Shown here one piece after another: positions 1 to 64,000 of a DNA stretch of 64,000 bases. Source of the stretch: Chitinophagaceae bacterium (lineage in GTDB: Bacteria; Bacteroidota; Bacteroidia; Chitinophagales; Chitinophagaceae); NCBI GenBank assembly GCA_003168265.1, contig PMSV01000024.1:124001-188000 (forward strand). The letters run 5' to 3'. Below the pieces are notes generated by a model. It did not search any database. It was not told the DNA's origin and saw only the letters and a program-made list of their open reading frames with translations. Every line of letters starts with the position of its first letter. The first letter of the stretch is position 1. Both the position numbers and the translations under genes were made by a program.

Positions 1-149
1 GCCCATCCAACCATCCGGGCGGAGGATTTAGTTCCCAGACAGGCAGCGATGGCTCCGTAGGAAGTAACCCTTCCCCTGGGGATCTGGCGGGCTACTTCAT
101 ACACGAGCTCAAAGAAATTTTCATCCGCTCTGCCGGATGGTCTGATCAT
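1..149 (-). CDS. Alkyltransferase-like (MGMT DNA-binding domain) protein, cut by window edge
   Basis: Reading leftward from an ATG at 149 gives 49 complete residues before the window ends. They match the start of the DNA-binding domain of the O6-alkylguanine-DNA alkyltransferase superfamily: IPRGRVTSYGAIA at residues 23-35, and SSARMVGW at 42-49, which holds the arginine that flips out the damaged base in this family. The protein begins directly at this domain with no N-terminal half, as in the alkyltransferase-like (ATL) proteins that flag alkylated guanine for nucleotide excision repair. The region that would show whether the active-site cysteine is present (PCHR) or replaced (PWHR) lies outside the window, so a short true methyltransferase cannot be excluded. 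The start lies 2 bases after the stop of the preceding minus-strand gene, so the two are surely co-transcribed. Confidence 0.8.
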   Translation of the reverse strand, partial: MIRPSGRADENFFELVYEVARQIPRGRVTSYGAIAACLGTKSSARMVGW

Positions 150-151
150 TT

Positions 152-337
152 TTATTTTTTCTTTTTTTGGCATAATTCGCTGCGTTTTGGTTCAGCCACC
201 TTTTCATAATCATAGGGGCAATGACGGCAGCCATAGCCGCAGCAATACCCTCTTTCCAAATGATATTTTTCCGTAAGGACCATGCATCCGTCCCGGTCGA
301 AATAATAATCAATCCCCTTCTTCAATGCTGAATTCAT
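152..337 (-). CDS. Small cysteine-rich DUF5522-type protein
   Basis: A 61-residue protein with a dense cysteine cluster, GYCCGYGCRHCPYDY at about residues 30-44, followed by a lysine-rich tail. The pattern (aspartate/glycine stretch, YHLERGYCCG, then CRHCPY) is that of the short DUF5522 family found in Bacteroidota and other bacteria. The four cysteines and a histidine could bind a metal, but no function is established to my knowledge. The ATG at 337 is preferred over an upstream TTG at 403, which would overlap the end of trmB; from 337 the gap to trmB is 43 bases. It sits between trmB and the alkyltransferase-like gene on the same strand. The domain assignment is from memory of the motif. 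Confidence 0.8.
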   Translation of the reverse strand: MNSALKKGIDYYFDRDGCMVLTEKYHLERGYCCGYGCRHCPYDYEKVAEPKRSELCQKKKK

Positions 338-380
338 CTGAATTTTTGAAGTTTTCTCTATTTGCAAGATTGAACCTAGC

Positions 381-1115
381 CTATTCCTTGCCCCTTGTGG
401 CAAAACACTGATGCTCGGTTTGGTCTTCTTTCAATCTTTGATGAAGAATAACATCCAGTTCGGGCAAAGGTTTTGAAGGAAAGGAAAATGAAATATAATG
501 AATTTTCCGGTTGCCCGCGATATCGAGCCCCTCATAATAGGTTTTGATCCTCAGCTCTTCCATAATATTATCAGGGGCATAAACATCCTCACAGTTTTCG
601 TGTAAAACCAGCCCGTACATATCGATCACCAGCAAGGTAAATTGATAAAGATCCGTAGAATCAGTTTTCAGATGGATCAGACCCTTTTCTTTAAGGATCT
701 GTTGGTAAAGCCGGAGAAAACGCGGATGAGTAAGTCTTTTCTTCGCCCTCGATCTGCGAAGCTGTGGATCAGGAAAGGTGATCCAGATCTCAGCGACTTC
801 TTCAGGCTCAAAATAATCCCGGATCTTGTCGATATGGGTCCTGAGAAAGGCGGCATTTTGAATATTTTCTTCCAGACATTTCCTGGCGCCCACATAGATC
901 CTATTGCCCTTTAGATCAACCCCGATAAAATTCCTTTCGGGATGTCTTCGGGCCAGCTCCACCGTATATTCCCCTTTTCCACAACCCAGCTCGAGTTGAA
1001 TCGAATTGCTATTTCCGAAAAAAATCCTCCATTGGCCCCGCATTCCTTCAGGGTATTGGAGCACATTGCGAAAAGATTTGATCGCCTCGAAGCGTTCCAG
1101 TTTTTTCTGTCCCAT
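381..1115 (-). CDS. trmB: tRNA (guanine-N7-)-methyltransferase TrmB
   Basis: A class I SAM-dependent methyltransferase that makes m7G46 in the variable loop of tRNAs. The SAM-binding segment LELGCGKGEYTVELARRHPE is followed by FIGVDLKGNRIYVGA, and the family signature FPDPQLRRSRAKKRLTHPRF is complete, ending in the conserved HLKTDS strand. From the ATG at 1115 the protein has 244 residues and starts MGQKKLERFEA, as Bacteroidota TrmB proteins usually do. A TTG at 1154 would add 13 residues but lies upstream of the likely -7 box. It is the first gene of a minus-strand unit with the DUF5522-type and alkyltransferase-like genes. Confidence 0.95.
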   Translation of the reverse strand: MGQKKLERFEAIKSFRNVLQYPEGMRGQWRIFFGNSNSIQLELGCGKGEYTVELARRHPERNFIGVDLKGNRIYVGARKCLEENIQNAAFLRTHIDKIRDYFEPEEVAEIWITFPDPQLRRSRAKKRLTHPRFLRLYQQILKEKGLIHLKTDSTDLYQFTLLVIDMYGLVLHENCEDVYAPDNIMEELRIKTYYEGLDIAGNRKIHYISFSFPSKPLPELDVILHQRLKEDQTEHQCFATRGKE

Positions 1116-1120
1116 ATGGG

Positions 1121-1157
1121 CAAAAATAGAAAATTGGGGACTGTTAACAGGCAAAAA
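1121..1157 (-). promoter_or_regulatory. Promoter of trmB, close to leaderless
   Basis: On the minus strand a TATTTTTG box (1128 to 1121) matches the Bacteroidota -7 consensus TAnnTTTG exactly, with TTTG 23 bases upstream (1155 to 1152). The box ends 6 bases before the ATG at 1115, so transcription should begin at or within a base or two of the start codon. The spacer is at the long end of what is usual, so the -33 part is less certain than the -7 part. Confidence 0.45.
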
Positions 1158-1530
1158 GGGACATTAACTGATTCTGGAATTTAAGAGCATATTGCCCGTA
1201 TTTAATATATCATCGAAAAATTGCTGTCCTTTATTGCTGACCTTTATATAATGCATAGGTATCAAATGCATAATTTTATTTTGCAGAACAAATTAAATAT
1301 TCATTATCAAGCTTCTATCTCAAGCAGGAATGTCTATTGGAGATAAACAAAAATTAGTAACTTTTCATTGTTGAGCAAGACCTGATCCGAATTTGTTTGC
1401 GTTCATTCTAGTGGTCTCAGCCGCTGTAGGTTCTGTCAAATTTTGTGCGCCGGGGAGTTGGAGATCAGGAGTTCAGGTCAAATGTTGCCGAATCCAAACT
1501 TGAGTTATAATTTTCGAAAGTACGATCTCC
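1158..1530. other. Intergenic region between divergent trmB and a lipoprotein gene
   Basis: About 370 AT-rich bases with no open frame that looks coding. A weak -7-like TAATTTTC (1508-1515) lies about 16 bases before the lipoprotein start at 1531, one base off consensus. No strong hairpin, repeat or RNA gene was seen. Confidence 0.4.
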
Positions 1531-2043
1531 ATGCAAAAGTTCCGGTTTACTATTCTGGCTCTTCTCGTTTTTGCGGCATGCAAGCAACGCCTGAGCCTGA
1601 CCGAACAATTGAAAAATAATTTTTCTGTGCACCTGAAACGAATTGATTCAACCGTTTCATTTGACTCCCTGCATATCATATGGTCGGTCAGGGCCAATCA
1701 GCGGCTGGGAAGGATCATCGATGATTCAGTTTATGTCAGGGAATATGACCGGATACAATTCCAACTCGCCAACGCAAAATCAAAGGGGAACCATGATAGC
1801 ATACTTTTTTATGATTATGAGAGGGATTTTATGAAAAAGGAAATTGATTCAATCACCCAATCCATCCAAACTGCTGATACCGAGAATAGTTTCGGGCGTC
1901 TGATAGGCTGTATTTATTATATCAGCAAAGGCAGTCAAACCTTACTGGACAGTACACCGATCTTTCTGGATTCGACTTATACGCTGAGGTTTTCAGAATT
2001 TATGGACTCCTCTTTGAGCAGGGCTATTAAAAAATTTCATTGA
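1531..2043 (+). CDS. Putative lipoprotein, unknown function
   Basis: A 170-residue protein with a short basic start, a hydrophobic stretch and a lipobox ending LVFAAC (cysteine 17), so it is probably lipid-anchored in the envelope. The mature part is rich in Asp, Ser and aromatic residues and shows no motif I recognise; the middle (about residues 75-115) is charged and probably helical. It stands alone, convergent with the DUF2911 gene and separated from it by a strong hairpin. Base composition and codon use look native. Function unknown. Confidence 0.65.
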   Translation: MQKFRFTILALLVFAACKQRLSLTEQLKNNFSVHLKRIDSTVSFDSLHIIWSVRANQRLGRIIDDSVYVREYDRIQFQLANAKSKGNHDSILFYDYERDFMKKEIDSITQSIQTADTENSFGRLIGCIYYISKGSQTLLDSTPIFLDSTYTLRFSEFMDSSLSRAIKKFH

Positions 2044-2049
2044 AAAAGA

Positions 2050-2111
2050 ACGGTCCTAACTCCACCAGCTTCAATTCAACGCTCACGTTAGCTGGCGGAG
2101 GATAGGAACCG
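2050..2111 (-). terminator. Long hairpin, probable terminator of the DUF2911 gene
   Basis: CTCCaCCAGCT (2060-2070) pairs with AGCTGGcGGAG (2090-2100), and the flanks GGTCCTA (2052-2058) and TAGGAACC (2103-2110) extend the stem with a bulge. Read on the minus strand the hairpin is followed by GTTCTTTTTC, so it can terminate transcription coming from the DUF2911 gene. It lies between two convergent genes and may act on both. Confidence 0.6.
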
Positions 2112-2125
2112 CTGTCGTCTCTCAT

Positions 2126-3208
2126 TCACATTGCTCCTAGTTGTTTCATGTATTTTTCGGAATTCGCACGGACATTGGGAGGAGGATCCATGCTGAGCGA
2201 TTTTTTGAAATTGACGATGGCGTTTTTCTTGTCACCCTTGAGGACATAGGCTTCACCAAGGCTGTCCCATACATTTGGGCTCTTGGGATGGCGCTGTGTA
2301 TTCAGGGTCAGCACTTCTATCGCTTTGTCAACTTTATTTTCATTGAGGAGTTGATAACCATAATTATTGATCTCATTTTCTGTAGCTACCGTAAGCGCAT
2401 CGTTCATGGTCTTATCCGCATCTGCACTTTTACCCTGGAGACCGAGCAGGCCGGATTTAATGCTTAGCGTTGTGAAATTGCTGTTCTGTGCAATGGCCGC
2501 GTCAATCCATTTCATTCCCTCTTCCAGATCGACCTTATTTTGCAATGCATAGTTTGCCGCCGATGAAAAGCCCATCCAAGTAAAACCGGTGGAACCCTTC
2601 AATTCAGCGTCGGCATTTTTCATTACAATATCATCTACCGCGAATTCGATCCTGACGGGAAACTGTTTTTTTTCCCAACTCAGAACGAGTTCAGCAGAAT
2701 TCTTGGTTTGATTAATGAAATCATAGGTGAGCATCTCGGTCGGAGGGCTTTCTCTCAGTTGGATTTTCGCCCTCATAAGGTCCTGTTTGGGGTCATAAAA
2801 AAAACTACCCCAGGACTTGTAATCTTTTGAGAGGATTATTTCTCCGGTATTGTCCTGGTTGATTACGAAGAAAAGTCCATAAGTGCCGGCAGGTACTTCC
2901 TGTCCTTCCACTTTCACATTGTGAGAAAATCTGATCAGGGTGTTTTCATTTGCTCCAGCCCGCCAGGGCGCCGGATTACCCAGTCCAAAACCCTGCACAT
3001 TATAACCGTAGGGCACCAGCGCGCCCCAGATCTCTCTGCCTTTTACTGAAGGCCTGGAATAATTTATAGTAACAGTCGATATGCCGATTGTCTGAGATAC
3101 GGTTGCTGCCGGGCTTGGAACCCTCGGGAGTGTGACCCCCTGGCTATATGCATGCGATCCGGTTAATAATGATAAAGAGATCAGTAATAAAAAGGATGAA
3201 TTTTTCAT
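2126..3208 (-). CDS. Exported DUF2911 protein with C-terminal TPR repeats
   Basis: A 360-residue protein with a signal peptide (residues 1-23, cleavage near AYSQG). Residues about 30-195 carry the DUF2911 fold, with the telltale SRPSVKGREIWGALVPYG, WRAGANENT and VPAGTYGLFFV segments. Residues about 205-355 are helical and contain tetratricopeptide repeats, clearest at NVWDSLGEAYVLKGDKKNAI. DUF2911 proteins are common exported proteins in Bacteroidota; their substrate is unknown. The gene is monocistronic and ends in a strong hairpin. A periplasmic binding or scaffold role is only a guess. Confidence 0.85.
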   Translation of the reverse strand: MKNSSFLLLISLSLLTGSHAYSQGVTLPRVPSPAATVSQTIGISTVTINYSRPSVKGREIWGALVPYGYNVQGFGLGNPAPWRAGANENTLIRFSHNVKVEGQEVPAGTYGLFFVINQDNTGEIILSKDYKSWGSFFYDPKQDLMRAKIQLRESPPTEMLTYDFINQTKNSAELVLSWEKKQFPVRIEFAVDDIVMKNADAELKGSTGFTWMGFSSAANYALQNKVDLEEGMKWIDAAIAQNSNFTTLSIKSGLLGLQGKSADADKTMNDALTVATENEINNYGYQLLNENKVDKAIEVLTLNTQRHPKSPNVWDSLGEAYVLKGDKKNAIVNFKKSLSMDPPPNVRANSEKYMKQLGAM

Positions 3209-3575
3209 ATGAATCCAAATTTGGTTAAGGGAAAGTTGTTCTGGCTAAGTTACAATTAGAAGAATGCGACTCTGTGTAAATAAGGCTGAAGCCAGTTTTC
3301 TGGGTACTGAAACCTGATTGGGGATAACTAAGGCATGAAACTGGTGAAAAAAATCCCTCTTTATAGAAATTGAAGGCTCTATTCCGTTTGGGTTTTGAAA
3401 AATGGGGATTCAGATGCAAAAATTCCGGTTTGGGTTTTTGAAGCACCTTTCGCATTCAGCATAATTCAAATTCCTGCTGTCCATTTATACATGATCGTTA
3501 TCGCCTGGATCTTTCAAAGGATTCATTTGATCCCGAACAAAAATGGAAAACAGTTGAATTTAATAACCAAAAAAA
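3209..3575. other. Intergenic region upstream of the SusC operon
   Basis: About 370 bases between the divergent DUF2911 and SusC genes. Open frames crossing it have no coding character. I did not find a full TTTG-N19-TAnnTTTG promoter; a TTTG at 3527-3530 lies about 50 bases before the SusC start. The control region of the SusC operon should be here, but no operator-like palindrome stood out. Confidence 0.35.
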
Positions 3576-6500
3576 ATGCAGATGAAAACACTGTCCTTAG
3601 TCTGTGGACTGCTCCTGATTTTTTCTTCCCTTACTCAGGCTCAAACCAGGCTGCTTACGGGTAGGATCGTTAACCAAAAAGGACAACCGGTCCCTTTTGC
3701 CACGATCCGCGTTAAGGGAACCACGCAAGCACTGAGCGCCGATGCTGATGGAAATTTTTCAGTGCGGGTAAAGCCAACTGATGCACTGATTGTAACGTCA
3801 ACGGGTGTGGCACAAAAGGAGATCCCTGTAGGGAGTTCAAACTTTCTGAATATCTCTGTTACTGAAAAGGAGAATAACCTTACGGAAGTTGTGGTAACTG
3901 CAGCGCTGGGGATCAGGAGACAGGCAAGAGAACTCGGATATGCTACGACTGCCGTTACCTCTAAACAATTGAATGAGGCGGCGGTGGTGAATGCGGCAAC
4001 CGGTTTGGCAGCTAAGGTTTCCGGGGTGGATATCAGGTTGACGGACAATGGCGTGGACCCGCAGGTGAAGATCACCTTTCGCGGGAGCCGGTCCATTGAA
4101 GGCAGCAATGCTGCCCTGGTAATCATCGACGGGGTACCCGTCGACCAGACCTATCTCCCCAATCTGAACCCAAGCGATATTGAGGATGTAACCATTCTGA
4201 AAGGATCAAATGCGGCGGCCCTTTACGGGATGGCTGCGTCAAATGGCGTTATGGTCATTACCACAAAGAAAGGGAGGGGTAAATTTTCGCTGACCTACCA
4301 GAATACCGTGAACTTTGAATCGATTTCCTATTTCCCATCCCTTCAGAATGAATACAGCGGATGGGGAGGAGAGCCTCCGGGTACTTATTCTAATCCATCA
4401 ACCGGAGGTACGATCCAATTCATCAGCCCATATACGGGACTGGTTAATACTGTTCCATTCGAAAATGAAAGTTATGGATCTGCGTATAATAGCAAGGACT
4501 TCACACTGGATTCTATTCCAATAGGGGAATATGCAAATCAGACATGGAAATTCGTTCCGTATAAAGATGTCCCTAATGGGAGAAAGGATTTCTTTCAGAC
4601 AGGAATAGGGGACCAGAATAAACTATCGGGTTCCTTTGGCGATAGCAAGATAGGCGGCATCTATTTTTCCGGAGAACACACGAGTAAACAAGGAGTGGTT
4701 CCCTATGATACCTACGACCGTTCCGGAGGCAGGCTGAACGGCAACCTTCATCTTGGTAATTTCTCCGCTTCCGGTGGCATAAGCTACAATAATGTGTCTA
4801 CCGATATAGCGGGGAATTCCTATTTCCAGAACCGGCCGGTGTACTTTGATGCAATCAACCAATTGCCAAGCGTCGATCTGAAATCCGTCAAGGATGTGAG
4901 CCAGTTTGTAAACAACCAGGGTTTTGTCAACGCATATTTCCCTAATCCATGGTGGCAGGTATTCAATTCCAGGGCAAAGAAGAGCACCGACCAGTTGCTG
5001 AGCAACCTTCAACTGAATTATAAATTAAATAATTGGTTAAGCGTTACGGCCAGGGGCGGTTATAGCCGAACCTCCATAGATGCGCCGGCTTATATCGACA
5101 GCATTTCCTTCCCTTCCTGGCTCTCTGCAGACGGAGGACCCTGGGGATTCAGCAATCTCGCTGTATATCCTGGGAATGTGGGTTATCAGGCAGAAGATGT
5201 TAAAGGGCATTACGATGACTTCAACGGAGATCTATACCTAAATCTCACTAAAAAGCTTAATGATTTCAAATTCAATTTCATTGCGGGAACCAATTACCGT
5301 GAAAGAACAAGTTATGGTTATTGGTATTCGAACCAGGTGAATTCCGGGCCGAGTGTTGGGGAAAACGTCATCCCCTCTTTCTATACGAAAGTTACCAATT
5401 CGAACGGAACCGCCTACGCAACCTTCAATTATAAACGTTATGACCAATCGGTTTACGCGGACCTGACCGTCGGATACGATGAATGGTTGTTCCTTCACGG
5501 ATCCTTCCGTAACGACTGGACATCCATTCTTGACCCCGACCACAGGAGTTTCAGCTATCCCTCTTTGGACATGTCGGCAGTTCTCAGCGACAAAATCGGA
5601 ATAATCAAGAGAAGTTCAACGATCTCCTTTCTTAAGTTGAGATTGGGTTATGCCGGAACGGGTAATGTTAGCCTGGATGGATACGATCAGCTAGGCGTTA
5701 TGGGCAATATCGCAGGAGGAAGAAATCTCGGCGGTTATTCAGTCGCCATACCCAATTTTGGTGCCTATGCCATCTACCCGATCGCTAACACGGGTTCGGG
5801 CTTCCCATTTGGAGCAATAGATGGGTATTCACAGAATAGCGAGGTTGTCCAGAATGGTTTGAAACCTGAAAAAACACAATCCATTGAAACAGGCTTCCAA
5901 ATAGGATTTTTACAGAACCGGATCAATCTTGAAGCAAATTACTATGACCAGAAGGCGAATAACCAGACCATTCCCTTGCAGACATCCAATGCAGCAGGGA
6001 TTTCCAGTTACCTGACCAATGCAGGGGAAATAGATAACAGCGGAGTAGAACTTGACCTGGCATTCACTCCCCTGATCAAGGTCAGGGATTTCAAATTCGA
6101 TCTTGCTGCGAATTTCAGCTATCAAAACTCCAAAGTGCTCAACATAGCGGGAGGTCAGGCAGAACTGGATCAGATCAATTTCGGTACGGTGTCCTTAGGA
6201 GGTATTTATGCCGTTCAGGGTAAATCCTATGCACAGATCATGACCACGGATTTCAACAGGGATCCGCAGGGACATATCATTGTGGATCCAAATACGGGCT
6301 TACCCTCATTTAACCCCAACCTGGTCGATGCCGGAAATACAAATTACAAATACTTTCTGGGCATTACTCCCACCTTCTCCTATAAGGGGCTATCCTTAAG
6401 GGCTGTCATTGATTACAGAGGCGGAGCCAAGATCCTGAATGAAGTTGGAAATGTGATGGACTTCAGCGGCATCTCAACAAATGATGCCCAGGACCGCCAG

Positions 6501-6914
6501 GCCTTTATCATCCCAAATTCGGTAATTGAAACTTCCCAGGGAAAATACACGCCCAATACCAATACACCCATCACCTCCGGATTTCCGGGACTTCCGGTCT
6601 CCATTTTCTGGTGGGCCAATTACTATAACCAGATCGGGATGCCCTATGTCACCAGTGCGGCCTTTATTAAACTGAGAGAGGTTTCCCTGAGTTATGAGGT
6701 TCCTGCCAAATGGCTGGGAACGCAAAAAGTATTCAGAGGATTGAACCTGGCAATCATGGGCAGAAACCTTTTCATGTGGAGGCCTAAAACGAATATCTGG
6801 ACCGATCCGGAATTCAGCACGAACGCAACAGGCAACGCGGTTGGATATAACACGGAATTCCAGACTCCGCCAACAAGAATCATCAGCGCTTCTTTGACAG
6901 CCATTATTCTATAA
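3576..6914 (+). CDS. SusC/RagA-type TonB-dependent outer-membrane transporter
   Basis: A 1112-residue outer-membrane barrel that, with its SusD partner, imports oligomers (glycans or peptides) using TonB energy. Order of parts: signal peptide (1-22); carboxypeptidase-D-like regulatory domain (about 25-100, LTGRIVNQKGQPVPFATIRV); a TonB-box-like segment (NNLTEVVVTA, about 100-109); plug domain (about 115-225) with SRSIEGSNAALVIIDGVPV and the SusC hallmark LKGSNAAALYGMAASNGV; then the barrel, ending in alternating aromatic residues and a hydrophobic C-terminus. A second ATG at 3582 is an equally good start. First gene of a three-gene unit with SusD and a DUF1735-type protein. No glycoside hydrolase is adjacent, so the substrate cannot be deduced. 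Confidence 0.95.
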   Translation: MQMKTLSLVCGLLLIFSSLTQAQTRLLTGRIVNQKGQPVPFATIRVKGTTQALSADADGNFSVRVKPTDALIVTSTGVAQKEIPVGSSNFLNISVTEKENNLTEVVVTAALGIRRQARELGYATTAVTSKQLNEAAVVNAATGLAAKVSGVDIRLTDNGVDPQVKITFRGSRSIEGSNAALVIIDGVPVDQTYLPNLNPSDIEDVTILKGSNAAALYGMAASNGVMVITTKKGRGKFSLTYQNTVNFESISYFPSLQNEYSGWGGEPPGTYSNPSTGGTIQFISPYTGLVNTVPFENESYGSAYNSKDFTLDSIPIGEYANQTWKFVPYKDVPNGRKDFFQTGIGDQNKLSGSFGDSKIGGIYFSGEHTSKQGVVPYDTYDRSGGRLNGNLHLGNFSASGGISYNNVSTDIAGNSYFQNRPVYFDAINQLPSVDLKSVKDVSQFVNNQGFVNAYFPNPWWQVFNSRAKKSTDQLLSNLQLNYKLNNWLSVTARGGYSRTSIDAPAYIDSISFPSWLSADGGPWGFSNLAVYPGNVGYQAEDVKGHYDDFNGDLYLNLTKKLNDFKFNFIAGTNYRERTSYGYWYSNQVNSGPSVGENVIPSFYTKVTNSNGTAYATFNYKRYDQSVYADLTVGYDEWLFLHGSFRNDWTSILDPDHRSFSYPSLDMSAVLSDKIGIIKRSSTISFLKLRLGYAGTGNVSLDGYDQLGVMGNIAGGRNLGGYSVAIPNFGAYAIYPIANTGSGFPFGAIDGYSQNSEVVQNGLKPEKTQSIETGFQIGFLQNRINLEANYYDQKANNQTIPLQTSNAAGISSYLTNAGEIDNSGVELDLAFTPLIKVRDFKFDLAANFSYQNSKVLNIAGGQAELDQINFGTVSLGGIYAVQGKSYAQIMTTDFNRDPQGHIIVDPNTGLPSFNPNLVDAGNTNYKYFLGITPTFSYKGLSLRAVIDYRGGAKILNEVGNVMDFSGISTNDAQDRQAFIIPNSVIETSQGKYTPNTNTPITSGFPGLPVSIFWWANYYNQIGMPYVTSAAFIKLREVSLSYEVPAKWLGTQKVFRGLNLAIMGRNLFMWRPKTNIWTDPEFSTNATGNAVGYNTEFQTPPTRIISASLTAIIL

Positions 6915-6932
6915 CCGATTAAAGAATTGTAT

Positions 6933-8444
6933 ATGGGTATGATAAAAAATATTTTCAGCTCAGCGCTCCTCGCAGGATTTCTATTAACTGCAGGCTGCAA
7001 AAAAGAACTGAATACCAACCTGAGCGACCCGAACGGCCCCGGCATCAATTCTCTCTCCGGAAAGGATGTCTTTGCCCAGGCCCTGGTCAGTTCGGTCTCC
7101 AATAAGATAGGAACCAATCTCGGTGGCACGGACAGTTACGACTATGCCACCCAATGGATGCAATTTTGGGCCCGGACAACTTCATTCGCTCCTTCAGGTT
7201 CACAGGAGCAAATGGAGACCTTCAGTCTGAACAATAGTTTTGCGGATCCGGTATGGGTATCTCTTTACCACAATATTTATGACTATAATTTCGTGATCGC
7301 CAACAGTTCAGCCAATTCCATTCTGCCCGGTGCTTCGATGGTTATGAGGGCGATGGTATTTGAAGACCTGGTCGATCAGTTCGGCAATATTCCATATAGC
7401 CAGGCCTGCCAGCCTGCAGTGACGATCACACCAATCTATGATTCCGCCACGTCAATTTATCCCCGCATAGTGAGTCAGATCGATTCTGCGATCACGTCTA
7501 TTCAGGCTTCACAGTCTACAGGCGATGATGTATCCGACGTGATGTTCCAGGGTTCAAAGACCCTTTGGATAGAATTTGCCAATACGATCAAACTAAGAAT
7601 GTTGCTTAGACAGGTTCCCAATACGAATAACCAGGCATACATAACCACGGAGATAAACAGCATTCTCAGTCAGGGAGGCGGATTTTTAGGATCAGGGCAG
7701 GATGCCACCATCAATCCGGGCTTTTCCGACGCCCAATTAAGGCAAAATCCTTTCTGGGCAGATTATGGCTTTCTACCTGGTACCACGATCGCGACCCAGA
7801 ACAACGATTTCTTCATTGCGAACACATTTATGCTGAATTTTCTTGATTCCACAGACGACCCCAGGCTCGGTTATTTTTATAATAAGAACTCCAACGAAGG
7901 GTATGGAGGCAATTATTTCGGGAGTGGTGTGAACCAGACTGCCAACCTCAGTTCAATCGGCACAGGGATCCTGCAAAGCCCATCCATGCCTGCCCTTCTT
8001 TTCTCTGCAGCCCAGTCCTTTTTCATGCAGGCAGAAGCCGTACAACGAGGTTTGATGCAAGGCGACTATCAGTCTCTCTTTCAGCAGGGCGTGGAAGAAT
8101 CCTTCCGTTTTCTGGGGGTAACAGGTTCAAAAGCGGCAGCCGACGCATTCATTTCGGGTTCTGCAAATCAGCTTGTGAATATCAATATATCCGCCAATCC
8201 GCTCGAGACCATTCTTTATCAGAAATGGGTGTCAGAGTGCGAGCTGGACGGTTACGAAGCTTACTGCGATTACAGGCGTACGGGATACCCGGTCATTTCA
8301 ACCCCTTCTTTTGCAGCACCGGGTCAGCCGATGCCAAAGAGGTTGCTTTACCCGGAAAGTGAGTACACGCAAAATTCAGCAAATGTAAACGCCCAGAACC
8401 AGCAGGCAACCGATATTAATACCAGGATTTTCTGGGGAATGTGA
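6933..8444 (+). CDS. SusD/RagB-type surface lipoprotein
   Basis: The lipoprotein lid of the SusC transporter. A short basic start and hydrophobic stretch lead to a lipobox at LLTAGC, followed by KKELNTNLSDPNG, typical of the SusD-like groups whose early SDPNG motif marks the mature N-terminus. The body of about 480 residues is helical with the usual TPR-like half (VMRAMVFEDLVDQFGNIPYSQA) and ends in the YPESEYTQN segment of SusD proteins. ATG codons at 6933 and 6939 are both possible; a TTG at 6927 seems unnecessary. It follows SusC by 18 bases. The sequence resembles the SusD-like_2 subgroup more than starch-binding SusD, so the ligand is unknown. Confidence 0.93.
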   Translation: MGMIKNIFSSALLAGFLLTAGCKKELNTNLSDPNGPGINSLSGKDVFAQALVSSVSNKIGTNLGGTDSYDYATQWMQFWARTTSFAPSGSQEQMETFSLNNSFADPVWVSLYHNIYDYNFVIANSSANSILPGASMVMRAMVFEDLVDQFGNIPYSQACQPAVTITPIYDSATSIYPRIVSQIDSAITSIQASQSTGDDVSDVMFQGSKTLWIEFANTIKLRMLLRQVPNTNNQAYITTEINSILSQGGGFLGSGQDATINPGFSDAQLRQNPFWADYGFLPGTTIATQNNDFFIANTFMLNFLDSTDDPRLGYFYNKNSNEGYGGNYFGSGVNQTANLSSIGTGILQSPSMPALLFSAAQSFFMQAEAVQRGLMQGDYQSLFQQGVEESFRFLGVTGSKAAADAFISGSANQLVNINISANPLETILYQKWVSECELDGYEAYCDYRRTGYPVISTPSFAAPGQPMPKRLLYPESEYTQNSANVNAQNQQATDINTRIFWGM

Positions 8445-8490
8445 ATGACCAACAGTAATCCATTTTAAAGTTTTCTCAAACCAATGAATT

Positions 8491-9003
8491 ATGAACTTGA
8501 AAATTATTTCCATAGCAAGCCTGGCCTGTTCCCTCATATTGAGTTCCTGTCTGAAGGATACCCCCTATATGAATGTCGCCGATTCTCCCCCCATCATTGA
8601 ATTCGGGTTAAGTCCGGCTAATGGGGTTTCCGGACCATTTACGTATGCGGGAGATACGGCTTCCGGTTCCAATATAGACACTGCTATCGCGCTTGTGATT
8701 GCTTCGCCTCAGGTCCTGAATTACAATGTCACTGTCACTGTCGCTATAGATACGACTCAGATAACCGCTTACGATATTGCTAATAGTGCGGGTTACACGA
8801 TGCTTCCTTCCAACCTTTTCACACTGGACAGTACGACTGTGACGATCCAGGCAGGTTACAGGGTCGCGAACCTACCAATAACATTAAACCTGCAGAATTT
8901 TCCTGCAACACACAATTATGCATTGCCTCTTAAAATCACGAATGGAGACGGGCTGATTATCAGCAGTAACTCTTCCGATTTTATGTGGCTTTTCAGCCGG
9001 TAG
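8491..9003 (+). CDS. DUF1735-type lipoprotein of the SusCD operon
   Basis: A 170-residue lipoprotein (lipobox LILSSC, cysteine 20). The mature part is one beta-rich domain with the features of the BT_3987-type/DUF1735 N-terminal domain: a run on tolerated values (NYNVTVTVAIDTTQITAYD), then a TMLPSNLFTLDSTTVTIQAG stretch and a final ALPLKITNGDG strand. In polysaccharide-utilisation operons such domains are attached to surface glycan-binding proteins or endo-glycosidases. Here the domain stands alone with no catalytic module, so the protein is probably a surface ligand-binding accessory. It is 46 bases after the SusD gene and convergent with the LytTR regulator. Confidence 0.8.
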   Translation: MNLKIISIASLACSLILSSCLKDTPYMNVADSPPIIEFGLSPANGVSGPFTYAGDTASGSNIDTAIALVIASPQVLNYNVTVTVAIDTTQITAYDIANSAGYTMLPSNLFTLDSTTVTIQAGYRVANLPITLNLQNFPATHNYALPLKITNGDGLIISSNSSDFMWLFSR

Positions 9004-9016
9004 ATGATGGTCCTGT

Positions 9017-9775
9017 TTAATGCTCGCTGATCCATTTTTTAAAGGAAGAGGCATTTTCCTGGCTTACAATGATTTCTTCATTCACGTTCATCAGGAGTTC
9101 CACATTGATCTTGCTTCTGTCGAGGGGCTTAAATCTTCGGATATAATTGGCATTGATGATGTATTTGCGATTTACCCGGTGAAATAGCTTCGGGTCCAGT
9201 TCCTCCTCAAGGTCGCTGAGATTGCTCCTGTCTGCCAGGTATTTTCTGTTTTCCTTGTCCACCAGAAAGACGAGTTTGTGCTCGGTAAAAAAATAAGCCA
9301 CATCCTCCAGCCTGACCGTTTGGAATTCGAGACCCCTTTTTACCACGATCCGGGAAATCTTCTTGTCCTGGGATCTCTGAAAATGTTCGGTAAGGGCTGA
9401 ATAGTTGGAGACGAAATGGGTTTGCAGTTTTTTGTATTTGCGTATAGCGGCTTTGAGTTTTGCGGGGACGATGGGCTTGAGCAGGTAATCGATGCTGTTG
9501 TATTCAAAAGCTTCGGTGAGGTATTTGTCATATGCGGTAATGAAAATGACCGGACAACTGATATTCAGAGAGTTGAAAATATTGAATGAAAGGCCATCGG
9601 ATAATTGGATATCCATGAGGATCAGGTCGGGTTGTTTGTTGTTCTTAAGCCATGCAATGCCTTCAGCGACGCTCCCGCAAGAAGATAAGACGGATATTCC
9701 CTCGTCCATTTGCGAAAGTTCGTATTCCAGGGTTTCAATCGCGGGCTTTTCATCTTCCAGAATAAGCGCAGTCAT
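9017..9775 (-). CDS. LytTR-family response regulator
   Basis: A 252-residue two-component response regulator. The receiver domain (1 to about 118) has the acidic pocket LEDE (residues 6-9), phospho-acceptor Asp55 in LILMDIQLSDG, the threonine strand PVIFITAYD and the conserved lysine in LLKPI. The C-terminal LytTR DNA-binding domain (about 145-250) has the usual VKRGLEFQTVRLEDVAYF start and FHRVNRKYIINANYIRRF end. It begins 3 bases after the stop of the kinase gene, so the two form one unit and the kinase is its likely partner. It is convergent with the SusCD operon, but nothing in the sequence shows it controls that operon. Confidence 0.95.
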   Translation of the reverse strand: MTALILEDEKPAIETLEYELSQMDEGISVLSSCGSVAEGIAWLKNNKQPDLILMDIQLSDGLSFNIFNSLNISCPVIFITAYDKYLTEAFEYNSIDYLLKPIVPAKLKAAIRKYKKLQTHFVSNYSALTEHFQRSQDKKISRIVVKRGLEFQTVRLEDVAYFFTEHKLVFLVDKENRKYLADRSNLSDLEEELDPKLFHRVNRKYIINANYIRRFKPLDRSKINVELLMNVNEEIIVSQENASSFKKWISEH

Positions 9776-9778
9776 AAA

Positions 9779-10813
9779 TCAAAATTTAAGGATGGGTAAT
9801 TTGACGCTGAAATTCCTGGGATTGTTTTCAACGACAATATTGCGTTTTGTGATCATTTTATATCGATTATCAAGATTCACGAGGCCAATCCCGGATGAGG
9901 GAGGCGCATAACTCTTTGGGTTGACCAGGTTTCTCACAACCACAAAATTGGAGGTTATATATACATTGATTTCCAGCGGAGTCTTATCCGTAAAATCATT
10001 GTGCTTGATCGCATTTTCTACCAGCGCCTGCATGGAAATGGGCGGTATCAGAAAATCTTCTGCCGAGAGGTCTTCAATCTCGATCATCATATGCACGGCT
10101 TCCCTGAAACGAATTTTGATCAGATAGAAATAATTGGATATGAATTCGATCTCTTCCTTCAATAAAACAAGGTCCTTTTCCCTGTTGCTCAGGATATACC
10201 TGTAAACCCTGGCCAGCGTATCATTGTAAAGCCTGGCGCTCATTGGGTCCCTGGTGATAAGGTAGGAAAGGGTATTGAGGGAATTAAATATAAAATGAGG
10301 ATCGATTTGGTTCTTAAGCGCTTCGAGTTCGGCCTGGGCCTTGGCAATATTGAGTTGCTCTACGCGGGAGATATTATAGATCCTTTCCTGGTTGAGGAAG
10401 ATATTTTCATAGAGACTGGTTATAAACATAGAAGCCATCATCATGATCAGAGTGGAATGCAAGATAAGGGGCCAACCGATTCCATGTTCCCGGGATATCA
10501 TTTTCCAGCCGAGCAAGAATGCAAGTGAAACGAAAATTGAGTATAGGAGATTCAGACCAAGCAAGACGCCGATAAAAGTATAATATTTTATGTCGCTCCA
10601 TTTGAAGAGGTTGCGCACATAATAGAGCATCATTACATTGCCCTGCCATAAAGCATAAGAAAATAATATAAAAAAAGCATAACAGGCAACCAGACCTGGA
10701 ATGGAGTAGTGTTCGGTCGTAATGAGCCCGGCTATATTGGGTATGAATATTCCAAAAAGGGGTACGCCTAAAATCTTGATGGCCCTGTCATTTAATTTGC
10801 CTTCTTTTCCCAT
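9779..10813 (-). CDS. LytS-type membrane sensor histidine kinase
   Basis: A His_kinase (LytS/YehU-type) sensor with several N-terminal membrane helices (about 15-135) and a cytoplasmic kinase core. The phospho-acceptor box LEALKNQIDPHFIFNSLN is intact (histidine 173 counted from the ATG at 10813), followed by the N-box IPPISMQALVENAIKHN and a G-box ending SGIGLVNLDNRYKM. Upstream ATGs at 10870 and 10873 would add about 20 residues; 10813 is preferred because KLNDRAIKILGVPLFGIFIP is where the family normally begins. It is translated just before the LytTR regulator gene (3-base gap). The input signal is unknown. Confidence 0.93.
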   Translation of the reverse strand: MGKEGKLNDRAIKILGVPLFGIFIPNIAGLITTEHYSIPGLVACYAFFILFSYALWQGNVMMLYYVRNLFKWSDIKYYTFIGVLLGLNLLYSIFVSLAFLLGWKMISREHGIGWPLILHSTLIMMMASMFITSLYENIFLNQERIYNISRVEQLNIAKAQAELEALKNQIDPHFIFNSLNTLSYLITRDPMSARLYNDTLARVYRYILSNREKDLVLLKEEIEFISNYFYLIKIRFREAVHMMIEIEDLSAEDFLIPPISMQALVENAIKHNDFTDKTPLEINVYITSNFVVVRNLVNPKSYAPPSSGIGLVNLDNRYKMITKRNIVVENNPRNFSVKLPILKF

Positions 10814-10899
10814 AACAAGAATATCGCTGATTATTACAAAGTTGCCTTTTAGGATCGGGATTCCTGCCATCATGTGTGTGTCCTTTAATGGACAACCCC

Positions 10900-11071
10900 A
10901 GATACCTAAAAAGCTGCTTTATCCCTCATTTTTGGGGATTGGGTCAGCTTATCCTCCGGTAGGGAGGACTGTGTTTTATATTTACCCATTAACAGCTTCA
11001 TACAGCCTATCAGAACGTGAGAATAGTCTTCTCATACTTTTCACGGGTGGTATTTACCACCCGTCTTTTTT
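10900..11071 (+). ncRNA. Candidate small RNA ending in an intrinsic terminator
   Basis: The plus strand between two divergent kinase genes has a run of local hairpins: CCTCC/GGAGG at about 10959-10973, TGAGAA/TTCTCA at about 11018-11034, and an 8-bp terminator with a T-run ending at 11071. No plus-strand gene lies upstream within about 2 kb, the genes there being on the minus strand, so the terminator has no obvious client unless a short RNA is made here. A TATATTTA box (one base off the -7 consensus) lies near 10979-10986 and would give an RNA of about 80 nt. The 5' limit given is approximate. Confidence 0.3.
11043..11071 (+). terminator. Intrinsic terminator
   Basis: ACGGGTGG (11043-11050) and CCACCCGT (11057-11064) form a perfect 8-bp stem with a 6-base loop, followed by C and six T residues. 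In the opposite direction the flank is A-poor and gives no T-run, so it works for plus-strand transcription. Confidence 0.75.
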
Positions 11072-11300
11072 GGTCGAATCGGTAAATTCCAGGCTTTAGT
11101 AATTAAAAATCCGGGTTCAATACGAAAATTATGGAGAACAGGAATTTAACTGAAGCCAGGATCTGACGACTAGGAGGGACGGGAACAGGAGTTGGATGTG
11201 AAATCGGTTATAAACCGTAATTTAATGGTCGGCTTTTGGCAATAACAGGATGGAGTCTGCTCACCCTGGTACAGGGTAGTGGAACCAAAACAGCTTACAT
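11072..11300. other. Upstream region of the kinase-like gene
   Basis: A 229-base stretch without coding character. It contains a small palindrome, CCCTGgtaCAGGG, about 30 bases before the ATG at 11301, which could be a regulator site. No convincing -7 box was seen. Confidence 0.3.
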
Positions 11301-12395
11301 ATGAATATTTACCCATTGGTATTTTCCAATGATCAAAAATACCGGATCAGCCGGCATGTTCTTTTCTGGCTGGTCTGGATTGCCTACTATACGATCTTCA
11401 TGACCTTTTCCTGGGTGGGCAAATTTCCGCTTTACAACTCTCTGATGGAATCCTTTGTTGAAGAAACTCTCCCTATTCCCCTCGATATCATCTTTTGTTA
11501 TGCCGTTATTTATTTTCTGATCCCCCATTTTTTATTCAAGGGCAGGTATATTCTCATTGTAGTTCTCTGGCTCGCATTCGGGGTGCTTCATATTCTCTGC
11601 TTTCAATTTTACAGCACGCATTATATTCCTCTCATCCGTGCTCATTACCAATTGCCCTATATGGTATCCACTGAGAGCTTTATGTTCACTTTCTTTTTCA
11701 TCTTCACGCAGATCAATATGGAAGCCTCATTGGCAGCAGCCATCAAGTTGGGGAAAATGTGGTATATAAAGCAGCAGGAATTGAATATTATCAAGGGAGA
11801 AAAACAAAAACTGGCTGCGGTCGATAGCGGGAAAATTCAACCGGTTTTCCTTGTCAATGCATTGGATAAGATTGTGGACCTTTCAGTCAGGAATCCGTAT
11901 ATCATACCGCAAATGATCAGCAAGATCAAACCTCTGTTGCTCTATATGATCTATGATATCAATCAGCCAAAAGTCGATTTAAAAAAGGAACTTCATCTTA
12001 TGGAGGATTTCGTGGAGCTGGAAAAGGTAGGTATCGAAGGGATGGAAGTGAGAATAAATATCAGTGGAAATGCAGATCACGAAATGATCGCGCCCTTCCT
12101 TATCCTTCCGCTGGTCGAGAATTGTTTTCGTCAATTGTCCAGATCCGGGATAAGGGATAAATACATTAATCTGGAAGCTACTACTGAGGAAGGGGTGTTT
12201 TCACTTTGGATAAAATGGAATAAGCCGGTGGACTCTTCAACGCTTATCAATAATGATAATACTTTTTTTAAGAATATCGGAAAGCGCCTCAAATTGCTCT
12301 ATCCCCAAAGCCATGAGCTTAAAATATTCATTGAAGCCATTGAGTTCAGGGTCCATATGAAGATTGATCTTAACCGCAGCATTTTAAATGTATGA
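11301..12395 (+). CDS. LytS-like membrane pseudo-kinase without the phospho-acceptor histidine
   Basis: A 364-residue protein with the layout of LytS-type kinases: an N-terminal block of membrane helices (about 17-145), a linker helix and a C-terminal kinase-like part. The box normally read as QPHFLFN is QPVFLVN here (residues 180-186), so the phospho-acceptor histidine is valine 182. The N-box survives as LILPLVENCFRQ, but the glycine-rich ATP loop is gone, replaced by WNKPVDSSTL; the final RLKLLYPQ segment of the family is kept. It therefore looks like a folded, catalytically dead relative that could bind or sense but not autophosphorylate. It is divergent from the LytS/LytTR pair and has no response regulator of its own. 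Confidence 0.8.
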   Translation: MNIYPLVFSNDQKYRISRHVLFWLVWIAYYTIFMTFSWVGKFPLYNSLMESFVEETLPIPLDIIFCYAVIYFLIPHFLFKGRYILIVVLWLAFGVLHILCFQFYSTHYIPLIRAHYQLPYMVSTESFMFTFFFIFTQINMEASLAAAIKLGKMWYIKQQELNIIKGEKQKLAAVDSGKIQPVFLVNALDKIVDLSVRNPYIIPQMISKIKPLLLYMIYDINQPKVDLKKELHLMEDFVELEKVGIEGMEVRINISGNADHEMIAPFLILPLVENCFRQLSRSGIRDKYINLEATTEEGVFSLWIKWNKPVDSSTLINNDNTFFKNIGKRLKLLYPQSHELKIFIEAIEFRVHMKIDLNRSILNV

Positions 12396-12754
12396 AACCC
12401 GGAAGTGGTTCATTCGAATTCTTTAAATAGTGGTAATAAGGGGGGGCCGGAAGACTCCCCCGATCAAGCACTTCAGTCCCGTTTTCATCGATGTGATAAG
12501 GGACTGATTTCAGAAATGAGATCTTGAAAATAGAGCGTCTTATAACCCGAACCCGTTAATCAGTTGCAAAGGGTACATTAGAATAATTTAACCTGAATCA
12601 AATTTCGGTTTTCTAAAAAATAAAGGTCGATTTTACCGTTTTATCCTGACTCCAATTCTAATGCATCTGTTCTCAATCATTTACGGATATTTGTTAAAAC
12701 CTTATTGACACATCTTTTGTTGATTAGCCGATTTTTCAGTAAAATCAATGTTTT
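12396..12754. other. Intergenic region with two hairpins
   Basis: About 360 bases without coding character. A G-rich hairpin (GGGGG near 12441, CCCCC near 12456) and a second hairpin with a 7-bp stem CAGTCCC/GGGACTG (about 12475-12508) follow the pseudo-kinase gene; neither is followed by a T-run. The rest is AT-rich and should contain the promoter of the small exported protein downstream. Confidence 0.35.
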
Positions 12755-13159
12755 TTGAACTTCAAAACCTCAGATAATGAAACAAGGCTTTTTCTTTTTG
12801 CTTTTTCCATTTGCTTTTTCATTACAGAGAAGAGCTATTCCCAGGAGAGTTTTAAATGGGTCAGGATGAGCAGCTTTCATGAAACGGCCATGAGCAGTTT
12901 TCATTCGGCCGAAGCCAACAAATTGCAACCAGTCAGGGATAGCGCAGCCTCGATTTTGAAAAAGGCCGAACAATGGCAAAACGACGGAGTACCTTCCAAT
13001 TATGATTCAGCCACATTGAAACCCCTGCTCCAAAACCTGGTGGTCCAATGCAAAGCCATCAATGAGGCAGTTTCGGCCAAAAAACCCGATGCTGTATTAA
13101 GGTCCCTGGTTATGAAGGCTCATGATACCTTTCATTTGATCCTAGGTAAAACGAAATGA
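12755..13159 (+). CDS. Small exported helical protein; start codon or frame uncertain
   Basis: The open frame begins at a TTG (12755) and encodes 134 residues: a hydrophobic signal sequence (LFLFAFSICFF, cleavage near SYSQE) and a mature part that looks like a four-helix bundle. The mature part begins WVRMSSFHETAMSSFHSAEANK and ends MKAHDTFHLIL; paired FH motifs of this kind occur in Bacteroidota proteins that resemble cytochrome c-prime/c556 bundles without the haem-binding CXXCH. An ATG at 12777, in another frame, also begins a signal-peptide-like sequence (MKQGFFFLLFPFAFS). The true start may therefore be that ATG with an indel in the T-rich tract, or the TTG may be real. Function unknown; ligand binding through the FH residues is a guess. 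Confidence 0.6.
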   Translation: MNFKTSDNETRLFLFAFSICFFITEKSYSQESFKWVRMSSFHETAMSSFHSAEANKLQPVRDSAASILKKAEQWQNDGVPSNYDSATLKPLLQNLVVQCKAINEAVSAKKPDAVLRSLVMKAHDTFHLILGKTK

Positions 13160-13171
13160 TGACCTGATTTA

Positions 13172-14266
13172 TCAATACCCCGTAAAAGCCGGAACAGGCT
13201 TTTTCCCAAGGACCTTCATCATTTTAAAATGAGAAACCACCGCCTCGGTCATTGTGGGGAATTCATGGTAGGGAACATCGTACTGTAAGCAGGTTGCTTT
13301 TACTATTTTATTGAGAGCGCCGTAATGAATATGGCTGACTCGCGGAAACAAATGGTGCTCCACCTGAAAATTCAAGCCACCCACGAACCAGGAAATGATT
13401 CTGTTCTTTGTGGCAAAATTGGCAGTCGTTTTAACCTGGTAAACCGCCCATTCATCTTCTATTTTGAGGTCAATTTTATTATCGGCAAATTCAAAGGTTG
13501 CAGGTTCCACGACATGCGCCAGTTGAAAAACAATGGCAAGTGTAAATCCCATCACCACATTAAAACAGAGAAATCCGATAGCCCATTTTGCCCAGCCTAC
13601 GGCTAAAACAGGGATCAGGATATAAAAAACGAGGTAGAGAAGTTTAGTCATCCAGAAAATAGCATGCTCCTTGAAGTCCATTTTTTGCAAAGGGGTATCA
13701 ATCACTTTTTTCCTGAAATATTTTGTATAGTCCATTAAGAACACCCAGGCTACGGAGGTGATGGCATAAACCAATACAACATAAATATGTTGAAACCTAT
13801 GTGCGGGAACCCATTTTTGCGTGGTGCACTGGCGAATCAAAGGCGATTTTGCAATATCATCATCGACACCATCAATATTTGGATAGGTATGATGAATAAT
13901 ATTGTGCTTAAATTTCCAAATAAAGGAGTTGCCACCCAATGCATTCAGGGTAAGTCCAAATAACCCGTTGATCCAATTTTTACTGGAATAACTTCCGTGA
14001 CAGGCGTCGTGCATTACATTAAATCCAATGCTTGCCAGCACAAATCCGAAAATTCCGCACAGACCTATGGCCGCCAGGGCAGGCATTTTGAAAACCAGCA
14101 AGGAAGTATATATGAGGATAGCTGCCGGCACCAGCACAAGGGTCTTGGTAAACAATCGGCTATTGCCTGTTTTTTTCAGATGGTTATTTGTAAAATAATC
14201 TTCGACGGATGTCTTCAGGGCAACATAAAAGGGGTGTTGCTTGTTGTTAAAACTGACTTTAGGCAT
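13172..14266 (-). CDS. Membrane fatty-acid (acyl) desaturase
   Basis: A 364-residue di-iron membrane desaturase that introduces a double bond into acyl chains. All three histidine boxes are present: HDACH (residues 86-90), HNIIHH (121-126) and QVEHH (301-305), the last being the front-end/linoleoyl-type box in which glutamine replaces the first histidine. Hydrophobic pairs at about 42-82 and 190-240 give four membrane spans. There is no cytochrome b5 domain, so electrons must come from a separate carrier. Divergent or isolated from its neighbours; the nearby cold-shock-like genes make a role in membrane fluidity at low temperature plausible, but the sequence does not prove it. Regiospecificity cannot be read from the sequence. 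Confidence 0.93.
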   Translation of the reverse strand: MPKVSFNNKQHPFYVALKTSVEDYFTNNHLKKTGNSRLFTKTLVLVPAAILIYTSLLVFKMPALAAIGLCGIFGFVLASIGFNVMHDACHGSYSSKNWINGLFGLTLNALGGNSFIWKFKHNIIHHTYPNIDGVDDDIAKSPLIRQCTTQKWVPAHRFQHIYVVLVYAITSVAWVFLMDYTKYFRKKVIDTPLQKMDFKEHAIFWMTKLLYLVFYILIPVLAVGWAKWAIGFLCFNVVMGFTLAIVFQLAHVVEPATFEFADNKIDLKIEDEWAVYQVKTTANFATKNRIISWFVGGLNFQVEHHLFPRVSHIHYGALNKIVKATCLQYDVPYHEFPTMTEAVVSHFKMMKVLGKKPVPAFTGY

Positions 14267-14543
14267 AATTCAGGGTTACTTACCCCAAAAAGTGATCGGC
14301 AAAGGCGACCTGACGTTTTTAGAGCGTTCACCCCAAGGTAAGAATTTAATTGTATTCAGTATAAACAGTTAAAAGCTAAAAAAAGGTATTTATGGTCAAA
14401 TTTTCTCTCAAAATGAAGGCCTGGTGGGAAAATAAACGACCCAAATGGATCAAAATCATTTAGAATCGCTATTTTTCTAATTAAATATAGGTCTTTGCTT
14501 TTATATATTTCGAAAGTTAAGATTTCGGTATTTTTCCCTGAAA

Positions 14544-15800
14544 TCAGGCCTGACTGAATACTCGTCCTCTTCTGCTGCCTAGCCTGCCGGCATTTCTGTT
14601 GCCATTCTGCATCCCACCGTTTGAACTTCCCTGTCCCGCCTTTACAGGTTCAAAATGCATTTGACTGTTTTCAAAAGGATGACCTTTCAATACCGGAATC
14701 GTCTTCTTTATGAGCTTTTGTATATCACTCAAGAAACTCTTCTCACTCCAGTCGCAAAAGGAAATGGCGATACCCCGGGCACCGGCTCTTCCTGTTCGTC
14801 CAATTCGATGCACATAAGTTTCCGGGACATTGGGAAGGTCATAATTAAGTACATGCGAAAGGTCATCAATATCAATACCCCTTGCAGCAATATCGGTTGC
14901 AACGAGCACCCTTATCTTCCTGTTCTTAAAATTCTCCAAAGCCCTTTGCCTGGCGCTTTGCACCTTATTACCATGTATTGCCTCGGTAGGAATGCCGTAA
15001 TAGTTAAGCTGTCTTTCGAGTTTATCGGCATGGTGTTTCATTTGAATAAACACCAGCATGGTTTGAATGCTTTCGTCCTTCAGTAAATGCACCAGCAGCT
15101 TAAGCTTATTGATCTTATCTACATAATAGATCTGTTGCTGAATAGCCTCAATAGTTGAAGAAACAGGGGTCACATCCACTTTTACCGGGTTGTTCAATAG
15201 CATATTTGCCAACTGCATTATTTCAGCGGGCATGGTGGCTGAAAAAAACAGTGTTTGTTTTTTAGCTGGAAGTTTGGCAATAATGCGTTTTACATCCTGC
15301 ACAAATCCCATATCCAGCATGCGATCTGCTTCGTCCAGAATAAAGTATTTGATATCGTTCAAATGAAGGACGTTTTGCTTCATTAGATCCATTAACCTTC
15401 CGGGAGTGGCCACAAGAATATCGACTCCCTGGCGAATTGCCTGTACCTGAGGTACCTGGGATACCCCGCCATATATTACCTGGTGTTTGAAGGGAAGAAA
15501 ATGGCCATAGGCCTTAATGCTTTCACCGATTTGGATCGCTAACTCGCGCGTAGGCGTTAAAATCAATGTTTGAATCCGGCGTCTGCCAGAATGATGGTTC
15601 AAATGCTGATGCATCAATTGCAAAACAGGAATGGTAAAAGCGGCCGTCTTTCCTGTTCCGGTCTGAGCACAGCCTAATAGATCCCTCCCCTCCAAGATTT
15701 GGGGAATGGATTGTTGTTGTACGGGGGTTGGGGTTGTGTACCCTTCTTTGCTCAAAGCAGCCAATATCGGCTCTATGAGGCGTAAATTGTTAAATGACAC
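14544..15800 (-). CDS. DEAD-box RNA helicase, RhlE type
   Basis: A 418-residue ATP-dependent RNA helicase. Motifs in order: Q-motif TPTPVQQQSIP (23-33), Walker A AQTGTGKT (45-52), PTRELA (83-88), GG (111-112), TPGR (132-135), DEAD (156-159), SAT (187-189), then in the second RecA lobe VATDIAARGIDI and HRIGRTGRAG. The C-terminal tail of about 45 residues is basic and Gly/Asn/Arg-rich, typical of RhlE proteins that bind structured RNA or ribosomal precursors. The start at 15800 gives MSFNNLRLIEPILAAL, the normal RhlE beginning. The gene has a perfect TACCTTTG -7 box and a leader of about 130 nt, like the RNA-binding genes beside it, suggesting cold-responsive expression. Confidence 0.95.
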   Translation of the reverse strand: MSFNNLRLIEPILAALSKEGYTTPTPVQQQSIPQILEGRDLLGCAQTGTGKTAAFTIPVLQLMHQHLNHHSGRRRIQTLILTPTRELAIQIGESIKAYGHFLPFKHQVIYGGVSQVPQVQAIRQGVDILVATPGRLMDLMKQNVLHLNDIKYFILDEADRMLDMGFVQDVKRIIAKLPAKKQTLFFSATMPAEIMQLANMLLNNPVKVDVTPVSSTIEAIQQQIYYVDKINKLKLLVHLLKDESIQTMLVFIQMKHHADKLERQLNYYGIPTEAIHGNKVQSARQRALENFKNRKIRVLVATDIAARGIDIDDLSHVLNYDLPNVPETYVHRIGRTGRAGARGIAISFCDWSEKSFLSDIQKLIKKTIPVLKGHPFENSQMHFEPVKAGQGSSNGGMQNGNRNAGRLGSRRGRVFSQA

Positions 15801-15935
15801 TTTTGATTGTATTTTTTTTTATTTTGATAAGGCTACCAGCAATGTGCCGATACACTATCTGCCTTACGTTAACACATCCGGTATTTGGGGAGGAAGAATC
15901 TACACAAACAGAGAGAGTAATAACATTAAGAGTCA

Positions 15936-15943
15936 CAAAGGTA
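15936..15943 (-). promoter_or_regulatory. -7 box of the DEAD-box helicase gene
   Basis: TACCTTTG on the minus strand matches TAnnTTTG exactly and is identical to the -7 box of the RRM gene at 43874. It predicts a start site near 15930 and an untranslated leader of about 130 nt. A clear -33 TTTG is not present. Confidence 0.5.
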
Positions 15944-16028
15944 ATTAGAATTGGCGATATATGCTAATTTACTTCTTCTTAAGAAGAGGGCGTCCTAAAA
16001 TAAACCAATTTAGCCGCCAAAAAAAGGC

Positions 16029-16036
16029 TATATTTG
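16029..16036 (+). promoter_or_regulatory. -7 box of the cold-shock-island operon
   Basis: TATATTTG matches the -7 consensus TAnnTTTG. The expected start site is near 16041, 163 nt before the ATG at 16204. Long leaders of this size are typical of cold-shock mRNAs in other bacteria. The -33 region reads TTTA rather than TTTG at about 16 bases upstream. Confidence 0.5.
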
Positions 16037-16098
16037 CACGGTAATTTTGAGTCATATAGTCTTGTAATCGAATAACTAGTTTCTCTCTTTCTCATTGT

Positions 16099-16112
16099 AT
16101 TCTTCTTTTACA
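16099..16112 (+). promoter_or_regulatory. Shared leader motif ATTCTTCTTTTACA (copy 1)
   Basis: This 14-nt string in the leader of the 16204 gene occurs identically in the leader of the RRM gene on the other strand (18210 to 18197). Both copies follow a TCTCTC-rich stretch. It is a candidate binding site for one of the RNA-binding proteins encoded here. Confidence 0.35.
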
Positions 16113-16203
16113 GCTCCATTTACTCAAGTTATTTGACGGTTTAAGTCATAATATCACTATTTATCAACAAGGACAATTTTCAATCCATTAAATGGCATAA
16201 AAC

Positions 16204-16461
16204 ATGACAGCAGAGATCATTGAAAAATTTCTCGATAAGAACGAAGCGGAAGGCAAACCTGTTCAGATTCATTTCAAAGAGAGGAGCTCTATTGCCGGAA
16301 TTTTCGTCAAAGGGAAAGATTATAATGAGCTTAAATCAAAAAATTTCTGGCGCATTGTGAATAACAATGTTGCTGGTCAATGGGCTCAAACGAAAGATAT
16401 CAACCTAACCCGGTTATTCAATGGTTTATCTTTTACCAAATTATCCAAAACGGATAATTAA
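16204..16461 (+). CDS. Small conserved protein of the cold-shock island (paralogue A)
   Basis: An 85-residue protein of unknown function. It is about 59 percent identical by eye to the product of 17362-17616, with the shared core IHFKERSS...GIF, DYN.LKSKN.WR.V and DINLTR.FNGLSFT. The length, the basic beta-like core and the company of CSD, RRM and helicase genes suggest a small RNA-binding fold, possibly Sm-like, but no family signature proves this. It is the first gene of a two-gene unit with the cold-shock-domain protein, 26 bases apart, and has a 163-nt leader. Codon use is like its neighbours. Alternative: a regulator or chaperone of the CSD protein. Confidence 0.75.
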   Translation: MTAEIIEKFLDKNEAEGKPVQIHFKERSSIAGIFVKGKDYNELKSKNFWRIVNNNVAGQWAQTKDINLTRLFNGLSFTKLSKTDN

Positions 16462-16487
16462 ATTTTTAACACTAAATAATCATCTAG

Positions 16488-16934
16488 ATGGCCGAATCCT
16501 GGAATAAAAAGGAAAGAGAAAAGAAAAAACAACAAGTCAAAAGAGAGAAGGAAGAACGCAGGCAGGAGCGAAAAGAAAAATCAAAAGAATCAAAGAGCTT
16601 TGACAGCATGATTGCCTATATTGATGAAGAGGGCAATATTTCCAATACTCCGCCGGATCCCAGGAAGAGAGAGAACATAAAATTAGAAGATATACAGGTG
16701 GGCGTGCCAAAATTGGAAGACAGAGCCAAAGAAACACATATCCACAAAGGAACGGTCACTTTCTTTAATGATTCAAAAGGCTATGGATTCATAAAAGACA
16801 GAGCAACCCAGCAAAGCATATTTTTTCATACCAATAGCCTGGAAGAGCCTGTCAAAGAACAAAATAAAGTCAGCTTTGAGATTGAAAAAACGCCCAAAGG
16901 GCTAAGTGCGGTAAGTGTCAGGTTACTCCGCTAA
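16488..16934 (+). CDS. Cold-shock-domain protein with basic N-terminal extension
   Basis: A 148-residue protein. Residues 1-45 are a highly charged Lys/Glu/Arg helix; residues about 84-148 are a cold-shock domain with the RNP1 motif KGYGFIKD, RNP2-like IFFHTNSL and the initial KGTVTFFNDS. This combination is common in Bacteroidota and is thought to bind single-stranded RNA or DNA and relax structure at low temperature. It follows paralogue A by 26 bases and is convergent with the conserved protein ending at 16955. The charged extension may add non-specific RNA affinity. Confidence 0.92.
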   Translation: MAESWNKKEREKKKQQVKREKEERRQERKEKSKESKSFDSMIAYIDEEGNISNTPPDPRKRENIKLEDIQVGVPKLEDRAKETHIHKGTVTFFNDSKGYGFIKDRATQQSIFFHTNSLEEPVKEQNKVSFEIEKTPKGLSAVSVRLLR

Positions 16935-16954
16935 AACATTGTAATCCGTTCGGC

Positions 16955-17335
16955 TTATTTCTCCTCCTGTATTTCCTTTGGCTCCTCTGCAGTATTATCA
17001 GCTATTGCCTCAGCAACCGGTGTGGCGTTCTTAATAGTCAATACAAAACTGCTGCTCATTGAAAGCTCAAATTGCTGGCCACGAATCATTTTTTTAGACA
17101 GATCATTTTCCTGCAATAATGTGACGAGATCCGTCGCTACAGGTGGCGTATCTTTCAGGGAAGTGATACGGCCGTTATTCAAATGGACAGTTGAAAAGTG
17201 TATTTTAATCTTTCTTCCACCTGCTGCCCTGTTAAAATCGCTTTTATCCATGTTCAGCACCTGTTCTCCATTAGCGGATCTTTTCATTAAAATGATGATC
17301 ACGGGCAGGTACTTTTTCCAGATTTGAGTGAACAT
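16955..17335 (-). CDS. Conserved Bacteroidota protein of unknown function
   Basis: A 126-residue protein that starts MFTQIWKKYLPVIIILMKRS, continues NGEQVLNMDKSDFNRAAGGRK, and ends in an acidic low-complexity tail rich in Glu, Ala and Thr. The N-terminal pattern recalls a small cytoplasmic family I associate with Bacteroidota, but no function is known to me. The short hydrophobic stretch (residues 9-16) is probably too short for a membrane span. It begins 26 bases after paralogue B and is probably co-transcribed with it and perhaps the RRM gene. Confidence 0.7.
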   Translation of the reverse strand: MFTQIWKKYLPVIIILMKRSANGEQVLNMDKSDFNRAAGGRKIKIHFSTVHLNNGRITSLKDTPPVATDLVTLLQENDLSKKMIRGQQFELSMSSSFVLTIKNATPVAEAIADNTAEEPKEIQEEK

Positions 17336-17361
17336 TCCTTATAAAAATTTAAATAATTTCT

Positions 17362-17616
17362 TTAGCCTTCATCGGTCAGCCTGGTAAATGAAAGACCATT
17401 AAAAATACGGGTAAGATTAATGTCATCATTTTCCTTCCACATGGGAGCATTCAATTTACTAACCACCCTCCACAGATTCTTTGATTTTAAATCATTATAA
17501 TCCCGGCCATAAATGAAAATGCCGCAAACAGAGCTACGTTCTTTAAAATGAATATTCACAGCTACGCCTCTTCTGGACTGATCCCTTACAAATTTTTCAA
17601 TCAATTGGATCGTCAT
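17362..17616 (-). CDS. Small conserved protein of the cold-shock island (paralogue B)
   Basis: An 84-residue homologue of the 16204 product, aligned without gaps from MTIQLIEKF to the final FTRL. The ATG at 17616 is chosen because it matches the start of paralogue A; two ATGs further up would add up to 7 residues. Conserved positions include the HFKERSS strand, a tryptophan-arginine pair and the NLTR.FNGLSF end. Its gene lies on the opposite strand to paralogue A with the CSD gene and one other between them, so the duplication was inverted or rearranged. Unknown function. Confidence 0.75.
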   Translation of the reverse strand: MTIQLIEKFVRDQSRRGVAVNIHFKERSSVCGIFIYGRDYNDLKSKNLWRVVSKLNAPMWKENDDINLTRIFNGLSFTRLTDEG

Positions 17617-17866
17617 ATCCATAAATTTCATTAACAATAAGGCGGGCTAGGCCCCGGAACTGGCAAAGCTCTGGTCAGGACTATAGTTATTACAGGGTTC
17701 AAAACCCATTGAAACTGCTTCTTTTACCTGGTAAGAAGACCTGTCCGGTCCTGGCCGCTATCTTCTTGAGTCTTAAAAGCACCACTGATCTTATATCTGT
17801 GAATTATTCTTTTTTCAGAATTCGAAAGGAAACGATTTTGCCAGTCCCGATGGTTCTTCAGGAAAC
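17617..17866 (-). other. Spacer between the RRM gene and paralogue B
   Basis: A 250-base stretch without coding character downstream of the RRM gene on the minus strand. It contains short hairpins (for example GACC-N5-GGTC) but no clear terminator and no convincing -7 box, so it is unclear whether paralogue B is read from the RRM promoter or has its own. Confidence 0.3.
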
Positions 17867-18151
17867 TCAGTAGCGACCGCCACCACCTCCGGAAGAAAAT
17901 CCGTTGTTTCTTTTGGCTCTTGCTTCACTGACTTTAATAGCACGGCCTTCGGCCATTTTGCCATCAAGTTCCTTTATAGCTTTCTGACCTGCAGCATCAT
18001 TGGCCATTTCAACGAAACCAAAACCACGACTTTGGCCCGTTTCCCTGTCCATTATCACCTTGGCTGATGTGACAGTTCCGTATTCAGTAAATAAGTTTTT
18101 GAGGTCGGCATCCTGAATGTTGAATCCAAGATTAGATACATAAATGTTCAT
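17867..18151 (-). CDS. RRM-type RNA-binding protein (copy 1)
   Basis: A 94-residue single-RRM protein: RNP2 is IYVSNL (residues 3-8), RNP1 is RGFGFVEM (about 42-49), and the tail is Gly-rich (SSGGGGGRY). These small RRM proteins are typical of Bacteroidota and cyanobacteria and are usually linked to cold acclimation and RNA handling. The ATG at 18151 is clear; an upstream open frame to 18259 is leader sequence. It is paralogous to the product of 43874. The gene has a leader of about 112 nt carrying the shared 14-nt motif. Confidence 0.95.
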   Translation of the reverse strand: MNIYVSNLGFNIQDADLKNLFTEYGTVTSAKVIMDRETGQSRGFGFVEMANDAAGQKAIKELDGKMAEGRAIKVSEARAKRNNGFSSGGGGGRY

Positions 18152-18196
18152 TGTCGAAAAATTAATAATTAAAAATACGCTTGAGATGAAAGCAAG

Positions 18197-18210
18197 TGTA
18201 AAAGAAGAAT
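18197..18210 (-). promoter_or_regulatory. Shared leader motif ATTCTTCTTTTACA (copy 2)
   Basis: Identical to the string at 16099-16112 on the plus strand, here 45 nt before the RRM start codon. The preceding bases are also TCTCTCCC-like, as in copy 1. Confidence 0.35.
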
Positions 18211-18269
18211 GCAGGGAGAGAAATGATGATTGTTCACTTACAAGAGCTGTTAAACTCAAATTGACAGGC

Positions 18270-18277
18270 TAAAGGTA
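18270..18277 (-). promoter_or_regulatory. -7 box of the RRM gene (copy 1)
   Basis: TACCTTTA on the minus strand, one base from TAnnTTTG and nearly identical to the TACCTTTG boxes of the helicase and of the second RRM gene. It predicts a leader of about 112 nt. No TTTG is seen at the -33 position. Confidence 0.4.
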
Positions 18278-18379
18278 GTCTTTAATTTAGATATGAATTG
18301 AATTATTTTCTATTCATGCAGTGGTCGGCAAACATATCAGTTTAACTATCAATCAAATAGAAATATTGTGTGGGATTGC

Positions 18380-19435
18380 CTAGGGCATCATTGCACCTTT
18401 GGCATTTACATAAAGCGAATAAAGGGACTGACTGGCTGTCATAAATAAACGGTTTCTTTTTTCTCCCCCAAAACAGATATTTGCACAGGGCTCTGGCAGA
18501 GATATCCTGCCAATCAGCTTTCCATCAGGCGCAAACACATGAACCCCATCGTAATCCTTTCCCGCCCAACCCGCAGCCGACCAGATATTCCCATCCATAT
18601 CGCATCGGATTCCATCCGAAGTTCCCCTTCCCATGTCACAGAATAAACGTCCATTTTCCAGGGTTTTGCCATTCACGACGTTAAAGACCCTTATAGGATG
18701 AGGCTTATCATCAGGCTGCCCCGAGTCAACGATATACAATAACTTTTCATCAGGAGAAAAACACAGCCCATTGGGTCTGGCAAAATCTCCGGCCACTACT
18801 GTCACCTCGTCGCTTGAAGGATCCAGCCGGTAAATATTGGTAGGCAGCTCAAACTTGTCTACATGCCCCTCATAAGAAGATAAAATTCCATATCCGGGAT
18901 CGGTGAACCAGATGCTTCCGTTAGAGTGCACAACAACATCATTCGGAGCATTCAATTTCTTGCCAAGGTAACTGTCCATTAAAACGGTGATTCTTCCATC
19001 CAGTTCTGTTCTGGTAACCCTTCTGGAATCGTGTTCGCAGCTAATCAACCGGCCCTGGCGATCTCTGGTATTTCCGTTAGTATAGTTTGATGGGTTTCTG
19101 AATTTGCTTATTTCGCCGGTTTCTTCGGTCCATCTCATGATGGCATTGTTTGGGATATCACTGAAAAGCAAATACCTTCCATCACCGAACCAAACCGGCC
19201 CTTCTGCCCAACGAACACCATTCCATAGGCGCTCAACCGCTGCATTGAACTGTACATACTTTGCAAAACGTTTGTCCAGAATTACAATAGATGGGTCCGG
19301 ATAATTTTCTTCCGGATTATGGTAATTTTCTATACGTGATGCGATTAAGGAAGGCGCAATCAAAGCACCCGCTAAATTTGTCGCTGCTTTTTTTATAAAG
19401 AGTCGTCGATTTTCTGATCTGTTATCCATTTTCAT
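18380..19435 (-). CDS. SMP-30/gluconolactonase-family lactonase, exported
   Basis: A 351-residue six-bladed propeller of the SMP-30/gluconolaconase/LRE family, which hydrolyses sugar lactones with one bound divalent metal. Family segments: WAEGPVWFGDGRYLLFSD (metal Glu in AEGP), LNAPNDVVVHSNGSIWFTDP (Asn and Asp ligands), ARPNGLCFSPDEKLLYIVDS and DGIRCDMDGNIWSA. The N-terminus has a twin-arginine-like RRLFIKKAA followed by a hydrophobic stretch, so it may be exported folded by Tat. It is alone on its strand, 47 bases upstream-side of nudK but reading away as part of the same minus-strand series. The natural lactone is unknown. Confidence 0.9.
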   Translation of the reverse strand: MKMDNRSENRRLFIKKAATNLAGALIAPSLIASRIENYHNPEENYPDPSIVILDKRFAKYVQFNAAVERLWNGVRWAEGPVWFGDGRYLLFSDIPNNAIMRWTEETGEISKFRNPSNYTNGNTRDRQGRLISCEHDSRRVTRTELDGRITVLMDSYLGKKLNAPNDVVVHSNGSIWFTDPGYGILSSYEGHVDKFELPTNIYRLDPSSDEVTVVAGDFARPNGLCFSPDEKLLYIVDSGQPDDKPHPIRVFNVVNGKTLENGRLFCDMGRGTSDGIRCDMDGNIWSAAGWAGKDYDGVHVFAPDGKLIGRISLPEPCANICFGGEKRNRLFMTASQSLYSLYVNAKGAMMP

Positions 19436-19481
19436 ATATTTTAGTATGGAAGGTTGACGAGTGGATAATTGAAAGAGTGTA

Positions 19482-20060
19482 TTAAAGTAGATTGTTGAGT
19501 TTTATGTATTGCAGTAACATTATTGTTTTTCCATCTTTTATCTTGCCGCTCCCGATCATTTTCAATGCGCTTTCAAAATCAATTTCCAAAACTTCGATAT
19601 TTTCTTCTTCATGTTCAAGGCCGCCGCCATCTGTTATTTTCATCTCTTTGGAATATTCTGCAACAAAAAAGTGCAGAATTTCTGTAACGGAACCCGGGGA
19701 CATATAGGCTTCAAATATCTTTCGGATATCTGAAATTTTATAACCTGTTTCCTCCTCGGTTTCCCGCCTTATGCAATCCTCTGCATTGTCTTTGTCCAAC
19801 AAACCCGCGCAGGCTTCGATTAGCATTCCATCTTCATTTCCATTTACGAAGGTTGGGAGCCTGAACTGTCTTGTAAGAATGACTGATTTTTGTTCCTTAT
19901 TATAAAGTAAAATAGTAGCCCCGTTTCCTCTGTCGTATGCTTCCCTGGTTTGGACTTGTTTTGTTCCATCCTTATTTACATATTCATAAGTGATTTTACG
20001 CAGAACATACCAATTGTCTGAGAGGATTTGAGTGTCCAGAATTCTTATGCTGTCAATCAT
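19482..20060 (-). CDS. nudK: NudK-type Nudix hydrolase (GDP-mannose pyrophosphatase)
   Basis: A 192-residue Nudix enzyme. The Nudix core REТEEETGY (residues 95-103 region; Arg-Glu-x-x-Glu-Glu) follows EACAGLLDKDNAEDCIR, and the family-specific YMSPGSVTEILHFFVAEY comes next, as in E. coli NudK, which hydrolyses GDP-mannose to GMP and mannose-1-phosphate. The N-terminal REAYDRGNGATILLYN segment is also NudK-like. It begins 2 bases after the stop of the DinB-like gene, so the two are co-transcribed. A general ADP-sugar pyrophosphatase role is the main alternative. Confidence 0.88.
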   Translation of the reverse strand: MIDSIRILDTQILSDNWYVLRKITYEYVNKDGTKQVQTREAYDRGNGATILLYNKEQKSVILTRQFRLPTFVNGNEDGMLIEACAGLLDKDNAEDCIRRETEEETGYKISDIRKIFEAYMSPGSVTEILHFFVAEYSKEMKITDGGGLEHEEENIEVLEIDFESALKMIGSGKIKDGKTIMLLQYIKLNNLL

Positions 20061-20062
20061 GA

Positions 20063-20671
20063 TCAGTTCTTTGGAAAATTTAGATCCGCCTTAACTTCTT
20101 CGATTTGTTGCGTATGCCGGTTGCTGTGAGATCCTATCAATAATATCAATTGGTAACAATCATATGTGCCAATGGGTAATTCAATGACATGATCACGGAG
20201 ATCCTCGTTTGTGTGCTTTACATAATATATCAGGTTGTCTCTATCTGTCTTAAATGAATCCAGTGCTTCAGCCGCCGATTTGAAAGGAGTATTCTCGGGT
20301 TTCATCGGGTCAATTGTCTTTACTTTTGTGCTCCTGTCCTCCACATTCTTTATGAGTTGTTCATCGGTTACTTTTATCGACGTCCTTTTTTCAGGATTAG
20401 CGGCTTGTTTCAGGGCGCCATCAAACATTCCACGAATCAGTCTTTCAGAAATAGCTATATGTTTAAGGCATTCTTCGATACTCCATTTATCCGGCGAAGG
20501 TTTAAATTTTAATTGAGCTTCAGACAGGCCTTTGACGGAAGAGAATACGCCGCTTTCGGTGCTCTTCAATAAGCCGATAGCAGTTTTTCTTTCTTTTTTT
20601 GAAATTGAATTGTCTGTAGAAATGAAAGAAATCAAGAGAACTGCAGAAATAAAAAAAGCAAACTTTTTCAT
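20063..20671 (-). CDS. Exported DinB-like four-helix protein
   Basis: A 202-residue protein with a signal peptide (1-18, then STDNSISKKER) and a DinB/YfiT-like four-helix bundle. Segments typical of the fold are KPSPDKWSIEECLKHIAISERLI and the C-terminal GSHSNRHTQQIEEVK; the three histidines that usually hold a metal (H in LKHI, and two in SHSNRH) are present. DinB-like proteins act as metal-dependent thiol transferases or hydrolases, though most are uncharacterised. It is translationally next to nudK. An exported DinB protein is common in Bacteroidota. Confidence 0.85.
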   Translation of the reverse strand: MKKFAFFISAVLLISFISTDNSISKKERKTAIGLLKSTESGVFSSVKGLSEAQLKFKPSPDKWSIEECLKHIAISERLIRGMFDGALKQAANPEKRTSIKVTDEQLIKNVEDRSTKVKTIDPMKPENTPFKSAAEALDSFKTDRDNLIYYVKHTNEDLRDHVIELPIGTYDCYQLILLIGSHSNRHTQQIEEVKADLNFPKN

Positions 20672-20719
20672 TCTAGATAGTTTTATTTATTAAATAAAAA
20701 CTGTCCGGTAAGATGATTT

Positions 20720-22114
20720 TTAGTCGCTCAACTTTTTCAACTCACCTTTTTGCCCGGAATTGATGAACCAGGTTTTTGTTACTTTACCATCCTTATCCAA
20801 TTCAAATTCTATCTGCCTGTCCGTCCCGTCTCCATAAAAAAACTTCGTTTCAGATTCAGGATTTAGTTCTATATCAGGTGTTCCGTCGCGGTGACGATAG
20901 AGTTTACCTTCTTTTTTAATCAAAACCAATGTGAGGAATGCGGAATACTTTCCAACGTAGCGATCGATTAAAGCAGGATCAATTTTTATTTCCTTATGTT
21001 CACAAGGCATTACCAAATCGTCGCCTGCCAGAATGGATTCAATGCCAGCCCTGATAAAGCCATTCATGGTTTCATTATTTGAAAGCACAATAATGGTTTC
21101 GTCTATATCTACCCTGCGCTCCAAAAACGTAGAATATCCTGGCCAACCACCAGTATGAGAAATCACTTTGCCTTTTGGCGTTTTTGGTTGAACATTTACC
21201 CCAAAACCATAAAAACCGGTGCTGTCTCTTCGGGACGTTTGCACAAGAGGCGAAAGCATTTCATCCAGCGTGGGTTTGGATACGAGTTTGGTAGTGTATA
21301 ATGCCCGGTCCCATTTCAAGAGGTCAATAATGGTTGAATTTACACAACCATCACCAACGATTCCGTCAAGAAAATATACATATTTTGTTTTTGGCAAGCT
21401 ATCGGGAAGCATGTAGCGCTTAAGGCTATCAGGAAATTGAAAACCCAATGCATAGTTGTCAGGAATCTTTCTTGCAGAACGGCGGGTGTTATAAATAAAT
21501 GTATGTGTCATACTCAGAGGCTGAAAAATATTTTCCGCCATAAACTCATTGTAACTTTTACCGGAAACCTTTTCAATGATAGATGCTAGTAAAACATAAC
21601 CCGTATTGCTATATTTCCAATTGGTTCCAGGTTCGAAGAAAAGGGTATCTTTTTCCTGCTGCAGCATTTGAATCACATCCTTATTAAATGCAATCTTCTT
21701 AGGATCCCATTTTTTTGCAAACTGCTCTTCATAACCAGGAAGACCCGAAGTATGTGTAAGCAGGTTGCGAATAGTTATATTATTGTAAGGCAGGTCGGGA
21801 AAGAATTTTTTGATATTGTCGTCATAGTTTAAAAGTTTTCTCTCCTTCAGGATCATGATTCCCATTGCCGTGAATTGTTTGGAAAGAGAAGCAAGCTCAA
21901 AAATTGAGCTATCATTCAACAATCTTTTAGAATTGAAATCCGCGTATCCCAAATCCTGTTTGTAAATAATATCACCCTTTTCAGCTACCAATATATCACC
22001 GTTAAAACGGAAGTAATCATGCTGGCCTGTCATGAATTGTCTCAGCAAAGCCGGATAACCTTTTTGAGCGATTAATGAAACCGGCAGCAATAAAATATGG
22101 ATCAGCTTTCTCAT
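20720..22114 (-). CDS. Serine hydrolase of the beta-lactamase/class C family, exported
   Basis: A 464-residue exported enzyme (signal peptide 1-16). The penicillin-binding fold signatures are present: SxxK as SLSK (residues 76-79), YxN as YSN in NWKYSNTGYVLLAS, and HTGG in VISHTGGWPGY in place of KTG. The last 100 residues form a separate beta domain with RHRDGTPDIELNPES. Members include D-aminopeptidases, esterases and beta-lactamase-like proteins; which reaction occurs here is not readable. It lies 48 bases upstream of the DinB-like gene on the same strand and may share transcription. Confidence 0.9.
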   Translation of the reverse strand: MRKLIHILLLPVSLIAQKGYPALLRQFMTGQHDYFRFNGDILVAEKGDIIYKQDLGYADFNSKRLLNDSSIFELASLSKQFTAMGIMILKERKLLNYDDNIKKFFPDLPYNNITIRNLLTHTSGLPGYEEQFAKKWDPKKIAFNKDVIQMLQQEKDTLFFEPGTNWKYSNTGYVLLASIIEKVSGKSYNEFMAENIFQPLSMTHTFIYNTRRSARKIPDNYALGFQFPDSLKRYMLPDSLPKTKYVYFLDGIVGDGCVNSTIIDLLKWDRALYTTKLVSKPTLDEMLSPLVQTSRRDSTGFYGFGVNVQPKTPKGKVISHTGGWPGYSTFLERRVDIDETIIVLSNNETMNGFIRAGIESILAGDDLVMPCEHKEIKIDPALIDRYVGKYSAFLTLVLIKKEGKLYRHRDGTPDIELNPESETKFFYGDGTDRQIEFELDKDGKVTKTWFINSGQKGELKKLSD

Positions 22115-22154
22115 GTCGGATGTTTATTGTAATGAAATTATAGTTTATTTATGA

Positions 22155-22162
22155 TAACTTTA
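22155..22162 (+). promoter_or_regulatory. Possible -7 box for the small exported protein at 22191
   Basis: TAACTTTA is one base from TAnnTTTG and lies 28 bases before the TTG at 22191. There is no TTTG at the right distance upstream, so support is weak. Confidence 0.25.
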
Positions 22163-22190
22163 GCTGTGCACATCTAAAAAGATAAACGAA

Positions 22191-22523
22191 TTGGTTATTA
22201 AAGGATTAATATTTATTCTGCTGCTTCTATTTTTTGGCTTTTCCAGCCGCTCGCAGATAGGTGAGAAACTAGCCCATCTTGAATTTATCAATGAATCATC
22301 GGCCCCTAATGACAGTTCCTTTAAATATGCTGGGGGCTTTAAGTTTGGAATCGGCTGGGGAATTCTTGGCAATCTTGTCTTCTGGGGAGGTATAGCCAAC
22401 ATCAATTTCAGTATCAACAAGGCGGCCGGCAGAGCTGTCTTATTCTTTGCGAACAATTTCCCGAATGGAAATGCCTATTGCACTTCGATCAATGAAAAAG
22501 CCCAGTCTCTTTTCTATAAATGA
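22191..22523 (+). CDS. Small exported protein, unknown
   Basis: A 110-residue open frame with a TTG start (no ATG in frame before the signal sequence) and a convincing signal peptide (GLIFILLLLFFGFSSRSQ). The mature part includes glycine-rich and hydrophobic stretches (FKFGIGWGILGNLVFWGGIANI) that might insert in a membrane. No family recognised. It is divergent from the serine hydrolase. Moderate doubt remains that it is a real gene, but the signal peptide and the lack of stops favour it. Confidence 0.45.
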   Translation: MVIKGLIFILLLLFFGFSSRSQIGEKLAHLEFINESSAPNDSSFKYAGGFKFGIGWGILGNLVFWGGIANINFSINKAAGRAVLFFANNFPNGNAYCTSINEKAQSLFYK

Positions 22524-22680
22524 TCAGTCATATGCTTTTGTCCAATTGGCTTCATTTTTTTGGCATATCTTTTGGGTTTCAAATGAATAGAGGCGTTGGC
22601 CTTAATTTTTATTGTTCAAATATGCATACAAATAATCTGGTAGCTAAAGTCCAAAATCATTTACAAAACAACCATAAGAA

Positions 22681-22971
22681 ATGAGCACACAAAAAAAAGC
22701 GCTGCAAAAAGATGAATCCCATCATACGGTTTTGGAGATAGCCGGGGAAAAAGTCGAGGCTATAAAAGAAGCAATTATTGAAGGCAAAAATAAAATAATT
22801 GCTACTGCGGGAGAAAAACTTGAATCAATAAAAAAGACAGTCCATGATTTAACCGCACCTAGTTCCAAACCAAAAGATGTGGCAAAGCCCATAAAAAATT
22901 CAGGAAAAAAAATTACAAAGAAGCCGGTAAAAAGGGTAGTTAAGAAACAAAGCAAAAAAGCCCCGAAGTAG
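22681..22971 (+). CDS. Small lysine-rich protein with histone H1-like tail
   Basis: A 96-residue protein. Residues 15-60 form an amphipathic helical part with two related AGEKxExIK units; the tail (about 61-96) is almost all Lys, Pro, Ala, Val and Ser, with KKITKKPVKRVVKKQSKKAPK-like content. Such tails resemble bacterial histone H1-like proteins that bind DNA non-specifically, but the helical part is unlike classical HU. It is monocistronic. A nucleoid or RNA-binding role is an inference from composition only. Confidence 0.65.
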   Translation: MSTQKKALQKDESHHTVLEIAGEKVEAIKEAIIEGKNKIIATAGEKLESIKKTVHDLTAPSSKPKDVAKPIKNSGKKITKKPVKRVVKKQSKKAPK

Positions 22972-23296
22972 TTAACTGCAATAAAAATTGAAGTTTCCAA
23001 ATTTATTCGAATTTTAATAATTTGGATATGTTTCAGGCATTTAGCAATATGATCAAAACGACCCGGATCTATAATTAACCTGTTTAGAAATATGGGGAGT
23101 GATCAATAGCTGCTTCATAAATCTACTTTATTTCGGGTTTAATTTCTACCGTTAGAATATTTTTCACATAGTAGCCCATTCATTAACAACCTGGTCATTT
23201 AATTCTATACATTTTCCATTTTGATTTTACTTTCAAGTTTATCTTATTATTATTACGAAAGCCTCTTCCTGAAGATAAAAGACCTCTTGCCGGAAT
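22972..23296. other. Intergenic region without recognised features
   Basis: About 325 AT-rich bases between the convergent lysine-rich and PqiA-like genes. No open frame, strong terminator, promoter or repeat was seen; only short imperfect inverted repeats (for example CTTC/GAAG near 23265). Confidence 0.35.
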
Positions 23297-24595
23297 TTAG
23301 ATTGGTTTAGTATTCTGCACGCTGCGCCGCGGGATCTTGTTTAATATTGCTGACAGGAACAATGCAAATACAACAAAGCTAACAAAACTGATATAGCCTG
23401 GCTGAAGAGTAGTATTATTAGTGGCAATGCTTGCAAAAGTGCTGTTCTTTATGTTGAGATCAGCCAATTGATTTGCAAGAACTCCATTGAAACCTATGTA
23501 TGCCATCATAATAGCAACAACCGTTACATCGGCCATACTCCATTTCCCTGACTTAAAAGCAAAAAAATGGACAATTTTATTCGAGGCCCAATTCTTTCCT
23601 CCGTATAAATAAATAAGAGTAGAGGTAAGTTTAGAAAGAGGGAAAATCACACTAAAACAAAACACCAATGCGCCCACTATGATCATATCTATTTTACTTG
23701 TGACAATAAGGATCCGAACTACATCAAGTATGCTTTTACTTTGAAAAAAAAGCACCTGGTTCTTGAAGGAGACATCAGATCCGATCAAATGAAAATCCAA
23801 AGACTGAATGCGGGCATCAAGTTCGATCATCGTTGTCGTAACCCCTACAATCAATAATATAAACGCAACTAACACTGAATATAAAAAAAGAGTCCTCTGC
23901 AATTCAACTTTTTTCCTAAAAACAACCCATAGAATAAGCAAACATACAACTGTAGCCAGCATGCTATAGGAATATTTATAGGATTGGGTCCTGAGCGAAA
24001 GCAATAGCGAGGAAGTTTTCTTATCGAATGCATTTCTATCGCTGACTTGATATTTTCCGTATAGTGAATCGGTTAAGTGTTTTTCTTCATTCACCGAGCT
24101 ATCATATGTATCCTGGCCTAACTGGTTCAGTTCGCTTTGAACAACGTCCCTCATTTTTCTCATGCTTGAAGGCTTCTCGACCTCATCAATGATCTTTTGA
24201 GCAAATGAGGGGATCTGTTTATGAAGATCCGCCGTATCTACAAAGGTTTTAAATGCAGTTTTTTTGATCTTTCCGCCCAATGTTTTTGTCGGCTGATTTA
24301 TTTTTTTGACTGCTTCGGATACAAGTGTGTTAAGTATTTGTTCGACTTCTTTTTTCAGCTCTGTCCGCTGTTCAGGTGTCAGCTTAAATGTTTGTATTCG
24401 CTGTCCGACAATTGTAACCACCTGGTCACGCCATTCACTAATAGAAAGAAGCCCGAATGAAATATTGTTCATGATGCTATAATCAGTCATAGTCTGCTGC
24501 TGCTCACCGGATAGTTTGTGCACTTTATACCCACAAAGAGCGCAGGCTATAAGAATGCAGATAAGGCCTATAGCAAGAATGGTTTTTGATTTCAT
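23297..24595 (-). CDS. PqiA-domain integral membrane protein
   Basis: A 432-residue protein. Residues 1-25 are a signal anchor, about 30-205 are a soluble helical domain rich in Lys/Glu that should face the periplasm, and the last 220 residues hold four hydrophobic spans. The second and third spans contain the paraquat-inducible protein A signature: FSVIFPLSKL and GKWSMADVTVVAIMMAYI. PqiA-type proteins belong to the YebS/PqiA group linked to MCE-type lipid transport between membranes. No MCE gene is nearby. The large N-terminal soluble domain is not typical of E. coli PqiA. Confidence 0.8.
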   Translation of the reverse strand: MKSKTILAIGLICILIACALCGYKVHKLSGEQQQTMTDYSIMNNISFGLLSISEWRDQVVTIVGQRIQTFKLTPEQRTELKKEVEQILNTLVSEAVKKINQPTKTLGGKIKKTAFKTFVDTADLHKQIPSFAQKIIDEVEKPSSMRKMRDVVQSELNQLGQDTYDSSVNEEKHLTDSLYGKYQVSDRNAFDKKTSSLLLSLRTQSYKYSYSMLATVVCLLILWVVFRKKVELQRTLFLYSVLVAFILLIVGVTTTMIELDARIQSLDFHLIGSDVSFKNQVLFFQSKSILDVVRILIVTSKIDMIIVGALVFCFSVIFPLSKLTSTLIYLYGGKNWASNKIVHFFAFKSGKWSMADVTVVAIMMAYIGFNGVLANQLADLNIKNSTFASIATNNTTLQPGYISFVSFVVFALFLSAILNKIPRRSVQNTKPI

Positions 24596-24864
24596 CAGCG
24601 TATCTCTTCTTGATTGTGAAATGTTTTTTAAAGGATGCTTTTCAACTTTTTGAAATGCGAAATGAACAAGCCTGGGAAACTTCCAGGTTTTCCAAGGACA
24701 ATATTTTTTGCGATTTTCTAAGTTAAATGAAAAACCCTATTGCACAATTTCAGTGGCGCTCAATAAAAAATAATTTAAAAGGCAAGATTAATAACAAAGG
24801 AGTTATTTACTCAGAATATATTGCGTAATCTAGGTTTTATACTGAGCTGCTTCTGACCAATAAT

Positions 24865-25680
24865 TTACTGTTCCAGAAGTTTATACATTTCATCCAGCTT
24901 TGGAGAGAGTATGATCTCAGTTCTTCTGTTTCTTGATCTGCCTTCAGGCGTTGAGTTTATATCAACAGGGTCATATTTGCTATGACCTGAGGCTTCAACA
25001 CGTACAGGATCAACCTTATAATTGTCAGTCAATATCCTTACGATTGCATTCGCCCGTGCTGTGCTTAGGTCCCAGTTATCTTTATACCTCCCACGGATAG
25101 GTATGCTGTCTGTGTGGCCTTCAATATTTACGGAGATATCTGGGTTCAGATTGAGCACCGCAGCTAATTTAGCCAGTGCATCAACTCCTCTTGGATTTAC
25201 GACAGCGCTGCCTGATGGAAACAATAAGCCTTCGGAAAGGCTCACATAAACTTTACCATTTTTCTGTGTAACGGTAAGTTCATTAGAATTGAAACTGTTC
25301 AGGGCTTCGCTCATTTTCGTTTTTAGATCCTGAGTTTGCCTTTTCTGCTGCTCCAGCAATTGTTCGAGCTGCTGCGACCGTTGACGCAGTTTTTCCAGCT
25401 CTTCCTTGCTTAAATTAAGCTGATTCTTCTGAAGGCTTGTTTGCTGGCCTAAAGCATTGTTTTGATCATTGAGCGCACTGATCTTTTTATTCAGATTTTC
25501 GATATCCGATTGCAAACTGCCTAAACGGCTCTGCAGGTCTGCAATTTTCCCTGCCTGATCTGCACTGTCCTTTTGCAAACTTGAAACCTTACTTTCAGAT
25601 TGCCGCAGTAGCCTTTTAGGTACACAACTAGTTAGCAAAGCTGAAAAGGCTATCACAATAGTGATGGCTTTATTTTTCAT
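24865..25680 (-). CDS. OmpA-family lipoprotein with coiled coil
   Basis: A 271-residue outer-membrane lipoprotein: lipobox LLTSC (cysteine 19), a long coiled coil (about 28-125, Gln/Leu/Lys heptads) and an OmpA-like peptidoglycan-binding domain (about 145-262). The domain has FPSGSAVVNPRG, VNIEGHTDSIPI, NWDLSTARANAIVRIL and RNRRTEIIL, with the Asp and Arg that hold diaminopimelate. It probably tethers the outer membrane to the cell wall and may serve an envelope or motor complex. It is followed (upstream on the map) by the PqiA-like gene on the same strand with about 270 bases between. Confidence 0.93.
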   Translation of the reverse strand: MKNKAITIVIAFSALLTSCVPKRLLRQSESKVSSLQKDSADQAGKIADLQSRLGSLQSDIENLNKKISALNDQNNALGQQTSLQKNQLNLSKEELEKLRQRSQQLEQLLEQQKRQTQDLKTKMSEALNSFNSNELTVTQKNGKVYVSLSEGLLFPSGSAVVNPRGVDALAKLAAVLNLNPDISVNIEGHTDSIPIRGRYKDNWDLSTARANAIVRILTDNYKVDPVRVEASGHSKYDPVDINSTPEGRSRNRRTEIILSPKLDEMYKLLEQ

Positions 25681-25938
25681 ATTAAATCATTAAGTATCTC
25701 AAAAAATCCTAAACTATGGTGAAATCCCCTATCTTATATCAAAGAGCATACCATAGCAAAAAAGACCCTATAGCTGCTCAAAAGAAAGATTTAAGAGCAA
25801 TTATTTCTACACAACAAGAGCAGTGTAGCATAATTTCAGCTATTATATTTTTCCCGGCTTCATCACCGGTCCTTTAGAGGAACATTTTTCTTTGCATTAA
25901 GGAAAGGCTGATTCTATCCTATTTTTCGGAATATTCAA
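25681..25938. other. Intergenic region upstream of the OmpA-like gene
   Basis: AT-rich stretch with a 6-bp hairpin CTACAC/GTGTAG (about 25807-25828) and no T-run. No clear promoter box was seen. Confidence 0.3.
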
Positions 25939-26208
25939 TTATAATCTTCTCCGGAAAAATTGTACAATTAAATAGCCTATAAACGCAAAGATGATAGCAA
26001 TAGTGAAATTGTTGAATGTAAAAATATCAGCAATGGCCCAACGAAGACCCATTTTCCTTCCCATTCCTGAACGTTCAAATTCACCCATCAGAAGATTTGA
26101 ATAAAAGAGAAAAATTATAAATCCTATTTCAGTAACCGCTCTCCAGAAAGGAGTCAATTTTTTCCGTCTCTTGATTTTACGCGGCTCAATTGGGATGGGC
26201 GTTTTCAT
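25939..26208 (-). CDS. Small two-span membrane protein
   Basis: An 89-residue protein starting MKTPIPIEPRKIKRRKK (ATG at 26208; the frame is open up to 26235 but the later start gives a better N-terminus). A basic cytoplasmic end is followed by two hydrophobic helices (about 31-42 with FIIFLFYSNLL, and about 64-84 with FTIAIIFAFIGYLIVQFF) and a final FFRRRL. The charge pattern predicts both ends in the cytoplasm. No family recognised, and no function can be proposed. Confidence 0.6.
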   Translation of the reverse strand: MKTPIPIEPRKIKRRKKLTPFWRAVTEIGFIIFLFYSNLLMGEFERSGMGRKMGLRWAIADIFTFNNFTIAIIFAFIGYLIVQFFRRRL

Positions 26209-26573
26209 GTTTTCAAAGCTAAAAAAAAAATGCAAAAACCTATCTGCCAGATCTCACCAAGACGCGGGATCGGGCAAGGCTCTATATTGACCTGCTAACA
26301 ATATGGCCTGCCGAAGCTGCAGACTTCATCTATCGGAATTTAATTTGAAAGAATGCCTGATGAACAGTTGGATGAGATGATAAATAAAATTATCAAGGCC
26401 TATGAAAAAAGTGCCGCATAGAAAAGCGAAGATCCGTTTGAGCGCATAGATAAGCTGAAATTTGAGAACAGTACAAAAATGCCAACCAACACTCTCAGTT
26501 TCGGAACAAATCAACACTAAAACTACTTAAAACGCATAACCTATATTTGGGGATGATGATAGAAGTTATCGGG
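26209..26573. other. Intergenic region with a broken short frame
   Basis: About 365 bases without a supported gene. On the plus strand a short frame from an ATG at 26353 (MPDEQLDEMINKIIKAYEKS) meets a TAG after 22 codons and continues in frame for 33 further codons. It could be a decayed small gene, but the evidence is too thin to call one. Confidence 0.3.
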
Positions 26574-27374
26574 TTATTGCCGATAGTTTATGACCCTTTT
26601 CGCCATTTTAGTGGGTTTACCTTTATCATTAAATGTTGTTTGTTGGGTCCAGTTACCATTACTATCCGATCCAGCGTAAGTATATGTGGTAATTGTATTT
26701 TTAGTAGAATCCTTCTTAGTTTTTGCATCGAGGGTTACAGTGGTTTCATCCATCTTTATGATATCCTTTTTATCATTTAATGTTTGCTTGCCGGAGTAGG
26801 TTATCTTTCCAACACTGTCCTTTGTGATGTTTCCAATATAATAAATGCTGTCGAAATCGCTTAGAAAAGACATTTTCAGGGTACTGTCAAGGTGATGTTG
26901 TTTACCGCCGACAATCTCTCCAAATTTATTTGTAATTAAATCATCATAATAAGAATCCATCTTGCCTGTGGAATCGTATGATTTTGCAAAGCTATATTTT
27001 CCAAGGCTGTCACATTCGATCGTTAAAGAGGATTTCTTTACGTTGTTCGCCCCTGTGGTTTGCACAGCTATTACATAGCCATTTCCATTACGCTGCAAAG
27101 TGGTTTGAGATTTAATGCTGTCTTTACCGTTCATATCAACATTGGAAACAGTATAGCCCGTGCTATCAAACTTCTCTATATACTTATCATCGAGCGGGCC
27201 AGTTTTTCCGGTACTGTCAATAAGATAGGTGTCAATTTCGACTTGTGCGACATTTCCTTTCAGGTTTTCAACTGCAACGTCACTCACCGGTTTGGAGATG
27301 GTTGAAGAAGGTTGTTTTTGGTTGCAGGAAATTATCAGGAAACATGTGCCTGCGATGAATAGAGTTGTGCGCAT
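26574..27374 (-). CDS. Putative lipoprotein with repeated beta strands
   Basis: A 266-residue lipoprotein from the ATG at 27374 (MRTTLFIAGTCFLIISC, cysteine 17 as lipid site). The mature part is made of repeated short units around DSxGK (for example DSTGKTG, DSLGKYS, DSTGKMD, DSVGKIT) and NGNWTQQTTFNDKGKPTKM, resembling the YD/RHS-like repeats seen in Bacteroidota surface proteins that report on conversation-like text fields; they give a beta-rich elongated fold. It is monocistronic. Function unknown. Confidence 0.65.
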   Translation of the reverse strand: MRTTLFIAGTCFLIISCNQKQPSSTISKPVSDVAVENLKGNVAQVEIDTYLIDSTGKTGPLDDKYIEKFDSTGYTVSNVDMNGKDSIKSQTTLQRNGNGYVIAVQTTGANNVKKSSLTIECDSLGKYSFAKSYDSTGKMDSYYDDLITNKFGEIVGGKQHHLDSTLKMSFLSDFDSIYYIGNITKDSVGKITYSGKQTLNDKKDIIKMDETTVTLDAKTKKDSTKNTITTYTYAGSDSNGNWTQQTTFNDKGKPTKMAKRVINYRQ

Positions 27375-27614
27375 AATTGTAAGATTTATTAAGAATGTCA
27401 ATTTTATTTTCCAGGGAATAATTAGAGAATGGCGGCAGAGGAATTCAGAAGGTAATGCATATTATTGAACTGACCTATTTTTTTTGGTAACGGTCCGGCA
27501 CCCTAGTACTTTGCCGTTAACGGGAATAAAGTATGCCAATTTTCCTACCATAAAGATACACCGGGGTGAGTTTGATTATTAGATTCAAGAGCAAACCATA
27601 GCAGGTATGCTGTC
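27375..27614. other. Intergenic region
   Basis: AT-rich spacer between the lipoprotein gene and the tRNA-like RNA unit. One inverted repeat TAACGG/CCGTTA (about 27489-27516, 22-base loop) was seen; nothing else stands out. Confidence 0.3.
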
Positions 27615-27650
27615 CCAAAAACAAAAATGCCCTCCACTAACTGAAGGGCA
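27615..27650 (-). terminator. Intrinsic terminator downstream of the tRNA-like RNA
   Basis: On the minus strand TGCCCT (27650-27645) pairs with AGGGCA (27633-27628), followed by TTTTTGTTTTT (27627-27617). It is about 125 bases beyond the tRNA-like 3' end and no minus-strand protein gene lies between it and the RNA, so it is the likely end of that transcript. Confidence 0.65.
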
Positions 27651-27731
27651 AGCAAATAAGAAAACGACACACATGAGAAGGTTTTTGAAGCAAATCGGCC
27701 AATTATTTAGCCAACCAATGACTTCAATTCT

Positions 27732-27763
27732 TTCATAATAAATTGATTAACAATTATTATGAA
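27732..27763. repeat. Long AT-only inverted repeat
   Basis: TTCATAATAAATTG pairs with CAATTATTATGAA across a 5-base loop, 13 bp with one bulged A. It lies just beyond the 3' end of the tRNA-like RNA and inside the predicted transcript, so it may be a processing signal or a weak second terminator. Confidence 0.5.
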
Positions 27764-27774
27764 GATTTTGTAAG

Positions 27775-27948
27775 CTGTAGAGGGAGGACTCGAACCTCCA
27801 CGGAGCGGTTAGCCGTAGCGCAATGTTGTGGTGGTCAACCCCAGTCGACCCCGCTTTTAAGGCGGGACCGGCATTACACTATATTTATCCCGTTATCTCC
27901 ACCCCCGAGACAAGAGGGCATGTCTGCCAAGATTTCATCACTCCACAG
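27775..27948 (-). ncRNA. tRNA-like RNA with an oversized variable arm (174 nt)
   Basis: Read from 27948 to 27775, the RNA has all parts of a class II tRNA: a 7-bp acceptor stem (TGTGGAG with CTCTACA, one G-T pair; an eighth pair is possible), U8, a Leu-like D-arm (ATG AAATCTTGGCAGA CAT with the GG pair), a 5-bp anticodon-like arm CCCTC-TTGTCTC-GGGGG (anticodon position GTC), and a canonical T-arm GGAGG-TTCGAGT-CCTCC. Between anticodon and T arms there are 101 nt instead of the usual 4-20, closed by TGGAG/CTCCG and holding further hairpins. One of these, CCCGC-CTTAAAA-GCGGG, looks like a Leu(UAA) anticodon arm. No CCA is encoded. Alternatives: a degenerate tRNA fusion, a YrlA-type tRNA mimic, or a tRNA with an unusual insertion. 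Boundaries follow the acceptor stem. Confidence 0.6.
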
Positions 27949-28090
27949 TGTTGTATCAATGAGCTTTGTAATGCAATATTAAAGAAAAGACGGCTATTTC
28001 TATAGTATTTTCAATAAAAATTTTGAATATTTAGAAAAATTCCAAATATTTGCCGTGTATTATAGATTGTTTTTAATAACTGACTGCTGA

Positions 28091-28561
28091 ATGGCTACTA
28101 AATTGAATCTCGACAAATTGGATCTGCAGATCATCCATGAGATGATGGAGAATGCCGAAATCTCCTATGCCGATCTAGGCAAGAAACTCTTCGTTTCAGG
28201 AGGCACCATACACGTACGAATCAAGAAATTGCAAGAGCTGAAGATCGTTAAAGGCACAAGGTTAAGCGTTGATGTGAAACAACTTGGCTACGACGTCATT
28301 GCTTTCATCGGCATCTACCTGGAAAAGAGCTCACTCTATGACGCGGTTGCAAAGGAATTGCGCAGGATTCCCGAGATCATCCGGCTCAATTACACGACGG
28401 GCAATTATTCCATGTTTGCGGAGATAGTCTGCAAGGACATCAATCAGCTCCGTTATGTCTTGCACGATGAACTCCAGAAAATAAAGGGTATCGAACGCAC
28501 GGAAACCTTTATCTCCCTTGAGGAAAGCTTTAACCGCAATGTCCAGGTTTACAAGGAGTGA
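28091..28561 (+). CDS. Lrp/AsnC-family transcription regulator
   Basis: A 156-residue regulator with an N-terminal helix-turn-helix (LDLQIIHEMMENAEISYADL, recognition helix about 35-50 with SGGTIHVRIKKL) and a C-terminal ligand-binding RAM/AsnC domain (about 70-150, ending RTETFISLEES). Such proteins bind amino acids and form octamers that bend DNA. A typical target cannot be read. It is divergent from the tRNA-like RNA, sharing an AT-rich upstream region of about 140 bases, and ends 4 bases before the convergent glycosyltransferase. Confidence 0.93.
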   Translation: MATKLNLDKLDLQIIHEMMENAEISYADLGKKLFVSGGTIHVRIKKLQELKIVKGTRLSVDVKQLGYDVIAFIGIYLEKSSLYDAVAKELRRIPEIIRLNYTTGNYSMFAEIVCKDINQLRYVLHDELQKIKGIERTETFISLEESFNRNVQVYKE

Positions 28562-28564
28562 TCT

Positions 28565-29695
28565 CTATTTGCCGATTTTTCTTCCCTTCCAGTTGTAAGA
28601 TCCGAATTTTCCAAGCCAGCCTGCCGCGATCATATATAGAATATGCAGCGGTTGAAGCCAGGGAAAGTACCGCATTAAATGTTCCTGTCCGAAGAATCGG
28701 GCGGATGCCCGCACAAAAGGATATTCAACCATTATTTTCATTAATAAAAGGAAAGCAAACCAGGCTAATGCGAAAGGCTGCCAAATTGCGAAAACCAGGA
28801 TGACCGGAAACTGAAGGTTGACCAGGTAAACAAGGAACAAGGACCAGAAAATCCGTCTGTCATCGTATTGATCAGCCTTGCTTGCCCAGCGTATTCGCTG
28901 ATTCAGGAATGACTTCCAGCTTTGTTCTGCCTGGGTGCTGATGATCGCCTTCCTGCTCTTCAGGTAAAAGACCAGGTCAGGGTATTTCTTAAAAATCTTG
29001 TGCATGAGCAGCATATCATCCCCGCTTGGGATACTGTCAATTCCCCTGTACCCGTCGACTTCCTCAAAAGTCTTTTTTTCATAGGCCAGATTAGCCCCGT
29101 TGCACATGGTATGAAATTTCCTATACACCGAAGCCCCTGTAACCCCTTGAAGCGTAATGAAGTCCAGTGTTTGGAAGATGGAAACCAGGCTGGTGCCTCC
29201 TATGATCTTAACAGGAGCGGCAATGAATTTAGCGCCAGTTTTTTTTTGAAATATTGCCAGCGTTATTAGCCAATCCGGCTGGGGAATACAATCGGCGTCC
29301 GTAGTCACGATCCAGTCTCCCCGGGCGGACCCGATCCCCGTTTCGATTCCAAGTTTTTTAAAAGACTTCGATTTTGAATCCTGCGGTAAACGGATGCAAG
29401 AGAGCTTCATATCTCCTGCCGGAAAATCTTTTACCAATTCAAAAGTCCCATCTGTGGAATGATCATCGACCACAATGACTTCATATGACTGATAGGATTG
29501 AGACTTTAGTGCATCTAAGAGTTGCGGAAGGTTATGCTCTTCATTACGTGCAGGAATAATGACCGAGATAAATAGATTTTCCATGTGGCCATCTTCTTCG
29601 AAGATGGGAATCTCCATCCATGCTCTTTTGTAGTAGAAGATAAGCATGGCATAGATCAGGAAGATCAAAGCTGTCAATACATAGATGAGAATCAT
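28565..29695 (-). CDS. Membrane-bound family 2 glycosyltransferase
   Basis: A 376-residue GT-A glycosyltransferase. An N-terminal span (about 4-22) precedes the catalytic domain: FISVIIPARNEEHNLPQLL, VDDHSTDGTFELV, the metal site TTDADC (DAD), and QRIRW near residue 255, the QxxRW of chain-extending or multi-product GT2 enzymes. Three or four spans follow (about 280-365). ATG 29695 is preferred over an earlier TTG because the preceding hydrolase ends at 29706. It probably acts on a lipid- or envelope-linked sugar; donor and acceptor are unknown. Co-transcribed with the alpha/beta hydrolase gene. Confidence 0.9.
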   Translation of the reverse strand: MILIYVLTALIFLIYAMLIFYYKRAWMEIPIFEEDGHMENLFISVIIPARNEEHNLPQLLDALKSQSYQSYEVIVVDDHSTDGTFELVKDFPAGDMKLSCIRLPQDSKSKSFKKLGIETGIGSARGDWIVTTDADCIPQPDWLITLAIFQKKTGAKFIAAPVKIIGGTSLVSIFQTLDFITLQGVTGASVYRKFHTMCNGANLAYEKKTFEEVDGYRGIDSIPSGDDMLLMHKIFKKYPDLVFYLKSRKAIISTQAEQSWKSFLNQRIRWASKADQYDDRRIFWSLFLVYLVNLQFPVILVFAIWQPFALAWFAFLLLMKIMVEYPFVRASARFFGQEHLMRYFPWLQPLHILYMIAAGWLGKFGSYNWKGRKIGK

Positions 29696-29705
29696 CCGTT
29701 CCGGG

Positions 29706-30521
29706 CTAATATTTAAGCAAAGAAACGATCCCTTCCGCATTTTCCGGCACCAGCAGCAAATGACCGGATGACAGGACTTTTATTTCACCGAAAGACTCGA
29801 GTCCTTTGATAAAGCGGATCCCTCTTTCAAAACGGATCACCCGGTCATGCTCTCCATATAAAAACCGGATCGGGATCTTATGGCTCTTGATCAGGGCCTT
29901 GATTTGCCTCAAGCGAGGCCTGAATCTTCGCATGGTGGTCCATCTTTCATAAAGTTCTTTTCTCACTCCCTTATCGTGAACATAAAAGGAAATAAACTTA
30001 TAGATGCTCCTATTTACCAACTTTAACCGGTTCAATAACCTGAGTATGCCCAAAACCGGCGAAGGCCTTTCCAATGCTTCTTCGAATATCCTATTTCCAA
30101 ACCAGGTCTGGGTTACAAACCAATACCAGAAATTCAGCCTCATGCCATCGGGCGCGATCAATACCAACCTGCTTATTTTTTTGGGCAGGGTTTCCACCAG
30201 GCTCAGGGCCACCCGACCTCCCATACTAAAGCCGATCAAACTCAGGTCCTGAAATTCAAGCGACTGCTCTTTACAGATCATCAAAAGTATTTGCACCAGG
30301 TCAGTAATCGAAAAAAGCAGTCCTTCCTTCCAACTCGTTCCTCCATGAAAGGGGAAATCCAGGGCAATGAGGGAAAATTCGGGTTCGATAGCTTTATTGA
30401 GAAAGGCAAAGGAAAGACCCGACTGCGAATATCCATGGAAACAGAGCAGGGTCTTTGGCCCTGAGCCCATCCGGTAATACCGGACGCTTGAAGCACGATA
30501 TATCAGATCGAAGGATTTCAA
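29706..30521 (-). CDS. Alpha/beta hydrolase
   Basis: A 271-residue alpha/beta hydrolase: oxyanion loop LLCFHGYSQSG, nucleophile elbow GFSMGG (serine near residue 102), acid strand FLYGEHD and catalytic histidine in SSGHLLLVP near the C-terminus. The start is a TTG at 30521, giving KSFDLIYRASSVRYYRMGSG, the strand pattern normal for this family; an ATG 17 codons later would remove the first strands. It has no signal peptide and is immediately followed by the glycosyltransferase gene (10 bases). Substrate unknown; lipid or ester hydrolysis is likely. Confidence 0.85.
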   Translation of the reverse strand: MKSFDLIYRASSVRYYRMGSGPKTLLCFHGYSQSGLSFAFLNKAIEPEFSLIALDFPFHGGTSWKEGLLFSITDLVQILLMICKEQSLEFQDLSLIGFSMGGRVALSLVETLPKKISRLVLIAPDGMRLNFWYWFVTQTWFGNRIFEEALERPSPVLGILRLLNRLKLVNRSIYKFISFYVHDKGVRKELYERWTTMRRFRPRLRQIKALIKSHKIPIRFLYGEHDRVIRFERGIRFIKGLESFGEIKVLSSGHLLLVPENAEGIVSLLKY

Positions 30522-30580
30522 AATTCTCGTACAAGTCTACACCCAGTTCTACGCTTTGGCAAATAATTTGGACTAAACTA

Positions 30581-30611
30581 TTGGACAATCCGGAAAATAT
30601 CGTTAGGTTTG
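30581..30611 (+). promoter_or_regulatory. Promoter of the MarR/acyl-CoA dehydrogenase unit
   Basis: TTG (30581-30583), 20 bases, then TAGGTTTG (30604-30611): an almost ideal Bacteroidota promoter. The start site should fall near 30616, in the palindrome that follows. Confidence 0.65.
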
Positions 30612-30612
30612 A

Positions 30613-30628
30613 TTAGTTGTTTAACTAA
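30613..30628 (+). promoter_or_regulatory. Palindromic operator at the marR start site
   Basis: TTAGTT-gttt-AACTAA is a perfect 6+6 inverted repeat directly after the -7 box and overlapping the expected transcription start. The position and the MarR gene just downstream fit autorepression by MarR. Size (16 bp) suits the MarR family. Confidence 0.5.
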
Positions 30629-30632
30629 CTAT

Positions 30633-31073
30633 ATGCCAAACAACCAATTCAAAAAGGGAGAATTGTACAGTTTTATTACGGGAAAGGCTTCAACGGCCAT
30701 TGCCCGCAGGTTGCAGAAAAAGTTCAACAACGCCGGGCTCAACCTCACTATCGAACAATGGAGCGTACTCTACCATCTTTGGAAGGAGGATAGAAAGAGT
30801 CAGCAGGAATTGTGCAACGCAACCTACAGGGACAAACCCAGCATCACACGTCTGTTGGACAACCTTGAAAAACTGCAATTGGTCAAAAGGGTGGCTTCCG
30901 AAGATGACCGCCGCATCAATAAGATTTGCCTTACCAAACAGGGCCAGAAACTGCAGGAGCACACAATGAAACTGGCCGAAGAAACCCTGAATGATGCACT
31001 GGAAGGTGTGCCGCCCGACCAGATCGATCTATGCAAGGAGGTCTTGCAAAAAGTTTACGATAACCTAAAATAA
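30633..31073 (+). CDS. MarR-family transcription regulator
   Basis: A 146-residue winged-helix regulator (start ATG 30633; an upstream TTG is in the promoter). The core SVLYHLWKEDRKSQQELCNA, recognition helix KPSITRLLDNLEKLQLV and wing ASEDDRRINKICLTKQG are all MarR. MarR proteins respond to small anions, phenolics or acyl-CoA. It is 9 bases before an acyl-CoA dehydrogenase gene, so a fatty-acyl-CoA-type signal is plausible. A palindrome overlaps its start site, so autoregulation is likely. Confidence 0.93.
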   Translation: MPNNQFKKGELYSFITGKASTAIARRLQKKFNNAGLNLTIEQWSVLYHLWKEDRKSQQELCNATYRDKPSITRLLDNLEKLQLVKRVASEDDRRINKICLTKQGQKLQEHTMKLAEETLNDALEGVPPDQIDLCKEVLQKVYDNLK

Positions 31074-31082
31074 ACTATAAAT

Positions 31083-32876
31083 ATGAGCACTGCCATAGAA
31101 AATAAAACCCTGCTCAAGGGCGGAGAATGGCTGATCAAAGTAAGTTCAGCCACAGAAACCTTTATCCCGGAAGATTTCAATGAAGAGCAACAGATGGTGA
31201 AGGATATGTGCGCTTCCTTTCTCGATGCGGAAGTGTTACCGATCCTCGACCGGATAGATAAACTGGAGACAGGCCTAATGCCTTCCCTGGTCGCTAAAGC
31301 CGGGGAACAGGGTTTATTGGGCACGTCGATTCCGGAAGATCTAGGCGGGCTGGGTAAAGACTTCATTACTTCCACCCTTGTAAGTGAGGGGCTTGGAGGC
31401 GGCTTTTCCTTTTCCGTTGCCGTATCGGCGCATACCGGGATCGGTACCCTGCCCATCCTTTATTTCGGCACTCCCGAACAAAAACAAAAATACATTCCCA
31501 AGCTGGCGAGCGGGGAATGGAAGGGAGCCTATGGTTTAACGGAACCCAATAGCGGCAGCGATGCCCTGGGAGCCAAGACCAGCGCTAAACTCTCAGAGGA
31601 TGGAAAATATTATTTACTGAACGGACAGAAATGCTGGATCACCAATGGCGGTTTTGCCGATGTATATACCGTATTTGCCAAAATCGATGGCGATAAATTT
31701 TCGGCTTTCATTGTGGAAAGAGGTTTTGAAGGCTTCACACAGGGGCCGGAGGAACATAAAATGGGCATCAAAGGATCTTCTACCGTACAGCTTTATTTTC
31801 AGGATTGCAAGGTCCCTGTTGCAAACCTCCTCGGTCAAGCAGGCAAAGGCCATATCATAGCATTCAACATACTAAATATCGGGAGGCTCAAATTATGCGC
31901 AGCCACCCTGGGGGGAGCCAAAAGGGCGACTTCCATATCCATTCAATACGCCATTACCCGGGAACAGTTCAAGACATCCATTTCCAATTTCGGCGCAATA
32001 AAGAACAAAATTGCCGATATGGCCATAGCTATTTGGGTATCCGAAACTGCGCTCTATCGAGTGGCAAAATGGATCGATGAAAAGGAAATCGAACTGCAGC
32101 AATCTGGCAAACCCTTCAATGAGGCGCTTTTGGGCGCTGCTGAAGAATATGCTATCGAATGTGCTATTTTAAAGGTCTTTGGCTCGGAAACCCTGGACCT
32201 CGTAGTGGACGAAGGAGTGCAGATCCATGGAGGCAATGGGTTCAGCGATGAATATGTCATTTCGAGGGCCTACCGCGATTCACGTATCAACCGGATCTAT
32301 GAAGGCACCAATGAGATCAATCGCCTGCTCACCGTTGATATGGTAATAAAGCGGGCCATGAAAGGTAAACTGGACCTGATGGGGCCTGCTATGGCTGTAT
32401 CCAAAGAGTTAATGAGCATTCCGGATTTCGGAAGCGAGGACAATGGACCCTTCGATGCCGAGAAGAAGCTGATACTGAATTTCAAGAAATCTATCCTCAT
32501 GGTGGCAGGAGCAGCAGTACAGAAACTGATGAATAAATTGGAAAGCGAACAGGAAATCCTCATGCAAATCGCAAATATGGCCATCGAAACCTTCCATGCC
32601 GAAAGCGCTTTACTCAGAGCTATAAAACTTTCTGAAATCCGCGGCTCAGAAGCCTGCGCCTTTGAATTGGATATCATGCGCACCTATCTCTATGATGCGG
32701 CAGACCACATCAATAAATTCGGAAAAGACGCAATCAATGCTTTTGCGGGCGGGGATGAGCAAAGAATGATGCTTTTAGGGCTGAAGCGTTTCGCGAAGGC
32801 CGATCCATTTAATTCCAAAGCTGCAAAAAGAAGGATTGCAGATAAACTGATCGGGGAGAATAAATATCCTCTATAA
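31083..32876 (+). CDS. Acyl-CoA dehydrogenase, very-long-chain (ACADVL/ACAD9-like) type
   Basis: A 597-residue flavoprotein that oxidises acyl-CoA to trans-2-enoyl-CoA, passing electrons to ETF. It is longer than the usual 380-residue enzymes, with a C-terminal extra domain of about 170 residues (from about 430), as in VLCAD. Segments: AYGLTEPNSGSDALGAKT (FAD/substrate), NGQKCWITNGGFADVYTVFA, QIHGGNGF and RIYEGTNEINR, which has the catalytic glutamate of the VLCAD type. No signal sequence; cytoplasmic. It is co-transcribed with marR (9 bases) and followed by a strong terminator. Chain-length preference is inferred from the fold. Confidence 0.95.
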   Translation: MSTAIENKTLLKGGEWLIKVSSATETFIPEDFNEEQQMVKDMCASFLDAEVLPILDRIDKLETGLMPSLVAKAGEQGLLGTSIPEDLGGLGKDFITSTLVSEGLGGGFSFSVAVSAHTGIGTLPILYFGTPEQKQKYIPKLASGEWKGAYGLTEPNSGSDALGAKTSAKLSEDGKYYLLNGQKCWITNGGFADVYTVFAKIDGDKFSAFIVERGFEGFTQGPEEHKMGIKGSSTVQLYFQDCKVPVANLLGQAGKGHIIAFNILNIGRLKLCAATLGGAKRATSISIQYAITREQFKTSISNFGAIKNKIADMAIAIWVSETALYRVAKWIDEKEIELQQSGKPFNEALLGAAEEYAIECAILKVFGSETLDLVVDEGVQIHGGNGFSDEYVISRAYRDSRINRIYEGTNEINRLLTVDMVIKRAMKGKLDLMGPAMAVSKELMSIPDFGSEDNGPFDAEKKLILNFKKSILMVAGAAVQKLMNKLESEQEILMQIANMAIETFHAESALLRAIKLSEIRGSEACAFELDIMRTYLYDAADHINKFGKDAINAFAGGDEQRMMLLGLKRFAKADPFNSKAAKRRIADKLIGENKYPL

Positions 32877-32896
32877 CAGGACTTCTACATTAAGAT

Positions 32897-32931
32897 AGGC
32901 CGGCCCCTGATCGAAGTCGGCCTCCCTTTTT
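32897..32931 (+). terminator. Intrinsic terminator of the acyl-CoA dehydrogenase gene
   Basis: AGGCCG (32897-32902) pairs with CGGCCT (32918-32923), then CCC and five T residues. It lies in the 53 bases between two convergent genes and overlaps the stop codon of the next one by one or two bases. Confidence 0.75.
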
Positions 32932-34498
32932 AGTTCAATTTCTCCAGCCTCATATCCAATTTCTTCTCCTTCTTAAAATATTCAAGGATCATTACTGAGC
33001 CCGGTTTGCCGGGCAGGACGATCGACCGGGTTGCCTTTGATGCCAGGTTGATCTTGTCCGTTGTCAGATTGCTGTTAGCGTAAGAAATGGAATGAAAGGT
33101 CATTCCTCTGTAATCGCTGTTACGTTCATAATCCGTGTAACCGACCACAAAAGCTGAATGATTTTGATCGGTCTGCGTAAATGCAAAATCAAATCTTCCT
33201 AATGTTTTTGCGATTTGGGCCATGATCTGCGGGGTCACAAAATCCCCGCCCATGCCATTTGGAGATTCGAAATTATTGTGGTTTTTCTCGTAAACCTTTA
33301 CATTCTCGAAATTGAAGAGCTTGTCGAACTGGAGCAGGACCATATCCGTAATAACCAGTTTGGTCACACCGTTTCCGCCTACAGTGCCGCCCAATGCGCC
33401 AAGTGCCGTCATGGTGATTCCCAATGCGCTGGCCGTTCTCTTATAACCCTCTCCAACCGCAAATATCTTCCCGTCTTCTGTTTGAATGATCCGGTGAAAG
33501 AACAGGTACCCGATCTGATCGATACGGCCCTTTTCATTGACATTCAGGAATTTTCCAAGATCCTTTGTCCAGGATGAATATTTCCTGATCTTCACATTTC
33601 CCTTATTGTCCATGATCCAGATCGCCAGACCCAGGGTATTGTCCGATACGACTGTTTTGTCCTTATCATAATATTCGCCAAGCACCATATAATCCGTACT
33701 TCCCTGCACGGTGGATATATTCATGGGAAAGAATTTGTATTCTTCTTTTTCCGTGGAAATTTCGAATGCCTTCCTTCCTGTGAAAAGGTTGATTCCAAGC
33801 AACCAGGATTCGAATTTATTATTCGAGACCTTTTCCTTTTTCAACACTTCGAAGAGGGCCACGCTGTCATTGCTTCCCAAATAACTGGCCTGGGCAAATT
33901 TGTAATCATCTGTCGGATTATAGGCGAATTGTTTTTTCTCATCGCTGTGGAGGATATCGATCTCATAGGTATAATGACTGCCGTCGCGCTCCGGTATAAT
34001 CGTTATGAATCCCCGGTCTTCTATATCGAAAATCTCCTTGTTTAACCCATCCTCTCTCTTGAACCTTTCATAGTTCTCCAGCATGGCCTTGGTTTTCTTA
34101 TCGATTTCCTTTGTATAGTCGTATTTCATTTTTCCGGACATATCGTAGATCCGGTAATCAAGTTGCTTTTCACCCTTATTATAAAAAAGGAAAATCAGTT
34201 CCGAACCATTATAGGAGGATTCCAGCAATTGAATGCTCTTATCGTCGGTGAATTTGATCTCCTTAACCTTATTGAGGTTTTCGTCCAGGATCTGGACCGT
34301 GTATTCATCTGTATGGCGGTCAACCTTATCCGACTGATAGAACAAATAATAGCCTTTCACTTCTTCCTTTTGAAGGATGGGCCCTGAATTTCTCAAATAA
34401 GCTGTGTACACTTTGTCGATGGTAAGATTTTGAGCTATTAGGGAATGGCTGATCAGGATGGCGATCAGGCTCAATAAAGTCCATTTGAATCGTTTCAT
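32930..34498 (-). CDS. Exported beta-rich protein, unknown function
   Basis: A 522-residue protein with a signal peptide (1-22, SLIAQN). The mature protein has many repeating Tyr/Phe-rich beta strands with turns (EDRGFITIIPERDG, YMVLGEYYDKDKT, KIFAVGEGYKRTA, AFVVGYTDYERNSDYRG) suggesting a propeller. A hydrophobic, glycine-rich segment (LGITMTALGALGGTVGG) stands out at about 355-371. Possibly the Bacteroidota DUF6770 group, but this is from memory. It is the second gene after an M48 peptidase on the minus strand (26-base gap), so the two are probably co-transcribed. Confidence 0.7.
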   Translation of the reverse strand: MKRFKWTLLSLIAILISHSLIAQNLTIDKVYTAYLRNSGPILQKEEVKGYYLFYQSDKVDRHTDEYTVQILDENLNKVKEIKFTDDKSIQLLESSYNGSELIFLFYNKGEKQLDYRIYDMSGKMKYDYTKEIDKKTKAMLENYERFKREDGLNKEIFDIEDRGFITIIPERDGSHYTYEIDILHSDEKKQFAYNPTDDYKFAQASYLGSNDSVALFEVLKKEKVSNNKFESWLLGINLFTGRKAFEISTEKEEYKFFPMNISTVQGSTDYMVLGEYYDKDKTVVSDNTLGLAIWIMDNKGNVKIRKYSSWTKDLGKFLNVNEKGRIDQIGYLFFHRIIQTEDGKIFAVGEGYKRTASALGITMTALGALGGTVGGNGVTKLVITDMVLLQFDKLFNFENVKVYEKNHNNFESPNGMGGDFVTPQIMAQIAKTLGRFDFAFTQTDQNHSAFVVGYTDYERNSDYRGMTFHSISYANSNLTTDKINLASKATRSIVLPGKPGSVMILEYFKKEKKLDMRLEKLN

Positions 34499-34524
34499 TT
34501 TAGAAATTTTAGGATGTTTAGCGG

Positions 34525-35976
34525 TTAATAACTGTATTTTCTTTTAGGGAAATGACTGAAATAATAATCCACCCATTGCTTTTTTTCTTCCGGCTTTTCA
34601 AAATTCTCCTTGCTGCTGATCAACTGGTGCAGGAATTCTTCATTGTCCTTAAAACGATCCTGATGGTCCAGACCAAAATAATAGGAAAGCGCGGCCCATT
34701 CGGGCAGCCTGAGATTTTGGATAAAATAGAGCAGGCTATCGTATTTTTTTTCAAAATCCGGCGCCGGCAAGTCTGCAATATGGGATAATTCATGCTTTTT
34801 TTGAAAATCGTAGCACTTGTTCAATGAACCCTCTATCATGGCGAATACATAAGCATTATCGCTGTAAACCGGCAACATTTCAAGAGAAAGGTAAAGACAT
34901 CTTGAAACAAGCCCCGTTTTTAGGCAATACCAGATGATCTCAATGTCGAAGGCAGGTCCTAGTTTCTCAAATTCCTGCTGGTCTCTTAGAAATTTAATTC
35001 CAGTTTGTCGTTGATAAAGCGCCACCCTTCCCTGCAATCGGATGATACGCTGCTGACAGTCCGGATGGGTTTTCAAAGAATCCTCCACGATCTTTTCCTC
35101 CTTCGTTTGATGATCGGCCATGGCGGCAAGCCCCAGATTTTGTCTCAGCCACCTGCTTTGGAAGGGATACCGGGAGGTTTGCAAGACCTGGACAAGATTC
35201 AGGGGGACATCGTATTTGTCCAGATCCACACTGTCCAGCAACGCCAGGCAGTTGAGCGCTTCATGCAAATCAAAAGGCGTGTTTTTCATCCACTCGAGTG
35301 CCATTGAATCAGCCTCGGATTCGTGTTCCCTGTTATGACGCCTGCTGTTAAAAGTTATGTTCCGGGCCAGGGTCTGCAATTGCTGACCCTTATTGTAGGA
35401 AGATCGTTGGATATTTTTCAATTCTTTCTGGAACTCCTCCGAATAGACGGTATTGACATAGACTTCCAAAGCCTTATTTCCCTGATCGAAGTAGAGATGT
35501 GCCAATTCATGGCATAGAATAAATACTACCTGGGCCTCATTCTGCAGTCGGTTAAAAAGACCAATATTGAACAGTATGGTCCCTTCTCCCATACTGGCCG
35601 CATTGGGCCAATAGGCCTTGCAAAAAAGTACCCTGGACTCCAGTTTTCTTACTTCAGGATTGTATTGCCTGATGATCCCTACCAGGGATTGCAGGTAAAG
35701 ATTTGCCTCTGGATTGGTCAGAATACCTCCTTCCGTAAAGATCTCTTTGATATGATCATACCTGTCTTTGTAAAGACCTGAAAGATACTTGCTGTTTTTA
35801 TCAAAGCTCTTTTCCTTGATCCTGGCAATATCCCTTTGATATCTGCCTGTCAATGAATCCAGTGAAGACTTATAAATAGTGGAATCGTCGGACAGTGGCA
35901 TTACCTGTTGACAAAAGAGCGGAAAACAGGAAGCCAGGAAAATAGAACCAAATATGCATTTTCTGCTTAGCTCCAT
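34525..35976 (-). CDS. M48-family metallopeptidase, exported
   Basis: A 483-residue protein with a signal peptide (1-22) and a Ste24/HtpX-like zinc peptidase core: HELAH (residues 156-160) with the third ligand in EHESEADSMALEWM (about 217-230). The prefix NAASMGEGTILFNIGLFNRL is typical of M48C. C-terminal helices (about 290-480) look like TPR-type repeats. It probably degrades misfolded envelope proteins or matures precursors in the periplasm. First gene of a minus-strand pair with the unknown exported protein; divergent from the amidase gene. Confidence 0.92.
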   Translation of the reverse strand: MELSRKCIFGSIFLASCFPLFCQQVMPLSDDSTIYKSSLDSLTGRYQRDIARIKEKSFDKNSKYLSGLYKDRYDHIKEIFTEGGILTNPEANLYLQSLVGIIRQYNPEVRKLESRVLFCKAYWPNAASMGEGTILFNIGLFNRLQNEAQVVFILCHELAHLYFDQGNKALEVYVNTVYSEEFQKELKNIQRSSYNKGQQLQTLARNITFNSRRHNREHESEADSMALEWMKNTPFDLHEALNCLALLDSVDLDKYDVPLNLVQVLQTSRYPFQSRWLRQNLGLAAMADHQTKEEKIVEDSLKTHPDCQQRIIRLQGRVALYQRQTGIKFLRDQQEFEKLGPAFDIEIIWYCLKTGLVSRCLYLSLEMLPVYSDNAYVFAMIEGSLNKCYDFQKKHELSHIADLPAPDFEKKYDSLLYFIQNLRLPEWAALSYYFGLDHQDRFKDNEEFLHQLISSKENFEKPEEKKQWVDYYFSHFPKRKYSY

Positions 35977-36072
35977 AGACAGGTTAGCCGATAAAAATAC
36001 AATTTATGGATGAATTGTCGAAGCCGTTCCCCCAAACGCTTTTATCTTTAACATTCCTAAAAAGTTTGCATC

Positions 36073-37263
36073 ATGAGACGTCGATTCCTGGTTATAATCA
36101 TTCTCATTTTAAGCAGGCCCTGTTTTTCCCAGGATAGCGATAGCATACTGTTCGGCCGCAGCAAGGGCAAACTTCCTTTCATAGAATATGGGATCGGAGA
36201 TGATCGCCTGGGAGGCGCCAAGCTCGGCTATATCGATTCGGGCATTCTGCTTCATATCGTTGATAGCTTCAAGACAGATTATAAGGTCCGTTTGTCTAAA
36301 TATCATTCCGGATATATTTCTAAAGAAAGCGTGACCCTGATGGGAAAAGAGAATAGCAAAACATCGCCACATAATAACCATCTCAGCGGGAATATGCATG
36401 TCTATGGAGATTCATCCCGGGACTATGTGACCCTGAACCTGGATGAACGCCTGCCCTACCATGGTTTTCAGCTCATCGACCCCTCCCGGATCGCTGTTGA
36501 TGTGTACGGGGTGACCTCCAATACAAACTGGATCACGCAATTGCGGAGTGTGAGGGAAATAAGAAATACATGGTATGAACAGGTGGAGGACGATGTTTTT
36601 CGCATTTACATAGAATTAAGACATCCTCAGCACTGGGGTTATGGGATCAGTTATGATAGCGGGTCTAACAGACTGGTCGTCCATGTCAAACGCCAACCCG
36701 CCTCACTCGATATCAAAAAACTCAGGATTGCCATCGATCCCGGACATGGTGGAGACAATAGCGGAGCAACCGGCGGCAGCAGCGGAATTGTCGAGAAGAA
36801 CTATACCCTCGTAATTGCCAAAGAATTGGAAAAGACCCTAAAAAAAGCAGGCGTAAAGCAGGTTTTCATGACCCGTACCATTGACACATCCCTTACAATG
36901 CCGGAAAGGATCCTCATGCTAAGGGATTATCATCCGGACTTGCTCGTCAGTGTACACCTGAACTCCGCCGGATCCGATACTATTCAGGGTACGAGCACAT
37001 ATTACCGCTATATCGGTTTTCGGCCTTTAAGCGAAGCCATCCTGAGCCAAATGCTTTCCCTGGGTCTGAAAGAATATGGAAATGTCGGAAATTTTAATTT
37101 CGCTCTCAGCGGTCCTACCGAATATCCAAATGCCCTGGTAGAAGTCGCATTCTTAAGCAATCGTGCCGATGAACGAAAGGTGATCAGCCTGAAATTCCAA
37201 AAAGCCGTTGCCCAGAAGATCTATCTGGGGATACTTGATTTTCTGAAAGAGACCAAACCATAA
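36073..37263 (+). CDS. N-acetylmuramoyl-L-alanine amidase (AmiC type)
   Basis: A 396-residue exported zinc amidase that cuts the bond between muramic acid and the stem peptide, as in cell separation. Signal peptide 1-19; an N-terminal domain (about 30-205) with SH3-like and AMIN-like strands (GFQLIDPSRIAVDVYG); Amidase_3 domain (about 215-394) with zinc ligands in IDPGHGG (His), SSGIVEKNY (Glu) and SVHLNS (His), and catalytic Glu in ALVEVAFLSN. It starts at an ATG 96 bases from the divergent M48 gene, and precedes the Dabb gene by 4 bases, so they are co-transcribed. Confidence 0.93.
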   Translation: MRRRFLVIIILILSRPCFSQDSDSILFGRSKGKLPFIEYGIGDDRLGGAKLGYIDSGILLHIVDSFKTDYKVRLSKYHSGYISKESVTLMGKENSKTSPHNNHLSGNMHVYGDSSRDYVTLNLDERLPYHGFQLIDPSRIAVDVYGVTSNTNWITQLRSVREIRNTWYEQVEDDVFRIYIELRHPQHWGYGISYDSGSNRLVVHVKRQPASLDIKKLRIAIDPGHGGDNSGATGGSSGIVEKNYTLVIAKELEKTLKKAGVKQVFMTRTIDTSLTMPERILMLRDYHPDLLVSVHLNSAGSDTIQGTSTYYRYIGFRPLSEAILSQMLSLGLKEYGNVGNFNFALSGPTEYPNALVEVAFLSNRADERKVISLKFQKAVAQKIYLGILDFLKETKP

Positions 37264-37267
37264 TACA

Positions 37268-37585
37268 ATGGAATTAAAAAACAAGTTCGTCCACCATGTC
37301 TTCTTTTATCTGAAAAATCCAGACAGCAGGGAAGACAAAGAATTGCTGATCCAGGGCCTCAGAAAGCTTTCTCAGGCGCCGATCATAAAAGTATTTCATA
37401 TCGGAGAACCGGCCGATACCCATCGGGAGGTCATAGAAAGAGGATATGCAGTTTCCTGGATGATCTTATTCGACACTGCCGAAGAGCAGGAACTCTATCA
37501 ATCCGATCCCATTCACCTCCTTTTTGTTAAGGAATGTTCGCATTTATGGAGCAGGGTCGTGGTCTATGATTCAGTAAATTTTTAG
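37268..37585 (+). CDS. Dabb-family (stress-responsive A/B barrel) protein
   Basis: A 105-residue ferredoxin-like dimeric alpha+beta barrel protein: FVHHVFFYLKNPDS, KVFHIGEPADTHREVIERGYAVSWMILFDTAEEQELYQSDPIHLLFV and the closing SRVVVYDSVNF are characteristic. Family members include plant stress proteins and olivetolic-acid cyclase-like enzymes; bacterial ones are mostly uncharacterised. It is translationally close to the amidase gene and overlaps the pgl gene tail to tail by 15 bases. Confidence 0.9.
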   Translation: MELKNKFVHHVFFYLKNPDSREDKELLIQGLRKLSQAPIIKVFHIGEPADTHREVIERGYAVSWMILFDTAEEQELYQSDPIHLLFVKECSHLWSRVVVYDSVNF

Positions 37586-38317
37586 CATTGAGGCAGCAGC
37601 TTCATCCACAAACCAATGAAGTTCTCCCTTAACAGGATTTATGACCTGAGATGGGTATTGATTCGGGTTATATTCGCCTTTAAGAACTTCGCGAAGAGCG
37701 TGCGCCTTGTTCGAACCTGTGGTAAGAAAAGCGATCTTTTTGGATAGATTGACGATCGACTGAGTGAGCGTGATCCGGGACATATCCTGTGATTCCAGCC
37801 AAAGCGAAATCACCCAACGTTCCAATTCATGAACTCCCGGAGTTCCCGGAAAAAGCGACAGAACATGACCATCTTCTCCCATGCCTAGTAATACGAGGTC
37901 GAAGCTATTTTCTAACTTATGGCCGGCTGTCGCCGGGAAATAGCGTTTCAGTATAAGTTCGTAGCCTTCCGCGGAAGCTTTTGGGCCGATATTTTCCGTT
38001 TCCATTTTATGGATATGAGAAGGGGGGACGGGGACAAGGTCAAGCAGGTTCTCATAAGCCATTCTTGCATTGTTTCTTTCATCACTAAAAGGGACCCCTC
38101 TTTCATCCCCCCAAAAAAAATGCAGCTTGCTCCAATCGATCCGGCTCCGGTAAGGTTCGGCTGAAAGTAAATGATAAAGGGCCTTGGGAGTATTGCCTCC
38201 TGAAAGCACCAGGGTGTAGCGATCCTGGTCCTGAAGCGTAAGATTAATGTCCTCCATGATCCAATCTGCAACCGTTCTGCTGAATTCCTCCTGGCTTTTT
38301 AAGATATGAAGGTTCAT
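37571..38317 (-). CDS. pgl: 6-phosphogluconolactonase
   Basis: A 248-residue enzyme of the DevB/SOL family that hydrolyses 6-phosphogluconolactone. Signatures: VLSGGNTPKALYHLL, FFWGDERGVP, SNARMAYENLL-like NNARMAYENLLDL and LLGMGEDGHVLSLFPGT. It is the last gene of the oxidative pentose phosphate operon gnd-zwf-pgl, 9 bases after zwf. Its 3' end overlaps the convergent Dabb gene by 15 bases. No unusual features otherwise. Confidence 0.96.
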   Translation of the reverse strand: MNLHILKSQEEFSRTVADWIMEDINLTLQDQDRYTLVLSGGNTPKALYHLLSAEPYRSRIDWSKLHFFWGDERGVPFSDERNNARMAYENLLDLVPVPPSHIHKMETENIGPKASAEGYELILKRYFPATAGHKLENSFDLVLLGMGEDGHVLSLFPGTPGVHELERWVISLWLESQDMSRITLTQSIVNLSKKIAFLTTGSNKAHALREVLKGEYNPNQYPSQVINPVKGELHWFVDEAAASMLKIY

Positions 38318-38326
38318 TGCGATTGT

Positions 38327-39841
38327 TTATTCCTGATGAAGAGGAGGGAGGGTGATCCAGTTATTTCCGTCACGGGCGATCAGGGCCTCGGCATCTTCCG
38401 GCCCCCAGGAATCAGGAGCATAGTTTGGAAAATCTACCGGTGGCCGGGTTTCCCAGGACTCTAGTATCGGCATAATGATCTTCCAGGCAGCTTCCACCTG
38501 ATCGCTGCGCATGAACAAAGTGGCATTCCCTTCCATCACATCGAGCAGCAGGGTTTCGTAGGCTTCCGGCTCATTTCCGTCATAAGCGTCCTTATAATTG
38601 AAGATCATGTCAACCGGATTCAGGATCATGAACTGGCCAGGTCGCTTGGCCTGAAAACGGAGACGGATATCCATTTCCGGCTGTATGCTGATGGTGAGCC
38701 GGTTTGGCCTCCAGGTTTCCGTGGCCTCTTCCGGGAAAGCGAAATGGGGAGCCGGTTTGAACTGAAGGGTGATGATGGTCGTCTTGTCATGCAAACGCTT
38801 GCCCGTCCTTATATAAAAGGGAACATCCTGCCAGCGCCAGTTATCAATATAAAATTTGACGGCCGCAAACGTATCGATATTTGAATTTTCCGAAACGCTC
38901 TTCTCTTTCCGGTAAGAGGGAACTTTCTCGCCCTTCATCCAGCCTTCATCATATTGACCGCGAACAGCAAAATCATGGGCATCGTCACGGTCAATTTTAC
39001 GGATCGCATTAAGTACCGCGACCTTTTTATTCCGGATCTCATCCGCTTCAAAACTTACGGGAGCTTCCATGCCTATCATGCAGATCAATTGCAGGATATG
39101 GTTCTGGACCATATCCCGGAGTGCGCCGGAGGTTTCGTAATATCCTCCCCTTCCTTCCACTCCCACTGTCTCTGCCGCCGTGATCTGGACATGGTCAATA
39201 TAATTTTTATTCCAGATCGGTTCAAAAAGCGCATTGGCAAAGCGCAGGGCCAGGATATTTTGCACCGTTTCCTTTCCCAGATAGTGATCGATACGGTAGA
39301 TCTGGGTTTCATCGAACATACTCATCAGAAGCTGGTTCAATTCATGAGCGCTTGCCAGGTCATGTCCAAAAGGCTTTTCCACAACAATGCGGGTACATTT
39401 CGTATCCGAACAGATATTCAAGGGCCCGAGTTTTTTAGCGATATCAGGAACCAGTTGCGGAGCAACTGCCATATAGAAAATCACATTTGGATGCTCTCCG
39501 AATTCCTGTTCTTTTGTTTTGACGATCCCGGCAATCTTCTGGTATTCCTCTTCCTTTTCGGCATCCATCTTCATGTAGCTAACGTGTTGGGAAAATTGTT
39601 GCCAATGCCCACTGTTATCTTCCTTCCTTCTGCTGAAGAGCTTGATCCCTTCATATAGTTTGGACCGGTAATTATCATCATTGTATTCAGTCCTTCCGAT
39701 GCCAACGATTCCGAATTTTTCTGGCATCCAATTGTCTATGAACAGGTTATAGAGGGCCGGAGAAAGCTTGCGATAATTCAGATCGCCGCTTCCGCCGAAA
39801 ATAAATAAAAGGGAAGCGGGGGGGAGTTTATGATTTTGCAT
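38327..39841 (-). CDS. zwf: Glucose-6-phosphate 1-dehydrogenase
   Basis: A 504-residue enzyme that oxidises glucose-6-phosphate to 6-phosphogluconolactone with NADP or NAD. Signatures: the dinucleotide site LFIFGGSGDLNYRKLSPALYN (residues 12-32 region), the active-site RIDHYLGKETVQNI (about 180-193), and the C-terminal NRLTISIQPEMDIRL segment. Length is normal for the family. It is the middle gene of the operon: 37 bases after gnd and 9 before pgl. It probably supplies NADPH; cofactor preference cannot be read with confidence. Confidence 0.97.
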   Translation of the reverse strand: MQNHKLPPASLLFIFGGSGDLNYRKLSPALYNLFIDNWMPEKFGIVGIGRTEYNDDNYRSKLYEGIKLFSRRKEDNSGHWQQFSQHVSYMKMDAEKEEEYQKIAGIVKTKEQEFGEHPNVIFYMAVAPQLVPDIAKKLGPLNICSDTKCTRIVVEKPFGHDLASAHELNQLLMSMFDETQIYRIDHYLGKETVQNILALRFANALFEPIWNKNYIDHVQITAAETVGVEGRGGYYETSGALRDMVQNHILQLICMIGMEAPVSFEADEIRNKKVAVLNAIRKIDRDDAHDFAVRGQYDEGWMKGEKVPSYRKEKSVSENSNIDTFAAVKFYIDNWRWQDVPFYIRTGKRLHDKTTIITLQFKPAPHFAFPEEATETWRPNRLTISIQPEMDIRLRFQAKRPGQFMILNPVDMIFNYKDAYDGNEPEAYETLLLDVMEGNATLFMRSDQVEAAWKIIMPILESWETRPPVDFPNYAPDSWGPEDAEALIARDGNNWITLPPLHQE

Positions 39842-39878
39842 GTTCTTTCTTTAGTTTGTAAGGCTCAGTTTGTATGGC

Positions 39879-41300
39879 TCACTCTGTCTGCCATTCAGTA
39901 TGAAAAGTTCCGGGCCTGTCGGTACGTTGATAAGTATGTGCCCCGAAACAGTCTCTTTGGGCCTGTATGAGGTTTGTGGGCAGCCGCTCCGTCCGGTAAG
40001 CATCGAAATAACTCAAGGCGCTCATTAAACCGGCCACAGGGTATCCGCGTAAGGTTGCATGCATGATCACAGCCCTCATATGCTGGGCTTTTTTCTGGAG
40101 CAATTGGGCAATTTCCGGATTCAATAACAAATTTTGCAGTCCCGGGTTCGCTGTATAGGCCTGATAAAATGTTTCCAGCAGGAAGGACCGGATAATGCAG
40201 CCTCCCCTCCAAATCCTGACCACTTCGGTCATTGGAATTTCCATCTGAAGCTCTAAGGAAGCTTTATGGAGCAGGGCAAGTCCTTGAGCATAGCTGACGA
40301 TCGTTGCGAAATACAAGGCATCGCTCAATTGCTGAATGAAGACTTCTGAAGGGATTTCAATATCCGGGTGAGGAGCGCTCTTATAAAGAGCTGCTGCCTG
40401 GGTTCTCTCTTCCTTATAGGCTGAAAGGCTTCTCAGGGAGACGGCCGTATCGATAACGCCAATCGGCATGCCCAGATCCATGGCATCCTGGGAAGTCCAT
40501 TTACCTGTGCCTTTTGCACCCGCCTTGTCCAGGATCATATCAACAAGGCGGTTCGAGCTCAATTCATCCTTTTGAAGAAAAATATCCCTGGTGATCTCGA
40601 TCAGAAAGGACTGCAATTCCCCCTCGTTCCAGTTCCTGAATATTTTGTGCAATTCGTCATTGTCCAGTCCCAACCCGTTATGCAGAAGTTCATAAACTTC
40701 ACTGATCAGTTGCATGATCGCATATTCGATGCCGTTATGAACCATTTTGACATAATGCCCCGCAGCCTTCTTCCCCATATGTGCTACACAGGGACTTCCC
40801 TTCACCTTTGCAGAGACTGCGACCAGCACCGGTTCCACCAGGGCATAGGCTTCAGGATCTCCGCCGGGCATGATGCTCGGGCCATTGCGCGCTCCATGTT
40901 CTCCCCCTGAAATTCCGCAACCCATGAAATGAAGCCCGCTGTTTTTAAGGTAATCGAGCCTTCTTAAGGTATCCGTATAATGGGAATTGCCTCCATCAAT
41001 GATGGTATCGCCTTTTTCAAGAAGAGGAACGAGCTCCCCGATCACATCATCGACCGGTTTTCCTGCGGGCACCAGCATCATCAATTTTCTTGGCTTTTTC
41101 AGGCCCTCTATCATATCCTTCAAAGTACTGACTCCCTTGACAATGGTCCCCGGAGTTGCTGAAGATTCCAGCAATGCCCCCTTGGAAGCGTCCATATCAA
41201 AACCAATGGCTTTGAAACCGTGATCAGCCATATTCAAAAGCAAATTGCGGCCCATTACGCCCAGGCCGATCATTCCAAAATCGTATTCATAATTCTCCAT
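39879..41300 (-). CDS. gnd: 6-phosphogluconate dehydrogenase (decarboxylating)
   Basis: A 473-residue enzyme converting 6-phosphogluconate to ribulose-5-phosphate and CO2 with NADP. It has the Rossmann start IGLGVMGRNLLLNMADHG, the substrate motif GISGGEHGARNGPSIMPGG (about 130-148), the catalytic KMVHNGIEY and the C-terminal NLIQAQRDCFGAHTY of the dimeric long form. The first gene of the operon gnd-zwf-pgl, with a TAAATTTG -7 box 20 bases upstream. The order gnd-zwf-pgl brings the whole oxidative branch under one promoter. Confidence 0.97.
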   Translation of the reverse strand: MENYEYDFGMIGLGVMGRNLLLNMADHGFKAIGFDMDASKGALLESSATPGTIVKGVSTLKDMIEGLKKPRKLMMLVPAGKPVDDVIGELVPLLEKGDTIIDGGNSHYTDTLRRLDYLKNSGLHFMGCGISGGEHGARNGPSIMPGGDPEAYALVEPVLVAVSAKVKGSPCVAHMGKKAAGHYVKMVHNGIEYAIMQLISEVYELLHNGLGLDNDELHKIFRNWNEGELQSFLIEITRDIFLQKDELSSNRLVDMILDKAGAKGTGKWTSQDAMDLGMPIGVIDTAVSLRSLSAYKEERTQAAALYKSAPHPDIEIPSEVFIQQLSDALYFATIVSYAQGLALLHKASLELQMEIPMTEVVRIWRGGCIIRSFLLETFYQAYTANPGLQNLLLNPEIAQLLQKKAQHMRAVIMHATLRGYPVAGLMSALSYFDAYRTERLPTNLIQAQRDCFGAHTYQRTDRPGTFHTEWQTE

Positions 41301-41319
41301 ATAGACTTAAATAAGAAAC

Positions 41320-41327
41320 CAAATTTA
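41320..41327 (-). promoter_or_regulatory. -7 box of the gnd-zwf-pgl operon
   Basis: TAAATTTG on the minus strand matches the consensus. The start site would lie about 12-15 bases before the gnd ATG. No TTTG was found at the -33 position. Confidence 0.5.
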
Positions 41328-41328
41328 G

Positions 41329-41336
41329 TAGTTTTG
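41329..41336 (+). promoter_or_regulatory. -7 box of the Gfo/Idh oxidoreductase gene
   Basis: TAGTTTTG on the plus strand, directly back to back with the gnd box, so RNA polymerase can bind in only one direction at a time. Start site expected near 41341, leader about 30 nt. Confidence 0.5.
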
Positions 41337-41370
41337 GGAAAAGCCTGTTCATAAAACCTGAGATAACATT

Positions 41371-42366
41371 ATGCAAACTATCCGGTGGGGAATCCTGGGT
41401 TGCGGTAAAATAGCCCGAAAATTTGCTTCCGACCTGGTCCATGTTGAAGGAGCGCAGCTCATAGCCTGTGGTTCCCGTGACAAAGGCAATGCAGAAGCCT
41501 TCGCCGCAGAATTCTCTATTCCGCATATCCATGGCAGTTATGAGGCCCTGGCCTCCGACCCTGATGTGGACGTTATTTATATTGCCTCCCCCCATGGATT
41601 GCATCATGAACATGTCCTGCTTTGTTTGCGGCACAATAAAGCTGTGCTATGCGAAAAAGCCTTCGCGATCAATGGAAAACAGGTTGCAGAAATGGTGGAA
41701 GAGGCAAGAAAACAGCGGGTATTTCTGATGGAGGCCCTCTGGTCCAAGTTCACACCCCAATACGAGATCGCCATGAAACTGGTACGGGATGGATCGATTG
41801 GTGAGATCTCCAGCATGATTGTGGATTTTGGCTTCACGCCCGAACCTCCGGTTTCATCCAGGCTCTATGAACCTTCACTGGGGGGAGGCTCCTTATTGGA
41901 CATTGGAGTTTATAATGTTTTTTATATATTATCCTTCATGGGGAGGCCAGATGAAATTATAGCGAGAATGACTCCGGCCGCAACTGGCGTAGATGAACAA
42001 TGCGCTGCAATATTTCACTATAAGGATGGCCGCCTGGCTCAGCTATTCACTACCTTTTCTTCTAATTTGCCTACAGAGGCCCAAATCAACGGATCCAAAG
42101 GCAGGATCAAATTAGGACCCCGTTTTTACAATCCCACTACCTGCATCATTGAATTCTATCCCGGCAAGATCGATTCCCGCCAGATAATTCCATATCATTC
42201 GGAACCAGGATTTGGATACCAATACCAGGCCCGTCATGTTTGCAAATGCCTGAGGGAGGGATTAACCGAAAGCCCGGTGATGAGCCATGCTGATTCCCTG
42301 CTGCTGATCGAAACCATGGACAGGATCCGTGCATCCGCTGGCATAAAATATGCAGTGGACCGCTGA
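41371..42366 (+). CDS. Gfo/Idh/MocA-family NAD(P)-dependent oxidoreductase
   Basis: A 331-residue oxidoreductase: Rossmann start WGILGCGKIARKFASDL, DVDVIYIASPHGLHHEHV, and the catalytic motif CEKAFAINGKQV (EKP-type lysine), with a second domain (about 125-331) containing LGGGSLLDIGVYNVFYIL. Members act on sugars, inositols or dihydrodiols. The nearest known type is dihydrodiol or trans-1,2-dihydrobenzene-1,2-diol dehydrogenase, though substrates of this family are hard to predict. Divergent from gnd and followed 36 bases later by an MFS transporter, with its own promoter. Confidence 0.92.
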   Translation: MQTIRWGILGCGKIARKFASDLVHVEGAQLIACGSRDKGNAEAFAAEFSIPHIHGSYEALASDPDVDVIYIASPHGLHHEHVLLCLRHNKAVLCEKAFAINGKQVAEMVEEARKQRVFLMEALWSKFTPQYEIAMKLVRDGSIGEISSMIVDFGFTPEPPVSSRLYEPSLGGGSLLDIGVYNVFYILSFMGRPDEIIARMTPAATGVDEQCAAIFHYKDGRLAQLFTTFSSNLPTEAQINGSKGRIKLGPRFYNPTTCIIEFYPGKIDSRQIIPYHSEPGFGYQYQARHVCKCLREGLTESPVMSHADSLLLIETMDRIRASAGIKYAVDR

Positions 42367-42378
42367 CAGGAATTCTTT

Positions 42379-42386
42379 TATTTTTG
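42379..42386 (+). promoter_or_regulatory. -7 box of the MFS transporter gene
   Basis: TATTTTTG matches TAnnTTTG; it lies 16 bases before the ATG at 42403, giving a very short leader. Confidence 0.45.
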
Positions 42387-42402
42387 CAACCCAACCTAAC
42401 TC

Positions 42403-43650
42403 ATGGCAAAGAACAGAACAGCAGCAATTGGATTTATTTTTGTGACCCTCCTGATCGATTCCATCGGCTTTGGAGTCATCATTCCCGTAATGCCCCGGCT
42501 GATAGCCCAGTTAAGACATATACCGGTGAACCTGGCAAGCGAGTCTGGCGGCATCCTGCTCTCTGTTTATGCCTTCATGCAGTTTCTTTGTGCCCCGATC
42601 ATTGGCAACCTAAGTGACAAATATGGACGCAGGCCCATTATTCTACTTTCCCTATTTGGTTTTGGCGTGGATTATATCTTCCTCAGTTTTGCTCCCAGTT
42701 ATGGCTGGCTATTTATTGGACGTGTGGTAGCAGGAATCACGGGGGCCAGTTTCACGACAGCCAGCGCTTATATCGCAGACGTCAGCACCCCCGAAAACCG
42801 GGCAAAGAATTTTGGCCTGGTCGGAGGCGCTTTTGGGCTCGGTTTTATTATCGGCCCCGCCATTGGCGGTTTTCTGGGTTCCTATGGCCTTAGGGCACCT
42901 TTTTATGTAGCAGGAATTCTCACCCTATTAAACTGGCTTTATGGCTATTTTGTACTACCCGAATCGCTTGAAAAGGATAACCGCAGGGAATTCAGTTGGG
43001 GCAGGGCCAATCCGGTAGGGACCCTTGTACAATTGAAGAAATATCCCGCGATCAGCGGGCTGGTGATTTCGATTATCCTGATTTATCTGGCTGCCCATGC
43101 CGTCCAGAGCAACTGGAGTTATTTTACCATTTATCGTTTTCACTGGAATAGCAGCATGGTTGGTTTATCTTTGGCCCTGGTAGGCTCTTTGGTTGCAATT
43201 GTCCAGGTCGGGCTAATTAGGGTCATTATCCCCAAATTTGGAAATGAAAAAAGCATTTATGTGGGGCTTGGTCTGTATGCGTTAGGCTTATTTCTCTTCA
43301 TTTTCGCCAGTCAGACCTGGATGATGTTTGCCTTCCTGGTTCCCTATTGCCTTGGCGGGATAGCCGGTCCTTCTTTGCAGGCGGTCATGTCGGGCGCTGT
43401 TCCCCGAAACGAACAGGGCGAATTGCAGGGAGGACTGACCAGCCTGATGGCCGTGACTTCGATCTTCGGCCCTGTCCTGATGACCGGTATATTCACCTAT
43501 TTTACAAGTTCATCTGCTCCTGTACTCTTCCCTGGCGCACCTTTTCTATTAGGAGGCATTTTCATGTTAGCCAGTTGCCTGATCGCCTATTATGCGCTTA
43601 AAAAAACTCCTCATCCACAAAATGATGCTGCAGGGGTCCCGGCAGACTAA
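42403..43650 (+). CDS. MFS transporter of the Tet(A)-like (TCR/Tet) group
   Basis: A 415-residue 12-span exporter. Motif A in the loop between spans 2 and 3 reads [16 protein letters not shown]; motif D1-like [15 protein letters not shown] lies in span 1, and motif C-like [18 protein letters not shown] in span 5, which marks antiporters. These are the features of the group containing tetracycline/H+ antiporters, but many chromosomal members export unknown metabolites, and there is no TetR/TetA-like regulator next to it. No resistance phenotype should be inferred from this alone. Confidence 0.9.
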
Positions 43651-43716
43651 CAGTCGGGCATATGCGGGATGATTCTTATGAATTTAATGTTATTTTTCCC
43701 CACAACGCTATTGGGT

Positions 43717-43747
43717 TTTGGATTTCACCCGAAATGAACTACCTTTG
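43717..43747 (+). promoter_or_regulatory. Promoter of the second RRM gene
   Basis: TTTG (43717-43720), 19 bases, then TACCTTTG (43740-43747): a textbook Bacteroidota promoter. The start site near 43752 gives a leader of about 122 nt before the ATG at 43874, as long as in the other RNA-binding genes of this window. The leader contains ATTCTGCTTTTTTG (43826-43839), a looser relative of the 14-nt motif shared by the cold-shock island. Confidence 0.7.
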
Positions 43748-43873
43748 CTTATCAGCTTGAGTCGAGATAGCATTTAGTTTAAACAAGTATTTCCGCCCAC
43801 AGTCCGCGAATCTTTGGTTTCACCTATTCTGCTTTTTTGTTCAGCTATCATTTTTTAACAAGTTATTTTTAAC

Positions 43874-44197
43874 ATGAACATTTACGTTTCGAATTTAAGT
43901 TTCAACGTCAGGGACGAGGACTTACAAGAGTATTTTGCAGAATATGGTGAAGTTACTTCTGCAAAAGTGATCAAAGACAAATTCACCAACAAATCACGTG
44001 GTTTCGGATTCGTGGAAATGCCCGATGACGAATCTGCTCAAAAAGCTATCAAGGAACTCGATGGCGCTTCCGTAGACGGTCGCAGCATCGGCGTCACCGT
44101 GGCAAAACCGCGGGAAGAACGCAGCCAGGGCCAGGGCCAGGGTGGTGGTGGATTTCAGAAAAGAAGCAACAACAATTTCAGCAGAAGCAGATATTGA
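43874..44197 (+). CDS. RRM-type RNA-binding protein (copy 2)
   Basis: A 107-residue single-RRM protein: RNP2 IYVSNL (3-8), RNP1 RGFGFVEM (about 42-49) and a Gly/Gln/Asn/Arg-rich tail of about 25 residues (GQGQGGGGF and NNNFSRSRY). It is clearly paralogous to the product of 17867-18151, sharing MNIYVSNL and SAKVI.D, with a longer tail. Monocistronic, with a strong promoter, long leader and a strong terminator, so it is probably well expressed and regulated in the leader. Confidence 0.95.
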   Translation: MNIYVSNLSFNVRDEDLQEYFAEYGEVTSAKVIKDKFTNKSRGFGFVEMPDDESAQKAIKELDGASVDGRSIGVTVAKPREERSQGQGQGGGGFQKRSNNNFSRSRY

Positions 44198-44220
44198 GCT
44201 CATTTTCTAATTGATTTTCA

Positions 44221-44253
44221 GAGGGTGTACCCAAGCGGTACGCCCTCTTTTTG
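44221..44253 (+). terminator. Intrinsic terminator of the second RRM gene
   Basis: GAGGGTGTACC (44221-44231) and GGTACGCCCTC (44237-44247) form an 11-bp stem (one mismatch-tolerated G-T) with a 5-base loop, followed by five T residues. It is the strongest terminator in the window. Confidence 0.9.
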
Positions 44254-44298
44254 TTTCCTCGAAAGAGATATAATAAATTGAGCTCTAATCAAAGCCAA

Positions 44299-44967
44299 AT
44301 GCTCCAGCCCAGCACCATTCAATTTCTTAAGAATCTCAAGAATAATAACAACAAGCCCTGGTTTGATGCGAACCGGAAAAAATATGAGGAAGCCAAACTG
44401 GATTTCGGGCAATTCATACAATCTGTCATTGACCAGCATGCAAAAAAGGATGCCGGTCTGAAAGAAATCAAGGCGAAGGACTGCATGTTCCGCATCAACC
44501 GGGACGTCCGCTTTTCCAAAGACAAATCACCATACAAGACCAATTTCGGAGCCAGTATCAACCGCGGAGGGAAAAAATCAGTTTCTGCAGGTTACTATAT
44601 TCACTGTGAACCCGGAGAAGCTTTTGCAGGTGGCGGAGTCTGGATACCCATGCCCCCGGAACTGAAAAAAATCCGTCAGGAAATCGACTACAATTTTGAC
44701 GAATTCAAAAAGATCGTCGGCTCAAAGAAGTTCAAATCCGTCTATGGCGATTTGCACAAAGGCGATGAGATTAGTCTGGTCAAGGTCCCCCAGGGATTTG
44801 AAAAAAACAATCCGGCTGCCGAATTCCTCAAACTGAAAAGTTATCTGGCCATGAGAAAATTCAGCGATGCAGATCTTAAGTCCAAGGACCTTGCAAAGAA
44901 GGTTCTGGAAGCCTTCGATGCCTTGCAGCCGCTGATCGAGTTCATCAACCGAGCTTTTGATGAATGA
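44299..44967 (+). CDS. DUF2461 family protein
   Basis: A 222-residue protein starting at ATG 44299 (an in-frame TTG at 44251 sits in the terminator's T-run). The family signature is clear: IQFLKNLKNNNNKPWFDANRK, CMFRINRDVRFSKDKSPYKTNF and AGYYIHCEPGEAFAGGGVWIP. DUF2461 (TIGR02453) proteins are widespread and uncharacterised. Cytoplasmic, no signal peptide. It is convergent with asd, 9 bases apart. Confidence 0.92.
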   Translation: MLQPSTIQFLKNLKNNNNKPWFDANRKKYEEAKLDFGQFIQSVIDQHAKKDAGLKEIKAKDCMFRINRDVRFSKDKSPYKTNFGASINRGGKKSVSAGYYIHCEPGEAFAGGGVWIPMPPELKKIRQEIDYNFDEFKKIVGSKKFKSVYGDLHKGDEISLVKVPQGFEKNNPAAEFLKLKSYLAMRKFSDADLKSKDLAKKVLEAFDALQPLIEFINRAFDE

Positions 44968-44976
44968 ATTCTCTGT

Positions 44977-45966
44977 TTATAACAGCCCCTTCCCCAGCAA
45001 ATACTCGGCGATCTGAATCGCATTCGTAGCAGCTCCCTTGCGGAGATTATCGCTGACGATCCACATATTTAATGTATTCGCCTGGGTTTCGTCCCTCCGC
45101 AGTCTTCCGACAAAGACATCGTCTTTTTCATGCGCGTCTTTAGGCATGGGGTATTGCTGGTTGGCAGGATCATCTACAAGGACCACTCCGGGAGAGGTGC
45201 TCAGCAGTATTTTGACTTCCTCCAGATCAAAATCATTTTCAAATTCCACATTGACGGATTCACTATGGCCGCCCATGACGGGAATGCGTACCGTGGTAGC
45301 GGTGACACGGATCGAATCATCCCTCATGATTTTTTTGGTCTCATTCACCATCTTCATTTCCTCCTTGGTGTATCCGTTTTCAAGAAATACATCGATCTGC
45401 GGGATCACATTGAGGTCAATAGGATATTTATAAGCCATATCCCCCTGAATGCCCTTTCTTTCATTCATGAGCTGGTTTACGGCCTTGACACCCGCGCCAG
45501 TAACGCTCTGATAAGTGGATACCACAACTCTCTTTATTTTGTATTTTTTGTGCAGGGGATTCAGGGCCACCACCATCTGAATGGTAGAGCAGTTGGGGTT
45601 AGCAATGATCTTATCCTGAGCGGTAAGTGCATCCGCATTGATTTCCGGAACAACCAGTTTTTTAGCCGGATCCATCCTCCAGGCAGAGGAATTGTCGATG
45701 ACCGTAATGCCTGCTTCGGCAAATTTCGGAGCCCATTCAAGGGAGGTTCCGCCTCCGGCGGAAAAAATCGCCACCTGTGGTTTTGCTGCAATGGCATCCC
45801 GGGCACTGACCACCTTATACTTCTTTCCCTTAAATGTCACTTCCTTGCCAATGGATTTTTCAGAAGCAACGGGTAATAATTCGGTGACCGGGAAATTCCT
45901 TTCTGCAAGGACCTCTAACATTTTGGTGCCAACCAGGCCGGTGGCTCCCACAACAGCAACTTTCAT
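44977..45966 (-). CDS. asd: Aspartate-semialdehyde dehydrogenase
   Basis: A 329-residue NADPH-dependent enzyme that reduces aspartyl-4-phosphate to the semialdehyde, the branch point to lysine, threonine, methionine and diaminopimelate. NADP site VGATGLVGTKMLEVL (6-20); catalytic Cys126 in NPNCSTIQ; base His234 in GGHSESVNV; substrate Arg227. A normal length for the bacterial type. It lies 23 bases after an intrinsic hairpin with a T-run, preceded by a short lysine-rich reading frame and its own promoter, so its expression may be controlled by attenuation. Confidence 0.97.
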   Translation of the reverse strand: MKVAVVGATGLVGTKMLEVLAERNFPVTELLPVASEKSIGKEVTFKGKKYKVVSARDAIAAKPQVAIFSAGGGTSLEWAPKFAEAGITVIDNSSAWRMDPAKKLVVPEINADALTAQDKIIANPNCSTIQMVVALNPLHKKYKIKRVVVSTYQSVTGAGVKAVNQLMNERKGIQGDMAYKYPIDLNVIPQIDVFLENGYTKEEMKMVNETKKIMRDDSIRVTATTVRIPVMGGHSESVNVEFENDFDLEEVKILLSTSPGVVLVDDPANQQYPMPKDAHEKDDVFVGRLRRDETQANTLNMWIVSDNLRKGAATNAIQIAEYLLGKGLL

Positions 45967-45988
45967 TAATTAACTTTTAAGGTTATAA

Positions 45989-46018
45989 GAAAAAAGCCTT
46001 CCCGATTTGGGGAAGGCC
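45989..46018 (-). terminator. Terminator between a leader frame and asd (possible attenuator)
   Basis: Read on the minus strand, GCCTTCCC (46017-46010) pairs with GGGAAGGC (46003-45996), followed by six T residues. It lies 23 bases before the asd start codon. It could end transcripts of the PfkB gene or act as an attenuator. Confidence 0.8.
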
Positions 46019-46045
46019 TATGCTATTTTGAATACAAAACAATCA

Positions 46046-46117
46046 TCAGACTTCCCATGAGGAGCAGATCAGCTTAATCTGTTTTTGAATTTGCTTTGTA
46101 TGTTTCATCTTCAACAT
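46046..46117 (-). CDS. Possible leader peptide upstream of asd
   Basis: A 23-residue reading frame from ATG 46117 (or 20 residues, MKHTKQIQKQIKLICSSWEV, from ATG 46108), ending in a TGA just upstream of the terminator hairpin. It contains six lysine codons in 23. The last codons include GGGAAG (46056-46051), which can pair with CTTCCC of the terminator's 5' arm. This arrangement resembles amino-acid biosynthetic attenuators. No homologue is claimed, and a chance frame is possible. Confidence 0.35.
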   Translation of the reverse strand: MLKMKHTKQIQKQIKLICSSWEV

Positions 46118-46151
46118 CGTGCGTAAAATTAGTCATCACTTTGATCCAGGG

Positions 46152-46183
46152 CAAATTTAATTTCTTTGATCAGACCAGCGAAA
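46152..46183 (-). promoter_or_regulatory. Promoter for the asd leader
   Basis: On the minus strand TAAATTTG (46159-46152) matches the -7 consensus, with TTTC 20 bases upstream (46183-46180). It begins inside the end of the PfkB gene and would start an RNA about 40 bases before the leader frame. Confidence 0.45.
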
Positions 46184-47090
46184 TATCGAAATTAACTAAG
46201 CTGACAAATTCCCGGATCCTCTCGTCAATATCCCTCTTCTTAATCTCCCTCAGTCTATCAGTTCCGAATTTTTCGACACAAAAGCTAGCCATGACGCTGC
46301 CGACAATGATGGCAGTCTTCATGTTTTCAAAGGAAATATCCTTCGTACGGGCAAGATGGCCGATAAAGCCGCCGGCGAAAGTATCCCCTGCTCCGGTTGG
46401 GTCGAAAACCTCCTCGAGCGGAAGAGCAGGTGCGAAGAAAACCTGGCTGCCATGAAAAAGCAGGGCCCCATGTTCTCCCTTCTTGATGATCAGGTATTTC
46501 GGTCCCATCTTAGAAATGGCCGCTGCGGCCTTGACCAGAGAATATTGGCCGCTCAACTGCCTCGCTTCCCCGTCGTTGACCAATAGCACATCCACTTTCG
46601 CAAGCAGTTTTTCCAGATCCTCCATCGCAATATCCATCCAGAAATTCATGGTATCCATGGCGATCAGCTTCGGTCTTTTCTTCAGTTGTTCAATGACGCT
46701 GAGTTGAACGGATGGAGCCAGATTCCCAAGCATCAGGAACTCGCAATCCTGGTAGCTCTCCGGTATCACCGGCTGGAAATTTCCGAGCACATTAAGTTCC
46801 GTCACTAAAGTCTCCCTTGTATTCATGTCCAGGTGATAGCGCCCCGACCAAAAAAAGGATTTCTCGTCTTTTTTAATCTGCACGCCTTCGAGGGACACCC
46901 CCCTCTGAGCCAGCGCATCCAATTCTTCCTGGGGGAAATCCCCCCCGACAACGGAAACCTGTTTCACCGGGCTGAAATTGGTAGCGCACCAGGCAATATA
47001 GGTGGCGGCTCCCCCAACTATCTTATTGCTCTTCCCAAAAGGGGTTTCAATATCATCGAAAGCCATGGACCCCACTACGATTAAGGACAT
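46170..47090 (-). CDS. PfkB-family carbohydrate/nucleoside kinase
   Basis: A 306-residue ribokinase-fold kinase. It begins SLIVVGSMAFDDIETPFG, has the N-terminal glycine pair in IVGGAATYIAW, and the C-terminal signature DPTGAGDTFAGGFIGHL with the anion-hole GAGD and catalytic Asp near residue 243. VNDGEARQLSG and LIIKKGEHGALL are also typical. Substrate may be a sugar or adenosine-like nucleoside; Bacteroidota proteins of this type are annotated as sugar or adenosine kinases without proof. It has its own promoter and is divergent from the small gene at 47200. Confidence 0.9.
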   Translation of the reverse strand: MSLIVVGSMAFDDIETPFGKSNKIVGGAATYIAWCATNFSPVKQVSVVGGDFPQEELDALAQRGVSLEGVQIKKDEKSFFWSGRYHLDMNTRETLVTELNVLGNFQPVIPESYQDCEFLMLGNLAPSVQLSVIEQLKKRPKLIAMDTMNFWMDIAMEDLEKLLAKVDVLLVNDGEARQLSGQYSLVKAAAAISKMGPKYLIIKKGEHGALLFHGSQVFFAPALPLEEVFDPTGAGDTFAGGFIGHLARTKDISFENMKTAIIVGSVMASFCVEKFGTDRLREIKKRDIDERIREFVSLVNFDISLV

Positions 47091-47118
47091 GATTGATCTG
47101 TTTTGTTTAAAAATCGCA

Positions 47119-47149
47119 CAAACCTACATGAAAAAAATTGTGTTTACAA
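47119..47149 (-). promoter_or_regulatory. Promoter of the PfkB kinase gene
   Basis: TAGGTTTG (47126-47119, minus) matches the -7 consensus, with TTG 20 bases upstream (47149-47147). The leader is about 25 nt. Confidence 0.6.
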
Positions 47150-47174
47150 CCTCCCGGCCTGATTCAGAATTGGT

Positions 47175-47182
47175 TAACTTTG
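47175..47182 (+). promoter_or_regulatory. -7 box of the small gene at 47200
   Basis: TAACTTTG matches TAnnTTTG and lies 17 bases before the ATG at 47200. No TTTG is found at -33. Confidence 0.4.
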
Positions 47183-47199
47183 AAATTAAATCAGCTCAA

Positions 47200-47481
47200 A
47201 TGGCACATTTTACAATCAACCTCCCCGACAATGAAAAGGCTGAAGTGTATTATGGAAAGGTTTTCAGAAAGCATTTCATCCTAAATCCCTTCAGAAGAAA
47301 TCATATCAGCGCTTCACCTAAGACCGGTTATAAAATAGTGTTGAAAGATTCTGGTAATTCCTACATGATCTATAGATCAGTTAACGATAATTGGTCGAGC
47401 GACCCTGCGGGAAATGTTGAGATCAGGGAGCAGGTTCTATTGGATATTAAGGAAGCGATCCTTGAAAAGGAAAGGAATTAG
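47200..47481 (+). CDS. Small conserved protein, unknown function
   Basis: A 93-residue protein from ATG 47200 (upstream in-frame starts at 47002-47128 lie in the divergent PfkB gene and its promoter). It starts MAHFTINLPDNEKAEVYYG and has a beta-strand-rich core with IVLKDSGNSYMIYRSVND and an acidic helical end (EQVLLDIKEAILEKE). It has no signal or membrane span. No family recognised. It is convergent with the adenylate cyclase gene. Confidence 0.6.
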   Translation: MAHFTINLPDNEKAEVYYGKVFRKHFILNPFRRNHISASPKTGYKIVLKDSGNSYMIYRSVNDNWSSDPAGNVEIREQVLLDIKEAILEKERN

Positions 47482-47520
47482 GGTGAAACCATTCACTTTA
47501 TTATTCAATCTGCAACTTAT

Positions 47521-49464
47521 TCAATGCAGCCCCATTTTTGCGAGCAGGTGTTTAAAACGTTTTTCGCTACGGAGCGGATCTATACGCGGATCAGATTTCA
47601 TGTGAAGATGCACCAACCAGACAGAATGGGTATTCACAGCTTCCTCGAGCAATTCCAGGGCAATTGTCAAGTCGCCCAGTCCAAGATAGGCGCAGGCAAA
47701 TGTGTAAGGCGAGACATAGGTAATCGATGAGGCATGTTTCAACTCTTTCAGCAAATCCATCGCTTCTTCTTTTTTTCCGGATTTGCCCATTGCGTGAATC
47801 AAAGCGCCGAGTCCGATATAATTGTGTGAAACCTCCCAGGCTTTTTGCAGATAGCTGATAGCCTGATCGAACTGGCCAAGCTGTTCATAGGACAATCCAC
47901 AAATAAATAATGCAACTCCGAATGCCGGATCTATTTCAAACACCGTCAAACATTTTTTAATTGCCTCAGTATAATTTCTTTGGATAAAATAAATAATGGC
48001 AACATCAGTGTTGATGATGAGAGAAAGAGGTTCATGATGAACTGCCATCATAATGCCTTCCATGGCTTCCTCATATTTGTCGAAAAGCGCAGACAATAAT
48101 GCATTACGCTGCAGAGCGGTTGCGTATGCGGGATTCAATTTTATAGCCTGCGCATAATATTGCCGCGCTTTTTCCCAGTTCCAGTCGTACAACAATTCAA
48201 CATGGCCGATAGCTTCATACCCTTCCGCCAGTGATTTGTTGATTGCTACTGCTTTCTGCGCGATCTCCCGGGCTTTCAAGATTGAATCTTCAGGTGACAA
48301 ATTATGATAGGCGCATATCAATGAATAGCTATCGGACATGGCTGCATATGCAGCGGCATATTCGGGCTCTATATTAATTGCCTCCTCATAAAAGCTGATG
48401 CTTTTTTTAAAACCATCCGCATTACGCTTGCTCCAGTAAAAACGGCCTTTTAAGAATAGATTATAAGCTTCTACATTTCTTCCGGGCGTTTTAGAAACAG
48501 CAGGGTTTTCCAACCTTGTAAGTTCTGCCATCAATTGGTCAACGATGGCTTTTGAAATTTCATCCTGCACATCGAAAATATCAATGAGTTCACGGTCGAA
48601 TTTTTGAGACCACAGGTGAAATCCGTTCGACACTTCTATCAATTGTGCCGTGATCCTGATTCTGTTGCCGGCCTTTCGCACACTGCCTTCCAATAAATTT
48701 GCCACACCCAGTTTCTGGCCGATGGAACGGAGATCATCATTCTTTCCTTTGAATGAAAAGGCGGAAGTGCGCCCCACTACCCTTAGGTCAGGCAACTGCA
48801 CCAGGGAGTTAATAATTTCTTCGGAGATGCCGTCACTGAAATACTCCTGCTCAGGATCATTGCTCATGTTCACGAAGGGAAGCACGGCAATTGATTTTTC
48901 GACTGGTTTTTTAATGGGATCTTTTTTTTGTGCAATACCCGTACCGTAGGATAGCATGGTATAAAGGTCATGTTTCTTGACCTGGTATATTTTCACAGGA
49001 TGCTTTACATTCTTCAAAATTTCCTCCTTCACAAATTCAGTTTCCATATTTTTCTGATTATCTATGTTACGGAAAACTGATTCTGAAATATAGATACCAC
49101 CGACAGGTGCAAGAGCCTGCAGGCGCGAAGCAATATTCACTCCATCGCCAAAAACATCGTCGTCTTCAAAAACAACTTCGCCAAGATGGATGCCAATGCG
49201 GAGCTGGAGGTCCGGCAAGGAAAAACATTCCTGTTGTATCTTCATGGCGCATGCCACTGCATCGGTTACAGTTTGAAAGCTCGTCAAAACCCCATCTCCC
49301 AATTCTTTTATCCACTTTCCGTTGAATTGGCTGACCAATGGCTTTTGCAGTTCCCGGTTCCTTCGCAATAAATTAAATGCTTTTTTTTCGTCTTCCCCCA
49401 TCAAGGCTGTGTAGCCGACAATATCGGTGAACATAATCGCAGCTAGCTGACGGATCTGGGCCAT
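47521..49464 (-). CDS. Class III adenylate/guanylate cyclase with TolB-like and TPR domains
   Basis: A 647-residue cytoplasmic signalling protein. Residues 1-165 are a class III nucleotide cyclase: metal Asp14 in MFTDIVGY, IKELGDGVLTSF (Lys53 and second metal Asp57), FGDGVNIASRL (Asn and Arg). Residues about 190-310 are a FlgO/TolB-like domain with IAVLPFVNMSNDPEQEYFSDGISEEIINSL. Residues about 325-645 are TPR repeats (DPAFGVALFICGLSYEQLGQFDQAI and similar). Catalytic residues appear intact, so it may make cAMP. The ATG 49464 is preferred over upstream frames because MAQIRQLAAIMFTD is the usual start. A partner is unknown. Confidence 0.9.
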   Translation of the reverse strand: MAQIRQLAAIMFTDIVGYTALMGEDEKKAFNLLRRNRELQKPLVSQFNGKWIKELGDGVLTSFQTVTDAVACAMKIQQECFSLPDLQLRIGIHLGEVVFEDDDVFGDGVNIASRLQALAPVGGIYISESVFRNIDNQKNMETEFVKEEILKNVKHPVKIYQVKKHDLYTMLSYGTGIAQKKDPIKKPVEKSIAVLPFVNMSNDPEQEYFSDGISEEIINSLVQLPDLRVVGRTSAFSFKGKNDDLRSIGQKLGVANLLEGSVRKAGNRIRITAQLIEVSNGFHLWSQKFDRELIDIFDVQDEISKAIVDQLMAELTRLENPAVSKTPGRNVEAYNLFLKGRFYWSKRNADGFKKSISFYEEAINIEPEYAAAYAAMSDSYSLICAYHNLSPEDSILKAREIAQKAVAINKSLAEGYEAIGHVELLYDWNWEKARQYYAQAIKLNPAYATALQRNALLSALFDKYEEAMEGIMMAVHHEPLSLIINTDVAIIYFIQRNYTEAIKKCLTVFEIDPAFGVALFICGLSYEQLGQFDQAISYLQKAWEVSHNYIGLGALIHAMGKSGKKEEAMDLLKELKHASSITYVSPYTFACAYLGLGDLTIALELLEEAVNTHSVWLVHLHMKSDPRIDPLRSEKRFKHLLAKMGLH

Positions 49465-49597
49465 TCTTGCAAATAATGATATTAAATAACACAATATACC
49501 CAAAAAACCTCATTAGATTTTATGAAACAGTTTAATGGCCTCGCATATTTATTGCCTCTCCTCTTGAGAAAGCCCCTTGGATAGGAGGTTTTGCTTT

Positions 49598-49613
49598 ATC
49601 GCCAGGAGGCGAT
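49598..49613 (+). repeat. ATCGCC-AGGA-GGCGAT palindrome upstream of tetR
   Basis: A perfect 6+6 inverted repeat just 1-2 bases before the CTAAC operator. It may be a second regulator site or a short hairpin; nothing more is known. Confidence 0.35.
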
Positions 49614-49614
49614 C

Positions 49615-49628
49615 CTAACACTTGTTAG
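49615..49628 (+). promoter_or_regulatory. Operator CTAACACTTGTTAG at the tetR promoter
   Basis: A 5+5 inverted repeat, CTAAC-N4-GTTAG, ending 7 bases before the tetR -7 box. It is the same palindrome as at the paaA promoter (56055-56068); the two differ in one base. It fits the operator pattern that I recall for the Thermus PaaR repressor (CNAACGNNCGTTNG), with changes at the inner positions. Confidence 0.7.
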
Positions 49629-49635
49629 TTTTCAT

Positions 49636-49643
49636 TATTTTTG
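49636..49643 (+). promoter_or_regulatory. -7 box of the tetR-paaE unit
   Basis: TATTTTTG matches TAnnTTTG; it lies 7 bases before the ATG at 49651, so the mRNA has almost no leader. The operator occupies the spacer between -33 and -7, where a repressor would block polymerase. Confidence 0.5.
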
Positions 49644-49650
49644 ACTAGTT

Positions 49651-50241
49651 ATGGCCAGGATTCAGAGCAAAAAGAACAGCACGAAGAAAGAGATCATCAT
49701 GGAAAAAGCGGCAAGGCTTTTCCGGGAGAAGGGCTTTGGCGCTGCCAGCATGAGGGATATTGCTGAGGCATTGGGTGTGGAGGCAGCAAGTCTCTACAAC
49801 CATATTCAATCCAAGTCGGAGATCCTGCAAGCTATTTGCTTTAAAGTGGCCAATGAGTTCATTTCACACCTGGAAGAGGTGGAAAGAGACAGTGATACGA
49901 CCCTTAAAAAAATGGAGAACATTATCAAAGTGCATATCCGGATGATGCTGGACAGTTACGAATATGTCTATATCTCCGATCACGAGTGGCGCCACCTGCC
50001 GGAACCCTATCTATCCAATTTCCTGAACCAGCGGAGAAGTTATCGCAAAAGACTAAGCGATATCATCCAGGAAGGGATCAACCGCAATGAAATGAAAAAT
50101 ATCGATCCTTATGTCGCGGTATTGACCATTTTATCAGCCATCAGTGGGATCGAATCCTGGCATCGGTCCAGAAAGACGATTACTGCGGAGATCCTTGAAT
50201 CCAATATGGTAAAATACCTGATCGAAGGACTAAAGAAATAA
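49651..50241 (+). CDS. TetR-family regulator, predicted PaaR-type repressor
   Basis: A 196-residue TetR regulator. The helix-turn-helix is at about 14-60 (KEIIMEKAARLFREKGFGAASMRDIAEALGVEAASLYNHIQSKSEILQA is one block: GFGAASMRDIAEALGV is the key part). The C-terminal ligand domain (about 70-190) has SDHEWRHLPEPYLSNF and ends in YLIEGLKK. It is followed 15 bases later by paaE, and its own operator palindrome recurs at the paaA promoter, so phenylacetyl-CoA is the likely inducer. This is an inference from context and operators; direct binding is not shown. Confidence 0.85.
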   Translation: MARIQSKKNSTKKEIIMEKAARLFREKGFGAASMRDIAEALGVEAASLYNHIQSKSEILQAICFKVANEFISHLEEVERDSDTTLKKMENIIKVHIRMMLDSYEYVYISDHEWRHLPEPYLSNFLNQRRSYRKRLSDIIQEGINRNEMKNIDPYVAVLTILSAISGIESWHRSRKTITAEILESNMVKYLIEGLKK

Positions 50242-50256
50242 TTTAAAAAATACGAT

Positions 50257-51339
50257 TTGGCAACGCATTTTCACAGGTTAAAGATCCGTGATATCAGGAA
50301 GGAAACGGCAGATTGCGTTTCGATCGCTTTCGAGGTTCCGGCAGAATACTCAGAAGAATTCAGGTTCATACAGGGGCAGAATATAACAGTTAGGATCTAT
50401 GATGAAGCCGAAGAAATCCGCCGTTCCTATTCCATTTGCAGCAGCCCCCTGGATGGGGAATTGCGAATTGCAGTCAAAATGATTGAGAAGGGAAGATTTT
50501 CCGCTTATGCATATAAGCTTAGATCGGGCGATGAGTTGGAAATCCTACCTCCAACAGGGAATTTTTTCACAGCCCTGAATCCTGTTCTCAAAAAAAACTA
50601 TGTGGCCTTCGTCGCCGGAAGCGGCATCACACCGGTAATCTCTATCATCAAAACAACCCTCGCTTCAGAACAGGACAGTACATTTACGCTGATTTACGGA
50701 AATAAAAACCGCCATTCCATCATTTTCAGGGAGGAATTAGAGGGTTTAAAAAACAGGTACATGAATCGCTTCAGTCTATATCATGTGCTAAGCCAGGAGG
50801 AAACAGATGCAGGTATCAATCACGGAAGGATCGATCCCGAAAAATGCGAATCCTTCCAGGGACTAACCGGACTCCTGGGTGCAGATGATTTTTTTATATG
50901 TGGTCCTGAATCCATGATCTATGCGGTGAGGGGCTGGTTGGAATCAAGGGGAATCGAGAAGAAGAAAATCCATTATGAACTTTTTACAATACCGGGCGAG
51001 ACAGTGAAGACCGGAGAGGTTTCTGTGATCAAAACCGGAACAGCGAATTCCGGCCATACCAGCCATGTCACTATACGACAGGATGGAATTTCCTTTCAAT
51101 TTGATCTTCCATTCGAAGGAGAGTCGATCCTGAATGCGGCTACGCAAAGAGGTGTAGACCTGCCCTTTTCCTGCAAAGGAGGTGTATGTAGTACCTGCCG
51201 CGCCATGCTGGTTGAAGGCCAGGTAGAGATGGTGCATAATTATGCCCTGGAACAGGATGAACTTGACAGGGGATTCATTCTGACTTGCCAGTCCCATCCC
51301 AGGTCGGAAAAGCTATTCATTGATTTTGACTTGAAATGA
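50257..51339 (+). CDS. paaE: Phenylacetyl-CoA epoxidase reductase subunit PaaE
   Basis: A 360-residue ferredoxin-NADP reductase that feeds electrons to the PaaABC epoxidase. Order: FAD-binding barrel (about 1-105, RRSYSICSSP), NAD(P)-binding domain (about 110-240, GSGITPVISIIKTTL), then a 2Fe-2S ferredoxin domain (about 265-360) with the cluster cysteines in CKGGVCSTCR plus a later Cys in ILTCQSHP. The start is a TTG at 50257, chosen because the family normally begins at ATHFHRLKIRDIR and no ATG fits. It is in the same unit as tetR (15 bases) and about 5 kb from paaABCD. Confidence 0.93.
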   Translation: MATHFHRLKIRDIRKETADCVSIAFEVPAEYSEEFRFIQGQNITVRIYDEAEEIRRSYSICSSPLDGELRIAVKMIEKGRFSAYAYKLRSGDELEILPPTGNFFTALNPVLKKNYVAFVAGSGITPVISIIKTTLASEQDSTFTLIYGNKNRHSIIFREELEGLKNRYMNRFSLYHVLSQEETDAGINHGRIDPEKCESFQGLTGLLGADDFFICGPESMIYAVRGWLESRGIEKKKIHYELFTIPGETVKTGEVSVIKTGTANSGHTSHVTIRQDGISFQFDLPFEGESILNAATQRGVDLPFSCKGGVCSTCRAMLVEGQVEMVHNYALEQDELDRGFILTCQSHPRSEKLFIDFDLK

Positions 51340-51391
51340 TCGTATCTGTTGCGGCCCTATTTTAGATCCTTAAAGAGATTTATATTTGAAT

Positions 51392-54300
51392 ATGCGGTTC
51401 ATCAAATACATGCTTGTATTTGCGGTATTGCTCTCTCCACTGAGATCTTATCTTCAATCATTCAATAAGGTTCCAATCAAGAGATGCCCGGTAAAAATTT
51501 TGGGCATTGAACAGGGTCTATTGCATATGTCAACCAACAGCATCGTAACCGATGGGCTTGGTTTTACATGGGTATCTACACGACTCGGTTTGCAACGCTA
51601 CAACGGAAATGAGTTCGAAAACATAACCCCCATTATCGGAACGGATACCTTTTGGATCAATACTCCGACCTATTTGTTTGGCCTGCAAAACGGAAGCATT
51701 TGGATATCATGGAAAAAGGGACTTCTCGAATACGATCCGGTAACCAACTCTTTTAAAGAATTGGGGGAATTTTCCGCATCCGAAAATTCCTTTTTCGCCA
51801 TAGTGCCACTGATGCAGACGACTGATGGGATTTGGTGTATGCAGGAAAACAGGGGAATTGTCGAATTCAGGAATGGGGAATCTCAACTGATTATAATCGA
51901 CAGTTCCTGTATCCCAGACATCAACCTCACCTTCAATACAGATGATATTCTCAATCGGAAAATCATATCGACCAATGGAAAATTTATATTCATCCGGATA
52001 CCATCCGGCAGAATTCTTCAAATCAATGCTTTAACACACCGATTGGATTATTTCTCGGACTTTAAGGGAGAGTTTATTGGATTTGCATGCGATCAAAGCA
52101 GATTTTATTGTCAAACAACAGTTGGGCTTTATAGTTATTCCATCTTTCCCCACCTTTTGATTCACCTGGTTCCCATCCGGAACTATTACAATGATATTTT
52201 GTTCGTGGGCTGTGTAGAACTATCGGGCAATAACAGCCTTCTGATTGGTTTCAACGGGATGCTGGATGAACTGGATACCAGCCTTCAATTTAAAAGGCAG
52301 TTAACGACTATGAGCAAGGAGCTTCTGGGTTCCGGATCGCCCAAACATCAGATTTATATTGACCGTATGAACAGGATCTGGTTGTTGACGAACAATGGTA
52401 TCTTGTTATTGAGAAACTCTGAAGTGCCTTTTGAACATTATTTTTACCCCGGTTCCAAGATGAACTCCACACGTTGTGTCTATTACGACAGACAAAGCCA
52501 TATTGTTCTGTCCGGTTGTGTTAACATGGATCCTGGCCTGAAAGCGGGATTGCGCCTTTTCGATACTTTATCAGATCCGATCTGGCAAACCCCTTTGATC
52601 ACAAGGCAAATGGGTACCATACTCGGGATTGTAATGTTGGACGATCCCTTCTTTTTGGTCACTACTGGGGATGCCCATGGATGGTATCTGGCAAATATCA
52701 GGGAAAAAAGATTGTCCGGCCTTCTGATGAATGTGGATGAATCAACAAAAAAAGAATTGAATTCTATTCAGTGGATCAATAATCTGCAGTCAGCCGATGA
52801 TTCAACCGTTTATGCGGCAAGTCCGAACAATGTATTCCGATGTGTTTTCCGACGTCATGTTCTGGTACGCGCAGAAAGACAATTGCCCCTTACAGAGCAG
52901 TATAACAATTCCCTCACCTGTTTTCTGCGGACAACCGATCTGGTGATCTGGGCAGGTAGCTATACAGGGATTATCTACCGGATAAAACAGAATAAAATTT
53001 CCGGGACTTATAAAATTAAGGGAGGTTATACGGTACGATGTTTTGCCGAAGACTCTCTGAAACACATTTGGGTAGGAACAGATAGGGGACTTTATGTCTT
53101 TTCAGAATCCGGCGATTTGATCAAGTCCTTTTTTGTGCAATCTGGATTTTTCAGCGACTTTATTTATGCAATCCTGCCTGTTGGAAGAACGGATTCGGTC
53201 TTTGTCAGCAGCAATATGGGTATATCTTTTGTCCCCTTCAACGGTACAATTAAAAATTATACAAAGGAATTTGGGCTCCAGGGCAATGAATTCGATACCG
53301 AATCGGCCGCTGAATCTGAAAATGGCAAACTATTTTTCGGGGGGGTAAACGGGATCAATGCTTTCCAACCTGGAAATCTTTCTACAACAAGGGATACCGC
53401 CATACTCAATATCACCCGGCTGGTTGTCAATGGGTCCTATTTCAATCACAATCTGACAAATTGGATCGGAGACACGATATTGCTAAACTATGATCAGAAT
53501 CACATCCAAATGGATCTGGCGGCCCTGGGATTGTTTAATACAGATGAATATACCTATAGCTATCGATTGAATGGATTTGAAAAAACATGGCAAAGCACCC
53601 ACCAACCTACGGCCATTCGCTATACCATTACTCCAGGAACCTATGGATTTGAAGTGAAATGGAGCCCCATCCTTTCACCTGAAACAGTTTTTTACAGGAA
53701 ATTTGTAATCATCCTCCGCCATCCCTGGTGGCAATCCTGGTGGTTTATTGCAGCCGCAATTTCATGCCTCACAGCCATTTTATCCCTTATCATCTGGCAA
53801 TACAACCACCGCAAATACGCTCAGAAGATTAAAGAAATGCAGGTCAAGCAGGAAATCCAGCATGAACGGGAGCGCATCAGCCGTGATCTGCACGATAATC
53901 TTGGAGCCTATGCGGCCGCCATTGCAGCCAATCTAAGCAGGATACGCGAAACAGATCGAAGCCTGCCGATGATGGAAGAACTGCACCATAATTCAACTGC
54001 AATTGTAACCCAACTGAATGACACGATCTGGGCTCTGAACCGGGAAGCGATTTTACTTACCTCAATCAGCGATCGTTTCAAAGTTTTTTTGCAAAAGATT
54101 GGGCCGAGTTATAGCAGCATCAACATTCAATTGACAGAGTCTATCGATAAGGACCTTGAATTCACCTCGGCCCACGCCTTTCATCTTTTCAGGATCATGC
54201 AGGAAGCGGTAAACAACGGGCTCAGGCATAGCCATTGTAATAACCTTACAATATCCATCGAGAGCAGCATTTTATGGTCGGTCTCCATCATCGACGATGG

Positions 54301-54463
54301 AAATGGTTTGGGAAAGAATTTGGATCAACCCCAGGGCAATGGATTGAGAAATATGAAGCTTCGGGCATCCGAAGCCGGATGGGAGATCATTTGGGATGAT
54401 GAAATCCCTCATGGTACCCGGATTCGCATTCAGGCCCTTCAACGATCCAATGGGGTTCAATAA
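51392..54463 (+). CDS. Propeller-type sensor histidine kinase, HisKA_3 type
   Basis: A 1023-residue sensor with signal peptide, two beta-propeller blocks made of two-component-propeller repeats (about 35-650, for example GLGFTWVSTRLGLQRYNGNEF), a Y_Y_Y domain (about 690-765), a single membrane span (about 781-801) and a cytoplasmic kinase: HisKA_3 with phospho-His in RISRDLHDNLGAYAAAI, N-box MQEAVNNGLRHSH and a G-box DDGNGLGKNLDQ. It is of the NarL/LuxR-partner type, not the hybrid HTCS type, as there is no receiver or DNA-binding domain. No response regulator is adjacent. It ends 1 base before a convergent GH30 gene. Confidence 0.92.
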   Translation: MRFIKYMLVFAVLLSPLRSYLQSFNKVPIKRCPVKILGIEQGLLHMSTNSIVTDGLGFTWVSTRLGLQRYNGNEFENITPIIGTDTFWINTPTYLFGLQNGSIWISWKKGLLEYDPVTNSFKELGEFSASENSFFAIVPLMQTTDGIWCMQENRGIVEFRNGESQLIIIDSSCIPDINLTFNTDDILNRKIISTNGKFIFIRIPSGRILQINALTHRLDYFSDFKGEFIGFACDQSRFYCQTTVGLYSYSIFPHLLIHLVPIRNYYNDILFVGCVELSGNNSLLIGFNGMLDELDTSLQFKRQLTTMSKELLGSGSPKHQIYIDRMNRIWLLTNNGILLLRNSEVPFEHYFYPGSKMNSTRCVYYDRQSHIVLSGCVNMDPGLKAGLRLFDTLSDPIWQTPLITRQMGTILGIVMLDDPFFLVTTGDAHGWYLANIREKRLSGLLMNVDESTKKELNSIQWINNLQSADDSTVYAASPNNVFRCVFRRHVLVRAERQLPLTEQYNNSLTCFLRTTDLVIWAGSYTGIIYRIKQNKISGTYKIKGGYTVRCFAEDSLKHIWVGTDRGLYVFSESGDLIKSFFVQSGFFSDFIYAILPVGRTDSVFVSSNMGISFVPFNGTIKNYTKEFGLQGNEFDTESAAESENGKLFFGGVNGINAFQPGNLSTTRDTAILNITRLVVNGSYFNHNLTNWIGDTILLNYDQNHIQMDLAALGLFNTDEYTYSYRLNGFEKTWQSTHQPTAIRYTITPGTYGFEVKWSPILSPETVFYRKFVIILRHPWWQSWWFIAAAISCLTAILSLIIWQYNHRKYAQKIKEMQVKQEIQHERERISRDLHDNLGAYAAAIAANLSRIRETDRSLPMMEELHHNSTAIVTQLNDTIWALNREAILLTSISDRFKVFLQKIGPSYSSINIQLTESIDKDLEFTSAHAFHLFRIMQEAVNNGLRHSHCNNLTISIESSILWSVSIIDDGNGLGKNLDQPQGNGLRNMKLRASEAGWEIIWDDEIPHGTRIRIQALQRSNGVQ

Positions 54464-54464
54464 T

Positions 54465-55931
54465 TTACAAAACGATCGTCGCTATGGAATGTGGCCAGGC
54501 TGTCACATCTGCTGCTTTCCCTGCGATCCAGAGTTTGTATGGGATCTTCATGGACGTTTGGTTCATCACGACGATTACTAATTTCCCATCGGGATTAATA
54601 AACGCCGTGGTCAGCAATGGGCTCCTGCTTGAAGCGCTGATCACTCTTTTGGCACCCGGCCTGATGAATTTTGAAAAATGGCCGATATAATAATAAGCAT
54701 TGGTATAGATCAATTTGCCAGTCTTCGTGTCGGCATGAATTGGAGCGAAGCAAAAATTCTTCACATGATTGGGACCTCCTTCTTCATCGAGTAAAATATT
54801 CCAGTCCGTCCATCCAACCGTACCATTATTGAAATCATGGATCATGGTTTGCGCATATCGTTCGCCAAGTTTCCATTCATAAATCTTATTCATATTGAAT
54901 GGGCCGTTGCAGCCTTCAGTGAATAGCAGGTTCTTATCCGGGAAAGCCTCATGCACACGTGTAAGATTATCGAATTGCTGGGTTCCCCCGCTCCAATCCT
55001 CATACCAATGAAAAGCCACTCCCCAGGCATATTTCGCGGCCTCGGGATCGCCGAGAATGGTGCTGGCCTGCTGATAGATCAGGTCCTTATTATGATCCCA
55101 AACCATGATTTTCTTATCTCCCAGCCCTTCTTTTTGGAGAGTTGGCCCGAGGTTATTCTTCAGGAAATCTCTCTCATTTTCCGCGCTATAGATGCAGGAT
55201 TCCCAGGTTTGGGTGGCCATGGGTTCATTCTGTATGGTTAGGCCCCAGATAGGGATGCCTTCTGCCTCATAGGCTTTGATGAATTTGACATAGTAATTTG
55301 CCCATGCCTGGTAATATTCAGGCTTCAATTTACCGCCATGAAGTATATCATTATTGGTTTTCATCCAGGCCGGCGGACTCCATGGACTGCAAAACAATAT
55401 GAGCTTGCCGCCAGCAGCAGCGATGACCTCCTTGATGAATGGGATCTTGTATTTCTTATCATGATCGATGGAAAAGGATTGAAGGCTGCTGTCATTGTCC
55501 TTTACATAGGTATAGGTTTCGCTTGAAAAATCACAGCTATGTATATTCGTTCTTCCCAGCGTATAGCCGATTCCCTTTTCCGGGTCATAATAGTCACTGA
55601 GCAGTTCATCCTGTTTGTCTTTGGGGAGTTTTGCGAAGGTCTCTGCCGCCGCATCTGTCAGGGCGCCGCCGATGCCAAGCAGGGTTTGAAAGGTCTTAGT
55701 CGGATCCACAAAAACACAGACCTGGGTTTCTAGAGGCTGCGGCAGGTCCTTAAAAGTCAATGTGTCCGTTGGGCTCAGGCGATAAGTCGTGCTATCCGCC
55801 GTGGTATAGACGATGGGTTTCTTTCCTTCCGTTGAAAATTTGGATTTATTATCCACTGCATTGTTATTTTGGGGTGGCTGGTTGCAAGCCGTCAATAAAA
55901 GGCTGGCCGCAGGCAGGAGCATTTTTCTCAT
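54465..55931 (-). CDS. GH30 glycoside hydrolase (glucosylceramidase/beta-glucosidase type), lipoprotein
   Basis: A 488-residue exported enzyme (lipobox LLLTAC, cysteine 16). The catalytic (beta/alpha)8 part has the GH30 acid/base Glu236 in LTIQNEPMATQTWE and the nucleophile Glu339 in LLFTEGCNGP; the segment LTDAAAETFAKL and GRTNIHSCDFS are typical of GH30_1. A C-terminal beta-sandwich (about 415-488) is present. It should hydrolyse beta-glucosides or beta-1,6-glucans. It is not next to SusC/SusD. Gene ends tail to tail with the sensor kinase and is divergent from paaA. Confidence 0.93.
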   Translation of the reverse strand: MRKMLLPAASLLLTACNQPPQNNNAVDNKSKFSTEGKKPIVYTTADSTTYRLSPTDTLTFKDLPQPLETQVCVFVDPTKTFQTLLGIGGALTDAAAETFAKLPKDKQDELLSDYYDPEKGIGYTLGRTNIHSCDFSSETYTYVKDNDSSLQSFSIDHDKKYKIPFIKEVIAAAGGKLILFCSPWSPPAWMKTNNDILHGGKLKPEYYQAWANYYVKFIKAYEAEGIPIWGLTIQNEPMATQTWESCIYSAENERDFLKNNLGPTLQKEGLGDKKIMVWDHNKDLIYQQASTILGDPEAAKYAWGVAFHWYEDWSGGTQQFDNLTRVHEAFPDKNLLFTEGCNGPFNMNKIYEWKLGERYAQTMIHDFNNGTVGWTDWNILLDEEGGPNHVKNFCFAPIHADTKTGKLIYTNAYYYIGHFSKFIRPGAKRVISASSRSPLLTTAFINPDGKLVIVVMNQTSMKIPYKLWIAGKAADVTAWPHSIATIVL

Positions 55932-56054
55932 TTGGCAAGTTTTGGTTTGTAAATGTAATCATTCGGTAAGATTTTTCACTCGTCACGACTGCCCGGAATT
56001 CGGACTGTCCGTATAAAAAACCATCCCAGGATTAAAAATCCACCCTTGCAAAAG

Positions 56055-56068
56055 CTAACGCTTGTTAG
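56055..56068 (+). promoter_or_regulatory. Operator CTAACGCTTGTTAG at the paa promoter
   Basis: A palindrome CTAAC-N4-GTTAG directly abutting a TTTG (-33) box at the paaA promoter, matching the site before tetR with one base changed. A bound repressor here would block polymerase. Confidence 0.75.
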
Positions 56069-56096
56069 TTTGTCTTCCGAAAATGATTTACCTTTA
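56069..56096 (+). promoter_or_regulatory. Promoter of the paaABCD-G-I operon
   Basis: TTTG (56069-56072), 16 bases, then TACCTTTA (56089-56096), one base off the -7 consensus. The start site would be near 56102, just before the ATG at 56113, so the mRNA leader is about 10 nt. Confidence 0.5.
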
Positions 56097-56112
56097 TTCA
56101 TCAATTCAAGCT

Positions 56113-57057
56113 ATGATCGCTTTGCAGGATGAAAAACATTTTTTGGAAAAGGTAACCCACGAAATCCGGGTTGAACCGAAAGACTGGATGCCCGACCAAT
56201 ATCGCAAGACCCTGATCCGCCAGATCTCGCAGCATGCACATAGCGAAATTGTCGGAATGCTGCCCGAAGGCAATTGGATCACAAGAGCGCCTTCCCTTAA
56301 GAGAAAGGCCATACTCATTGCCAAAGTGCAGGATGAAGCCGGCCATGGCCTCTATTTGTACTCGGCGGCCGAGACCCTGGGTATTTCCAGAGCGGAAATG
56401 ATCGATCAATTGCATTCCGGGAGAGCAAAATATTCATCCATCTTCAATTATCCTACCATTAGCTGGGCTGATATTGGAGCCATCGGCTGGCTGGTGGATG
56501 GGGCGGCGATAATGAACCAGGTCCCTCTATGCCGTTGCAGCTATGGCCCTTATAGCCGTGCTATGGTCAGGATTTGCAAGGAGGAAAGTTTTCATCAGCG
56601 GCAGGGCTTTGATATCCTCCTTAAATTATCGCAGGGATCAAAAGCGCAAAAGAATATGGTGCAGGATTCTATCAACCGCTGGTGGTGGCCCAGTATCATG
56701 ATGTTCGGACCGGCAGATGAATCTTCACCGCACAGCAGACAGAGCATGGAATGGAAGATCAAACGGTTTTCTAATGATGAACTGAGGCAGCGTTTCGTGG
56801 ATATGTGTGCACAGCAGGTGAAAGTGCTGGGTCTTGAATTGCCTGACGAAAAACTCAAATGGAATGAAAAAAGGCAGCAATATGATTTTGGAGAAATAGA
56901 CTGGAAGGAGTTCAGGAATGTGGTCAACGGCAATGGACCCTGTAATAAGGAAAGACTGGCGACCAGGATCAAAGCACATGAAGACGGGGCCTGGGTCCGG
57001 GAAGCTGCTGCTGCACATGCGGAGAAAAGAAGGGCAAAATCCGCCCGTGCAGCCTAA
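56113..57057 (+). CDS. paaA: Phenylacetyl-CoA epoxidase catalytic subunit PaaA
   Basis: A 314-residue di-iron oxygenase subunit that, with PaaBCE, epoxidises the ring of phenylacetyl-CoA. It matches E. coli PaaA along its length: [56 protein letters not shown] (metal site), [30 protein letters not shown] (second metal site) and [12 protein letters not shown]. The ATG 56113 matches the family start; earlier in-frame starts lie in the promoter. It is the first gene of a tight operon (17 bases to paaB). Confidence 0.96.
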
Positions 57058-57073
57058 TTCAATTTATGTATAT

Positions 57074-57358
57074 ATGAATAAAGATTGGCCTCTCTGGGAG
57101 GTTTTTATCCGAAGTAAGAATGGCCTGGATCATAAACATGCCGGCAGCCTTCACGCAACAGATGCACGCATGGCCATTGAAAATGCCCGGGATGTCTATA
57201 CACGCAGAATGGAGGGCGTGAGCATTTGGGTGGTGGAATCAAAATATATACACGCGTCTAATCCGGAGGATTCAGATTCACTTTATGATCCCGCAAACGA
57301 CAAAGCCTACAGGCATCCTACTTTTTATGATTTGCCGGAGGAGGTAAAGAATATGTGA
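57074..57358 (+). CDS. paaB: Phenylacetyl-CoA epoxidase subunit PaaB
   Basis: A 94-residue structural subunit of the epoxidase. It begins MNKDWPLWEVFIRSKNGLDHKHAGSLHATDARMA, the family hallmark (a long frame from 56918 is overlap with paaA in another frame). ENARDVYTRRMEGVSIWVVESKYI is also conserved. PaaB links PaaA/PaaC heterodimers in the complex. Tightly spaced with paaA and paaC. Confidence 0.95.
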   Translation: MNKDWPLWEVFIRSKNGLDHKHAGSLHATDARMAIENARDVYTRRMEGVSIWVVESKYIHASNPEDSDSLYDPANDKAYRHPTFYDLPEEVKNM

Positions 57359-57362
57359 TACC

Positions 57363-58127
57363 ATGGAAAATCGATTGAGTTACACTTTGTACCTGGCGGA
57401 CAGCGCCCTGATCCTCTCCCATCGCAACAGCGAATGGACGGGCCATGGGCCGGTATTGGAACAGGATATCGCCATTTCAAATATTGCCCTGGACCTGATC
57501 GGACAGGCGAGAAATTTCTATGATTATGCTGCCAGGCAGATCAACCAGTCCGGTCTGAACGATCCCGCTACCGAAGATTCACTCGCATATCTGAGGGATG
57601 TTCCCGAATTCAAGAACTGTTTGCTGGCAGAATTGCCCCGTGGGGACTGGGCGGTGACCATATTGAGGCAGTTTTTCTTTAGTGCCTACCAAACCCTATT
57701 GTTTGAAAAATTGCAGCATTCCGGGGTCGATGATCTGGCTGCCATTGCGGAGAAATCGCTGAAAGAAGCGACCTATCATCTGCGATGGAGCAGTGAATGG
57801 GTAATCCGGTTGGGCGATGGCACGCAGGAAAGCCGTTCCAGGATACTGGACGCACTGGACCAATTGTGGATGTATACCGGAGAATTGTTAGAACCGGCAC
57901 ATTATGAATTGGCCGCTGCCGTTGAAGGGTATGGGCCGGATCCAGCCACCCTGAAGGAAACCTGGCTTGAAAAAATTCAGGAGGTTTTTGAAGAAGCAGT
58001 TTTGCCGGTTCCGGGAAATGAATGGATGCAAACAGGAGGCAAGACCGGTAAACATACAGAGCACCTGGGTCAATTATTGGCCGAAATGCAGTTCATGCAA
58101 AGAGCATATCCTGGTTGCGAGTGGTAA
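57363..58127 (+). CDS. paaC: Phenylacetyl-CoA epoxidase structural subunit PaaC
   Basis: A 254-residue ferritin-like subunit that pairs with PaaA but lacks the catalytic iron centre. Segments: LYLADSALILSHRNSEWTGHGPVLEQD, NIALDLIGQARNFYDYAA, FKNCLLAELPRGDWAVTILRQF and RWSSEWVIRLGDGTQES. Its length and sequence are normal. It begins 4 bases after paaB. Confidence 0.95.
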   Translation: MENRLSYTLYLADSALILSHRNSEWTGHGPVLEQDIAISNIALDLIGQARNFYDYAARQINQSGLNDPATEDSLAYLRDVPEFKNCLLAELPRGDWAVTILRQFFFSAYQTLLFEKLQHSGVDDLAAIAEKSLKEATYHLRWSSEWVIRLGDGTQESRSRILDALDQLWMYTGELLEPAHYELAAAVEGYGPDPATLKETWLEKIQEVFEEAVLPVPGNEWMQTGGKTGKHTEHLGQLLAEMQFMQRAYPGCEW

Positions 58128-58139
58128 TTATTAAAAGAA

Positions 58140-58643
58140 ATGATTCGGTCTGAACATATTACAATCGAAAAAGTCCGTCAAATCCTGGAGCAGGTGACTG
58201 ATCCCGAAATCCCTGTGCTCTCGATAATCGACCTGGGTATCCTGAGAGATATCCGGATCAATGGATCCGGTCTGGAATTGATCCTGACGCCGACCTATAG
58301 CGGTTGCCCCGCCATGGATACGATCCGGATCCAGACCCGTATGGTCCTTTTGCAAAATGGGATTTACGGGGTAAAGATCACGACCCTTCTTTCTCCTGCA
58401 TGGACCACGGATTGGATGACGGAATCCGGCAAAGAAAAGCTGCGTGCTTTTGGTATTGCCCCTCCGAACTCAAAGCAGCAGGTCTGTGATACAAAGCTCT
58501 TTCATGAAGAAGAAGCCATACAGTGTCCGCATTGCCGGTCCTATAAGACCAGACTGATCAGTCAATTTGGTTCGACGGCCTGTAAGGCACTCTACCAATG
58601 CAATGATTGCCGGGAGCCCTTCGATTATTTTAAATGCCACTGA
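58140..58643 (+). CDS. paaD: Phenylacetate-pathway protein PaaD
   Basis: A 167-residue MIP18/DUF59-type protein thought to help assemble or mature the epoxidase metal centres. Residues about 5-95 are the DUF59 domain (VTDPEIPVLSIIDLGILRDI, TPTYSGCPAMDTI), and the end (about 125-167) is a zinc-ribbon-like tail with CPHC and CNDC pairs. This C-terminal ribbon is typical of PaaD. It starts 12 bases after paaC. Confidence 0.93.
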   Translation: MIRSEHITIEKVRQILEQVTDPEIPVLSIIDLGILRDIRINGSGLELILTPTYSGCPAMDTIRIQTRMVLLQNGIYGVKITTLLSPAWTTDWMTESGKEKLRAFGIAPPNSKQQVCDTKLFHEEEAIQCPHCRSYKTRLISQFGSTACKALYQCNDCREPFDYFKCH

Positions 58644-58650
58644 AATCAAC

Positions 58651-59427
58651 ATGCCAACCATCCAGATAGAAATAAAAGAAAGGATTTGCCAGATCACACT
58701 GAACAGGCCGGAAAAATTCAATGCATTCAACCGGGAAATGGCCCTTGATCTGCAAGAGGCGCTTGACAGGGTCGCAATGGACAAGCATATAAGAGCCGTC
58801 TACCTTACCGGCGCAGGAAAAGCTTTCTGCTCAGGTCAGGATTTGGGCGAATTGATAGGTCCGGATGCACCCGGCTTTGGCCAGATCCTTTCAGAACATT
58901 ATAATCCGATCGTTAGAAGGATCAGAAACCTGGAAAAACCTGTGCTGGCCGCTGTCAATGGTGTAGCTGCAGGCGCCGGAGCCAATATCGCACTCTGCTG
59001 CGATATTGTTGTAGCTGCTCATTCATCCTCCTTCGTACAGGCTTTTTCAAAAGTGGGATTGATACCGGATAGCGGTGGTACATTTTTTCTTCCCCGTCTC
59101 ATCGGATTCCAGAAAGCTTCTGCACTGTCGATGCTGGGAGAAAGGCTCAATGCAATCGATGCCGAAAAAATGGGCCTGGTCTATAAGGTTTATCCGGACG
59201 GTGAATTTGCCGCAGAATCCTGGAAACTGACTCTAACGGTATCCCTATTGCCGACCAGGGCCCTTGCCTATATCAAAAAAGCGCTGAACGCTTCGATGGC
59301 GAATTCCTTCGAAGAACAATTGGCCCTTGAAGACCAATTACAGCAGGCTGCAGGACAAACTGAGGATTACCGGGAAGGAATATCCGCTTTTCTTGAGAAA
59401 AGGCCTCCGAATTTTAAAGGTGAATGA
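58651..59427 (+). CDS. paaG: 1,2-epoxyphenylacetyl-CoA isomerase PaaG
   Basis: A 258-residue crotonase-fold enzyme that isomerises the epoxide to a seven-membered oxepin-CoA. Segments: ITLNRPEKFNAFNREMALDL, LTGAGKAFCSGQDLGEL (oxyanion hole), AAVNGVAAGAGANIALCCDI and the PaaG-type FSKVGLIPDSGGTFFLPRLIG with Asp in place of the second crotonase Glu. The ATG 58651 is the start; upstream in-frame codons overlap paaD. It lies 7 bases after paaD. PaaF (another hydratase) is the alternative but the IPDSGG loop favours PaaG. Confidence 0.9.
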   Translation: MPTIQIEIKERICQITLNRPEKFNAFNREMALDLQEALDRVAMDKHIRAVYLTGAGKAFCSGQDLGELIGPDAPGFGQILSEHYNPIVRRIRNLEKPVLAAVNGVAAGAGANIALCCDIVVAAHSSSFVQAFSKVGLIPDSGGTFFLPRLIGFQKASALSMLGERLNAIDAEKMGLVYKVYPDGEFAAESWKLTLTVSLLPTRALAYIKKALNASMANSFEEQLALEDQLQQAAGQTEDYREGISAFLEKRPPNFKGE

Positions 59428-59443
59428 TGTAAAACCGAAATTC

Positions 59444-59881
59444 ATGAACCAAACCAAGATAGATAAATCCCTTACTGATAAACCGCAGATTGTCTCCAAA
59501 ATGCTCGAGGCTGACCATTTCAGCAAATGGATGGGCATGGAAATCATCGATGTGAAACCCAATTACTGTAAGATCAGCATGAGGGTTCGTTCCGACATGT
59601 TGAACGGTTTCGGGATTGCCCACGGAGGGGTGGTTTTTGCAATGGCAGATAGCGCATTTGCTTTTGCCTGCAATAACAGCGGGAAGATTACCCTGGCTCT
59701 TGATGTTTCCATATCTTTTTCGAAGGCGGGGAAGGAGGGGGATCTGCTGATTGCGGAAACCAGGCGGGTTTCTCATACCAGGAAAACAGGCATCTACCTT
59801 GTTGAAGTCAAGAACCAGGAGGATGAGTTGCTTGCCCTTTTTAAGGGTACTTGTTATGTTACGGAAAAGCCGCTGTTTTGA
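59444..59881 (+). CDS. paaI: Acyl-CoA thioesterase PaaI
   Basis: A 145-residue hotdog thioesterase. Conserved elements: FSKWMGMEIIDVKPNYCKISM, MLNGFGIAHGGVVFAMADSAFAFACN with the catalytic Asp (ADSAF), and LDVSISFSKAGKEGD. PaaI removes dead-end or toxic hydroxyphenylacetyl-CoA thioesters and frees CoA. Start ATG 59444; a longer frame begins inside paaG. Last gene of the paa operon, after which obgE has its own -7 box. Confidence 0.92.
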   Translation: MNQTKIDKSLTDKPQIVSKMLEADHFSKWMGMEIIDVKPNYCKISMRVRSDMLNGFGIAHGGVVFAMADSAFAFACNNSGKITLALDVSISFSKAGKEGDLLIAETRRVSHTRKTGIYLVEVKNQEDELLALFKGTCYVTEKPLF

Positions 59882-59920
59882 CGCACTCGGAACCACTAAT
59901 TTCCTGCTGGCCGTTTGGTC

Positions 59921-59928
59921 TATATTTG
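59921..59928 (+). promoter_or_regulatory. -7 box of obgE
   Basis: TATATTTG matches the consensus exactly; it lies 17 bases before the GTG start of obgE. No clear TTTG at -33. It lets this essential gene be expressed apart from the paa operon. Confidence 0.5.
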
Positions 59929-59944
59929 CGCCTAAATCAGTTGA

Positions 59945-60943
59945 GTGGAGAAATCAAATTTTGTCGACCAGATCAGGATCTTTTGCCGCAGTGGTCACGG
60001 GGGAGCCGGAATCAAGCATTTTATGCGGACCAAATTCAATGCCATGGCAGGCCCGGACGGAGGGGACGGAGGCAGGGGAGGCCATATCATCCTGAGAGGC
60101 AATAAAGATCTCTGGACCCTGCTGCATCTGCGCTATTATAAAAATGTGCTGGCAGAAAACGGGGAGAATGGCAGCGGCAGCAACTGCACCGGCAGGACTG
60201 GAAAGGATATCATCATTGAAGTTCCTTTGGGGACAATAGCCCGCGACGAGATCGCACAGAAAAAGGAAGCGGAATTGATGGAGGACGGCCAGGAAGTGAT
60301 TTGGATACGCGGAGGAAGGGGGGGATTGGGAAACGCTCAATTCGCCACGGCTACCAACCAGGCTCCTGAACATGCGCAGCCGGGGGAGCCGGGATCGGAG
60401 GGCTGGAAGGTCCTGGAATTGAAAGTCCTGGCGGATGTCGGTTTGGTTGGGTTTCCCAATGCGGGCAAATCCACACTGCTTTCTGTCATGACGGCAGCAA
60501 AACCAAAAATCGCGGATTATGCATTCACTACCCTCACCCCTCAATTGGGCATGGTGGAATACCGGGAAGGCAGAAGCTTTTGTATTGCGGACCTGCCCGG
60601 GATCATCGAAGGGGCCGCAGAAGGTCGGGGACTCGGGCACCGCTTTCTCAGGCATATCGAAAGAAATCCGGTGCTGCTTTTCCTGATTCCAGCCGACTCG
60701 CCGGACCACAAAAAAGAATTCGCGATTCTACTTAAGGAATTGGAAAAATTCAACCCCGAGCTTTTGCACAAGGAATTTTTAATTGCGGTGAGTAAATGCG
60801 ATCTATTGGATGAGGAATTAAAAATGGAGATTGCTGCGGAGCTGCCTGAATCGATACCGCATATCTTTATTTCCTCGGTTACCGGTCAGGGGCTGGCAGC
60901 ATTGAAGGATCTCTTATGGGGAACACTGAATAAAACAATTTAA
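59945..60943 (+). CDS. obgE: GTPase ObgE/CgtA
   Basis: A 332-residue GTPase that acts in 50S ribosome maturation and growth control. The glycine-rich Obg fold (1 to about 157: [27 protein letters not shown]) precedes the G domain: G1 GFPNAGKST (169-177), G3 [16 protein letters not shown] and G4 SKCD (a variant of NKxD). It lacks the C-terminal OCT domain of some Obg proteins. The start is GTG at 59945, with upstream in-frame codons unsuitable. The stop overlaps the next start (TAATG) of the S46 gene frame. Confidence 0.95.
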
Positions 60944-60963
60944 TGACCAATAAAAGTTCTGTA

Positions 60964-63132
60964 ATGAAAAAACTACTCGCAGCGATTTTTTGCCTGGTTC
61001 TGTCTTTTAAATCCCTGGCCGATGAGGGCATGTGGCTCCCTATGCTTCTCGGGGAGCAGGTCTACGCTGACATGGTGAAGAAGGGGCTTAAACTGACGAA
61101 GGAACAATTATACAGCATCAACAAAGCTTCTATCAAGGATGCAGTGATCATTTTTGGCGGAGGCTGCACAGGGGAGATCGTTAGTTCACAGGGCCTGATC
61201 TTTACCAACCATCACTGCGGTTATGAGGCCATTACGGATGCCAGCTCGATCCAGCACAATTACCTGCATGATGGCTTTTACGCCCGCAGCAAAGAGGAAG
61301 AGATTCCGGCCCAGGACCTATATGCAGATTTTCTGATCAAGATCGAAGATGTGACAAAAGAAGTGCTGGATTCTTTGGGGGACTTAAAGGAGATGGACAG
61401 GCAGAAAAAAATGCAATCTGTCATTCTGTCGATCAACAAGAGGTATTCCGATGAACAAAACAGTATCATGGGCAGGGTGAGCCCGCTTTTCAAGGGCAAT
61501 CAGTTTCTGGTATTCGTCTATCAACGCTATAATGATATCCGCCTGGTCGGGGCTCCCCCGGAAAGCGTAGGAAAATTTGGTGGCGATACCGACAACTGGG
61601 AATGGCCCCGGCATACAGGAGACTTTTCTATTTTCCGGGTTTACATGAGTAAGGATGGTAAGCCCTCCAAATATTCCCCTGACGATATTCCCTTAAAGCC
61701 AAAATATTTTCTGCCAGTCTCTATCAAAGGTCTGAAGGACGGGGATTATGCGATGATCTACGGATATCCCGGCGGCACGAATCGTTATGAAACTTCTCTG
61801 GGAGTGAAACAAAAAATAGAGATCGATAATCCTTCCATAGTAAATCTGAGGGATATCCGCCTTAAGGATATGTTCGAGCAAATGAAAAAGGACCCTGCGG
61901 TGAAGCTTCAACTGGCTTCCAGTTATGCAGGGATTGCCAATTACTGGAAATTCTATGATGGAGAAAGCAAACAACTGGTCAAATACCATATCTATGAGCA
62001 GAAAAAGGGTGTGGAAGAAAAGTTTCAGGCATGGGCCAAGGGCAAGCCGGAATTCGAGAATCTTTTTACCGATTGGCAGAAAGCCTATGAGGATTGGAGA
62101 CCCTATTCCAAACAAAGAATCTACTTAAATGAAGGTGTCTTTGGCTCGCCACTGATCGCCTTTGCAGCTTCTTTGCAACAAGTGGAAAATGCCCTTGTAA
62201 AAACAAACGGGGGTGATGTGCATAAGGCAATGGAAGCAGCAAATGAGGCAAGAAAAAAATTCCTTGAAAGCGAGAACCGGATCTCCGATCAGGAAATTCT
62301 GGCGGCAACGACCATGATGTTTTATTCTGACATTGACAAAAGCCAGCACCCGGTCGGTTTCTTTGAAAATCTCAAAGGAAGTTTTGGAGATCTTCATGAT
62401 GAAAACACTTACAAAAAATACTCGGCAAATGTCTTCGACCAAACGATGATTTTTAACGATGCCAAATGGAATACATTTAGCGCGAGTCCCGATGCGACGG
62501 TTTTGCAGGCTGATCCGGCCTATGCGCATGCAAGCGCATTTCTGAAAAACTGGCAGGGCAAATACCTGTCTATTTACCAACAATTCAATGCAAGAAACAA
62601 TGATTATGGCCGCCTTTATCTCAAGGGGATCATGCAAATGGATCCAAAAAAGGTCCGTTATCCCGATGCGACTTTTACCATGCGGGTTAGCTATGGAAAT
62701 GTGAAGTCCTATAATCCCAGGGATGCCGTTCATTACGATTATGTGTGTACGATGAAGGGGGCGCTCGAAAAATATATCCCCGGTGATTATGAATTTGATC
62801 TTCCTCCAAAATTGATTGAACTAGCCAATAAAAAGGACTTCGGACAATATATCGACAAACAGAAAAACGACCTGGTTGTAACCTTTATCACAACCAATGA
62901 TATAACAGGGGGAAACTCCGGTTCACCAGTCCTGAATTCACTTGGCGAACTGATAGGACTTGCATTTGATGGCAATTATGAAGCCCTCAGCCACAAAATC
63001 GCATTCGATCCGGTCTATAACAGGACCATTTGCGTGGACATTCGTTATGTGCTTTGGTGCATCGACAAATTAGGAGGCGCTTCCAATATAATCAACGAAT
63101 TGAAACTGATGAAACCGGTCCAGTTAAAGTAA
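60964..63132 (+). CDS. S46-family dipeptidyl-peptidase, DPP7 type
   Basis: A 722-residue exported serine exopeptidase that removes N-terminal dipeptides. Signal peptide 1-19 from ATG 60964 (another ATG at 60943 overlaps the obgE stop and would add 7 residues). Catalytic triad: His in TNHHCGY (about 81-87), Asp in GGDTDNWEWPRHTGDF, Ser in TGGNSGSPV near the C-terminus. The S1 site segment is AFDGN; the glycine (rather than Arg in DPP11) suggests preference for hydrophobic P1 residues as in DPP7. Periplasmic, feeding dipeptides to amino-acid catabolism. Sits directly after obgE. Confidence 0.93.
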   Translation: MKKLLAAIFCLVLSFKSLADEGMWLPMLLGEQVYADMVKKGLKLTKEQLYSINKASIKDAVIIFGGGCTGEIVSSQGLIFTNHHCGYEAITDASSIQHNYLHDGFYARSKEEEIPAQDLYADFLIKIEDVTKEVLDSLGDLKEMDRQKKMQSVILSINKRYSDEQNSIMGRVSPLFKGNQFLVFVYQRYNDIRLVGAPPESVGKFGGDTDNWEWPRHTGDFSIFRVYMSKDGKPSKYSPDDIPLKPKYFLPVSIKGLKDGDYAMIYGYPGGTNRYETSLGVKQKIEIDNPSIVNLRDIRLKDMFEQMKKDPAVKLQLASSYAGIANYWKFYDGESKQLVKYHIYEQKKGVEEKFQAWAKGKPEFENLFTDWQKAYEDWRPYSKQRIYLNEGVFGSPLIAFAASLQQVENALVKTNGGDVHKAMEAANEARKKFLESENRISDQEILAATTMMFYSDIDKSQHPVGFFENLKGSFGDLHDENTYKKYSANVFDQTMIFNDAKWNTFSASPDATVLQADPAYAHASAFLKNWQGKYLSIYQQFNARNNDYGRLYLKGIMQMDPKKVRYPDATFTMRVSYGNVKSYNPRDAVHYDYVCTMKGALEKYIPGDYEFDLPPKLIELANKKDFGQYIDKQKNDLVVTFITTNDITGGNSGSPVLNSLGELIGLAFDGNYEALSHKIAFDPVYNRTICVDIRYVLWCIDKLGGASNIINELKLMKPVQLK

Positions 63133-63140
63133 AGGCAAGA

Positions 63141-63698
63141 TTAATTCCCCGTCTTTCTGCCTGAGGGAAGATCCAGGGCCTTACATATAAAGCTATAGTC
63201 TGCAGACTTCAATTGTTCCCGGCTAAGGCTTTTCAAGTAAGAATTCGTCGCTAGTACTGTTCCGGGCAGGATCACATACCGGTAGGAATATCCGATGGAA
63301 AGATCCACATTGATGGAATTCAGCAGGATTTGTCCAACCTGGAAGATCTCCGAACTGAAATATGGAGCAGCGCTAACCACATTCGTGGCTCCTGTGGAAT
63401 CAATAAAGGAAAGATAGGAAAGGATCATTCCGCTATCCAGGATATTTTGTGTAATGACTGGAGCGGGAATCGTGTCAGCATAAAGGGTATCCGTGTTGCC
63501 GAGGGAATCGACATAGGTTTCAGCGATACTCATGGTAACCGGCATCCAGAGGGAATAGATAACGGTATCAGGCCCCGCCGGGCCAGTTGTTCCATTAGTT
63601 CCTGCGGGGCCCTGGGGGCCGGCAGCACCTTTCTGGCAGGAAAACAGACCGCAGGCAAAGGAAGCGCACAGGAACAACCCGATAAATGTTTTTTTCAT
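63141..63698 (-). CDS. Putative lipoprotein with short collagen-like stretch
   Basis: A 185-residue lipoprotein (lipobox ending FSC, cysteine 21). Directly after the lipid site is a Gly-X-Y stretch, GPQGPAGTNGTTGPAGPDT (residues 27-45), followed by a beta-rich domain of unknown family with YSFICKAL near the end. Such proteins are often called collagen-like in Bacteroidota. It is the downstream member of a tandem pair: the partial gene at 63863-64000 is a close paralogue. Function unknown. Confidence 0.8.
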   Translation of the reverse strand: MKKTFIGLFLCASFACGLFSCQKGAAGPQGPAGTNGTTGPAGPDTVIYSLWMPVTMSIAETYVDSLGNTDTLYADTIPAPVITQNILDSGMILSYLSFIDSTGATNVVSAAPYFSSEIFQVGQILLNSINVDLSIGYSYRYVILPGTVLATNSYLKSLSREQLKSADYSFICKALDLPSGRKTGN

Positions 63699-63802
63699 GA
63701 TGAGGGATTTACACCACTAATAACATTTTCCGAGGCGATTTATTGCGGCCCTTTTAAAATAGAACTTCTTGATTGACTTCCGTTTAACCCAAGGATTGGC
63801 AT

Positions 63803-63839
63803 GAAACAACCAGCCCCGTTTTGCAAAAAGCGGGGCTGG
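63803..63839 (-). terminator. Hairpin terminator after the partial lipoprotein gene
   Basis: CCAGCCCCG (63810-63818) and CGGGGCTGG (63831-63839) form a 9-bp stem with a 12-base loop; read on the minus strand it is followed by TTGTTTC. It probably ends the transcript of the gene whose stop is at 63863. Confidence 0.7.
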
Positions 63840-63862
63840 CCAAAACACAATCAAAAAAATTG

Positions 63863-64000
63863 CTATTTTGTATTGGAACCCGAACTGCTGATTCCAAGCG
63901 CTTTGGCGATCACGCTGTAATCAGCCGTCTTCAATTGTTCTTTTGTATAGTTTTTCAGATAACTGTCCGTTGCCAGTATGGTACCTGGAATGATCACGAA
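63863..64000 (-). CDS. Paralogous lipoprotein, C-terminal part only (cut by window edge)
   Basis: Reading leftward, the last 45 residues before a TAG at 63865 match the end of the 63141-63698 product: FVIIPGTILATDSYLKNYTKEQLKTADYSVIAKALG against YVILPGTVLATNSYLKSLSREQLKSADYSFICKALD. The rest is beyond the window, so whether it also has the lipobox and collagen-like stretch is unknown. It lies upstream on the same strand, forming a tandem pair separated by a terminator. Confidence 0.8.
   Translation of the reverse strand, partial: FVIIPGTILATDSYLKNYTKEQLKTADYSVIAKALGISSSGSNTK

Follow-up and report, generated by a model that had tools for sequence, protein, structure and literature searches.

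The minus strand of the window, as we call the whole 64,000-nucleotide stretch of a Chitinophagaceae contig analysed here, holds a sequence with the outline of a tRNA in which an extra arm takes the place of the variable loop. This raises the question of whether it represents a genuine RNA, whether such an RNA could take part in decoding, and what else it might do. The initial annotation had described the arms one by one, and these are present on the minus strand with the sequences it gave; the 101-nt insert (27901-27801) that it saw closed by TGGAG/CTCCG is real. Its first base, 27948, however, is the base preceding U1. The register adopted here has a 7-bp acceptor stem, TGTGGAG/CTCTACA, with T8 next and G73 at 27775 (Table 1).

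Table 1. Positions of the tRNA-like RNA, its parts and its flanking elements in the window
Feature	Position	Strand	Support or remark
tRNA-like RNA	27774..27947	-	U1 = 27947, C74 = 27774; covariance model R1 and relatives
Acceptor stem, 5' strand TGTGGAG	27941..27947	-	near-invariant pairs U1-A72, G2-C71, U3-A70
Acceptor stem, 3' strand CTCTACA, with G73 and C74	27774..27782	-	
D arm, Leu-like; GG present, U20a absent	27920..27938	-	covarying 3-bp stem
Anticodon-like arm, 5-bp stem	27902..27918	-	stem covariation, loop counts
Loop TTGTCTC of anticodon-like arm (G34 U35 C36, U37, C38)	27913-27907	-	
Extra arm replacing variable loop, 101 nt	27801..27901	-	closing stem GNNG/CNNC covaries
CGG-GATAAA, conserved internal-loop motif, 5' side	27884..27892	-	3-bp helix with 27806-27808 covaries
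CTAA-CCG, conserved internal-loop motif, 3' side	27806..27812	-	same covarying 3-bp helix
Hypervariable hairpin holding CTTAAAA loop	27846..27871	-	sequence and length differ among relatives
GACTGGGGTTGACCACCACA motif	27827..27846	-	retained in most long members, missing in short ones
T arm GGAGG-TTCGAGT-CCTCC	27783..27799	-	covariation
TTTAATATTGC, likely -7 box of promoter	27973..27983	-	TAnnTTTG recurrence in relatives
AGCTCATTGATA, boxA-like element in leader	27954..27965	-	pattern recurrence in first-copy leaders
Terminator-like hairpin and T run	27628..27650	-	
AsnC/Lrp-family regulator gene, divergent from RNA	28091..28561	+	Pfam, NCBIfam and PDB matches

A structured RNA and its relatives

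ARAGORN made no call anywhere in the window, and Rfam gave no match there at gathering scores; a permissive Rfam search returned three weak matches far under those scores (tRNA-Sec, 15.9 bits vs 47). Non-coding RNAs with tRNA-like domains include YrlA and tmRNA. The latter was not detected by ARAGORN or by Rfam at gathering scores, and YrlA (Y RNA) had no Rfam match even with E up to 10; the RNA described here also differs from both in its intact acceptor, D, anticodon-like and T arms. Thermodynamic folding was rejected as proof of structure, the folding energy being unremarkable (z = -1.42; 20/200 shuffles equally good), and support comes from covariation.

The covariance model used throughout, R1, was built from the window RNA and ten relatives. 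A DNA search of 58 related genomes located full-length copies (E ≤ 3e-49) in 28 of the 33 genus-level genomes, the window's own included; of the remaining five, G023 has its copy where a contig ends, and the other four genomes are 58-80% complete. Sixteen aligned relatives have standard pairs in 98.5% of pair cells, with both-side changes in 9 of 25 pairs. Among 58 distinct covariance-model matches, a set fitted to the model, 98.9% of cells pair and double changes occur in 15 of 24 pairs; in none of 500 shuffles were the percentage of paired cells, the counts of double changes or the covariation score as high as observed, and 83 of the 500 attained the number of further pair types. A second set of 104 distinct rows, likewise fitted to the model, shaped in part by the DNA pattern used to collect it and including two tRNA-Leu cross-hits, has double changes in 18 of 24 pairs. 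The five helices, those of the acceptor, D, anticodon-like, extra and T arms, all covary strongly. The cloverleaf of a decoding tRNA, with its 7-bp acceptor, D, 5-bp anticodon and 5-bp T stems, is present; in 13 of the 58 distinct rows of alignment A3, one pair of the anticodon stem is open.

Because this comparative evidence, covariation together with retention, decides the matter rather than folding energy, we conclude that the tRNA-like RNA is real, conserved and structured. The initial annotation had named a homologue search and a covariation check of the stems as its own test, and the outcome is favourable, with relatives in several Bacteroidota genera and all helices covarying in distant genomes. 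A pseudogene, mobile relic or assembly artefact would fit the tandem copies seen in some genomes and the silence of ARAGORN in the window, but the strong covariation, which we regard as decisive, the near-complete retention in the genus and the recurrence of both a promoter-like element and the local synteny make it scarcely credible.

Genera with relatives include Chitinophaga, Pedobacter, Mucilaginibacter, Dyadobacter and Algoriphagus. Across 395 genomes of the phylum, the best R1 scores of individual genomes form a bimodal distribution: 40 genomes exceed 90 bits, G128 has an 80-nt form at 70.8 bits, and the rest lie at or below 61 bits, for the most part with matches of about 87 nt. Matches of that length at these low scores look like ordinary tRNA-Leu and were left uncounted, and 41 of the 395 sampled genomes are RNA-positive. 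A DNA pattern scan of named genomes matched at least 119 stretches, with the laboratory species Dyadobacter fermentans and Chitinophaga pinensis among the records, and 78 of the 80 that were searched hold the RNA, in Chitinophagaceae, Saprospiraceae, Sphingobacteriaceae, Cytophagales and some MAGs labelled Flavobacteriales or Ignavibacteriales. Pattern matches in Nereida and Streptosporangiaceae proved to be without the RNA on search and look like chance. One MAG labelled Ignavibacteriales (L172:3129-3242) carries the RNA with a divergent AsnC gene, which may reflect transfer or misbinning.

Members are 80-214 nt long (median 144), the 80-nt form being an exception, and the window's RNA, with its 101-nt arm, lacks the normal-sized variable loop of decoding tRNAs. 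The suggestion of a tRNA with a novel insertion sits poorly with members of 112-130 nt, which retain the cloverleaf together with a short extra arm. A conserved GAUAAA/CUAA internal loop, which may resemble a UAA/GAN motif, is flanked by an additional covarying 3-bp helix; with 140 of 190 distinct sequences parsed, 19 of the 33 distinct combinations in this helix are fully paired, a result equalled by none of 2000 shuffles. Distal to the helix the arm varies freely, from a few nucleotides to about 90. The CTTAAAA loop, initially read as a UAA-type, anticodon-like loop, is not an anticodon, because it is hypervariable between relatives. Its hairpin was also considered as the anticodon arm of a tRNA-Leu(UAA) standing after an insert and was discarded, since it varies freely and the genome has a normal tRNA-Leu(UAA). 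The same variation speaks against a fusion of two tRNA relics, whose supposed second arm is almost gone in short members. Most long forms contain a GGGGUUGACCAC-like motif. The sequence GGGGUUGACCACY (window 27827-27846) is strongly conserved in long forms and could be a separate binding site.

Identity elements of the acceptor end and loop

In PMC9976931, G73, G34, U35, C36 and C38 are the five strong aspartate determinants, G1-C72 is termed crucial for aspartate identity, and G10 is a listed bacterial element. Among 186 distinct members, part of them fetched with a DNA pattern that fixes G34, U35, C36 and C38, the last three are each present in 186/186 and G34 in 182/186, with U, C or A at position 34 in the other four. 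In the fair subset of 92 members not fetched by that pattern, U35, C36 and C38 are each found in 92/92 and G34 in 88/92. G73 and C74 occur in 151/151 distinct rows of alignments A3 and A4. The five strong determinants of tRNA-Asp are therefore present in every row counted, save for G34 in those four members, and the original reading of GUC as an Asp-type anticodon turns out to be informative. The further elements G1-C72 and G10 are not maintained: the former is absent and the latter occurs in just 19 of the 68 rows of A3.

The first pair of the acceptor stem is U1-A72 in 150 of 151 distinct rows, followed by G2-C71 (151/151) and U3-A70 (149/151). According to PMC9976931, U1-A72 confers amidation of Asp-tRNA(Asn), and G1-C72 and U20a prevent it; recognition of U1-A72 by bacterial GatCAB is described in PMC4206432. 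The D arm contains GG[CT]A[AG] in all 188 distinct sequences parsed, two of which are tRNA-Leu, and an A follows C/U20 in all of them, that is, U20a is lacking. At the level of sequence, the RNA thus has what is expected of a GatCAB substrate, U1-A72 without G1-C72 and without U20a. Host tRNA-Asp has G1-C72; host tRNA-Asn has U1-A72 and G73. Because the five aspartate determinants and U1-A72 are near-invariant, the predicted properties of the RNA join an aspartate charging identity to an amidation signal, a combination absent from host tRNA-Asp. The two tRNA-Leu rows of A4 were dropped from the loop, acceptor and length counts and kept in the D-arm and second covariation counts, and relatives L072-L076, included in A1 and A2, were left out of the loop, acceptor, D-arm and length counts.

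Class II tRNA-Leu is among the known RNAs that come close in shape, and we agree with the initial annotation that the D arm is Leu-like; an arm at the variable position is also shared. However, G73 stands in place of A73 in 151/151 rows, the loop is of Asp type, and the arm is longer and differently built. Nor does the loop appear suited to translation. Position 37 is T in 161, C in 17 and G in 8 of the 186 distinct members, position 32 is T or C, and U33 is present in 161 and absent in 25, so that the U33 and purine 37 sought in a decoding tRNA are not conserved. Given these bases at position 37 and the variation at position 33, decoding by the RNA seems unlikely. The RNA would also be dispensable for decoding, as the window's genome has normal tRNA genes, including tRNA-Asp(GUC), tRNA-Leu(UAA) and five tRNA-Leu in all.

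Two further sequences were noted in this connection. A compact 80-nt relative (L120:2938-3016, minus strand), called tRNA-Asp(AUC) by ARAGORN, is without the extra arm and retains U1-A72, G2-C71, U35, C36, a pyrimidine at position 37, C38 and G73. The window's genome also contains a tRNA-like gene (L071:101-172) for which ARAGORN reports an incomplete anticodon (cg), possibly a degenerate tRNA.

The AsnC-family neighbour and the genomic distribution

The statement that nothing in the window explains the RNA fails, because an AsnC-family gene adjoins it in divergent orientation, with about 142 bp between its start codon and the 5' end of the RNA. The encoded protein matches Pfam AsnC_trans_reg (1.5e-16), its best NCBIfam model is AsnC (5.4e-47), and its best PDB match is E. 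coli AsnC 2cg4 (3e-32); at 159.5 bits it stays below the PRK11179 equivalog cut-off of 227 bits. From its similarity to E. coli AsnC, the protein may sense asparagine.

This arrangement recurs. A divergent AsnC gene accompanies the RNA at 65 of 83 loci, some of which overlap or share a genome, and at 48 of the 78 named loci, where several stretches are too short on one side for a decision. Among recurrent neighbours, in loci that mostly span 1.5-3 kb on each side, the AsnC family appears in 65 and the next family in 23, all in f1. In the 395-genome sample, AsnC (E ≤ 1e-41) is present in 41/41 RNA-positive vs 5/354 RNA-negative genomes; three of these five are f22 genomes without RNA and gatB, and two f24 genomes lie near the threshold. 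At 30 loci around AsnC or Lrp paralogues R1 found no RNA; seven belong to genomes with the RNA elsewhere, one to the RNA-less G059 and the rest to other families.

Upstream of the RNA, TAnnTTTG is present for 92 of 150 first copies, against 14.8 in single-base shuffles, and for only 1 of 36 downstream tandem copies, a pattern that fits co-transcription of the tandem copies found in several genomes. The window's own promoter-like copy is the shorter TAATATTG. Judged against what we assume to be the -7 box consensus of Bacteroidota promoters, TTTAATATTGC is likely such a box. Of the 150 leaders of first copies, 46 contain the pattern G[CT]TCTT[TA], against 3.1 in shuffles; for downstream copies the count is 6 of 36, against 1.0. 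The leader element AGCTCATTGATA was compared with what we take to be the boxA consensus, and the window's copy fits a looser form only.

Tallies of gatB, asnA, TIGR01536, canonical AsnB, asnS and glnS were made on 62 hand-chosen genomes, comprising 32 of the 41 RNA-positive genomes, 16 of the 60 RNA-negative genomes of the same class and 14 of the 294 RNA-negative genomes of other classes. With gatB alone standing for GatCAB, and with co-occurrence counts that are phylogenetically non-independent, gatB is found in 32/32, 0/16 and 14/14 of these, respectively. Its presence in RNA-positive genomes had been predicted in writing before the search, because the identity elements implied GatCAB; its absence from RNA-negative genomes of the class carried no advance prediction. 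A class-wide hand count from listings of genomes with matches (98 genomes of the 395) gives gatB in 38/38 RNA-positive vs 3/60 RNA-negative genomes (one-sided Fisher test within the class, 5e-24, relatives not being independent). The three exceptions are G097, with a full-length match, and G210 and G258, with weaker ones (~1e-105). RNA and gatB are missing together from genera g27 and g30 of f1 and g40 and g55 of f22, families otherwise RNA-positive, and from the large f24/f23/f30/f31 group.

The gene asnA is present in 3/32 RNA-positive genomes (G128, G218 and G222) vs 5/16 RNA-negative genomes of the class, canonical AsnB of the E. coli type in 0/32 vs 13/16, and at least one of the two in 3/32 vs 14/16. 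A link of the RNA to asnA, as in E. coli, was discarded, asnA being missing from 29/32 RNA-positive genomes. The prediction that these genomes would have no asnB failed for TIGR01536, as 27/32, the window's genome included, encode a longer AsnB-type protein above its cut-off; the statement holds for canonical AsnB only, a narrowing made after the TIGR01536 result. The longer proteins may also make asparagine, and given their presence in 27/32 genomes the RNA need not be its sole source. G206, G246, G305, G325 and G376 have neither an AsnB-type protein above the TIGR01536 cut-off nor asnA.

Among aminoacyl-tRNA synthetases, asnS is present in 32/32 and glnS in 26/32 RNA-positive genomes, which leaves GatCAB without an evident ordinary job in 26; in the other six, where GlnRS is missing, GatCAB is explicable without the RNA. 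The AspRS of the window's genome is bacterial-type, and no archaeal-type AspRS was apparent among the asnS matches listed for RNA-positive genomes. At two anticodon-domain sites, presumably those that matter, the AspRS of 12 RNA-positive genomes from the set of 62 has the same kinds of residue as that of 8 gatB-less relatives from this set, whose enzyme should be discriminating. Short extra asnS-like matches at G222:C2:595933-596853 and G443:C1:2542190-2542744 (f28), in frames of 346 and 195 aa, are perhaps synthetase paralogues.

Possible roles of the RNA

The RNA is probably a tRNA that has left translation and now serves asparagine synthesis. The bacterial-type AspRS of the cell would load aspartate onto it, GatCAB would convert Asp-RNA to Asn-RNA, and asparagine would leave by hydrolysis or transfer and enter the free pool used by AsnRS. 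AsnC would sense asparagine and set transcription of the RNA, much as E. coli AsnC controls asnA. With a separate RNA for this purpose, a discriminating AspRS could supply GatCAB, and misreading would not arise because Asp-tRNA(Asn) would never be formed. The extra arm may serve to bring AspRS and GatCAB together or to promote asparagine release. Taken in full, as a reusable, non-decoding RNA cofactor that is loaded with aspartate, amidated, freed as asparagine and placed under AsnC feedback, possibly with a role for its extra arm, and that replaces asparagine synthetase in much of Bacteroidota, the proposal is a tentative one that we hold to be plausible but somewhat short of probable.

Several observations count against a carrier: the absence of G1-C72, the low frequency of G10 (19/68) and the four of 186 members in which position 34 is not G; the coexistence of the RNA and asnA in G128, G218 and G222, and the six RNA-positive genomes without GlnRS; and gatB without the RNA in three genomes of the class and as a usual feature of other classes (14/14 tested). 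The main rival is that the RNA acts as a regulatory decoy, binding AspRS, GatCAB or both unproductively and tuning Asn-tRNA(Asn) formation via AsnC, which assumes a non-discriminating AspRS and a GatCAB acting on tRNA-Asn. Co-occurrence and synteny fit such a decoy equally, a U1-A72 pair where tRNA-Asp has G1-C72 could make the RNA better at binding than at being charged, and a structured, partly variable extra arm suits a regulator. Host tRNA-Asn could itself be a GatCAB substrate, since it has U1-A72 and G73, and genera with AsnRS, GlnRS, GatCAB and no asparagine synthetase, Bacteroidetes among them, are interpreted in this manner in PMC4206432. Against this, the conserved G73-C74 end and the full aspartate anticodon set resemble the constraints on a substrate. 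Sequestration of AspRS would also affect translation, and at the two sites that we presume to be relevant this enzyme is like that of gatB-less relatives. We consider a decoy unlikely, although it deserves serious attention.

Delivery of aspartate or asparagine to a lipid, peptide or cell-wall precursor, rather than to the free pool, would account for a loop unfit for decoding beside an intact charging end, and has a precedent in the non-proteinogenic tRNA-Gly of Staphylococcus aureus (PMC4052509). No shared transferase was noticed beside the RNA, however, in loci mostly spanning 1.5-3 kb on each side, and the exclusion with canonical AsnB points to asparagine supply, which makes this alternative improbable. 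It is highly improbable that the RNA is an AsnC-controlled small RNA that has a tRNA scaffold and pairs with mRNAs through its conserved loops: the promoter-like and terminator-like elements, the AsnC link and the conservation of the GUCUC loop and the GGGGUUGACCAC motif agree with this reading, but it leaves both the near-invariant acceptor-end pairs and the gatB co-occurrence unexplained.

The preferred reading, a carrier for asparagine synthesis, has counterparts in known systems. In E. coli, asnC and asnA form a divergent gene pair in which this kind of regulator controls an asparagine synthetase. The locus here would likewise set an AsnC-type regulator divergently beside an asparagine-making unit, which is asparagine synthetase A in E. 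coli and would be an RNA gene here. The non-discriminating AspRS and GatCAB of Bdellovibrio, Deinococcus and Thermus (PMC4206432) resemble the present case in having GatCAB beside AsnRS and GlnRS, in the U1-A72 amidation signal and in making asparagine from aspartate on an RNA, as proposed here; their carrier is the decoding tRNA-Asn, used by a relaxed AspRS, in contrast to a separate RNA that seems unfit for decoding and has its own aspartate identity. In the Staphylococcus aureus system (PMC4052509), tRNA genes have similarly been diverted from translation to another aminoacyl-transfer use; those are tRNA-Gly isoacceptors, whereas the RNA here bears an extra arm, lacks a matching decoding loop and is encoded by an AsnC-linked gene.

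Thus tRNA-dependent asparagine synthesis and tRNAs diverted from translation are already known, and the new part would be a carrier RNA devoted to this task and encoded by an AsnC-linked gene of its own; searches of a library of open-licence papers listed no prior description of this RNA. PMC4206432 counts Bacteroidetes among the clades with AsnRS, GlnRS and GatCAB and no asparagine synthetase, notes that it has yet to be clarified which tRNAs the AspRS enzymes concerned accept, and describes an assay with the E. coli asparagine auxotroph JF448 (asnA asnB). The RNA could supply the missing substrate and explain the retention of GatCAB. If the proposal is true, this RNA family would be an amino-acid-making carrier outside translation.

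Other loci of the regulator family show further arrangements. In G128 (L137:2030-2320), a promoter-like start and a terminator-like hairpin lie on the divergent side of the AsnC gene; R1 does not recognise the stretch between them, which is possibly another small RNA. In G059, AsnC is present together with canonical AsnB and AsnA, and both the RNA and gatB are missing; a short hairpin lies upstream of its AsnC gene in place of the RNA (L135:1000-1500). In an f24 genome (L138:1372-1446), a tRNA-Asn gene directly adjoins an Lrp/AsnC paralogue.
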